Shown here piece after piece: positions 1 to 37,331 of a stretch of 37,331 bases of DNA; the stretch's first letter is position 1, and each line of letters opens with the position of its first letter. Source of the DNA: a bacterium (GTDB lineage: Bacteria; Actinomycetota; Acidimicrobiia; Acidimicrobiales; RAAP-2); contig DAHXOD010000003.1 in the NCBI GenBank assembly GCA_027365055.1, positions 1 to 37,331 on the forward strand, written 5' to 3'. A program made the position numbers and the translations under genes. The notes beneath the pieces are model-generated. The model was given only the letters and a program-made list of their open reading frames with translations. It was not told the DNA's origin and ran no database searches.

Positions 1-135
1 GACCCAGTTCTGCTGCATCCGGCGCGTGTCGCGCTCGGTCTGCTCGTTCGCCTCGACGGTGTCGTCTTCCACGTAGCAGGAGGCGAGGTCGGTGCGGCCC
101 TTTGCCTCGTTGCTGGTGCCACGACTGCCCGCCAC
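1..135 (-). CDS. Unidentified partial reading frame at the window edge
   Basis: On the minus strand an open frame runs from about position 135 off the left edge of the window. Third codon positions are almost all G or C, so it looks truly coding. A possible GTG start lies at 135-133 and the residues include the stretch GRTDLASCYVEDD. It overlaps the trehalose-phosphatase frame in another frame, and the phosphatase frame loses coding character where this one gains it. I do not recognise the family. It may be a new gene, part of an insertion into otsB, or a chimeric contig end. About 45 residues are visible, too few to assign a function. Confidence 0.35.
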   Translation of the reverse strand, partial: MAGSRGTSNEAKGRTDLASCYVEDDTVEANEQTERDTRRMQQNWV

Positions 136-491
136 GGGTCGACGCCCGGATCGGCCACCGGGGGTGCCCCGACCCGACCCTGCTCGAGGCCGTAGAGGCC
201 GACGAGTCGTATCCCGGCCGCGGCGGGCAGCACGCCGGAGAGGAATGACACCGGCCGTCCGGACACCACCGCCACCAACCGGTAGTGCCGGGCCAGGCGG
301 GAGAGCGTGTCCTCGACGTCGGGCAACGGTCGGACCCCAGCGGGATCGACCACGATGCCGGCCAGGGTGCCGTCGAAGTCGGTGAGGATCGCCGTCGACG
401 CGGGCGAGGACAGTAGCGGTGTCAGCCGGGACGTGACCGCTTCGGAGAGCGGTGTGTCGAAGGGTTCACCATCTCCCGCTCCGTCGGTCAC
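115..491 (-). CDS. otsB: Trehalose-6-phosphate phosphatase, truncated at the left edge
   Basis: The product would dephosphorylate trehalose-6-phosphate to trehalose in the cytoplasm (OtsA-OtsB pathway). From a GTG at 491-489 the frame gives MTDGAGDGEPFDTPLSEAV, then the HAD motif I TDFDGTLAGIVVDP with both catalytic aspartates, then a VVSGRPVSFL block and a GLYGLE block, all typical of the N-terminal half of OtsB. After about 120 residues, near position 120-135, coding bias in this frame collapses and appears in another frame. The second half of the HAD domain is therefore missing from what can be seen. It lies 83 bases downstream of the LytR_C gene and may be cotranscribed with it. The family call is fairly sure; whether the gene is intact in the genome is not. 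Confidence 0.6.
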
Positions 492-574
492 GGCAAGGGT
501 CGAGGGCAGTACCACCAGGGACGGCGTGGCCGGCCGGGGTGCAGCCCTGTGTCCCCGCTGCCGTGCGGTAGCAC

Positions 575-1144
575 TCAGCCGGTCCCGGCTGCGGTCGTGG
601 CAGTGGAGTGGGCCAGGTCTGGACCCGCGACCACGACGACCTGGGCGGTGCCGATGGCAGTGACCGGTGCCGAGGAGGCATAGAGGTGCACCGAGGACGC
701 GGGCAGCCCCAGCGTCGAAGCAACTGCACTGGCCGGCTGCTGGTGGCCGGTCACGTAGTACACCGACGACGCCGTCACCGTGGAGGATGCATTGACCGGT
801 GGGAGGACGTCCCAACCCGCCGCCTGCAAGCGGGTCGAAACCAGGCCGGCGGCGCCGGTCGCCCCCGATGCGTTGGCCACCAGCACCGGCACCTTGCCGC
901 GGGGCTCGGTCGCGGTGGTCCGGGATCGGCCAGTGGTCGTGCCGGTGGGGGCGGAGGTCGTGGTCGTCGGTCGCCCTGCGGTCGAGACGGCGACACCGGG
1001 ATGAATTTGACCGACCAGAAGGAGGGTCGCCAGGACGAAGACCACCAGGACCGCCAGCGTACGGCCGACCGGGAGCGCGGTACCCGAGCCGGTTCCCGGT
1101 GGATGCCCCGGGCGGCGTCCGCCAGGGTGGGAGGGATCCGTCAT
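575..1144 (-). CDS. LytR_C-domain membrane-anchored protein
   Basis: A 189-residue protein with a proline/glycine-rich cytoplasmic N-terminus, one transmembrane segment at about residues 28-45 and a Thr/Ser-rich linker (about 52-80). The C-terminal domain, from PVLVANASGATGAAG onward, matches the LytR_C fold found at the end of LytR-CpsA-Psr proteins and as stand-alone proteins in actinobacteria. In the family this domain is extracytoplasmic; its ligand and role are not settled. It has no LytR_CpsA_Psr catalytic domain, so it is not itself a wall polymer ligase. otsB follows on the same strand. The start at 1144 is an ATG. Confidence 0.7.
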   Translation of the reverse strand: MTDPSHPGGRRPGHPPGTGSGTALPVGRTLAVLVVFVLATLLLVGQIHPGVAVSTAGRPTTTTSAPTGTTTGRSRTTATEPRGKVPVLVANASGATGAAGLVSTRLQAAGWDVLPPVNASSTVTASSVYYVTGHQQPASAVASTLGLPASSVHLYASSAPVTAIGTAQVVVVAGPDLAHSTATTAAGTG

Positions 1145-1263
1145 TCACGGCCAGCCTGCCAACCATGGGAGCGCGATGCAAGCATCCCCCGATCCGGCTG
1201 CCCGGGCTCCCGATGAATCGACCGATGGCAAGGGACCACTGAAGCTGACCGGACCTGGCCGGT

Positions 1264-1269
1264 TAGGAT
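1264..1269 (+). promoter_or_regulatory. Candidate -10 element upstream of tRNA-Thr
   Basis: TAGGAT fits the actinobacterial TANNNT -10 pattern and lies 35 bases before the mature tRNA 5' end. No convincing -35 hexamer is visible at 16-18 bases upstream. Low confidence. Confidence 0.3.
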
Positions 1270-1304
1270 GCGCGGGACGGAGCCGTCGGGTCCGCTCGGT
1301 CACC

Positions 1305-1377
1305 GCCGGTGTGGCGCAGTTGGTAGCGCAGACGACTTGTAATCGTCAGGTCGTGGGTTCGATTCCCACCGCCGGCT
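1305..1377 (+). tRNA. tRNA-Thr (anticodon TGT)
   Basis: A complete cloverleaf can be drawn. The acceptor stem GCCGGTG pairs with CGCCGGC (one G-U pair), the D arm is GCGC/GCGC, the anticodon arm is GACGA/TCGTC with loop CTTGTAA, and the T arm is GTGGG/CCCAC with TTCGATT. The anticodon is TGT, reading ACA and probably other Thr codons. The discriminator is T and no CCA is encoded. An integrase stump lies about 90 bases downstream, consistent with this tRNA having served as an integration site. Confidence 0.97.
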
Positions 1378-1468
1378 CTCAGAAACCCAGTTCAAAGCGT
1401 TGCACCTTCGGGCGCAGGCGTTGGTCGGATGAAACCCACCAGTCGACCCAACAACTCGAGGCGCACCA

Positions 1469-1767
1469 TGGCCGGAAGCATTCGAGAACACCGTCCCGGC
1501 GTGTGGGAGTTGCGCGCCTACAGCGGTCGCGACAGCGCCGGCCGGATGCGTCATCAGCACGCCACGTTCGCCACGTTCGCCACGTTCGAAGGCACCAAAC
1601 GCTCTGCCGGGCGCCAGCTGGCTCGCCTCGTCACGGAGCAAGAGAACCACCCCGCACGGGTCCCGGTACACGAGGAGCGTGCCTGGGGTCCGGCGACGAC
1701 CAGCAACGATGCCATCGAAGGATGGAGGCACAACGGTTGGCCGGACCTCAGCCCCAACACCGTCTGA
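1469..1767 (+). pseudogene. Tyrosine-recombinase (phage/island integrase) N-terminal stump
   Basis: The frame begins MAGSIREHRPGVWELRAYSG, typical of the arm-binding N-terminal domain of actinobacterial tyrosine integrases, and continues to DAIEGWRHNGWPDLSPNTV, where such proteins enter the core-binding domain. It then ends at a TGA after 99 residues. The core-binding and catalytic domains (R...HxxR...Y) are absent downstream, so the gene is a dead remnant. A run of three ATF tripeptides from a 9-base repeat sits inside it. Its place just after tRNA-Thr suggests a decayed integrated element. A longer start at 1429 is possible but less like the family. Confidence 0.75.
1561..1587 (+). repeat. 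Three tandem copies of a 9-base unit in the integrase remnant
   Basis: GCCACGTTC occurs three times head to tail and encodes the ATF repeats. It looks like slippage expansion in a gene no longer under selection. Confidence 0.9.
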
Positions 1768-1834
1768 CCGCCGGTCGTGGACGACGTCTTCCTCGATCAT
1801 GCGGGCCCGGATCAGGCCTGGCAGGCTCTTCCCC

Positions 1835-2275
1835 ATGGCATTGGAGTGCTACGCCTGTTCTCAATCCGCTCTCCCGGATCTTCCTGTCCGGGAGCGGGTT
1901 TGGGCGTTGCCGGGCTGGCGGGTTGCGCACGACTTCAACACCAGCCTGCCCGGATGGCTGATCTTGGTACCGACGAGGCACGTCGAATCGCTCGATGAGC
2001 TCACAGCCGAGGAGGCCGACACGTTGGGACTGTTGCTCCGTCAGGCCTCCATTGCGCTGAAGGCTGTCACCGGCTGTCGGAAGACCTACGTGATGATGTT
2101 CGCTGAGAAGGCGGGATTCACTCATGTCCACTTCCACGTCGTGCCTCGCATGGATGACTTCCCCGAAGACAGGGTGGGTCCAGGCGTCTTTGGTTACCTG
2201 CGAGAGACGCCGATGGCTGAGGATCGTCGGGATGAACTGGCCGCCGAGATCAGCTCCTCTTGGCCCTCCGATTGA
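1835..2275 (+). CDS. HIT family nucleotide hydrolase/transferase
   Basis: A 146-residue protein with the histidine triad HVHFHVVPR at residues 97-105, the signature of HIT enzymes that hydrolyse or transfer nucleoside monophosphates via the central histidine. The N-terminus MALECYACSQ has two cysteines spaced like the metal-binding CxxC seen in some HIT proteins, and GWLILVPTRHVESLDEL fits the usual strand and helix before the triad. The ATG at 1835 removes 52 upstream codons with no family resemblance. It is the one apparently intact gene among remnants downstream of tRNA-Thr. Its G+C at third positions is lower than in the main housekeeping block, hinting at acquisition. The substrate cannot be predicted. 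Confidence 0.8.
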   Translation: MALECYACSQSALPDLPVRERVWALPGWRVAHDFNTSLPGWLILVPTRHVESLDELTAEEADTLGLLLRQASIALKAVTGCRKTYVMMFAEKAGFTHVHFHVVPRMDDFPEDRVGPGVFGYLRETPMAEDRRDELAAEISSSWPSD

Positions 2276-2324
2276 ACGGCGATCCCTGCCTCTCAACAAT
2301 GGGTGGAGGGGCACCGCTCGGTGG

Positions 2325-2594
2325 TCAGCAGAGGGGGCCACTGGCGACCACGAAGGCCTGCGAGGTGGTTTCGTGCTCCAGCTCAGGTGCCCTGATCACC
2401 GTGGTGGAGATCCCAAAACCTGAGTCCTCCAGACGACCGGCGACATCGTTGACACTGTGTCTGCAGCTGGTGATCGGTAGGCCGGAGCCGAAGGCTTCTT
2501 CTCGGTGGAGGGGCTCGCCTGCTGCCTGAAACGCAAGCAGTACATGTCGTCCCGGGATCAGGACCCTCGCCAGCTCCTCGAACGCCTCGACGAG
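2325..2594 (-). pseudogene. C-terminal stump of a SAM-dependent methyltransferase
   Basis: This minus-strand frame encodes LVEAFEELARVLIPGRHVLL, then an acidic-glycine stretch and RHSVNDVAGRLEDSGF, ending VVASGPLC. That is the usual last third of a class I methyltransferase: the helix and strand around ARVLxPGG, then the LEEAGF block. The SAM-binding glycine motif and the first half of the domain are missing. Upstream the same frame runs straight into residues of an unrelated protein (the cassette gene at 2622-2976). It is therefore a deletion remnant joined to another remnant, not a functional enzyme. Confidence 0.6.
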
Positions 2595-2621
2595 CCCGAT
2601 CATGCCCAACCTCATTCCGTG

Positions 2622-2976
2622 CCCGCACCACAGGGCGTTCCCGTTGTGGACTCCGGCGGCGAGCGTCTCGTCGATAAGCCACCCCCCGCCAGACCGAGCC
2701 CCAATCCGAGCGGCCTCATCGAGAAGGGGCCGCGGGCCGCGGGTCGAGGATCTACAGGACCTCGGGGTGAGGAAACCGGAGCGTGTCACGATCGATCGGC
2801 GTCAACGCAGCAAGTCGCCGGGGGAGCTGTCCGCCGCCTGGTCCGTGGATGCGCTGCAGGAGCCGCCAGTGCCGAATCGATGGGAGTACCAGGTCCTCAG
2901 TGTCAGGGAGGTCCGCTGGCCTCCCGTCACTGGCGCATACCACACGCATGACCAGGTACTCGTCGATGACGATCAT
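2622..2976 (-). pseudogene. Decayed second gene of a toxin-antitoxin-like cassette
   Basis: The frame starts MIVIDEYLVMRVV, continues through SIRHWRLLQRIHGPGGGQL and LRFPHPEVL, then meets a TAG at 2754-2752. The bases just after it still read ILDPRP in frame. A perfect 7-base tandem duplication (CCGCGGG twice on the plus strand, 2730-2743) then shifts the frame, after which RPLLDEAARIGARSGGGWLI and LAAGVHNGNALWCG follow. The protein was evidently one open frame before two lesions. I recall similar small actinobacterial proteins but cannot name the family with certainty. The start loosely recalls PIN-domain toxins, but the acidic PIN residues are not clearly present. A small gene precedes it by 21 bases. 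Confidence 0.5.
2730..2743. repeat. 7-base tandem duplication causing a frameshift
   Basis: CCGCGGG is repeated twice head to tail. Removing one copy restores the frame between the PHPEVL part and the RPLLDEAARI part of the decayed minus-strand gene, apart from the TAG codon just before it. Confidence 0.8.
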
Positions 2977-2997
2977 CGCTGGTGCGAGATGATCGGG

Positions 2998-3180
2998 TCA
3001 GTCGCCGTCTGCCTGGCCGCCCAGAAGGGGATCGGCAGCCAGATCGGCGTCAAGTGCAGCCTGGAACTCGTCGGCCAGATCACCGGTGGTGATCTGCGAG
3101 ATGACCTTGCGACCCTCGTCGGTGACGCGAGGGTCCCCCACCCGCCGACGCAGGCGCTTCTGGTGGGTTCCACCGGGCAT
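2998..3180 (-). CDS. Small antitoxin-like protein, first gene of the cassette
   Basis: A 60-residue protein, MPGGTHQKRLRRRVGDPRV then TDEGRKVISQITTGDLADEF, ending in an acidic ADPLLGGQADGD tail. The basic N-terminus and acidic helical C-terminus have the general make-up of a small antitoxin, and the next gene starts 21 bases downstream on the same strand, as in toxin-antitoxin pairs. No known DNA-binding motif (RHH, AbrB, HTH) is clearly visible, so the role is inferred only from size, charge and arrangement. An in-frame TAG lies two codons before the ATG at 3180, so the start is either that ATG or the 5' part has also been lost. Confidence 0.4.
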   Translation of the reverse strand: MPGGTHQKRLRRRVGDPRVTDEGRKVISQITTGDLADEFQAALDADLAADPLLGGQADGD

Positions 3181-3393
3181 CTCGTACTACGTGGTCCGTG
3201 ACATCGACCGCTTCGCGCCGCTGACCGCACGGCTACGCGTGGCGGACCAGGCCGCTGACCTCTCATGAACTGACGTTCGGCACAAGGCGGATCGACATCC
3301 CGAAGGGCAACGCAGATGCATCGATTGATCGACTGATCGCGGTCGGCACCACGGCTCGAGCATTCCCGACAGCCGCCACGCCGCGCTGTTCTC

Positions 3394-3399
3394 TAGCCT
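3394..3399 (+). promoter_or_regulatory. -10 element of a probable leaderless promoter
   Basis: TAGCCT lies exactly six bases before the GTG at 3406, so transcription would start at or next to the start codon. No Shine-Dalgarno is needed in this arrangement, which is common in actinobacteria. Confidence 0.45.
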
Positions 3400-3405
3400 G
3401 GAGCG

Positions 3406-4575
3406 GTGAGCCGAACGCCATGGACCTCCGCCGGAACTCCGTGGGCCCTCGCCGGGCGGCAGCGGGTGGCACTCCCTGTCGTCGCTGTCCTGCTCATCGT
3501 GCTGCTGGCATCGTGCGGGTCAGGTCGTTCGGCCACGGCCACGGCCACGACCACGAGTCGCACCCACCGGTCTCCAACCACCACCTCGACATCGAAGGGC
3601 GCCACGGCGCACACCTCACCCTCGACCGCGCCCACCACCGCGGTGGCGCCATTCCAGGGGACCGCCCAGGTGGGCACCGCCGGGACCCCGTTGCCCACTC
3701 CCTCGCCACTCATCCCGTTCGCCGGTGCCTCCGCTGTGGCCGGGGAAGGCACCTGGAATCCTGCCGGACGCACCGTCGGAGGGCTGCCGGCGGTGGAGGA
3801 GACCACTCTCGTGCCGCCGGGAGGCACTCAACCGGCCGGGATCGCATGGATGGACACCCGACTGCTCTCCGCCCAGCTCTACTCCGGATCCAAGAGCCCA
3901 GGTGGGGGCCCCTACCAGTACACCGCTCCGATCGAGCCGGCACAGGCCGCCTCCCTGGTGGCCGCCTTCAACGGCGGCTTCTACATGAGCCAGGCGGGCG
4001 GCGGCTACTTCACCCAGGGCCACGCGGTCGTGCCGCTGGTCGGCGGAGCGGCGTCGCTGGTCATCTACGCCAACGGGAGTGTCGACGTCGGTGCCTGGGG
4101 CACCGACGTGACGATGACCCCCAACGTCGTCGGTGTGCGCCAGAACCTGGTGCCACTGGTCGCCAACGGGCAACCCACCGCCCAGGCCGCCAGCCCCGAC
4201 TGGCAGGCGTGGGGCGCGACCTGCGGGGCCACCTCATGCGCAGCCTCGGTCCCCGGCATCCAGCACCAGTGGCGTTCCGGAGTGGGCGTCACCGCCGACG
4301 GCGCCCTCGTCTACGTCACCGGTCCCGCGTTGGCCCCGATCCAACTCGCCCAGCTTCTGGTGCGAGCCGGAGCAGTCCGCGGGATGCAGCTCGACATCAA
4401 CCCTGATTGGACCGTGCTGGTCACCTACGACCCTCCAACGCCGGGCGGCCTCGCGGCTCCGGCGAACGGCACCAAGCTGGTCGCCGCCACCGTGCAGGGT
4501 CCGTGGACCTTCTTCGAACCATGGTGGGCGCGCGACTTCATCACCATGTCGGCCCGGCCGGTGCCAGCCGGCTGA
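3406..4575 (+). CDS. Phosphodiester-glycosidase-domain (NAGPA-like) lipoprotein
   Basis: A 389-residue secreted protein. Residues 20-36 are hydrophobic and end in the lipobox LASC with Cys37, so it should be lipid-anchored outside the membrane. A Thr/Ser-rich spacer (about 40-90) follows. The rest resembles the phosphodiester glycosidase domain (PF09992): VAAFNGGFYM, GVTADGALVYVTGP and RGMQLDINPDWT are its characteristic blocks. In the family these surround the catalytic centre of the enzyme that removes GlcNAc from phosphodiesters. In bacteria the domain acts on wall or exopolysaccharide phosphodiesters, but substrates are mostly unknown. The GTG start at 3406 matches a -10 element six bases upstream. 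It is not obviously linked in function to the egt genes that follow. Confidence 0.75.
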   Translation: MSRTPWTSAGTPWALAGRQRVALPVVAVLLIVLLASCGSGRSATATATTTSRTHRSPTTTSTSKGATAHTSPSTAPTTAVAPFQGTAQVGTAGTPLPTPSPLIPFAGASAVAGEGTWNPAGRTVGGLPAVEETTLVPPGGTQPAGIAWMDTRLLSAQLYSGSKSPGGGPYQYTAPIEPAQAASLVAAFNGGFYMSQAGGGYFTQGHAVVPLVGGAASLVIYANGSVDVGAWGTDVTMTPNVVGVRQNLVPLVANGQPTAQAASPDWQAWGATCGATSCAASVPGIQHQWRSGVGVTADGALVYVTGPALAPIQLAQLLVRAGAVRGMQLDINPDWTVLVTYDPPTPGGLAAPANGTKLVAATVQGPWTFFEPWWARDFITMSARPVPAG

Positions 4576-4653
4576 GCGCCCCGCCCCTCCACAACCGGCC
4601 CCGCACGTCACGACCGCGGCATCCCCCGCGTGTCACCGCTGGGCGTCTCCGGT

Positions 4654-4659
4654 TAGGTT
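4654..4659 (+). promoter_or_regulatory. Candidate -10 element for egtB
   Basis: TAGGTT fits TANNNT and lies 69 bases upstream of the egtB start, leaving room for a leader carrying the strong AGGAGG ribosome-binding site at 4716-4724. The -35 region is not convincing. Confidence 0.3.
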
Positions 4660-4728
4660 CTGTGACGGGCACGACGGCGGTGTCTCCGGTCCTCACCGGC
4701 GGGCTCGGGACAGCAAGGAGGAGGAGCA

Positions 4729-5997
4729 GTGACTGAGGTCATGACTGCAACCGACGGCACTGGGCTGGCCTCCTCCTACCCTCGGGTCCGCTCGCTCACC
4801 GAGGAACTCGCCGCGCCGCTCTCCGGCGAAGACCAGACGGTGCAGTCAATGCCGGACGTCAGCCCCGCCAAGTGGCATCGTGCCCACACTTCGTGGTTCT
4901 TTGAGACGTTTCTGCTGACGGAGTCGCTGGGCAGCTACGCACCGTTCGATCCCGCCTACGAGTATCTGTTCAACTCGTACTACGAGGGGGTCGGTCCCAT
5001 CTATCCCCGCGAGCAGCGAGGCCTCGTCTCCAGGCCAGGCATCGAGGAGATCGCTCGCTACCGCATCCACGTTGACCGCGCCATGGAACAACTCCTCACC
5101 CGGCCACTCGATCCTCGCACCCACGAGTTGGTGACGCTCGGGCTTCACCACGAGCAGCAGCACCAAGAGCTCCTCCTCATGGACATCAAGCACGTCCTGT
5201 GGCACAACCCGGTCCGCCGCTCCTATGGGAACCTCACCGAACCGGAGCCTCCCGGAACAGCGCTGACCCCGGCGGAGTGGGTGGAACACCCCGGGGGGCT
5301 GGTGGAGATAGGACACCAGGGACCGGGGTTCTCGTTCGACAACGAGCGTCCCCGCCATCCGGTCTACTTGCAGCCGTTCGCTCTCTCCGATCGGGTGGTG
5401 ACCTGTTCGGAGTGGACCTCGTTCATCGAGGACGGGGGCTATCAGCGAGCCGACCTGTGGCTCTCGGACGGATGGGCGGCCGTCCGTCACGGCAGGTGGG
5501 ATGCCCCGCTCTACTGGACGTGGGAGGACGGCGCCTGGCAGGTGTTCACCCTGGGCGGCGTGCGACCGATGCATCCGCACGAGCCGGTGTGCCACGTCAG
5601 CTACTACGAGGCGGATGCGTTCGCCCGGTGGTCCGGAGCGCGGCTGCCCACGGAGCACGAGTGGGAGGCGGTCCACTCGACGGGCTCGGGTGCCACCGAC
5701 GACACCTTCGACCTTGCCCGGCTCCACCCGTGCCCGTTGAGCCCATCGGACAGCGGCAGCGTCCCCGGAAGCGGCGTGTGGCAGTGGACGTCGTCGTCGT
5801 ACAGCCCCTACCCCGGCTTCACCATCGCCGCCGGCGCGGTCGGCGAGTACAACGGCAAGTTCATGGTCAACCAGTACGTGTTGCGGGGTGGATCGTGTGT
5901 GACCCCGCCCGGCCATGCCCGGACCACCTACCGCAACTTCTTCCCACCCGGGGCACGCTGGGCGTTCAGCGGGCTCCGGTTGGCCAGGGACGCCTGA
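4729..5997 (+). CDS. egtB: EgtB, hercynine sulfoxide synthase
   Basis: A nonheme-iron enzyme that uses O2 to join hercynine to a thiol donor, giving the sulfoxide precursor of ergothioneine. The N-terminal DinB-like four-helix domain (about 20-170) carries the iron ligands: His53 in KWHRAHTSWF, and His141 and His145 in LHHEQQHQEL. The C-terminal formylglycine-generating-enzyme-like domain (about 185-420) ends in RGGSC...RTTYRNFFP...FSGLRLA. Residues FNSYYEGVGP (81-90) carry the Tyr-Tyr pair seen in the Chloracidobacterium EgtB, which uses cysteine rather than gamma-Glu-Cys. No egtA, egtC or egtE is nearby, in line with that type. The GTG start has an excellent ribosome site (AAGGAGGAGGAG). 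egtD follows 102 bases later on the same strand. Length (422) is normal. Confidence 0.95.
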   Translation: MTEVMTATDGTGLASSYPRVRSLTEELAAPLSGEDQTVQSMPDVSPAKWHRAHTSWFFETFLLTESLGSYAPFDPAYEYLFNSYYEGVGPIYPREQRGLVSRPGIEEIARYRIHVDRAMEQLLTRPLDPRTHELVTLGLHHEQQHQELLLMDIKHVLWHNPVRRSYGNLTEPEPPGTALTPAEWVEHPGGLVEIGHQGPGFSFDNERPRHPVYLQPFALSDRVVTCSEWTSFIEDGGYQRADLWLSDGWAAVRHGRWDAPLYWTWEDGAWQVFTLGGVRPMHPHEPVCHVSYYEADAFARWSGARLPTEHEWEAVHSTGSGATDDTFDLARLHPCPLSPSDSGSVPGSGVWQWTSSSYSPYPGFTIAAGAVGEYNGKFMVNQYVLRGGSCVTPPGHARTTYRNFFPPGARWAFSGLRLARDA

Positions 5998-6005
5998 GTC
6001 GACGT

Positions 6006-6056
6006 CCAGCGACAGAGTACGGCCAGCGACAGAGTGCGGCCAGCGACAGAGTGCGT
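6006..6056 (+). repeat. Three tandem copies of a 17-base unit between egtB and egtD
   Basis: The unit CCAGCGACAGAGTACGG starts at 6006, 6023 and 6040, with one or two mismatches between copies. It is noncoding and occupies half of the egtB-egtD gap. It could be a binding array, an mRNA element affecting egtD, or plain slippage. Confidence 0.85.
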
Positions 6057-6099
6057 CCGGAGCTACGTGCAACAGAGAGCGGAGAGAAGACGGATCACC

Positions 6100-7095
6100 A
6101 TGACAGCCTCAGCAGCCCTTCCGATTCCCCCCACGCTCGACATCCACCTGTCGCGCGCAGCGCTGGCCGACGCCCTCCAATCAGACGCCCGGTGCGGCCT
6201 CACCTCGTCACCGAAGCAGCTTCCACCCGTCTACTTCTACGACGATCGCGGGTCGCGCCTGTTCGATGAGATCACCAAGCTCCCCGAGTACTACCCGACC
6301 CGCTCGGAACGCTGGATCCTCGATGCCCACGCCAAGGACATGGCGCTGATCTCGGGGGCCGACACATTGATCGAGCTCGGCGCAGGAACCTGCGAGAAGT
6401 CCCGGGTGCTGCTCGATGCCATGCAGGCGTGCGGGAACTTGACCCGCTACGTTCCCCTCGACGTCAGCGACACCGTGTTGTGGGAAGCAGCCAACGCTCT
6501 GGCCGGGGAGTACCCGGGCCTCGCGGTCAACGCCGTGGTCGGCGACTTCCACCGTCACCTTGACCGACTGCCCGCCGGGGGACGGCGCCTGGTCGCCTTC
6601 CTCGGGGGGACGATCGGGAACCTCGGACCGGAACAGCGGCGCCGCTTTCTGGTCGACCTCGACTGCGTCATGGACGCAGAGGACCGCTTTCTGGTCGGCA
6701 CCGATCTGGTCAAGGACCGTGACCGGCTCGTGCGCGCCTACGACGACGATGCCGGCGTGACGGCCGCGTTCAACAAGAACGTCCTGAACGTCCTGAACCG
6801 CGAGCTCGCCGCCGACTTCGATCCGGCATGCTTCGAGCATGTCGCTCGGTGGAACGAGGAGGAGCAGCGCATCGAGATGTGGCTGCAGTCGACGACTGAG
6901 CAGTCGGTCCGGGTCGACGGACTCGACATCGATCTCTCGTTCGACGAAGGCGAGGCGATGATGACCGAGATCAGCACCAAGTTCACCCCCGAAGGCCTCG
7001 AAGCCGAGCTCGCCGGGTGCGGATTCGTCGTCGAGGCAACCTGGACCTCGCCGGGTGACGAGTTCTTGATGACCCTGTGCCACCCGTACTGCTGA
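6100..7095 (+). CDS. egtD: EgtD, histidine N-alpha-methyltransferase
   Basis: Trimethylates L-histidine with three SAM to give hercynine, the substrate of EgtB. The 331-residue sequence contains the family start YFYDDRGSRLFDEIT (46-60), the substrate-loop block LPEYYPTRSE (61-70), SAM motif I LIELGAGTCEKS (90-101) and FLGGTIGNL in the middle, with FNKNVLNVLNRELAADFD before the C-terminal half. Length is close to the usual 320-330. The ATG at 6100 is preferred over an upstream in-frame ATG at 6034, because 6034 falls inside the tandem repeat array; a GGAGAG ribosome site lies upstream of 6100. It forms a two-gene unit with egtB. Confidence 0.95.
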   Translation: MTASAALPIPPTLDIHLSRAALADALQSDARCGLTSSPKQLPPVYFYDDRGSRLFDEITKLPEYYPTRSERWILDAHAKDMALISGADTLIELGAGTCEKSRVLLDAMQACGNLTRYVPLDVSDTVLWEAANALAGEYPGLAVNAVVGDFHRHLDRLPAGGRRLVAFLGGTIGNLGPEQRRRFLVDLDCVMDAEDRFLVGTDLVKDRDRLVRAYDDDAGVTAAFNKNVLNVLNRELAADFDPACFEHVARWNEEEQRIEMWLQSTTEQSVRVDGLDIDLSFDEGEAMMTEISTKFTPEGLEAELAGCGFVVEATWTSPGDEFLMTLCHPYC

Positions 7096-7190
7096 ACGGT
7101 CGCACCCGCACCGCTCGCCATCGCCATCGCACCCGGGACCACGGGAACCCGTACAGCCCCCAGGACCAAGACGGCAGAAACCGCGGTTGT

Positions 7191-8561
7191 TCAGTCCCCG
7201 AGATCGTCGACGGCGACCTCGATGGCCCGGTGGAACGTCGGATAGGCGTAGATCATGTGACGGAGCGTGGCCGTGGGCACCTCGGCGTGGACCGCCAGTG
7301 TGAGGAGGCCGAGCACCTCGCCACCGCATGGACCCACCGACGTGGCACCGACCAACACCCCCCGGTCGGCATCCTCCACCAACTTCACGAAGCCACGGTT
7401 GCCTGCCTTGTGGATCCACCCCCTCGTCGAATCCGGGATCTCGGCCATCCCGGTCCGGACCGTCAGCCCCTGCTCCCTGGCCCCCCGCTCGGTCAGACCG
7501 ACGGAACCGATCTCGGGGTCGGTGAAGGTGACCCGGGGAACGGCGCGGTAGACGGCCGGCGTCACCGGACGATCGAGGATGTCGTCGACCACGATCGACG
7601 CCTGGTACATCGACACGTGGGTGAACGCACCCTTCCCCGTCACGTCGCCGACCGCCCACACGCCATCCACCACCCGCAGGTGGTCGTCGACGGGGATCGA
7701 TCCCTTGACCGGTTCGACCCCGAGGGACTCGAGGCCGAGACCGTCGATGTTCGGGCGCCGACCCGTCGCCACGAGCAGGCGGTCGACCACGACTGGCTCC
7801 CCATCCCCGAAGGTGACGGAGAACCGGTGGCCGTCGTGACGCACCGCGGCGATGTCCGCGCCGGTGTGGACCGCGATCCCCTCGGAGGTGAACACCTCAG
7901 CCAGCAACAGCCCCGCCTCGGGCTCCTCTGGACCCACCAGATGGGGGATGGCTTCGATGACGGTCACCTCCGCTCCGAATCGAGCGAACACCTGGGCGAG
8001 CTCGACCCCGATGGCCCCGCCACCGATCACCGCGAGCGATCCGGGAACCTCCTCGGTCTCGATGGCGTCGCGGTTCGTCCAATACGGGGTGCCCGACAGT
8101 CCGGCGATCGGCGGTACCCATGCGGAGGCACCCACTCCGATCACCACGGCGCGACGCGCCCCGATCGTCCTCCCATCCACGACCACCTTGCCGGGTCCGT
8201 CGAGGTGGCCCCAGCCCCGCACGAACCGCCCCCCTTTGCCCTCGAAACGCTCCACCGCCGCGGTGTCGTCCCAGTCGTCCGTCGCCTCGTTCCGGATCCG
8301 GCCGGAGACCGCCGACCAGTCAGGTCGGACGTCCGCCTGGCCGGCCAGCCCGGGGATCCGGCGCCCGTCAGCGAGCAGGTCGGCCGCTCGAATCATCATC
8401 TTCGACGGGATGCACCCCCAGTAGGGGCACTCGCCGCCGACCAGGCGCCCGTCGATCCCGACCACGTCGAGCCCGGCGACGGCGAGCCGGCCGGCCACGT
8501 CCTCGGCACCTGGTCCCATCCCGACCACTACCACGTCGGCTGCATCATCGGCTTGCGCCAT
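7191..8561 (-). CDS. FAD-dependent pyridine nucleotide-disulfide oxidoreductase
   Basis: A 456-residue class I flavoprotein disulfide reductase. The FAD-binding glycine motif VVVGMGPGAED is at 11-21 and the redox-active pair is Cys45/Cys50 in GGECPYWGCIPSK, a C-x4-C arrangement. The NAD(P) motif IGGGAIGVELA and the second FAD motif VDGVWAVGDVTGKGAFTH follow. The C-terminal dimerisation domain ends AYPTFHRAIEVA, with Tyr where glutathione reductase has the His of HPT. The family includes mercuric, mycothione and lipoamide reductases; this variant is usually annotated only as a NAD(P)/FAD-dependent oxidoreductase, and the substrate is unknown. The ATG at 8561 has a GGAGG ribosome site just upstream; longer starts lack family residues. 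A link to the adjacent thiol (ergothioneine) genes is tempting but only positional. Confidence 0.88.
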   Translation of the reverse strand: MAQADDAADVVVVGMGPGAEDVAGRLAVAGLDVVGIDGRLVGGECPYWGCIPSKMMIRAADLLADGRRIPGLAGQADVRPDWSAVSGRIRNEATDDWDDTAAVERFEGKGGRFVRGWGHLDGPGKVVVDGRTIGARRAVVIGVGASAWVPPIAGLSGTPYWTNRDAIETEEVPGSLAVIGGGAIGVELAQVFARFGAEVTVIEAIPHLVGPEEPEAGLLLAEVFTSEGIAVHTGADIAAVRHDGHRFSVTFGDGEPVVVDRLLVATGRRPNIDGLGLESLGVEPVKGSIPVDDHLRVVDGVWAVGDVTGKGAFTHVSMYQASIVVDDILDRPVTPAVYRAVPRVTFTDPEIGSVGLTERGAREQGLTVRTGMAEIPDSTRGWIHKAGNRGFVKLVEDADRGVLVGATSVGPCGGEVLGLLTLAVHAEVPTATLRHMIYAYPTFHRAIEVAVDDLGD

Positions 8562-8701
8562 CGGTCCTCCTCGTCGTCGTCCGCAGAACCACCGCGCCGC
8601 GCTCAACGGTCCCTCGGTGACCGGTCTAGTCGGCCGCCCGCTCCCATGCCACGGTGCCCTGGCGTGGGAACAGACATGGTCGCTTCGATGTTGTACCGAC
8701 C

Positions 8702-8998
8702 ATGACAGTACGAGCGACATGGAATGGTGCGGTGTTGGCCGAAAGCGACCAGACGGTCGTGGTGGAAGGGAACCACTACTTCCCCCCGGCCGACGTGCGT
8801 TCGGAGTACTTCGAGTCGAGTCCGACCCGCACGACGTGCCCGTGGAAAGGTGAGGCCAGCTACCGCTCAGTGGTCGTCGAGGGAGAGCGGAACGACGATG
8901 CCGCCTGGTTCTACCCGGCCCCGAAGGATGCCGCGAAGGAGATCGTCGACCACGTTGCGTTCTGGAAAGGCGTCGACGTCGCCGAAGTCGCCAGCTGA
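8702..8998 (+). CDS. DUF427 domain protein
   Basis: A 98-residue protein with the DUF427 pattern: TWNGAVLAESDQTVVVEGNH, then YFPPADVRSEYF, then TTCPWKGEASY and a final FWKGVDVAE. Family members are small cytoplasmic beta-barrel-like proteins of unknown function, widespread in actinobacteria. The ATG at 8702 begins the conserved part; an in-frame ATG at 8654 adds residues with no family match. It is divergent from the oxidoreductase gene with 140 bases between their starts. Confidence 0.88.
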   Translation: MTVRATWNGAVLAESDQTVVVEGNHYFPPADVRSEYFESSPTRTTCPWKGEASYRSVVVEGERNDDAAWFYPAPKDAAKEIVDHVAFWKGVDVAEVAS

Positions 8999-9037
8999 GC
9001 GGATCCGCGAACCAGCGCTCCCCGTCGACGCTGCCGG

Positions 9038-10009
9038 TCAGCGCTGGCGGCGACGGGCGATGTCGAAGCAGGCGATCGCACCTGCTGTCGCCACGTTGAG
9101 CGACGAGAGCGTCCCCCGCTGAGGGATGGACACCACCGCATCGCAGCGTTTCCGGGTGAGAGGCGCGAGTCCCCCGCCTTCGGACCCGAGCACCAGCGCC
9201 ACCGCTTCGTCGCCCAGCGGAAGCTCGTAGAGCGAACTGGGGGCGTCACCGTCGAGCCCGATGGTCCAGACCCCCACAGCCGACAGGCGCTGCACGGTGG
9301 CCGGGATGCCAGGCACCAACGCCATCGGCAGGTACTCGATCGCCCCGGACGCCACCTTGGCAACGGTGGGTGACAGGTGCACCGACCGGTGCCGGGGAAG
9401 CACCACCCCGGTCACGCCGGCGCACTCGGCACTGCGCAAGAGCGCACCCAGGTTGTGGGGGTCGGTGACACCGTCCAGCACCACCAGGAACGGCTGGCGG
9501 CCCCCGACGGGGACGCACAGCTGTTCGAGGGGGGTGGCCTCCACCGGCCGTGCCAGGGCGACGACGCCCTGGGGGCCCTCGGTGCGGGCCACCAGATCGA
9601 TCCGCCGCCGGGAGACGTAGTCCACCTTGACCCGTCGTTTGACCGCCAATGCTTCGATCTCGTCGAGAATGGGGGCAGCATCCATGCCATCGGCCATGAG
9701 CAGAGAGCGGACCGGACGCCGGTTGGCCACGAGGAGCTCGCGGACGGACTGACGGCCCTCGACCTGATCGCCACCCAGACCAGTGGCCGGGTCCCGCCCA
9801 CTCCGTCGAGGGACTGGCCCGTTACCGCTACCCGCTCCGGCACGGGCACTGCCACCGCTACCCGCTCCGGCACGGGCACTGCCACCGCTGCGGCCACGGC
9901 CACCGCCACCGACCCGGCCGGCGGCACCGGCGCTGCCGCCCCGCCCAGTGCCGCCCCGCCCAGTGCCGCGACCAGCACCAGCTCCGCTGCGCCCGCGTGC
10001 GCCGGTCAT
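9038..10009 (-). CDS. rlmB: TrmH/RlmB-family RNA 2'-O-ribose methyltransferase
   Basis: Probably methylates a ribose 2'-OH in 23S rRNA (G2251 in E. coli). The 323-residue protein starts with a Gly/Arg/Ser-rich, RGG-like extension of about 75 residues. Then comes the substrate-binding domain (QVEGRQSVRELL through GVVALARP), and then the SPOUT knot domain with LDGVTDPHNLGALLRSAECAG, LVLGSEGGGLAPLTRKRCD and SIPQRGTLSSLNVATAGAI as motifs 1-3. The ATG at 10009 overlaps the ispF stop (ATGA), indicating coupling. The order carD-ispD-ispF-(cysS)-rlmB is standard in actinobacteria; cysS is absent here. A perfect 30-base duplication lies in the low-complexity N-terminal part. Confidence 0.9.
   Translation of the reverse strand: MTGARGRSGAGAGRGTGRGGTGRGGSAGAAGRVGGGGRGRSGGSARAGAGSGGSARAGAGSGNGPVPRRSGRDPATGLGGDQVEGRQSVRELLVANRRPVRSLLMADGMDAAPILDEIEALAVKRRVKVDYVSRRRIDLVARTEGPQGVVALARPVEATPLEQLCVPVGGRQPFLVVLDGVTDPHNLGALLRSAECAGVTGVVLPRHRSVHLSPTVAKVASGAIEYLPMALVPGIPATVQRLSAVGVWTIGLDGDAPSSLYELPLGDEAVALVLGSEGGGLAPLTRKRCDAVVSIPQRGTLSSLNVATAGAIACFDIARRRQR
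9824..9883. repeat. Two perfect 30-base tandem copies in the rlmB N-terminal region
   Basis: A 30-base block at 9824-9853 is repeated exactly at 9854-9883. On the minus strand it encodes two copies of a ten-residue Gly/Ser/Ala/Arg unit (GSARAGAGSG) in the RGG-like tail. Confidence 0.92.
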
Positions 10010-10536
10010 GACCGGTCCGGTGCCGCGACGTCCGGACTGGCGGCCGGCCCCATCAACACGACGGCGGTGCAGGCAATCCCCTCGGCTCTCCCCAGGGCTC
10101 CCAACCCTTCGGCCCGGGTGGCCTTCACGTTGACCGGCGCACCGAGCACCTCCCCGAGGCGTTCGGCCATCGCCGTCACGAAGGACGCCAGCTTTGGACG
10201 CTCGGCCACCACCGTGCAGTCCGCGTTGACCGGAGCCCAACCGGCGTCCGCAGCCAGCTCCACCATCCGACGGAGCAGGACCAGGCTGTCCGCGCCGGCC
10301 AACGCCGGATCACTCTCGGGCGCATGACGCCCGAGGTCACCCAGCCCGGCTGCACCCAGCACGGCGTCGGCCAACGCATGGGCGACGACGTCGGCGTCGC
10401 TATGGCCCGCCAGCCCAAGCGCACCCGCCCCCGTGACGACCACACCGCCCAACAGCAGAGGTCGGGCCACCTCGTCCGAGAAGGGGTGGACATCGATCCC
10501 CTGACCGATCCGAAGACCCACGGACGATCCGGTCAC
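10006..10536 (-). CDS. ispF: 2-C-methyl-D-erythritol 2,4-cyclodiphosphate synthase
   Basis: Converts CDP-methylerythritol 2-phosphate to the cyclic diphosphate in the MEP isoprenoid pathway. Zinc-binding GIDVHPF (13-19) and GHSDADVV (44-51) are present, followed by GDLGRHAPESDP (66-77), ADCTVVAERPK and VNVKATRAEGLG, all diagnostic. At 176 residues it is slightly longer than the usual 155-160, with a short tail. The GTG start overlaps the ispD stop (GTGA) and its stop overlaps the rlmB start. The trimer active site also uses residues from the neighbouring subunit, and all expected motifs are seen. Confidence 0.96.
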   Translation of the reverse strand: MTGSSVGLRIGQGIDVHPFSDEVARPLLLGGVVVTGAGALGLAGHSDADVVAHALADAVLGAAGLGDLGRHAPESDPALAGADSLVLLRRMVELAADAGWAPVNADCTVVAERPKLASFVTAMAERLGEVLGAPVNVKATRAEGLGALGRAEGIACTAVVLMGPAASPDVAAPDRS

Positions 10537-11216
10537 GGCCGCACCGAGCCCAGCATCGCCTCGACCACGACCAGGTCGCCGGGGTGGGTCAGCTTCACGT
10601 TCCGCGGGTCACCGGGCACTGCCCGGACCACGACTCCCAACGCCTCGACCAATGCGGCGTCGTCGGTGGCGTCGCTCCCGGCGGCATGGGCGGCCCGCAG
10701 CGTCACTGCGTCGAATGCCTGCGGAGTCTGGACCGTCATCAGTCCGTCGCGGTCGACCGTGCTCCCCACCACACCCTCGACGACCCGTTTGAGAGTGTCG
10801 GTCACCGCCAGCACCGGGATCGCCCCGCCACACTGGCCCGAGACCACCGCGTCCACCACGGCGGTGAACAGCGTTGGCGGGGCGAGCGGCCGGGCGGCAT
10901 CGTGCACGACGATCACCGAGGCATCGCCGGGCACCCCCGCCAACCCGGCTCGGACCGACGCCGAGCGGGTCGCTCCCCCCTCGACCACCAGGTCGGCGCC
11001 GAAGCACGCTCCGGCGCCAGCTGATCCGGAGTCGGCCCGGGGATGGTGCCCCGCGGGGACCACCACCACCACGTGATCGGCGACGGTGCGGGCCGCATCG
11101 ACCGACCAGGTGACCACCGGCTTCCCCCCCACCACGGCGAACTGCTTCTCAGCCCCGAAGCGGGTCCCGGTTCCGCCGGCGACGACGACCGCCCAGACGC
11201 CATCGGACCGGTTCAG
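10533..11216 (-). CDS. ispD: 2-C-methyl-D-erythritol 4-phosphate cytidylyltransferase
   Basis: Transfers CMP from CTP to methylerythritol phosphate in the MEP pathway. The N-terminal nucleotide-binding loop VVVAGGTGTRFG and the conserved lysine in AEKQF are encoded upstream of the first GTG of the frame (11135), so that GTG cannot be the true start. No ATG, GTG or TTG precedes the loop in frame. The best candidate is CTG at 11216-11214, which overlaps the carD stop as CTGA and has a GAGG sequence seven bases upstream. Further motifs are VIVVHDAARPL and the DRDGLMTVQTPQAF block. With the CTG the protein is 227 residues, the normal size. Confidence 0.9.
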   Translation of the reverse strand: MNRSDGVWAVVVAGGTGTRFGAEKQFAVVGGKPVVTWSVDAARTVADHVVVVVPAGHHPRADSGSAGAGACFGADLVVEGGATRSASVRAGLAGVPGDASVIVVHDAARPLAPPTLFTAVVDAVVSGQCGGAIPVLAVTDTLKRVVEGVVGSTVDRDGLMTVQTPQAFDAVTLRAAHAAGSDATDDAALVEALGVVVRAVPGDPRNVKLTHPGDLVVVEAMLGSVRP

Positions 11217-11689
11217 GGAAGCGCCTCGTCGAGTCGCAGCTCTGCGGTCTCCTCGTCCACCGCCAAGGCGAACGTCAGCTCGGACACCAGAATCTGCCGG
11301 GCGCGGCTGAGCATGCGCTTCTCACCGGCGGAGAGCCCCTTGTCCTTGTCGCGGATGGAGAGGTTCCGAACCACCTCGGCCACCTGGTAGATGTCACCGG
11401 ACCGCAGCTTCTCCGAGTGGTTCTTGTACCGGCGCGTCCAGTTGGTGGGCATCCGAGCCTCCTTTTTGCGGAGCACGGCGAACACCTCTTCCACTTCTTC
11501 GTCGTTGATGACCTCGCGCAGGCCGACGCCCTCGGTGTTGTCGGCCGGGACCATCAACGTCAGATCGCCGTAGGCGAGGCGAAGGACGAGGTATTCCTGT
11601 GTCTTGCCGAACGCCTCCTTGGTCTCGCGCCGTTCGACCACTGCCGCGCCGTGGTGCGGATAGACGACTTTGTCACCGATGTCGAACAC
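11213..11689 (-). CDS. carD: CarD family transcriptional regulator
   Basis: An essential RNA polymerase-binding factor in mycobacteria that stabilises open complexes at rRNA and many other promoters. The N-terminal Tudor-like RNAP-interaction domain begins VFDIGDKVVYPHHGAAVVER. The helical DNA-binding domain contains MPTNWTRRYKNHSEKLRSGD and VVRNLSIRDKDKGLSAGEK, which includes the conserved tryptophan that contacts the -10 region. At 158 residues it has the normal length. The GTG at 11689 has an AGGAG ribosome site five bases upstream. It heads the carD-ispD-ispF-rlmB operon. An inverted repeat lies at its promoter. Confidence 0.95.
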   Translation of the reverse strand: MFDIGDKVVYPHHGAAVVERRETKEAFGKTQEYLVLRLAYGDLTLMVPADNTEGVGLREVINDEEVEEVFAVLRKKEARMPTNWTRRYKNHSEKLRSGDIYQVAEVVRNLSIRDKDKGLSAGEKRMLSRARQILVSELTFALAVDEETAELRLDEALP

Positions 11690-11759
11690 TCTCACTCCTG
11701 GCGTTGCGTGCTGATCCCGGACAGGTGAAGGTCGACGGGGCCGCGTAGACGGGCACTCA

Positions 11760-11834
11760 AGCGTACACGGCCTCGTGCCATCCCAATCCGCGGTCGACCT
11801 CGTCTGATGGATCGGCCGCCGATCGGGATGGCAC
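11760..11834 (-). promoter_or_regulatory. carD promoter candidate with a 14-base inverted repeat
   Basis: On the minus strand a -10-like TACGCT lies at 11765-11760, about 70 bases before the carD start. Just upstream is an inverted repeat: GTGCCATCCCAATC (11775-11788) and GATCGGGATGGCAC (11821-11834), with 13 of 14 positions complementary and a 32-base centre. The proximal arm overlaps where a -35 element would be. It could be an operator, or a hairpin ending disA transcription, although no T-tract follows. Confidence 0.45.
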
Positions 11835-11876
11835 CCGGCAACACCGCGTCGGAGGTGGAGGGGTCGTCGGTCGTGG

Positions 11877-12968
11877 CTACTGATAGCGCTCGAAGATGCT
11901 CGATTCGGCCAGCCGGGCCAGGCCTTCCTTGAGGGATCGGGCCTTGGCCGCCCCGACACCGTCGACCTTCTCGAGCTCGCCCAGCGACGCTCGCATGATC
12001 TGCTGCAGGTTGACGAACCGCTCCACGATCCGGTCGATGATCGGGTCCGAGAACCGGGGCAGGCGGTGCAGCAGGCGGTAGCCACGGGGTTCGATACCGG
12101 TGTGGGCATCGACCAGCGAGGCGGGAAGCGACAGCACACCGGCCAGCACGTGGGGGTCGAGCAGTTCGTCCCCCGACAGCGTGGCCAGGTGGTCGATCAC
12201 GCGGTCGACCGACTCACGGGCGGCGCCGGCGCCCGGTGCGGGCCACCGCAGGTAGTCGCGCACCACCAGGCGGAGGGACTGGGCCACCCCGTCGCAGAGC
12301 TCGGCCATCTGCAACCGGACCAGGCGGCCATCGTCGCCCAGCTCCACCAGGTAGCCCGCCACCTCCTTGGCGATCCGTTGGACCATCTCGGCAGCCTGGA
12401 TGGCCCCGACCACGTCCCCGATCGAGACACTGTCCTCCACCTCGAGCGACGAGAGGTTCCCCAGCGCCACGTCGAAGCGGCTCCGGAAGCGTTGCAGGGT
12501 GGCGAGTGCCTGGTCGGACCGGTCGCGGAGCCAGCTGACCGGTTGCAACCGCTGCTTCCGGTCGTTGCGGTAGACCGTGATCACCGACATGGCGGCAGAG
12601 ACGGAGATGACCGGCACGTCGATCGAGCGCGCCAACCGCTCGGCCGTCCGGTGCCGGGTACCGGTCTCGGTGGTGGGAATCGATGCTTTGGGCATCAGAT
12701 GCACGTTGGCGCGGGCGATCCGGGAGGCATCTGCCGCCAGGATGATGGCGCCGTCCATCTTCGCCAGTTCGGCGAGCCGCTGGGGGCTGAACTCCGCATC
12801 GAGGAGGAAGCCGCCGGTGCAGATGGAGAGGACCGCCGGCTGGTCTCCGACCACGACCAGCCCGCCGCGCTTGGCCAACAGCACCCGGTCGAGACCGTCA
12901 CGCAACGGGCGCCCGGGTGCGGCCATCGCCAAGGCCTCGTCGAGTGCCGACCGCGGGCCTGTGCTCAC
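11877..12968 (-). CDS. disA: DNA integrity scanning protein, diadenylate cyclase DisA
   Basis: Makes c-di-AMP from two ATP and pauses at damaged or branched DNA. The N-terminal DAC domain (about 1-145) carries the catalytic DGA (72-74) and RHRTAER (105-111). A helical spine follows, and a C-terminal RuvA-like HhH domain (VDGVGAAKARSLKEGLARL) ends the protein at 363 residues, near the usual 357. The GTG at 12968 overlaps the radA stop (GTGA), so the two are translationally coupled. RadA is known to interact with and restrain DisA, which fits the pairing. Confidence 0.96.
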   Translation of the reverse strand: MSTGPRSALDEALAMAAPGRPLRDGLDRVLLAKRGGLVVVGDQPAVLSICTGGFLLDAEFSPQRLAELAKMDGAIILAADASRIARANVHLMPKASIPTTETGTRHRTAERLARSIDVPVISVSAAMSVITVYRNDRKQRLQPVSWLRDRSDQALATLQRFRSRFDVALGNLSSLEVEDSVSIGDVVGAIQAAEMVQRIAKEVAGYLVELGDDGRLVRLQMAELCDGVAQSLRLVVRDYLRWPAPGAGAARESVDRVIDHLATLSGDELLDPHVLAGVLSLPASLVDAHTGIEPRGYRLLHRLPRFSDPIIDRIVERFVNLQQIMRASLGELEKVDGVGAAKARSLKEGLARLAESSIFERYQ

Positions 12969-14419
12969 CGTCGAATGGTATCCGGCGGAGGCGATCCCTG
13001 TCCGGTGTTTCCGTCGGTCCGCTCCCACCCGCGCCCGGGATCGCCGACCCTGAACCGTGCCACCGCCTGAGCCACGGTGTCCACCCGTACGAGCTCGATG
13101 GCGACATCCGGGCAGTCCGGCGTCGAAGCAGGCACCACCGCCCGGGTGAACCCGAGACGTGCCGCTTCTTCGACGCGGCGGGGCAGGCCGTCGACCTGGC
13201 GGACCTCGCCGGCCAGCCCGATCTCGCCGAAAGACACCAGGTCGGCCGGGAGGGCCACGCCACGAGCGGCTGACGCTACGGCCAGCGCCACCGCCAGATC
13301 CGCTCCCGGCTCGGAGACCCGGACGCCACCGGCCACCGAGGCGAACACGTCCAGGCCGAGCACCGGCGTGCCGACGTGGCGAGCCAGGACCGCCAAGGTC
13401 ATGGCCAGGCGCCCGGCGTCGAGTCCGACCACCGAGCGCTTGGGTTGCGCCTGTCCCGGCGTGGTCACCAGGGCCTGCAGCTCCACCAGGAGCGTGCGGC
13501 GGCCCTGCAGGGCCGGAAGGACGGTCCCTCCGGGGACCCCGGTCAGACGATCGCCCAGGAGCAGCCGTCCCGGATCGTCGACCCGGTTCAACCCGTGCTC
13601 ACCCATTTCGAAGAGGCCGAGCTCGCCGGTCGGTCCGAAGCGGTGCTTGACGGCAAGGAGCATGCGGAACGCGTGGTGCCGGTCTCCCTCGAAGCTCAAG
13701 ACGGTGTCGACCATGTGCTCGAGGGCCCGGGGACCGGCGAGGGATCCGTCCTTGGTCACGTGACCGACCAGCACGGTGGCCAGACCGCGGGCCTTGGCCA
13801 GACCGACCAGTTGGTCGGCACACTCGCGGACCTGGGTGATGCTTCCAGGGACTCCGCCGGCCCGCCGCTCGCCGGCCACCGCCGGACCCACCGCGACCGC
13901 CTGGATCGAATCGACCACGAGAAGGGCGGGCTCGGACGCAAGCACGGCGTTCAGGACCGCTCCGACGTCGGTGACCGGAAGGATCAGGAGCCCCGGGGGC
14001 AGAGGTCCCAGGCGCTCCGCTCTCAGCCGGACCTGGTGAGCGGACTCCTCGGCCGACACCAGCAGCACGCGCTGGCCGGCGTTCGCTCTGGCCACCAGCA
14101 CCTGCAGCAGCAGCGTCGACTTGCCGATCCCCGGCTCCCCTCCGAGCAGGGTCACCGAACCGGGGACCAGGCCGCCGGCCAGCACCCGGTCGAACTCGTC
14201 GAGACCGGTGGGGACAGCCTCCGCCTGGGCCACGTCCACCGACGACAGGGACATCGGAATCGACCCGAGAGCCAGTTCGTCGACCGCCCGGGTCAACGGT
14301 CCGAGCGTGGTCTCCTCGACCAGCGTGTTCCATTCACCGCATGTGGGACAGCGACCGACCCACTGGGCCGTGAAGGCACCGCAGTCCATGCACTGGTGGC
14401 GTTTCGCAGTCCTCGGCAT
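12965..14419 (-). CDS. radA: DNA repair protein RadA
   Basis: A RecA-like branch-migration ATPase acting in recombination. It has an N-terminal zinc finger (Cys10, 13, 24, 27), a Walker A GEPGIGKST (94-102), and the RadA-specific motif at 258-262 reading KHRFG instead of the common KNRFG. A C-terminal Lon-protease-like domain follows (about 290-460). Length is 484 residues, against about 460 in E. coli. The ATG start lies six bases from a TACCAT -10 element, a leaderless arrangement. It is coupled to disA by a 4-bp overlap. Confidence 0.96.
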   Translation of the reverse strand: MPRTAKRHQCMDCGAFTAQWVGRCPTCGEWNTLVEETTLGPLTRAVDELALGSIPMSLSSVDVAQAEAVPTGLDEFDRVLAGGLVPGSVTLLGGEPGIGKSTLLLQVLVARANAGQRVLLVSAEESAHQVRLRAERLGPLPPGLLILPVTDVGAVLNAVLASEPALLVVDSIQAVAVGPAVAGERRAGGVPGSITQVRECADQLVGLAKARGLATVLVGHVTKDGSLAGPRALEHMVDTVLSFEGDRHHAFRMLLAVKHRFGPTGELGLFEMGEHGLNRVDDPGRLLLGDRLTGVPGGTVLPALQGRRTLLVELQALVTTPGQAQPKRSVVGLDAGRLAMTLAVLARHVGTPVLGLDVFASVAGGVRVSEPGADLAVALAVASAARGVALPADLVSFGEIGLAGEVRQVDGLPRRVEEAARLGFTRAVVPASTPDCPDVAIELVRVDTVAQAVARFRVGDPGRGWERTDGNTGQGSPPPDTIRR

Positions 14420-14425
14420 TCCCCG

Positions 14426-14431
14426 ATGGTA
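14426..14431 (-). promoter_or_regulatory. -10 element of a probable leaderless radA promoter
   Basis: TACCAT is separated from the radA ATG by exactly six bases (CGGGGA), placing the transcription start at or next to the A of the start codon. It would give radA-disA its own promoter separate from clpC. Confidence 0.4.
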
Positions 14432-14477
14432 GGGACCAGGTGTGACAAACGCTACGAGCCGCCCGGTGCCACCGAGC

Positions 14478-17036
<2,559 letters not shown>

Positions 17037-17072
17037 TCAACCGCCTCCATCCGCGGCTCGGAAACTGCCACG

Positions 17073-17078
17073 AGTCTA
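17073..17078 (-). promoter_or_regulatory. Candidate -10 element for clpC
   Basis: TAGACT on the minus strand lies 36 bases before the clpC start and leaves a short leader holding the GGAGG ribosome site. No clear ClgR operator or -35 hexamer was seen. Confidence 0.35.
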
Positions 17079-17152
17079 CAGGCGCCAGTGCCGATCGCAC
17101 CCGCACGCCCAGTGCGGCGTTCACCAGCATCGTCGCCTATCGTTGGGCCTCA

Positions 17153-18130
17153 GTGAACGTCATCGAGCTTCTGGGCCTTCCCCCGCTAGAGGAACAACTC
17201 CGCCTTCTCGAGCCGTTGCTCACCGAGTCCGTGGTCACCGGAGACGGGTTCCTCGACGGCGTCACCACCCACCTCATCGCCGCCGGCGGTAAGCGGCTTC
17301 GCCCCGTGCTGGCGCTGGCCACGTCCACCGGTGGCGACCGGCCGGCGTCCCGTGAGGATCTGCTCGGTGCGGTGGCGGTGGAGCTGGTGCACCTCGCGTC
17401 CCTCTACCACGACGACGTGATGGACGAGGCGACGATCCGCCGCAACGTGGAGAGCGTCAACTCGAGGTTCGGGAACCTGGTGGCCATCGTCGCCGGAGAC
17501 TTTCTGCTGGCCCGGTCGGCGGAGATCGCGGCGGGGCTGGGGACGGAGATCGCCGCACTGCTGGCCGCCACCCTGGGGGAGCTGTGCCGGGGCCAGGTGG
17601 CCGAGGTGCACGCCGCGTTCCAGGTGACCCGCTCGACCGAGTCCTACACCCAGGCGATCGCTGGGAAGACGGCGTCACTCATGGCCACGTCGTGCCGGAT
17701 CGGGGCGATCACCGGCGGCCTCCCCCGGCCCCAGGTCGAGGCGTTCACCACGTTCGGGCGCTGCTTCGGCATGCTCTTCCAGGTGCGCGACGACATTCTC
17801 GACATCGTCGGCTCCGAAGCCGAGCTGGGGAAGCCGGCCGGCCAGGACCTGGCAGAGGGCATCTACACGCTGCCGGTCCTGCTCGCCCTGGCGGATCCCG
17901 AGTCCGGACCCGAGCTCCGCCCCCTGCTCGGGCAGCCACTCAGCCAGCCCGAGCGGGACAAGGCCCGATCCATCGTGGAGGCGTCGGGGGCGATCGCCGG
18001 ATCGGTGGCCGTCGGACGCACCTACGCCGAACAGGCCGCCGAGGCCGCCGGCTCGTGCCCATCGCCCCAGCTGGCCACGGCCTTCGCCCGCCTGGCCCAC
18101 TCGCTGCTCGACGGGTTGCCGGTGGGCTGA
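17153..18130 (+). CDS. Trans-polyprenyl diphosphate synthase
   Basis: Condenses isopentenyl diphosphate onto an allylic primer. GGKRLRP is at 45-51, the first aspartate-rich motif is in LYHDDVMDEA (DDxxD at 87-91), and the second is in QVRDDILDIVG. These identify a long-chain E-type synthase. The length (325) and the form of the first motif fit heptaprenyl- to nonaprenyl- or geranylgeranyl-diphosphate synthases, so a menaquinone side-chain role is likely but product length cannot be read from sequence with certainty. The start is GTG. The restriction endonuclease gene begins nine bases after its stop, so the two may share a transcript. Confidence 0.9.
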   Translation: MNVIELLGLPPLEEQLRLLEPLLTESVVTGDGFLDGVTTHLIAAGGKRLRPVLALATSTGGDRPASREDLLGAVAVELVHLASLYHDDVMDEATIRRNVESVNSRFGNLVAIVAGDFLLARSAEIAAGLGTEIAALLAATLGELCRGQVAEVHAAFQVTRSTESYTQAIAGKTASLMATSCRIGAITGGLPRPQVEAFTTFGRCFGMLFQVRDDILDIVGSEAELGKPAGQDLAEGIYTLPVLLALADPESGPELRPLLGQPLSQPERDKARSIVEASGAIAGSVAVGRTYAEQAAEAAGSCPSPQLATAFARLAHSLLDGLPVG

Positions 18131-18139
18131 CCGGCCGGC

Positions 18140-18862
18140 GTGGATCTCACCAGCTCCTACGCTGACGTCTTCAGCGCCCGGATCCAGGGGCGCTACCGGT
18201 TCTTCGAGACCCGCAACGCCTCCACGATCCTCGCCGCCACCCACCCCGGCCGATGTGCGGAGATCGCCGACGTGCTCGACGAGTTCGACCTGCGCACCAG
18301 CGACCTGGTGGACGCCGGGCGCAACGAGTCTGCACTGGCCGCCCGCCTGAACGCGGCGTTCCGGCGGCGGGGTTGGAGGGAGTCGCGCGTCGACACCACC
18401 ATCCGTCTGGTGCTGGTGCGACACCCCTACCGCGAGGCGGGCGAGACCCGCAAGACGTCCGAGATCACCGAGGTGACCAACGAGGGCTACCTGGTCGACA
18501 ACGTCGCCGACCGGGTGGCGCTCGACGTCGAATGGAACGCCAAGGACGGGAACCTCGACCGCGACATCGGGGCCTACCGCTCCCTCTACGACTCCGGGCT
18601 GATCGACGTCGCCGTGATGATCACCCGGACCTCCGACGACCTGCGGGCGCTCGCCCAGCGGCTCGGCGTGGCCTCGGGCATGACTCCCGCCCGGGCCAAG
18701 ACCATCCTCGGGACCACCACCACGACCAACACGGCCAAGCTGATCCCACGGCTCCAGCGCGGCGACGGCGGCGGTTGCCCCATCCTCGTCGCAGCCATCT
18801 GCGACGCTACCTGGGAAGGCCCTCGGCCCTCCGAGCATCCGGAGTCGGTCGAGCGCCCCTGA
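18140..18862 (+). CDS. BglII-family type II restriction endonuclease
   Basis: A 240-residue protein with the pattern of actinobacterial BglII-like nucleases: FFETRNASTILAATHP near the N-terminus, then ARLNAAFRRRGWRESRVD, then the core VDNVADRVALDVEWNAKDG followed by LDRDIGAYRSLYDSGLIDVA. In BglII the catalytic set is Asp84, Glu93 and Gln95. Here Asp120, Glu131 and Asn133 (VEWN) occupy a comparable arrangement, though the D-to-E spacing is two residues longer. BglII relatives cut AGATCT or RGATCY; the specificity here is inferred, not shown. A methyltransferase gene follows 45 bases later, completing a restriction-modification pair. The GTG start lies nine bases after the prenyl synthase stop. 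Confidence 0.8.
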   Translation: MDLTSSYADVFSARIQGRYRFFETRNASTILAATHPGRCAEIADVLDEFDLRTSDLVDAGRNESALAARLNAAFRRRGWRESRVDTTIRLVLVRHPYREAGETRKTSEITEVTNEGYLVDNVADRVALDVEWNAKDGNLDRDIGAYRSLYDSGLIDVAVMITRTSDDLRALAQRLGVASGMTPARAKTILGTTTTTNTAKLIPRLQRGDGGGCPILVAAICDATWEGPRPSEHPESVERP

Positions 18863-18907
18863 TAAGATCCCTTTTCATTACTTAGATCTTTATGATGGGA
18901 GATTCCG
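18863..18907 (+). promoter_or_regulatory. AT-rich promoter region with GATC sites before the methyltransferase gene
   Basis: This 45-base gap is far more AT-rich than its surroundings. It contains TATGAT at 18891-18896, a good -10 match, and two sites of the RGATCY class: AGATCC at 18865-18870 and AGATCT at 18884-18889. The second lies just upstream of the -10. A GGGAG ribosome site at 18898-18902 precedes the TTG start. It may let the methyltransferase be expressed independently of the nuclease. Confidence 0.5.
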
Positions 18908-19789
18908 TTGGCGATGCGCGAGGAGGCACCGGTCGCACCGGCGCTCCGACTGGTGGAGGACCCGCCGCCGCTCCCGTCGGTGACCGGCGGCTACAAGACC
19001 GTCCTGGCCGACCCGCCGTGGCGGTTCACCAATCGGACCGGCAAGGTCGCCCCGGAGCACCGGCGCCTCGATCGGTACTCCACCCTCGACCTCGACGCGA
19101 TCTGTGCGATCGAGGTCGCGTCGGTCGCGGCCGAGGACGCCCATCTCTACCTGTGGGTACCCAATGCGCTGCTGCCCGACGGCCTGCGGGTGATGGAGGC
19201 GTGGGGATTCCGCTACATCTCCAACGTGATCTGGGCGAAGCGGCGCAAGGACGGCGGGCCTGACGGGCGCGGGGTCGGCTTCTACTTCCGGAACGTGACC
19301 GAGATCATCCTGTTCGGGGTCAGGGGGAGCATGCGCACCCTGCCCCCCGCCCGGAGCCAGGTCAACATGATCGAGTCGCGAAAGCGCGAGCACTCGCGCA
19401 AGCCCGACGAGCAGTACGCACTCATCGAAGCCTGCTCCCCCGGCCCGTACCTGGAGCTGTTCGCCCGGCACCATCGCCCGAATTGGACGGTGTGGGGGGA
19501 CGAGGCCGCACCCGGGATCGAACCACGAGGTCGCCTGCACAAGGGCTACGAAGGGGGGCCGCTCCTCCTTCCTCATCTCGATCCTCACGTTCACATCCCT
19601 GACCAGGTCTCCGACCAGCTCGGGACCAGGTTGAAGGCCAGCTACGAGGCGGGGGCCAGCATCCGCCAGCTGGCCGACGAGACCGGCTACTCCATTGCCC
19701 GGGTGCGCGGGCTGCTGGTACGGGCCGGTACGGACATCCGTCGGCGGGGGCGGACGGCGGCGTCGCCGGCCGCGGCCACCACCGACTGA
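18908..19789 (+). CDS. MT-A70 family DNA adenine methyltransferase with C-terminal helix-turn-helix
   Basis: The MT-A70 fold is shown by VLADPPWRF with catalytic DPPW at 35-38, then LYLWVPNALLPDGLRVMEAW, then FRNVTEIILFGVRG and LELFARHHRPNWTVWGDE. Family members methylate adenine N6. About residues 235-280 form an added helix-turn-helix (YEAGASIRQLADETGYSIAR) of the kind seen in small actinobacterial DNA-binding proteins, which may help recognition or autoregulation. The TTG at 18908 suits the ribosome site; ATG at 18914 is the alternative. Next to the BglII-like nuclease it is the protecting enzyme by position. Note that M.BglII itself is, as far as I recall, a cytosine enzyme, so this pairing differs. 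Confidence 0.85.
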   Translation: MAMREEAPVAPALRLVEDPPPLPSVTGGYKTVLADPPWRFTNRTGKVAPEHRRLDRYSTLDLDAICAIEVASVAAEDAHLYLWVPNALLPDGLRVMEAWGFRYISNVIWAKRRKDGGPDGRGVGFYFRNVTEIILFGVRGSMRTLPPARSQVNMIESRKREHSRKPDEQYALIEACSPGPYLELFARHHRPNWTVWGDEAAPGIEPRGRLHKGYEGGPLLLPHLDPHVHIPDQVSDQLGTRLKASYEAGASIRQLADETGYSIARVRGLLVRAGTDIRRRGRTAASPAAATTD

Positions 19790-19878
19790 CCGCCACGAGG
19801 CCGTGGTCTCGCGTTCATGCTCGGCGACGCTGCCCAGATCGGATCCGGGTGGCGAGGGACCGCCGACAGGAGCGGCGC

Positions 19879-20319
19879 TCAGGCTGGGGTGGACCCCGAA
19901 CCGGTCGACGTGCCGGTCGTGGGGGGCGACACGTGGCAGACCGACTCGATCTTCTGGGCCCGGGTGGCCAGCGTGGTCTTCAACTCCGAGCTGCCCAAGT
20001 AGGTCGCCGTTGCCCGCAGAAACGCGGCCCGAGCCGGGAAGCCATGGGCCTGGGCACGAGCTGCCCGCGCATCGAGCTTGGCCGGCGCGGTGGTGGTGCG
20101 TGCCTCGATCTTGGCGATGCGAGCCAACCGCTTCGGCGCAGTCGCACAGTTGAGCGTCCGCCCACCGTGATGCGCGGGGGGTGCCGTGGTGACCGTAGCA
20201 ACCGTGGCCGCGCCTGTGGCCGTGGCCGTACCCGTGGCCCCGGCCATCCCGGCCGCACCCCAGCTGAGGGCACCGGCTGCGACGAACGCGGCCGCTCCGG
20301 TGAGGATCTTGTTGCGCAT
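19879..20319 (-). CDS. Small secreted protein of unknown function
   Basis: A 146-residue protein with an N-terminal signal peptide (RNK basic region, hydrophobic 7-26, probable cleavage after AGA near residue 28) and an Ala/Thr-rich spacer. The helical mature part is rich in Arg and Ala, and two cysteines (58 and 128) could form a disulfide outside the membrane. The ATG at 20319 has an AAGGA ribosome site. Long upstream in-frame sequence has no secretion signal and was not included. I do not recognise a family. A direct repeat resembling a PhoP-type box lies about 100 bases upstream. Confidence 0.65.
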   Translation of the reverse strand: MRNKILTGAAAFVAAGALSWGAAGMAGATGTATATGAATVATVTTAPPAHHGGRTLNCATAPKRLARIAKIEARTTTAPAKLDARAARAQAHGFPARAAFLRATATYLGSSELKTTLATRAQKIESVCHVSPPTTGTSTGSGSTPA

Positions 20320-20421
20320 GTGTTGCGTCCTTCCCGCTCCCCGGACGTTCCGGAGAGCACCGTCGATGTGCCGGGCGATCCGGCGACTCCATCCTGCCGT
20401 ACCGGTTCGTCGATCCCGTGT

Positions 20422-20443
20422 GGAGAGTGTGAGGAGAGTGTGA
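20422..20443 (-). promoter_or_regulatory. Direct repeat resembling an OmpR/PhoP-type response regulator box
   Basis: On the minus strand TCACACTCTCC is repeated twice without a gap: a 7-base core TCACACT with 4-base spacers, an 11-base period. Mycobacterial PhoP binds 7-base direct repeats (TCACAGC) spaced by 4 bases. It is 102 bases upstream of the secreted-protein start. The function is inferred. Confidence 0.4.
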
Positions 20444-20510
20444 GGGTCGTCCGCCTTCGACAAGGTGTCAGTGGCCGATGCGACCCAATCCCGACCGGGT
20501 CGAAGATCGC

Positions 20511-21329
20511 TCACCGCGAGTTCCGGTCGAAGATGATCCGCAGCCCATGGAGCGTCAACCACGGCTCCACGTACTCGATCTCCTCGGAGTACGGAGCGAT
20601 CAACTCGGCGAGGCCTCCGGTGGCCACCACGGTGCACTCGCCGAGCACACCCCCGAACCGGCGGCACAGTCCGTCGACCTGGCCGGCGAACCCGTACAGG
20701 GCACCCGACTGGATCGACTCCACCGTCGACTTTCCGATCACGCTTCGTGGCTCGACCAACTCGACCCGCCGAAGAGCGGCGGCGTTGGCGAACAGGGCAT
20801 CAAGACTGATCTGGACCCCGGGGGTGATCGCACCGCCCAGGTACTCCCCGACCGCAGAGATGGCGTCGAAGGTGGTCGCCGTCCCGAGGTCGACCACCAC
20901 GCACGGTCCACCGAACAGGTCGTAGGCACCGACCGCGTTGGCGATCCGGTCCGCACCGACCTCCTTCGGGTTGTCGTAGAGGATCGGCATGCCGCTCTTC
21001 ACGCCTGGTTCGAGCACGACCGCGGGGACGTCGAACCATCGGGCCACCATCTGACGGAGGTTGGCGGTCACCAGCGGCACCGACGACGTCACCGCGATCC
21101 CACTGACCGTGTCGTCGATCCGTAGCCCATCGAGGTCGAGGAGCTGCGTGAGCAACAGAGCGTGCTCGTCGGCCGTCCGTTCGGCAACGGTCGACAGGCG
21201 CCAGTGGTGGGCGAGACCGGTGGGCTCGTCCCCGTCGAGCGGACCGGCGTCGGGCTCGCCGCGACCGGATCCGTCGGCGAACAGTCCGACGACGGTCTCG
21301 GTGTTGCCGACGTCGATGGCGAGCAGCAT
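20511..21329 (-). CDS. coaX: Type III pantothenate kinase
   Basis: Phosphorylates pantothenate in the first step of CoA synthesis. ASKHA-fold motifs are present: LLAIDVGNTETVVGLF (phosphate 1), GADRIANAVGAY, CVVVDLGTATTFDAI (phosphate 2) and GGAITPGVQISLDAL. At 272 residues it has the normal length. The ATG at 21329 follows the nadC stop by one base and has a GGAGG ribosome site, so it is the last gene of the pan-nad operon. Type III enzymes are not feedback-inhibited by CoA (known for the family). Confidence 0.96.
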   Translation of the reverse strand: MLLAIDVGNTETVVGLFADGSGRGEPDAGPLDGDEPTGLAHHWRLSTVAERTADEHALLLTQLLDLDGLRIDDTVSGIAVTSSVPLVTANLRQMVARWFDVPAVVLEPGVKSGMPILYDNPKEVGADRIANAVGAYDLFGGPCVVVDLGTATTFDAISAVGEYLGGAITPGVQISLDALFANAAALRRVELVEPRSVIGKSTVESIQSGALYGFAGQVDGLCRRFGGVLGECTVVATGGLAELIAPYSEEIEYVEPWLTLHGLRIIFDRNSR

Positions 21330-21330
21330 G

Positions 21331-22251
21331 TCAGGCCTCCTTGGGGTCCGCTGGGAGATCGAGGCCCAGGTCGAGCGCCGGTGCCGAATGGGTGAGGGCA
21401 CCGACGGACAGGAGGTCGACGCCGGCGGCCGCCATCACCGGTGCGGTGTCGAGTGTCACCCCCCCCGATACTTCGACCAAGGTGGGAGCAGCCCGCTCGC
21501 GCACGAGCTTCACGGACACCGCCACCTGCTCAGGTGTCATGTTGTCGAGCATCACCACGGTGGCACCCGCCTCCGTGGCCTCTGCCACCTGCTCGGGGCG
21601 ATCGCACTCCACCTCCACCATGCGCCCCGGCCACAACCGGCGAGCAGAGGCGACCGCATCGGCGATGGCCACACCGCCCAGGTGGTTGTCCTTGACCAGC
21701 ACCGCTTCGGACAGGCTTCCCCGATGATTGGTGCCGCCTCCGGCACGCACTGCGGCCTTCTCGAGCGCTCGGAGCCCCGGCGTCGTTTTGCGGGTGTCGA
21801 GCACCCGGACGGACGGGTCGACCGCAGCCACCGCGTCGACGAACCGACGGGTCAGGGTCGCCACCCCGGAGAGATGGCAGAGGAAGTTCAGCAGCGTCCG
21901 CTCCGCGGTCAGGATCGACCGCAGTGACCCGGAGACGACGGCGACCCGGTCTCCGGGACCAACTCGCCCGCCGTCATCGATCTCCCACTGGACCGTCAAC
22001 GACGGGTCGACCTGGAACAGGCTCTCGAGGGCGCAGGCCTTTCCGGCTACGACGCCGTCGGCCCGGCTGACCACCGCCACCGTGCGAACGACGCCGGGGT
22101 CGACGAGCGACGCCGTGAGGTCACCCATCGGCAGCAAGTCCTCGGCCAGTGCTCGTTGCACGGCGTCGATGACCGCTAGGCGAGGGGGATCGACCGGTGC
22201 GCCGCCGTGCACCGTTGACCATCGGTCCCGAGGTGGCAACGGGACGGTCAC
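21331..22251 (-). CDS. nadC: Quinolinate phosphoribosyltransferase (decarboxylating)
   Basis: Turns quinolinate and PRPP into nicotinate mononucleotide. Family blocks seen are RALAEDLLPMGDLTASLV, LNFLCHLSGVATLTRRFVDA, LDTRKTTPGLRALEKAAVRA with the catalytic Arg and Lys, and the C-terminal EVSGGVTLDT. The GTG at 22251 gives 306 residues; a second GTG about 12 codons later is also possible. The nadB stop lies 28 bases upstream. nadA is not in this window. Confidence 0.95.
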   Translation of the reverse strand: MTVPLPPRDRWSTVHGGAPVDPPRLAVIDAVQRALAEDLLPMGDLTASLVDPGVVRTVAVVSRADGVVAGKACALESLFQVDPSLTVQWEIDDGGRVGPGDRVAVVSGSLRSILTAERTLLNFLCHLSGVATLTRRFVDAVAAVDPSVRVLDTRKTTPGLRALEKAAVRAGGGTNHRGSLSEAVLVKDNHLGGVAIADAVASARRLWPGRMVEVECDRPEQVAEATEAGATVVMLDNMTPEQVAVSVKLVRERAAPTLVEVSGGVTLDTAPVMAAAGVDLLSVGALTHSAPALDLGLDLPADPKEA

Positions 22252-22279
22252 CGCGGTCGACCGGTCACGCGTGGCCCGG

Positions 22280-24076
22280 TCATGATCCCGGCACCGGAGC
22301 GACCGGCACACGGTCACGGCCCTGCGACGGATCAGGAGCCGCACCCACACCGGCGGTGAGGGCGGTGACCCGGCCACCAGCATGGACGATCCGCCTCCGC
22401 CACCCTGGGTCTGTCTCGTCGAAGTCGCTGCGGGCGTGCGCGCCCCGGGTCTCCGTCCTCAGGGATGCCGCTGCCAGCAAGGCACCGGCCGCGGTGACCA
22501 GGTTGGCCAGCTCGCCCCGGGACCGGTCCTCGATCGGCCCGGCGATCGCGGCGCCCACTGCACTGACCTCGTCCGAGGCGCGCTGCAGCGAGGCTGCACT
22601 CCGGACAACCCCGGCTCCGTCGAACATCGCCCGCTGGAGCGCCGCCAGCAACGCCTCGCCGGTACCGCCGCCGGTCCGGGCCGGGCCCGAAGCCTCCACC
22701 GCCGGCGGCTCACCGGGCTCATCGGGGCTGGAGCTCCCCCTGAGCTCCCCGAGCTCCCCGAGCTCCCCGAGCTCCCCGAGCTCCCCGAGCTCCCCGGTCT
22801 CCCCGGTCTCCCCGAGCACCGATGCCATCACCCCGGTCCGCTGCGGTCCGGCACCGCCATCGAGGATCGACTCGGCCAGGCGTGCACCGAACACCATGCC
22901 TTCGAGCAATGAGTTGGAGGCCAGCCGGTTGGCACCATGGACCCCGGTGCAGGCCACCTCACCCGCTGCCCACAGCCCGGGCAGCGCGGTCGCACCGGAC
23001 AGATCGGTCACCACTCCGCCCGAGAGGTGATGCGCCGCCGGGGCGATCGGCAGCCAGTCCCGCGCCGGGTCGAGGCCGATCGCGGCCAACGACTGGCTGA
23101 TCGTCGGGAACCGCTCATCGAAGGACTCGAGCGCGGTGGCATCGAGCCAGAGATGGGAGACGCCCTGGACCGCCATGCGACGGGCCATGGCCCGGCTCAC
23201 CACGTCGCGCGGCGCCAGCTCGTCGACGAACCGCTCGCCGCCGGCGTCGCGCAAGAGTGCGCCATGGCCGCGGAGCGCCTCGGACAGGAGCGGCCGGGGC
23301 ATCGCCGGATGGTGCAGCGCGGTTGGATGGAACTGCATGAACTCCACGTCCGCCACCGGCACGCCGGCGCGCAGTGCCATGGCCAGACCGTCGGCGGTCG
23401 CCTCGGCGGGATTGGTGGTCACCGCGAACAACTGACCGGCCCCGCCGGTGGCCAACACGGTATGGGTCGCCCGCACCTCGACGACCCGGCCCGAGCCGTC
23501 GAGGGCCCGTACCCCGCCACACCGCCCGTGCTCCACCAGCAGGTCGAGCGCGAACCATTCTTCGAGGACCGCGGCGACGCTCTGACGGGTCGCCTCGACC
23601 AGCGCCCGCTCCACCTCTGCTCCGGTAGCGGCCCCGCCGGCGTGGACCACCCTCGCCATCGAGTGACCCCCCTCGCGGGCCAGCGCCAGCGCGCCGCCGG
23701 GCTGGCGGTCGAACTGGGCCCCCATCGCGATCAGCTCCTCGACCCGGGCTGGTCCCTCGTCGACCAGGACGCGCACGGCGTCGGTATCGCACAGCCCGGC
23801 ACCGGCGGCAAGGGTGTCCGCCAGGTGCAGGTCGGTCGAGTCCTCGTCGCCCCCGAGCACCGCCGCCACCCCGCCCTGTGCCCAGCGAGTGGCCGAGCGC
23901 GACAGGTCCCCCTTGGTCAGGACACCCACCCGGACGGCGCTCCCGGCGTCCCCAGCTCGCCCGGCGACCGGGCCGACCGACGCCAACCGGACCGCGGCAG
24001 AAAGGCCGGCAACGCCGCTCCCGAGGATCAGCACGTCGAGCGGGCCCGGGCCCGCGGGACCGGCGCCTCGGGTCAA
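22280..24076 (-). CDS. nadB: L-aspartate oxidase
   Basis: Oxidises L-aspartate to iminoaspartate for quinolinate synthesis. FAD motif [14 protein letters not shown] is at the N-terminus. [26 protein letters not shown] and [16 protein letters not shown] carry substrate-binding His and Arg, and [20 protein letters not shown] closes the FAD site. At 598 residues it is longer than the usual 530-550 because of inserted low-complexity sequence between the catalytic and C-terminal helical domains, including a GEL/GET repeat of 24 residues. The start is TTG, overlapping the panD stop as TTGA. Confidence 0.95.
22742..22813. repeat. Eight tandem 9-base units inside nadB
   Basis: Six copies of GAGCTCCCC followed by two of GGTCTCCCC. 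On the minus strand they encode GET twice and GEL six times in a linker outside the catalytic domain. The array is in frame and likely to vary in length among strains. Confidence 0.95.
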
Positions 24077-24465
24077 CGCGGGGACAGGCTCTCGAGTTCG
24101 ACGCCCAGGCGGGCCGATGCCTCGTCGATGGCGTTGTTGCTCCGATCCACGTGGACCACGAGCGGAGCAAACCCGTCCAACTCCTCGTCGTCGTAGTCGG
24201 CGTAGGTCAGCACGATCACCTTGTCACCGCGTTGGACCAAACGAGCCGCGGCGCCGTTGAGGCAGACCTCACCCGGTCCTCCCACGATGGCGTAGGTCTC
24301 GAAGCGGGCGCCGTTGTCGATGTCGAGCACGGTGACCTGCTCCCATTCGAGAATGTCGGCCAGGCGCATCAGCGCCGGGTCGAGGCTGATCGACCCTACG
24401 TAGTTGAGATCGGCATCGGTCACCGTGGCGCGGTGGATCTTCGACTTCATCATTCGTCGGCGCAT
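24073..24465 (-). CDS. panD: Aspartate 1-decarboxylase precursor
   Basis: Makes beta-alanine for pantothenate. The pyruvoyl self-cleavage site is in [10 protein letters not shown]: cleavage between Gly and Ser turns Ser into the pyruvoyl group. The block [20 protein letters not shown] begins the conserved part, and [20 protein letters not shown] is the C-terminal core. The chosen ATG at 24465 has an AAAGGA about ten bases upstream; ATG at 24453 or 24450 and GTG at 24492 are alternatives. The stop overlaps nadB by four bases, and panC ends 34 bases upstream of this start. Confidence 0.95.
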
Positions 24466-24499
24466 CGTTCGCTGGTTCCTTTCGCCAGGCACGCGGGAC

Positions 24500-25435
24500 T
24501 CAGAGGGGACCGGCGCCCGACAGCGGGCTCCGGGGGTCGAGGTTGTCGATCAGCCTGACCGGGCCGACCCGGGCGGCAACCAGGAGACGGAGGTCGACGT
24601 CGGTGTCGTCGGGACCTGCCGGTTCGAGGTCCACCGCTCGCACCAACACCGCATAATCGGTGTCGACCAACGGCTCCTCGGCCAGGATGCTCTCCATCCG
24701 GGCGCCGACCGCTCCGGGACGCAACGATCCCCCGGCCAACCCGGCGGCCACCAGCTCGGCGCCACCCAGGAGCGCCCGGGGAAGGACCGAGGCGGCCCGC
24801 CGTTCGTCGGCGGACAACCGGACGTTGCGACTCGACAGTGCCAGCCCGTCCTCGTCGCGCACCGTCGGGCAGGCGACCACGTCGACCGGGATCGAGAGGT
24901 CGGCCACCATCTTCCGCACCACGGCCAGCTGCTGAGCGTCCTTTTCGCCGAAGTAGGCCCGGCAGGCGCCGGTCATCCCGAACAGCTTGGCCACCACCGT
25001 GGCGACTCCGTCGAAGTGCCCGGGTCGCGAGGCGCCCTCCCACCGGTCGGCCAGGCCGGCGACCGACACCGAGGTGGCCACCGGAGCGGGAAAGCCCGGG
25101 TACATCTCGTCCACCGACGGAGCGAACACGACCTGCGCCCCGGCGTCGGAGGCCAGCGCCACGTCGGCACCCAACGTACGCGGGTACGCGGCGATATCCG
25201 TCGGGTCCCCGAACTGTAGGGGATTGACGAAGATCGACACCGCGACCAGGTCGCATCGATCTGCGGCGCTGGCGATCAACGAACGGTGCCCGGCATGCAG
25301 CGCTCCCATCGTCGGGACGAAACCGACCGTCTGCCCGGACGACCGGGCCGAATCGAGCAGTGCTCGGTAGTCGGCCACCGTGCGCACCACCCGGACGGTG
25401 GCTGCCCGGAGCGGGGATTCAAGGGTCAGCGTCAT
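24500..25435 (-). CDS. panC: Pantothenate synthetase (pantoate-beta-alanine ligase)
   Basis: Joins pantoate and beta-alanine using [20 protein letters not shown] carries the HIGH-like nucleotide motif. [11 protein letters not shown] and [19 protein letters not shown] bind ATP and pantoate, and [15 protein letters not shown] is the KMSKS-equivalent loop. The length is 311 residues. The ATG overlaps the DUF2520 gene stop (ATGA). Confidence 0.96.
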
Positions 25436-26361
25436 GACGGGTACCCGGCCGCGGCCAGCGTCACTTCCCCGCGCGTGCCGCTGTCAGGCAGTCCGCCGTC
25501 AGGCAGTCCGCTGTCAGGCGTGCCGCCGTCAGGCAGTCCGCCGTCAGGCAGTCCGCCGTCAGGCAGTAAGGCTCCGTGCCGATCGGGCCCGGACACCACG
25601 CTGTCGCCAGCGCCGCACCGTTCGACCGCAAGCCGGCGGGCCAGTGCCACCATGGCGTCGTAGGCACCAAGCTCCGAACGGCCGTCCGGCATCCCGGCCA
25701 CCACCCGGCGGTGGCGGTCGACGGTGGTCCAGTCCCCGCGGGCCGCGGGGCCGGTGAGCGCCGCACGAGGCCCCATGGACAGTGCATCCTCGACCGCCGC
25801 CAGCACCAGGCCGGTGAAGGCGTCGAGGGGGATGTCCACCGAACCGGCGATGCGTTCGACCTGACCGAGCAGCGCCACCACGTGGTTGGCGGCGACCGTC
25901 GCCGCCGCGTGGTACGTCGCCCGGTCCCCGTCGTCGACGGTGACCGGACGGCCACCGAGGGATTCGGCGACGGAGCGCGCCGTCGGATCCCCGGCCACCG
26001 CGAAGGTCACCCCGGTCCGCAACCGGACCGAGCCCACGGTCGGGTTCGGGAGTGGCACCAACGGATGCAACGACGCCCGCCGGGCATGGGGCGCCAGCAC
26101 GTCGAGGCCCAGCGACCCCGACAGGTGCATCACCACGGTGCCGGTCGCCGGCTCCACCGCGGCGGCGACAGCGGCCACCGCGTGGTCGGGAACGGCGAGC
26201 ACCACCACATCGGCGCCGTCGGCCGCTCCGGCGAGAGGCTCCCCGCGACCCACGACATCGAGCAGCGTGTACCCCCCGACGGCTTCCAACGCCCCCATCA
26301 ACGACCGTCCGGCCCTACCCGGGCCGATCACACGGACTCTGGTCACGAGACCCCATTTCAA
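25432..26361 (-). CDS. Rossmann-fold DUF2520 protein next to panC
   Basis: The N-terminal dinucleotide-binding domain starts VRVIGPGRAGRSLMGALEAV (GxGxxG form) and the second half (about 120-260) is the helical DUF2520 domain. The protein resembles ketopantoate or pyrroline-5-carboxylate reductases and always sits by panC in many actinobacteria (Rv3603c position). A role in pantoate supply has been proposed from context, but I know of no firm proof. The C-terminal 50 residues hold six LPDGG-type pentapeptides from a 15-base DNA repeat. The ATG at 26361 is given; GTG at 26346 (VTRVRVIG) fits family starts equally well. Confidence 0.82.
   Translation of the reverse strand: MKWGLVTRVRVIGPGRAGRSLMGALEAVGGYTLLDVVGRGEPLAGAADGADVVVLAVPDHAVAAVAAAVEPATGTVVMHLSGSLGLDVLAPHARRASLHPLVPLPNPTVGSVRLRTGVTFAVAGDPTARSVAESLGGRPVTVDDGDRATYHAAATVAANHVVALLGQVERIAGSVDIPLDAFTGLVLAAVEDALSMGPRAALTGPAARGDWTTVDRHRRVVAGMPDGRSELGAYDAMVALARRLAVERCGAGDSVVSGPDRHGALLPDGGLPDGGLPDGGTPDSGLPDGGLPDSGTRGEVTLAAAGYPS
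25478..25567. repeat. Six tandem 15-base units inside the DUF2520 gene
   Basis: Units of the form CCGCYGTCAGGCAGT run six times from 25478 with few changes. On the minus strand they encode pentapeptides of the type LPDGG/TPDSG near the C-terminus, outside the conserved domains. Confidence 0.93.
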
Positions 26362-26413
26362 CGTTCCGGCCCCTACGGGTGCCGTTCGAGTCAGAGAATC
26401 TATCTACAGACGT

Positions 26414-26917
26414 CTACAGCGTACCCGCCAGGACGATCTCGCCACCAGCGGCGTCGATGGCGCCCGGTTCCACCAGGTCGGGAGCCAGGTCGGCCAAGGG
26501 GGCGAGGACGAAGCGCCGTTGGCGCCAACGCGGATGGGGCACCGTCAGGTCCGGATCGTCGATCGCACAGTCGTCGATCCACAGCACGTCCACGTCGAGC
26601 GTCCGGGGGCCCCAGCGGGCCGCCCGAACCCGTCCGGCAGCCGCCTCGAGACGCCGGCACTCCTCCAACAACCGGTAGGGATCCATTCCGAGCGGGGCCG
26701 CCAGCTCCACGACCAGGTTCAAGTACGGCCCCGACTCCGCCGGGCCTCCCACCGGCTCGGTCTCGTAGACCGGCGAGACGGCGGTCACCGGCATCACGCT
26801 GTTCGCCCGCAGCTGGTCGACGGCTCGCCGCAGGTGGGCCCAACGGTCTCCGAGATTGGAGCCGAGACCGAGGAAGGCGCGGACCGAGGCCACCTCTCCG
26901 AGCGGCGGCGACGTCAT
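26414..26917 (-). CDS. folK: 6-hydroxymethyl-7,8-dihydropterin pyrophosphokinase
   Basis: Transfers pyrophosphate from ATP to the pterin alcohol in folate synthesis. AFLGLGSNLGDRWAHL, VSPVYETEPVGG, the HPPK signature RWGPRTLDVDVLWID with the two Mg-binding aspartates, and VPHPRWRQRRFVLAPLADL are all present. The length is 167 residues. The ATG overlaps the folB stop (ATGA). Confidence 0.96.
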   Translation of the reverse strand: MTSPPLGEVASVRAFLGLGSNLGDRWAHLRRAVDQLRANSVMPVTAVSPVYETEPVGGPAESGPYLNLVVELAAPLGMDPYRLLEECRRLEAAAGRVRAARWGPRTLDVDVLWIDDCAIDDPDLTVPHPRWRQRRFVLAPLADLAPDLVEPGAIDAAGGEIVLAGTL

Positions 26918-27327
26918 CGACGCCGGTCCCTGCTGCGGGTCACCCGCACCCCGACGGTGCCGATGTCGGCAGGCAACGGCGGCTGCAGCTTGCGGACGAC
27001 GACGGTCACCTCGATCACCCGGGCATCCTCAAGCACGGAGGAGGCGATCGTGTCAGCCAGGGATTCGAGCAGGCGGAACGAGCGGGCTCCCGCCACCACG
27101 GCGGCCACCCGCTCAACCACGCCCGCGTAGTCGACCGTGTCCTCGAGTTGGTCCGAACGCCCAGCGGTGGCGGTGTCCACCACGAGATCGAGGTCGACCT
27201 CGAACGGCTGCGGTCGGATCTGCTCCTCGGAGAGGACCCCGTGCGTCCCGAGCAGCCGGAGTCCTCGCAGCTCGATCCGGTCGGCGGTCCCCGCAGCACC
27301 GGACTCCGGCGGAGGCGAACCGGTCAC
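26914..27327 (-). CDS. folB: Dihydroneopterin aldolase
   Basis: Cleaves dihydroneopterin to hydroxymethyl-dihydropterin. The block DRIELRGLRLLGTHGVLSEE carries the pterin-binding region. TVDYAGVVERVAAVV and SFRLLESLADTIASSVLED include the pterin-anchoring Glu, and VTVVRKLQPPLPADIGTVGV-like sequence ends with the conserved Lys. The GTG at 27327 overlaps the preceding gene's stop (GTGA) and gives 137 residues with a short N-terminal extension. Confidence 0.93.
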   Translation of the reverse strand: MTGSPPPESGAAGTADRIELRGLRLLGTHGVLSEEQIRPQPFEVDLDLVVDTATAGRSDQLEDTVDYAGVVERVAAVVAGARSFRLLESLADTIASSVLEDARVIEVTVVVRKLQPPLPADIGTVGVRVTRSRDRRR

Positions 27328-27845
27328 GCGCCGGTGGCGTCCGGGCGCGAAGGGAGCTGCCCGGCCGTGGCGACCAACTCCCGGCCGGCCGGGCCCATCG
27401 GATGCCCGGTCATGCGCTCCAGCACCATCGTGGCCTGGGGCCCTCCCGGAAGGCGGCCGGACCAGCACAGATAGCCCGCAGCCACACCGGCCACCCGGTC
27501 CCCCATCTCCTCCTGGTGGATCAGCACGCGCTCACCGGCCTGCAGGCGACGGTGGATGTCCTCGAAGAGCTCCGCCAGCACGGCGCGGGTGTCACCGGAG
27601 GGGGGGAGCGCGAACTGCGTGCTGGGGAGGTCGTGCTCCTCGTAGGCCTTGAGGTTGTGGGCGGACGGGAGCAGCGAGATCACATGGGTGAACCCTTGCA
27701 CCTGGAGCCAGACGATTTCTTCTTGGCGGCGGACCTTGCGGTGATTGGGGGCGAATCCCCCCGGACGCTCGCTCAGGGCCAGCCGATCCTTGATCACCCA
27801 GGTGAAGTTGCGAGGCGGGATACCGGCGGCCCACTTCCCTCTCAT
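27324..27845 (-). CDS. Protein-phosphatase-like protein lacking the catalytic cysteine
   Basis: A 173-residue protein with the layout of a dual-specificity phosphatase. NFTWVIKDRLALSERPGG recalls the usual N-terminal strand, EEIVWLQVQGFTHVISLLPS matches the strand-helix-strand before the acid loop, and AELFEDIHRRLQAGERVLIH leads into the P-loop. The P-loop should read H-C-x5-R but here reads H110-Q111-EEMGD-R117: the spacing and Arg are kept and the nucleophilic Cys is Gln. It is thus probably a pseudo-enzyme or uses different chemistry. It is locked between folP and folB by 4-bp overlaps on both sides, so it is coexpressed with folate synthesis. Ligand and role are unknown. Confidence 0.65.
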   Translation of the reverse strand: MRGKWAAGIPPRNFTWVIKDRLALSERPGGFAPNHRKVRRQEEIVWLQVQGFTHVISLLPSAHNLKAYEEHDLPSTQFALPPSGDTRAVLAELFEDIHRRLQAGERVLIHQEEMGDRVAGVAAGYLCWSGRLPGGPQATMVLERMTGHPMGPAGRELVATAGQLPSRPDATGA

Positions 27846-28663
27846 CGCACGCCCCGACCACCGGGGAGCGGCGTGCCGACCAGCGTTGCTGCCTGCACCG
27901 TCGCCGCCACGTCGTGGACCCGCACCATCCGGGCGCCTCGCTCCATCGCCCAGGTGGCGGTGGCCAACGACCCGGCCAGCCGGTCCCCGACCGGTGCCGG
28001 GGGCGCTCCGGGCGGGGTGGCGAGCACGCCGAGGAACGTTTTGCGACTGGTGCCAACCAGGAGCGGGTAGCCCAAGGCCGCCAGGCTATCGACCGCTCCG
28101 AGCAGCGCCAGGTTGTGGTCAACGGTCTTTCCGAACCCGATGCCGGGATCGACCCAGACCTCGGCGACCCCCCCGCTCGCGGCGGCAGCGGCCCGCTCGG
28201 CCAAAAAGGACTGCACCTCCGCCACCACGTCGTCGTAGCGCGGATCCTGTTGCATGGTGGGGGGAGTCCCCTTCCGGTGCATGGCCACCCACCCCACGCC
28301 GTGGTCAGCCGCCACCGGCCAGAGGGTCGCCGACACGTCATTGATCAGCGTGGCGCCGACCGAGACCGCCGCCGCCGCCACGGCTTCCTTGGTGGTGTCG
28401 ATCGACACACGGATGTGGGGCGCCAGCGCCTCGACCACCGGCAGCACCCGACGCAGCTCTTCGTCCAACGCGACCGGCTCGGCGTGCGGTCGGGTGGATT
28501 CGCCGCCCACGTCGACGATGTCCGCTCCCTCGTCGATCATCTGCTTCCCCCGGTCGACTGCGGACGTTCCCTCGAACCACTGGCCGCCATCGGAGAAGGA
28601 GTCGGGGGTGACATTCAGCACTCCCATGACCAGGGGACGATCCTCGACGGTCCGGGGGGGCAT
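27842..28663 (-). CDS. folP: Dihydropteroate synthase
   Basis: Condenses hydroxymethyl-dihydropterin pyrophosphate with p-aminobenzoate. LVMGVLNVTPDSFSDGG, DIVDVGGESTRP, RVSIDTTKEAVAAAA, LINDVSATL, VWVDPGIGFGKTVDHNLALL and LLVGTSRKTFLG are the standard TIM-barrel motifs; the sulfonamide-target loops look normal. The length is 273 residues. The stop overlaps the phosphatase-like gene's ATG. A -10-like TACGCT lies eight bases upstream of the ATG, so folP may have its own promoter. Confidence 0.97.
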   Translation of the reverse strand: MPPRTVEDRPLVMGVLNVTPDSFSDGGQWFEGTSAVDRGKQMIDEGADIVDVGGESTRPHAEPVALDEELRRVLPVVEALAPHIRVSIDTTKEAVAAAAVSVGATLINDVSATLWPVAADHGVGWVAMHRKGTPPTMQQDPRYDDVVAEVQSFLAERAAAAASGGVAEVWVDPGIGFGKTVDHNLALLGAVDSLAALGYPLLVGTSRKTFLGVLATPPGAPPAPVGDRLAGSLATATWAMERGARMVRVHDVAATVQAATLVGTPLPGGRGVR

Positions 28664-28671
28664 GGAGGGAC

Positions 28672-28677
28672 AGCGTA
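28672..28677 (-). promoter_or_regulatory. -10 candidate for folP
   Basis: TACGCT, identical to the carD candidate, lies eight bases before the folP ATG. That would give a transcript starting within a few bases of the start codon. No -35 consensus is evident. Confidence 0.35.
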
Positions 28678-28736
28678 AACCAGGCGGACCGCCGATGCCT
28701 CCGGGCCCAGGTCAGACCGTGTACCTGACGAGCCGC

Positions 28737-29306
28737 TCAGCGGCCGTGTACGAACTGCATCGCCTCGGCACGGGTGGACGAGTCGGTCCGGAACAGGCCC
28801 CGTACCGCAGAGGTGACGGTCAGCGTGCCCGGCTTTTTGACGCCGCGCATCGACATGCACAGGTGCTCGGCCTCCACGACCACCAGTACGCCCTTGGGCA
28901 CCAGGGCCCGTTCGATCGAGTCGGCGATCTGGGTGGTCATCCGCTCCTGCACCTGGAGACGCCTGGCGTAGCCGTCGACCAGACGGGCGAACTTGGAGAG
29001 CCCCGTGATCCGGCCGTCGTCGCCGGGGATGTACGCCACGTGAGCCCGACCCATGAACGGGACGAGGTGGTGCTCACACAACGAGGCGAAAGGGATGTCG
29101 CGCACCATCACCATCTCGTCGTGCTCGGCGGCGAACGTGACCTCGAGATGTTCACTCGGGTCCTCGTCCATACCGGCGAAGAGCTCTTCGTACATGTGGG
29201 CGACCCGGAAGGGGGTCTTCAACAAGCCATCGCGGCCGGCGTCCTCTCCCATGGCAGCCAGCAATTCGAGTACGGCCCGCTCGGCGCGGGCGACATCGAC
29301 GCTCAC
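28737..29306 (-). CDS. folE: GTP cyclohydrolase I
   Basis: Opens GTP to dihydroneopterin triphosphate, the first step of folate synthesis. [15 protein letters not shown], the zinc and active-site block [38 protein letters not shown] and [15 protein letters not shown] with the third zinc ligand are present. At 189 residues it has the normal length. The start is GTG, nine bases after the hpt stop. In most actinobacteria ftsH lies between hpt and folE; it does not here. Confidence 0.97.
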
Positions 29307-29315
29307 CGGGCGAGC

Positions 29316-29909
29316 TCAGCCATGGTGCGCGTCCGAGTCGTGGGCGTGGACGGCGGGAAGGTTGCGGAGACGTTCAGCGACATCGTGGCCATAGCCCACC
29401 ACGAAATCTGGAGGAATGTGAAATCCGACGTAACGGAGATCGACCGCAGTCCGCTGCTGGCCGTCCTTGACCAGCAGCGCGCACACCTCCAGGCTGGCCG
29501 GTCGGCGGGCGAGCAGATAGCGCTGCAGGTAGTTGAGGGTGAGGCCACTGTCGACGATGTCCTCCACCACCAGGACGTGCCGCCCGACCAGATCGACATC
29601 GAGGTCCTTCACGATGCGGACCACGCCGGACGTGCGAGTGGCGCTCCCGTAGGAGGCAACGGCCATGAAGTCGACCTCGACCGGCAGGTCGATCGCCCGT
29701 GACAGGTCACTCATGAACATGAAGGCGCCCTTCAGCACCCCGACCAGCAAGGGTGGGCGTCCCTGGTAGTCGGCGGTGATCGCCTTCCCCAGCTCAGCGA
29801 TGCGCGCTTGAAGCTGATGGGCGGAAACCACCACCGGGCCGGCGGCGGGGTCGGCTTCGAGCTGCGTCAGGGGGTCGGCCCGGACCGGTGGGTCGTCGCG
29901 CGGAGACAT
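29316..29909 (-). CDS. hpt: Hypoxanthine phosphoribosyltransferase
   Basis: Salvages hypoxanthine and guanine with [22 protein letters not shown], the PRPP-binding [18 protein letters not shown] and the C-terminal [10 protein letters not shown] are diagnostic. The length is 197 residues, with a 25-residue N-terminal extension before the core. The ATG overlaps the tilS stop by one base (TGATG), so translation is probably coupled. tilS-hpt pairing is conserved from Bacillus to actinobacteria. Confidence 0.96.
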
Positions 29910-30886
29910 CACAGGCTGACTGTACTGGGTCGGTCGGCCACCGGTTCGGTGGAGGAACGGTGATCCAGCGGACGAACGCTCGGCTCGAACGGCCCATCCT
30001 CCCGCGTCAAACGACCCGAGGAGCGGGCGACTCGAGACCCGCCATCCACTTCGGTGGCCACCCGTTCGCCCCTGGCCACGGCCAGCACCCGCTCGACTGC
30101 TGCCGCCGACGGTGGGTACGGGGAGTCGCCCGCCAGCCAGGCCCTCACCGCCCGGCGGGCGATCGACTCCGGCGCCGACGCCAGGGCACGCGCATCGGTG
30201 GGGTCGACCAGGACGGCCACCGCGGCCAGCACGTCGGCGTCGCCCGCCAGCAGCCCGGCCTGGCGGGCAAGCACCGGCACCACGTCCCTGCCGGCCAACT
30301 CGTCGCACAACGGGAGCAGCTCGGCGCGGACCCGGTTCCGCAGAAACCGGGGATCGGTGTTGGACGGGTCGGAGACCGGAACCAGGCCCTGCGCCCGGCA
30401 GAGCGCCGCCGTCTCCGCCCGCCGGAGGGCCAGGATCGGGTGCCGAGGGCCCGCTCGCATCCCAGCCAGCCCGTCGACCCCTGAACCCCGCAAGAGACGG
30501 ATGAGCACCGTCTCCGCCTGGTCGTCCGCGGTGTGCCCGGTGGCCGCGTCGGGGCCGAGCACCCTCTGGCGCGCCGCCCGTGCCCGCGCCTCGAGGTTCG
30601 CACCTTCGGCGATGTCCACCCGCTCCGATCGGAACTCCGCTCCGGTGCGGGCCGCAACGGCGGCGACCACCGACGATTCGGAGGACGAGCCGGACCTGAG
30701 CCCGTGATCGACGTGGATCGCCGTCACCCGACAGCCGGCCGCTGTCGCCAGGACCAGGAGGGCGAGGGAGTCGGCACCGCCGGAGACGCCGCAGACCAGT
30801 GGCTCCCCGACCGAGGGAAAGGTGCACCGAGCCAGCAGCGCGGCGACCAGTGGATCAGCCGGAGAACGCGGGAGTGGCACCGACAC
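29909..30886 (-). CDS. tilS: tRNA(Ile)-lysidine synthase
   Basis: Changes C34 to lysidine in the CAU-anticodon tRNA-Ile so that it reads AUA. The PP-loop SGGADS lies at 35-40 of the chosen start, followed by [29 protein letters not shown] and the [18 protein letters not shown] block. The C-terminal region is short, as usual in actinobacteria. The start is uncertain: GTG at 30886 or 30880, both overlapping the end of the DUF2342 gene by about 30 bases. At 325 residues the length is normal. Confidence 0.92.
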
Positions 30887-32051
30887 GCGCGATCCAAGCA
30901 GACGGATCACGGATCTCGAGCAACGAGGGCAGCCACTCGGGTCCGCGCCAGACACGATCGAGCAACCCGGTCCCGCCCGACTCCTCGACGGCGGCAATGA
31001 ACCGTTCGCCCTCCTCGTACTGGCGGAACTTCGCCTCCATGCCGATCAGTTGCTGCAACAGCTTGGCCAATCCCCGCGTCTGGTGGCGTCGCTGGCGGAG
31101 CACCTCGCCGAACCGGGCCGCATCGGGAATCTCTGCTGCTCCGGCACGATCCATGGTCACGTCGCCGTGGCCTTCGAGCAGGCTCATCAGCGCCTGGATC
31201 CGATGGAGACCCTCGAGCTGCTCGGGCGTGGCCACCAGTCCGAGCGCCCCGTTGTCACGGAGCGGGTTCCGCCCCGCCCGGATCTCGTCGGTCATCCGCC
31301 GCAGCACCTCGGCGAACCGCGACGGGTCGGGGTCGAGCGAACCGAGCCCGTCGTGCACCAGTGAGACGAAGTAGTCGCGCATCCACGGGATGGCGGTGAA
31401 CTGGCAGCGGTGGGTCACCTCGTGGAGGGCCAGCCACAGCCGGAACTCGCGGGGCTCGAAACCGTACCGTCGCTCCAGCGCCACCACGTTCGGACCGACG
31501 AAGTACACCAGGTCCTGGTCCGCCACCGCCTCCTCGGCCAGCAGTAGGTCGTACTGCCCGAGCACCCGGGTCGACAGCCATCCGAGGACCACCCCCATCT
31601 GCACGCCGGTCGCCACCCGCCCGGCGGAGGCGACGGGCGCGGTGAGCCGACCGCCCAACAGGCCGGTCGACCCGGCGAGGTGCGACGCGCTCAGACGGTC
31701 GAGATGGGGACCGACCAGGCGCTGGAACGACGAGATGTTGGCCCGCACCCACCCGGCCCGGTCGGTGACCTGCGCCCGGGCCGGGCCGGCCAACGAGCGC
31801 AGACCGGTGGAGGCGGCGACCAGCTCCTCGGCCTGCGAGGTCAGCTCCTCGAACTCGGCTTGCAGCAGATCAGGGCGGTACGGAACTGGCAGGGGCCGAC
31901 GAGCGCCGACCCAGGCCGCCACCCGCTCGGCCACCTCCCAAGCGATCGCCCCACTCCCGGTCCCAGCAGGCCCGGCGTCCGCACCGGACCCGTCCCCAGC
32001 CGCAGCAGGGAGGGAGGAGGCCCGGTCCTCGTCGTCCACGGTTACGGTCAT
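30855..32051 (-). CDS. DUF2342 zinc-dependent metalloprotease-like protein
   Basis: A 398-residue protein with the zincin motif HEVTH at 210-214 in WLALHEVTHRCQF, placed in the family pattern with VYFVGPNVVALERRYG before it and LLEGHGDVTMDRAG after it. The family (sometimes called coenzyme F420 biosynthesis-associated) sits beside tilS in mycobacteria (Rv3626c), as here. Proteolytic activity and substrate are not established. The first 35 residues are Gly/Ala-rich and poorly conserved. The ATG at 32051 follows a TACACT element by eight bases and has no ribosome site. Confidence 0.88.
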   Translation of the reverse strand: MTVTVDDEDRASSLPAAAGDGSGADAGPAGTGSGAIAWEVAERVAAWVGARRPLPVPYRPDLLQAEFEELTSQAEELVAASTGLRSLAGPARAQVTDRAGWVRANISSFQRLVGPHLDRLSASHLAGSTGLLGGRLTAPVASAGRVATGVQMGVVLGWLSTRVLGQYDLLLAEEAVADQDLVYFVGPNVVALERRYGFEPREFRLWLALHEVTHRCQFTAIPWMRDYFVSLVHDGLGSLDPDPSRFAEVLRRMTDEIRAGRNPLRDNGALGLVATPEQLEGLHRIQALMSLLEGHGDVTMDRAGAAEIPDAARFGEVLRQRRHQTRGLAKLLQQLIGMEAKFRQYEEGERFIAAVEESGGTGLLDRVWRGPEWLPSLLEIRDPSAWIARVGATPAFSG

Positions 32052-32059
32052 TGCCGCCC

Positions 32060-32065
32060 AGTGTA
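32060..32065 (-). promoter_or_regulatory. -10 element of a probable leaderless promoter for the DUF2342 gene
   Basis: TACACT lies eight bases before the ATG at 32051. This promoter would drive the DUF2342-tilS-hpt-folE unit. Confidence 0.4.
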
Positions 32066-32162
32066 GGGACCCCGGACGATCGCTGCCGGGCACGCCGTGC
32101 CGCCAGGTGTGGTCGCGCCACCGGCATCCGTCGGAATCATCACCAGAAGAGCGGAGCTGACC

Positions 32163-32483
32163 TCAGCCCTGTGGGTGGATCTGCTCCTCTTTCAGCGCAC
32201 TGGCCACCCGGTCGATCAACGCATCCGGCACGTGGTCACGACACCGGTTGGCGATCACCTTGCGAAGCTCGGCCTCGAACCCGAAAGCATGCACACAGGG
32301 CCCGCAGAGATCGAGATGCTGGGCGATCTCGCGCCGACGATCGTCAGTGAGTTCACCGTCCAGGTAGGAGTAGAGGCGCTCGATCGTCTCGTCGCAGTTG
32401 ACGAACGCCGTGCCCATACCGGCACCACCCGAGGCATGGCCGCCAGCTGGAGCGGGACTGGCCTCTGCCTGCTCGTCTCTCAC
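32163..32483 (-). CDS. rsrA: RsrA-type redox-sensing anti-sigma factor
   Basis: A zinc-binding anti-sigma (ZAS) protein that holds SigR inactive until thiol oxidation. Cys30, His56, Cys60 and Cys63 reproduce the RsrA ligand set Cys11/His37/Cys41/Cys44 with exactly the same spacing, including HxxxCxxC. The rest (YSYLDGELTDDRRREIAQHL) is a typical ZAS helix. From GTG at 32483 it has 106 residues; ATG at 32417 is an alternative. It lies 13 bases after the sigma gene on the same strand, the canonical sigR-rsrA order. Confidence 0.93.
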   Translation of the reverse strand: MRDEQAEASPAPAGGHASGGAGMGTAFVNCDETIERLYSYLDGELTDDRRREIAQHLDLCGPCVHAFGFEAELRKVIANRCRDHVPDALIDRVASALKEEQIHPQG

Positions 32484-32496
32484 GATTGCGGTCTCC

Positions 32497-33075
32497 CTAC
32501 CTGCCGTCGCCGGAGGCCCCGACGAGGCCCCGTGCGCTTCCGAACTCGAACAACGCCTTTTGGAGCGCCTTTCTTCCACGGTGGATGCGGCTCATGACGG
32601 TCCCGATGGGTACGTCGGTGATGTCGGCGATCTCCTTGTACGAAAATCCCTCGACGTCGGCAAGCAGAACCGCGATCCGGAACGAGTCGGGCAGGGACTC
32701 GATCGCTGCCTTCACGTCCGTGTCGGTGAACCGGTCGAGTGCCTCGTCCTCCGCGCTCCGGCCCAGTCCCGCCGCCTGGTCGCCACCGAGGCGCCGGTAG
32801 AGGTAGAGGTCCTCGACGTCCTCCACGTCGGCGATCTCGGGACGGCGCTTCTTCGCCCGGTAGGTGTTGATATAGGTGTTGGTGAGGATCCGGTAGAGCC
32901 ACGCCTTCAGGTTGGTCCCCGACTCGAAGCCGGCGAACGACCGGTACGCCTTCAGGTAGGTCTCTTGGACCAGGTCCTCGGCATCAGCCGGATTCCGGGT
33001 CATCCGGAGCGCGGCCGAGTAGAGGGCAGGCATGTACTCCATGGCGAGATCGGAGAACTGTGCCTGGTCGGCCAT
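32497..33075 (-). CDS. sigR: ECF sigma factor of the SigR/SigH type
   Basis: Controls the thiol-oxidative stress regulon. Region 2 shows [20 protein letters not shown] and [20 protein letters not shown]. Region 4 shows [20 protein letters not shown] and [20 protein letters not shown], a helix-turn-helix for the -35 element. At 192 residues with an RsrA partner downstream it belongs to the SigR/SigH class. The ATG is preceded by TAGGGT at six bases. I found no GGAAT-N18-GTT autoregulatory promoter directly upstream. Confidence 0.94.
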
Positions 33076-33081
33076 ACCGGA

Positions 33082-33087
33082 ACCCTA
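33082..33087 (-). promoter_or_regulatory. -10 element of a probable leaderless sigR promoter
   Basis: TAGGGT is followed by six bases and the sigR ATG, with no ribosome site, as at 3394 and 14426. Confidence 0.4.
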
Positions 33088-33136
33088 CAAGGCCTGGCCG
33101 CGACCAGCATCTCGGCCGGTCTCGGCCGGCTCCGGG

Positions 33137-33177
33137 CAACCCGGTCCGGTCAACCTGGTCCGGGCAACCTGGTCCGG
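33137..33177. repeat. Three 14-base-period repeats in the sigR upstream region
   Basis: CAACCYGGTCCGG starts at 33137, 33151 and 33165. It is noncoding and lies between the sigR promoter and the 3' end of the next minus-strand gene. It could be a slippage product or a binding array. Confidence 0.8.
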
Positions 33178-33192
33178 ACGAGCAAACGGCGG

Positions 33193-34422
33193 TCAGTCCA
33201 CCAGGGCCTGGTAGGCGAGGGCACGGAGCTGGGACCGGAAGGGATAGATCGTCGACGGGAGCAACTGGGTCATGAAGATGGCAGTGAGGTCCTCGACCGG
33301 GTCGACCCAGAAGGCGGTGCTGGCCGCGCCGCCCCAGTAGAACTCGCCGAACGACCCGGCGGTGGCGGTGGCCGCCGGTCCCAGGCCGATTGCGAACCCC
33401 AGCCCGAACCCGACCCCGTCGAAGCCCGACTCACCGAAGCCACCCGTGGCGAGCCGGCTGAGGTCCGCCCCGCCGGGCAGGTGGTTGGCGGTCATCAGCT
33501 CCAGTGTTTTGCGGCCGATGATCCGGACGCCATCGAGCTGTCCCTCGCCGAGGAGCATGCGGCAGAAGCGCAGGTAGTCCCCTGAGGTGGAGACCAGTCC
33601 CCCCGCCCCCGAAAGGTAGGACCGCTGGCGGCGATAGGCACTGGTCACCGGGTCGTCGAGCAGGGCAGGCGCACCGCCCGGTTGATAGCGGTAGCACGCC
33701 GCGAACCGGTCGGCGGACCGGTCGGGCACCGAGAAGCCGGTGTCCACCATGGCCAGCGGCTCGAAGATCTCGCGCCGCAGGTACTCGTCGAACCGGAGAC
33801 CGGAGAGGATCTCGACCAACCGCCCGCAGATGTCGGTGGAGAGCCCGTAGTTCCAGCGGGTTCCCGGATGGAACTTGAGCGGCAACCCGGCGAGGATGGT
33901 GCAGGCGCCCTCGAGGGTCATCCCCGACGCTGCCGCCTGGATCGCCGCCTGGTAGCGGTGGTCCACCGGGTGGTCGGGCACCACGGCCCCCGGAAGCCCG
34001 GTCATGTGCATCAGCGCGTCTCGGACCGACATCGGTCGCGCCGGCTCGACCTCGCGCACCGAGCCGTCCTCGGCGCGCTCCTCGACCCGGAGGTCGGCCC
34101 ATTCGGGGATGAACCGGTGCACCGGATCGGTGAGCTGGAACGCTCCCCGTTCGTAGAGTTGCATCAGCGCGATCGAGGTGATCGGCTTGGTCATCGAGTA
34201 GATCCGCCAGATGGTGTCGTCCGCCACCGGGGTACCGCGCTCGCGGTCCATGATCCCGATCGACCGTGAGTAGGCCAGGCGGTCTCCGCGGGACACGGTG
34301 ATCTGGCAGCCGGGAATGCGGCCGGGACGCACGTAGCGCGACTCGAAGTGCTCGGTGATCCGCTCCAACCGCTCCGGATCCATGCCGGCGGACTCCGGGT
34401 CGACCTCCAGGGACGTGGCCAC
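33193..34422 (-). CDS. Serine hydrolase of the class C beta-lactamase fold
   Basis: A 409-residue protein with the nucleophile motif SMTK (76-79) in WRIYSMTKPITSIALMQL and the tyrosine-region motif in WNYGLSTDICGRLVE. A block FGLGFAIGLGP lies near the end. No signal peptide is seen, so it is probably cytoplasmic. The fold covers esterases, peptidases and lactonases, and nothing points to antibiotic resistance. The GTG start lies five bases after the acyl-CoA dehydrogenase stop, so the two are cotranscribed; an esterase or thioesterase-like role in lipid breakdown is possible. Confidence 0.85.
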   Translation of the reverse strand: MATSLEVDPESAGMDPERLERITEHFESRYVRPGRIPGCQITVSRGDRLAYSRSIGIMDRERGTPVADDTIWRIYSMTKPITSIALMQLYERGAFQLTDPVHRFIPEWADLRVEERAEDGSVREVEPARPMSVRDALMHMTGLPGAVVPDHPVDHRYQAAIQAAASGMTLEGACTILAGLPLKFHPGTRWNYGLSTDICGRLVEILSGLRFDEYLRREIFEPLAMVDTGFSVPDRSADRFAACYRYQPGGAPALLDDPVTSAYRRQRSYLSGAGGLVSTSGDYLRFCRMLLGEGQLDGVRIIGRKTLELMTANHLPGGADLSRLATGGFGESGFDGVGFGLGFAIGLGPAATATAGSFGEFYWGGAASTAFWVDPVEDLTAIFMTQLLPSTIYPFRSQLRALAYQALVD

Positions 34423-34427
34423 GACGC

Positions 34428-35807
34428 TCAGTTGTTCTTCGGGAGTGCCGAGAACGGCAGCGTCCGGTCGTTGTTCGGTTCCTTGGGCAGTCCGAGCACG
34501 CGCTCACCGATGATGTTGCGCTGGATCTGGTCGGTCCCACCGTAGATCGGTGGCGCCTGCGCCAGTAGGGCCATCTCGGTCACCGCGTTGACCATGGGAT
34601 CCACGGGCGCCACCCCGGGGGGGTCGGAAGGTCCATAGGTGTGCAGCATTCCCGAAGCTCTGGCGATCCGCAGGCCCAGGTCGCGCGAAAGACGCATGAT
34701 GTGGCTCATCGACAGCTTGGAGATGTTGGGCATACCGGGGATGTCGCTGCCCATCGCCTTGGTCGCCTTCAGCCGTAGCCCGTTGAACCGGCCCAGCTCG
34801 CCCCAGGTGTAGAGCTGGGCCAGACCCTGGCGTACCGCCGGGTCGTCCGATACGCCGTTGCGCTGGGCGAGATCCATCAGGAACGACGCTCCGCCGCCGA
34901 CCACCCGGCGGGTGGTCGCGTCCCCGTCGTCCTCGGCGCGGGCGACGCGCCGACCCGTCCGATCGGGCACAAAGTCACCGGCCCGGCGGTCGAGGTCACC
35001 GCCGACGGTGCCCGGCACCGCCACGCTGGCGGCCGCACTGCCGCCACCGGAACCGAGGCCGGCCCGCTCGTTCGCCAGCGTGGTGTTGGCCACCGCCCAG
35101 CCCTGGTTCACCCCTCCGATCACCGCGCCCCGAGCGACCCGAGCATCGGTGAGGAACACCTCGTTGAACAATGCCCGCCCGGTCATCTCACGCAAGGGCC
35201 GGATCTCCACGCCGGGCTGGATCATCTCGATGGCGAAGTAGGTGATGCCCTGGTGCTTGGGCACCTCGGGGTCGGTGCGCGCCATGAGCATGCCGAGGTC
35301 GGCCTTCCGTCCGTTCGACGTCCACACCTTCTGTCCGTTCACCACCCACTCGTCGCCGTCGAGGACGGCGCGGGTCTGAAGCCCGGCCAGGTCCGAACCG
35401 GCCGAGGGCTCGCTGAACAGCTGACACCAGGACTGCCGCCCCGTGACGATGTCACGGACGTAGGTGTCGATCTGCTCCGGTGACCCGTGGGCTGCGATGG
35501 TCGGGGCGGCCAGCAGCAGCCCGAGTCCTCCCGGTGCGCCCAGGGCGCCGAACCGTTCGATGGCCTGGGCAACCCGGACCGCGTCGTTGCGCGGCAACCC
35601 GCGCCCAAAGGCGGTGGTCGGCAGCGTCGGGGCCGACCACCCGGCCAGGCCGAGGCGCTCCCACCAGGCGACGACGGTGAGATCGGGATCCCAGTTGTCG
35701 GACAGCCATGCGTCGAGCTCGTCGAGCACGGGGTCAGCCGACCCGGTACCGGAGTGCCCGGTGTCGGTGGTCCTGGATTCGGTGGGCCTGGATACGGTGT
35801 CGGTCAT
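34428..35807 (-). CDS. Acyl-CoA dehydrogenase family protein
   Basis: An FAD enzyme that introduces the alpha-beta double bond into an acyl-CoA. CQLFSEPSAGSDLAGLQT, WVVNGQKVWTSNGRKADLGM, TYFAIEMIQPGVEIRPL and IYGGTDQIQRNIIGERVLGL are family blocks. In the last one the catalytic Glu of medium-chain enzymes (YEGT) is Gly, as in many actinobacterial FadE proteins that carry the base elsewhere. About 45 residues of Gly/Arg/Asp-rich sequence interrupt the helical C-terminal domain (roughly 245-295). No other beta-oxidation gene is adjacent. The length is 459. Confidence 0.9.
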   Translation of the reverse strand: MTDTVSRPTESRTTDTGHSGTGSADPVLDELDAWLSDNWDPDLTVVAWWERLGLAGWSAPTLPTTAFGRGLPRNDAVRVAQAIERFGALGAPGGLGLLLAAPTIAAHGSPEQIDTYVRDIVTGRQSWCQLFSEPSAGSDLAGLQTRAVLDGDEWVVNGQKVWTSNGRKADLGMLMARTDPEVPKHQGITYFAIEMIQPGVEIRPLREMTGRALFNEVFLTDARVARGAVIGGVNQGWAVANTTLANERAGLGSGGGSAAASVAVPGTVGGDLDRRAGDFVPDRTGRRVARAEDDGDATTRRVVGGGASFLMDLAQRNGVSDDPAVRQGLAQLYTWGELGRFNGLRLKATKAMGSDIPGMPNISKLSMSHIMRLSRDLGLRIARASGMLHTYGPSDPPGVAPVDPMVNAVTEMALLAQAPPIYGGTDQIQRNIIGERVLGLPKEPNNDRTLPFSALPKNN

Positions 35808-35838
35808 GGTTCCCCCTACGATGTGGCCGGCTGGGGCT

Positions 35839-35872
35839 GGCTGCCCTCCGCGGTCGTATCACACGGGCAGCC
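35839..35872. promoter_or_regulatory. 8-base inverted repeat between the two minus-strand genes
   Basis: GGCTGCCC (35839-35846) and GGGCAGCC (35865-35872) are perfectly complementary with an 18-base centre. They sit after the stop of the 35942 gene and before the dehydrogenase start. It could be a hairpin ending the upstream transcript or an operator; no T-tract is present. Confidence 0.3.
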
Positions 35873-35941
35873 CTGGGTGGAAGTCGACGGACTGATCGGC
35901 GTCGGGTGGGCCCGAGGTGACGAGAGTCGACCGAGGCAGCT

Positions 35942-36952
35942 TCAGGACAGTGCCTCGAGGATGCGCCGGCGCCAGGCGGCCAGCGCCGGGCCGTGCTCGA
36001 TCGAGGTCTTCCCCATCCGGACCACCACCGTGTCGAGGCCGGGGCAGACGGTGATGGACTGTCCCTCGAACCCGCTGGCCCAGAAGCTCCCGTACCGGTC
36101 GTCGGTGATCCACCAGTGGGCTCCGTACGGCCACCCGGTCTCCTCGTCGGTCGACCGGAACCGCCGGCCGTGGTCGACCCAGCCGTCGGGCAGAAGCCGG
36201 CGACCCTCCCACCAGCCGTCCCGCAACTCCAGCAACCCGAAGCGAGCGAAGTCACGGGCGGTCGCGTAGACGTACGACGAGGCCACCCAGGTGCCCGCTT
36301 CGTCGAAGACAGGATCGGCGGAGGCCATGCCGGTCGGCCCAAAGAGCCGATCATGGAGGAACCGGCGGTAAGGATCCCCCGGGCCCACCGTCCGGGCCAC
36401 CAGGCCCGACACGATGTTCGAGGTGCCGCTCGAGTAATTGAAGCGCTCCCCGGGCCGGGCGGCCAGCGGCCGGTCGGCGGCGAATGCGGCCGTGTCGGAC
36501 CGCCCGGCGCCGAACAGCATGTCGATCACGTCCGAACGCTCCGCGTCGTCGTAGTCCTCGGCGAAGTCGAGGCCGTCGCGCATGGCGAGCAGCTGCTCCA
36601 GGGTGATCGCCCCCCGGGGGTCGCCCGGTGGTGCCCACTCCGGGACCGGAGCCGGGCGATCGAGCTCGACGGACCCCTCGCCGGCCAGCACCCCGACCAC
36701 CGCGTGGAGCATCGACTTGGCCATCGACCACGAGCACAGGCGGGTGTCGGGTCCGACCGGCTCGAGTGAGCCGTCCCCGTGCGCGAGGGTGCCGCCGTAG
36801 CGCTCGGCCACCAGGCGGCCCCGGTGGACCACGACCACCGCGTACGTGGTCGCCAGCGGACCCGAGTCGTCGAACGCCTCGGCCACCACGGCATCGAGCC
36901 GTCCAGGATCGGGGGCGGCTCCCACCGGCCACGCACCGGTCGGCCACGGCAC
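35942..36952 (-). CDS. Second serine hydrolase of the class C beta-lactamase fold
   Basis: A 336-residue protein with SMAK at 76-79 (LCSWSMAKSMLHAVVGVL) and the tyrosine motif YSS in FNYSSGTSNIVSGL. RFGLLELRDGWWEGRRLLPD and YGAHWWITDDRYGSFWASGF are typical of the 6-aminohexanoate-dimer hydrolase/esterase branch. It has no signal peptide. It starts with GTG. It is only distantly similar to the hydrolase at 33193-34422, so the two are not a recent duplication. The substrate is unknown. Confidence 0.85.
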   Translation of the reverse strand: MPWPTGAWPVGAAPDPGRLDAVVAEAFDDSGPLATTYAVVVVHRGRLVAERYGGTLAHGDGSLEPVGPDTRLCSWSMAKSMLHAVVGVLAGEGSVELDRPAPVPEWAPPGDPRGAITLEQLLAMRDGLDFAEDYDDAERSDVIDMLFGAGRSDTAAFAADRPLAARPGERFNYSSGTSNIVSGLVARTVGPGDPYRRFLHDRLFGPTGMASADPVFDEAGTWVASSYVYATARDFARFGLLELRDGWWEGRRLLPDGWVDHGRRFRSTDEETGWPYGAHWWITDDRYGSFWASGFEGQSITVCPGLDTVVVRMGKTSIEHGPALAAWRRRILEALS

Positions 36953-37009
36953 CCCGTCGGGGGTCCTCGCTGTTTCGTGTGGGTGGGTCCCCCAGGCCCC
37001 GGCTGGTTA

Positions 37010-37039
37010 CTGGCACCCTGAGATCTGACTCTGGCACCC
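37010..37039. repeat. Direct repeat near the transposase start
   Basis: CTGGCACCC occurs at 37010-37018 and 37031-37039, 21 bases apart, upstream of the transposase gene. It may belong to the left end of the insertion sequence. The right end is outside the window, so terminal inverted repeats cannot be checked. Confidence 0.4.
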
Positions 37040-37071
37040 CGGCCGGAGCGGTCGATAGGGAGCCGAGCCTG

Positions 37072-37331
37072 ATGGATGATCAAGGTCTGTTCACCATGTT
37101 TGGAGCCGCGTTGGGTCTGGCCTCACCATGGCAGGTGACGTCGGTGCACTTCGACGACGTGCTCGGGAAACTCGAGATCGGATTGGACTTCCCGCGTGGA
37201 TCACGGTTCGCCTGTCCGATGGAGGGCTGTTCGGAGTCTGCGTGTCCGGTCCACGACACGGCGGAGAAGCGTTGGCGACATCTGGACTTCTTCGAGCACC
37301 AGGCGTTTCTCATCGCTCGTGTACCGAGAGT
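37072..37331 (+). mobile_element. ISL3-family transposase, N-terminal part (cut by the window edge)
   Basis: From ATG at 37072 the frame begins MDDQGLFTMFGAALGLASPW and continues VHFDDVLGKLEIGLDFPRGS, a cysteine cluster (CPMEGC...CPVHD, residues 48-62) and RWRHLDFFEHQAFLIARVPR. This is the usual N-terminal zinc-ribbon region of ISL3 transposases, which precedes the DDE domain. An AGGGAG ribosome site lies about nine bases upstream. Codon use has more AT-ending codons than the neighbours, fitting a mobile element. The remaining three quarters lie beyond the window. Confidence 0.85.

Follow-up and report, generated by a model that had tools for sequence, protein, structure and literature searches.

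It has long been asked how a newly arrived restriction-modification (R-M) system postpones cutting until its host is protected. In CfrBI, LlaDII and AhdI, recognition sites are located in the promoter region of the methyltransferase (MTase) gene, where their methylation exerts control (PMC12707154). The MTases of Ecl18kI, SsoII, EcoRII, MspI and ScrFI, on the other hand, carry a helix-turn-helix (HTH) repressor at their N-terminus, and EcoRII represses only when its sites are methylated (PMC3874152, PMC12707154). The system most similar to the locus described here is R.Nph3I/M.Nph3I of the deep-sea Nitratiruptor phage NrS-3, in which a nuclease of Pfam family PF09195 is likewise encoded next to an MT-A70 MTase. 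R.Nph3I cuts RGATCY and is blocked by m6A, while M.Nph3I generates RG(m6A)TCY (PMC10734518), and RGATCY methylation in this system has been documented by PacBio data (PMC9723563).

The window, i.e., the whole stretch of 37,331 nucleotides analysed here, harbours an R-M cassette of the same composition, which differs from M.Nph3I by a C-terminal HTH on the MTase and by a pair of RGATCY sites in front of the MTase gene; M.Nph3I possesses neither. The features relevant to the following are:

14478-17036, minus strand: clpC
18140-18862, plus strand: Type II restriction endonuclease of the BglII/BstYI family (PF09195), 240 aa, GTG start
18497-18565, plus strand: predicted catalytic core of the nuclease, residues 120-142 (D120 NVADRVAL D129 V E131 W N A K D G N L D R D)
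18863-18907, plus strand: AT-rich gap of 45 bp, from the nuclease stop to the MTase start; predicted promoter/operator of the MTase gene
18865-18870: candidate operator site 1, AGATCC (fits RGATCY), 43 bp before the MTase start codon
18884-18889: candidate operator site 2, AGATCT (fits RGATCY), 24 bp before the MTase start codon and 19 bp from site 1
18908-19789, plus strand: MT-A70 N6-adenine DNA methyltransferase, 293 aa, TTG start, GGGAG upstream
19010-19021, plus strand: DPPW catalytic motif of the MTase, residues 35-38
19613-19753, plus strand: C-terminal HTH_58 domain (PF19575) of the MTase, residues 236-282
20511-21401, minus strand: coaX

Both ORFs are located where the original prediction had placed them, between clpC and coaX, with the nuclease gene starting nine bases (18131-18139) after the stop codon of a prenyl diphosphate synthase gene. 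The two genes display no foreign GC signature (nuclease, 70.1 %; MTase, 70.0 %), and the 45-bp gap between them has a GC content of 36 % versus 69.5 % for the window. A search for direct repeats at the cassette ends yielded none that were convincing. PADLOC recognized a Type II MTase in the second gene and left the nuclease uncalled. Between the cassette and coaX, an ORF without Pfam family (19879-20667, minus strand) is kept in genomes of the same genus at 35-41 % identity; the real gene is probably shorter, since the N-terminal part of the ORF overlaps coaX.

The nuclease matches PF09195 (Endonuc-BglII) with an E-value of 5.5e-29 and a score of 101.4 bits versus a curated cut-off of 26. An AlphaFold2 model (pLDDT 92.9), built from an alignment of 60 relatives, retrieved BstYI as best structural match (Z 17.1; 168 residues, 2.7 A), followed by BglII (Z 15.6), BamHI (Z 13.2) and OkrAI (Z 11.7), with the next entries below Z 5. 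On this modelled fold, the assignment to the BglII/BstYI nucleases is far beyond chance. The structural link emerged only via profile and fold comparison; single-sequence searches of solved structures with the window nuclease or R.Nph3I gave no BglII or BstYI match. BstYI, BglII and BamHI all target sites of the form xGATCx.

The BglII-like core (Asp120, Glu131, Asn133) noticed earlier is present and invariant among the aligned relatives, as is the entire stretch D129-V-E-W-N-A-K-D-G-N-L-D-R-D142 across 81 sequences. The catalytic role, however, is probably to be shifted by two residues to D120/D129/E131. In a profile alignment, weak at 15.5 bits, these three residues fall on D119/E128/Q130 of BstYI, and the window nuclease fits D-x8-(D/E)-x-(Q/E), the spacing D-x8-E-x-E being shared with R.Nph3I. 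Because the BstYI profile alignment and the R.Nph3I spacing agree, Glu131 probably occupies the position of the BglII glutamine; the asparagine proposed for this position (Asn133) thus appears to reflect a register error. By comparison with BglII (AGATCT) and BstYI (RGATCY), the fold is alike and Glu131 probably replaces their Gln.

The MTase matches PF05063 (MT-A70; E = 5e-27, 95.4 bits versus a cut-off of 23.9), and its C-terminus matches PF19575 (HTH_58; E = 5e-11). The DPPW motif is invariant in 39 aligned MTase sequences, and AlphaFold2 placed three helices in the HTH (residues 232-247, 252-259 and 263-272; pLDDT about 90), preceded by a linker of low confidence; the domain architecture initially read from the letters is thereby borne out. 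The enzyme lacks the N-terminal HTH that characterizes MTases of the Ecl18kI/SsoII/EcoRII type: its HTH is C-terminal, resides on an MT-A70 protein and is associated with a candidate operator in which the recognition site occurs twice. Self-repression, established for the former type, is predicted for the window MTase. The search of an open-access library found neither an account of MT-A70 MTases with a C-terminal HTH nor one of an operator of paired target sites for such HTH-fused enzymes.

A search of GTDB genomes for the same neighbour pair showed that each of the 80 nuclease relatives fetched has an MT-A70 gene close by, nearly always adjacent. In plasmid copies, the annotation likewise names a BglII/BstYI-family nuclease and an MT-A70 MTase. 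Because of this regular co-occurrence, the combination, originally regarded as unusual, is normal. BstYI itself was reported to be m6A-insensitive (PMC10734518), whereas the partner of the window nuclease is an MT-A70 enzyme with predicted m6A activity. R.Nph3I belongs to PF09195 and is 32 % identical to the window nuclease; M.Nph3I, an MT-A70 enzyme, is 71 % identical to the window MTase domain. Since these characterized relatives cut and protect RGATCY, respectively, this sequence is the predicted recognition site, and the cassette would constitute an ordinary and complete Type II R-M system. The N6-adenine-protected, GATC-class system envisaged from the letters gains support from the same relatives, with their RGATCY cleavage and RG(m6A)TCY protection (PMC10734518).

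The upstream region of the MTase gene was compared across all loci with enough upstream sequence, i.e., 48 with HTH-fused and 48 with HTH-less MTases. HTH status was set by phmmer on residues 229-283, replacing a BLAST flag over residues 206-283 that proved too loose, and a pair was defined as two RGATCY sites at most 60 bp apart within the 150 bp before the MTase start codon. Pairs were detected in 47/48 HTH-fused and in 0/48 HTH-less loci, versus a background of 25 in 7869 sequence windows (0.3 %) elsewhere in the same loci. Whenever the MTase carries the HTH, a pair of its own target sites thus nearly always precedes the gene. The Fisher p-value of 1.5e-26 for this link ignores shared ancestry and is not to be taken at face value, because few independent evolutionary events underlie it. 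The sites are spaced by 12 bp in 29 loci, 19 bp in nine, 20-24 bp in eight and 55 bp in one; Mycolicibacterium exemplifies the 19-bp and Roseivivax the 12-bp arrangement. The spacer sequence varies, whereas the pair itself is retained. Among 98 sites counted, 86 are AGATCT, seven AGATCC and five GGATCT. An unbiased hexamer scan ranked AAGATC and AGATCT first, with at least two copies in 45 and 39 of the 48 HTH loci, respectively, and with two copies of either in none of the HTH-less loci. The site pair alone is not unique, since the 1.7 Mb genome contains five pairs of the same spacing, counting that upstream of the MTase.

Beyond the set from which the idea was formed, nine of ten HTH loci possess the pair. 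These comprise all seven plasmid or viral loci examined afterwards (L085, L103 and L151-L155) and two of three further ones (L167 and L168, not L166; L165 is on the same contig as L103). The seven are also contained in the 48 HTH loci, of which 40/41 have the pair when they are left out. Besides L166, the pair is absent from L068, where a single AGATCT within a long AT-rich palindrome (acacagaaaaaaAGATCTttttttctgtgt) replaces it.

Based on the computed observations, namely family membership, intact conserved cores, fold, absence of the cassette from relatives and the near-perfect link between HTH and paired sites, the favoured reading, to which a probability of about 0.68 is given, is that of an acquired Type II R-M cassette of the Nph3I kind, specific for RGATCY, with an MTase that regulates itself via paired copies of its own site. 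For the specificity of this copy, the operator function, the repression and its signal, be it methylation or binding, we infer from comparison the following course. RGATCY, or at least AGATCT, would be cut by the nuclease when unmethylated and be protected by the MT-A70 enzyme as RG(m6A)TCY. The cassette of about 1.7 kb would have arrived behind the prenyl diphosphate synthase gene, so that the nuclease is probably read from this housekeeping transcript, while a short AT-rich promoter within the 45-bp gap probably drives the MTase gene, with the sites at 18865 and 18884 serving as operator. Upon entry into a new cell, these sites would be unmethylated and unoccupied, allowing the MTase to be made. 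As it accumulates, the paired sites would be bound by its C-terminal HTH, its catalytic domain or both; alternatively, methylation of the sites would change RNA polymerase binding. Either way, the MTase gene would be turned down, and the arrangement would most likely serve to limit the MTase by negative feedback once the system is established. Both known controls would hence be joined, an HTH on the MTase with an operator made of its own target sites. As a candidate operator arrangement not found in the literature searched, the HTH-fused MTase with paired target sites would represent a variation on known R-M control. A scan of the region for promoters detected neither a consensus sigma-70 promoter nor a terminator; across loci, the position of the -10 element relative to the sites is inconsistent, a TAnnnT -10 following the second site in only 17 of them.

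The strongest competitor to the favoured reading, though rather unlikely, is an ordinary R-M pair in which the sites merely serve the HTH as a classical AGATCT-like repressor site and methylation takes no part in control. The preference for AGATCT (86/98 sites) exceeds what RGATCY methylation alone requires, and Ecl18kI-type MTases repress via their repressor domain rather than via MTase activity (PMC12707154). Moreover, the sites follow the HTH and not the nuclease. Four actinobacterial plasmid loci (L152, L153, L154 and L155) combine an HTH-fused MTase and the pair, here AGATCT, with an adjoining AAA_5 ATPase gene and without a BglII-type nuclease nearby, and because of these loci the sites are assigned to the HTH-MTase. 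They possibly represent an McrBC/LlaJI-like restriction module using the same MTase. However, the core of the candidate operator is the very sequence that the catalytic domain targets, as known from the HTH-less homologue M.Nph3I, and those sites that deviate from AGATCT are mostly AGATCC or GGATCT and still fall within RGATCY; both points speak against this competitor.

The same site variation bears on whether the recognition sequence could be another one, e.g., AGATCT only, as for BglII, or bare GATC. This is unlikely: the predominance of AGATCT in the candidate operators and the mere 32 % identity between the window nuclease and R.Nph3I would agree with it, but the MTase domain shares 71 % identity with M.Nph3I, and the operator sites vary to AGATCC and GGATCT, the former occurring in the window itself. 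Genome composition neither confirms nor excludes RGATCY specificity, because clear avoidance of the site is seen neither in the window (observed/expected, 0.90) nor in the pooled carriers (0.84 versus 0.93 for YGATCR).

Control by pure promoter methylation, as in CfrBI, LlaDII and AhdI, would alter RNA polymerase binding and leave the HTH to another purpose such as target search. The precedents (PMC12707154) and the two recognition sites close to the MTase start fit this scenario, albeit with no consensus promoter found in this region. Unlike in these systems, however, sites of the window type occur almost only with HTH-fused MTases. HTH-less MTases of the same family lack them in the 48 loci counted and also in further loci, where a pair was found in 0/9 and 1/70 (L184, sites 51 bp apart; about 1/75 overall, a few contigs being shared). 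Because HTH-less members of the family lack the sites, these apparently need the HTH and not merely methylation, and promoter methylation by itself is judged quite improbable. Mapped onto the MTase-domain tree, the HTH label requires three changes. These can be interpreted as a single gain and two losses; the HTH may accordingly have been gained once. The losing lineages are the Actinomycetospora/Arthrobacter clade and L037, both of which are devoid of paired sites. In Actinomycetospora (L010-L030 and L064), the R-M pair was found in 17 genomes with an HTH-less MTase and no RGATCY pair; about 160 bp downstream, a stand-alone HTH ORF shares ~45 % identity with the fused HTH.

The nuclease-MTase pair was absent from the 60 other related genomes searched (genus, family and order). 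A PF09195 gene of any kind was detected in 21 of 298 genomes of the order, the window's own genome among them, and the other 20 are all outside the window's family. The gene order clpC, prenyl synthase, coaX is kept in five relatives (L096, L097, L098, L100 and L101) with neither nuclease nor MTase in between. These comparisons identify the cassette as an insert of about 1.7 kb that is recent at the family level. While the presumed acquisition is supported as horizontal, the accompanying notion of stable fixation is unsupported, because the pair is missing from related genomes, several of them with the same gene order. The nearest relative, G003, was discarded as a reference for the insertion boundary, the alignment score (29) barely exceeding that of shuffles (27) and its contig stopping 68 bases from the prenyl synthase coding region. 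That the cassette is a degenerate or orphan remnant with an inactive nuclease and only the MTase at work is very improbable: the absence of the pair from other related genomes and the state of the source assembly (64 % complete, 265 contigs) would allow for it, but the full-length open frames, the invariant catalytic core and the confident BstYI-like fold stand against it.

If the favoured reading holds, the architecture would be simple and widespread, with the protective enzyme carrying its own repressor domain and its own target serving as operator. A fused HTH would then predict paired target sites, and the recognition sequence of uncharacterised MTases could be read from the promoter sequence alone. 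More tentatively, at somewhat less than even odds, the MT-A70 enzymes with C-terminal HTH may form a new class of self-regulating MTases, in which one protein both reads and writes a single DNA word and, at its own promoter, senses the cell's methylation state. The operator would be a pair of own sites spaced by 12 or 19-24 bp, and the class would work with different nucleases, of the BglII type and possibly, on actinobacterial plasmids, with McrB-like AAA_5 partners.

Some variation exists in the cassettes themselves. In L006, L063, L065 and L070, 0.6 to 2.7 kb lie between the nuclease and MTase genes, which suggests that the cassette has received insertions. On a Dyadobacter plasmid (L083), a PF09195 nuclease is accompanied by a small HTH regulator and by a Dam-like MTase of the D12 class, so that this nuclease family also occurs with another class of MTase.
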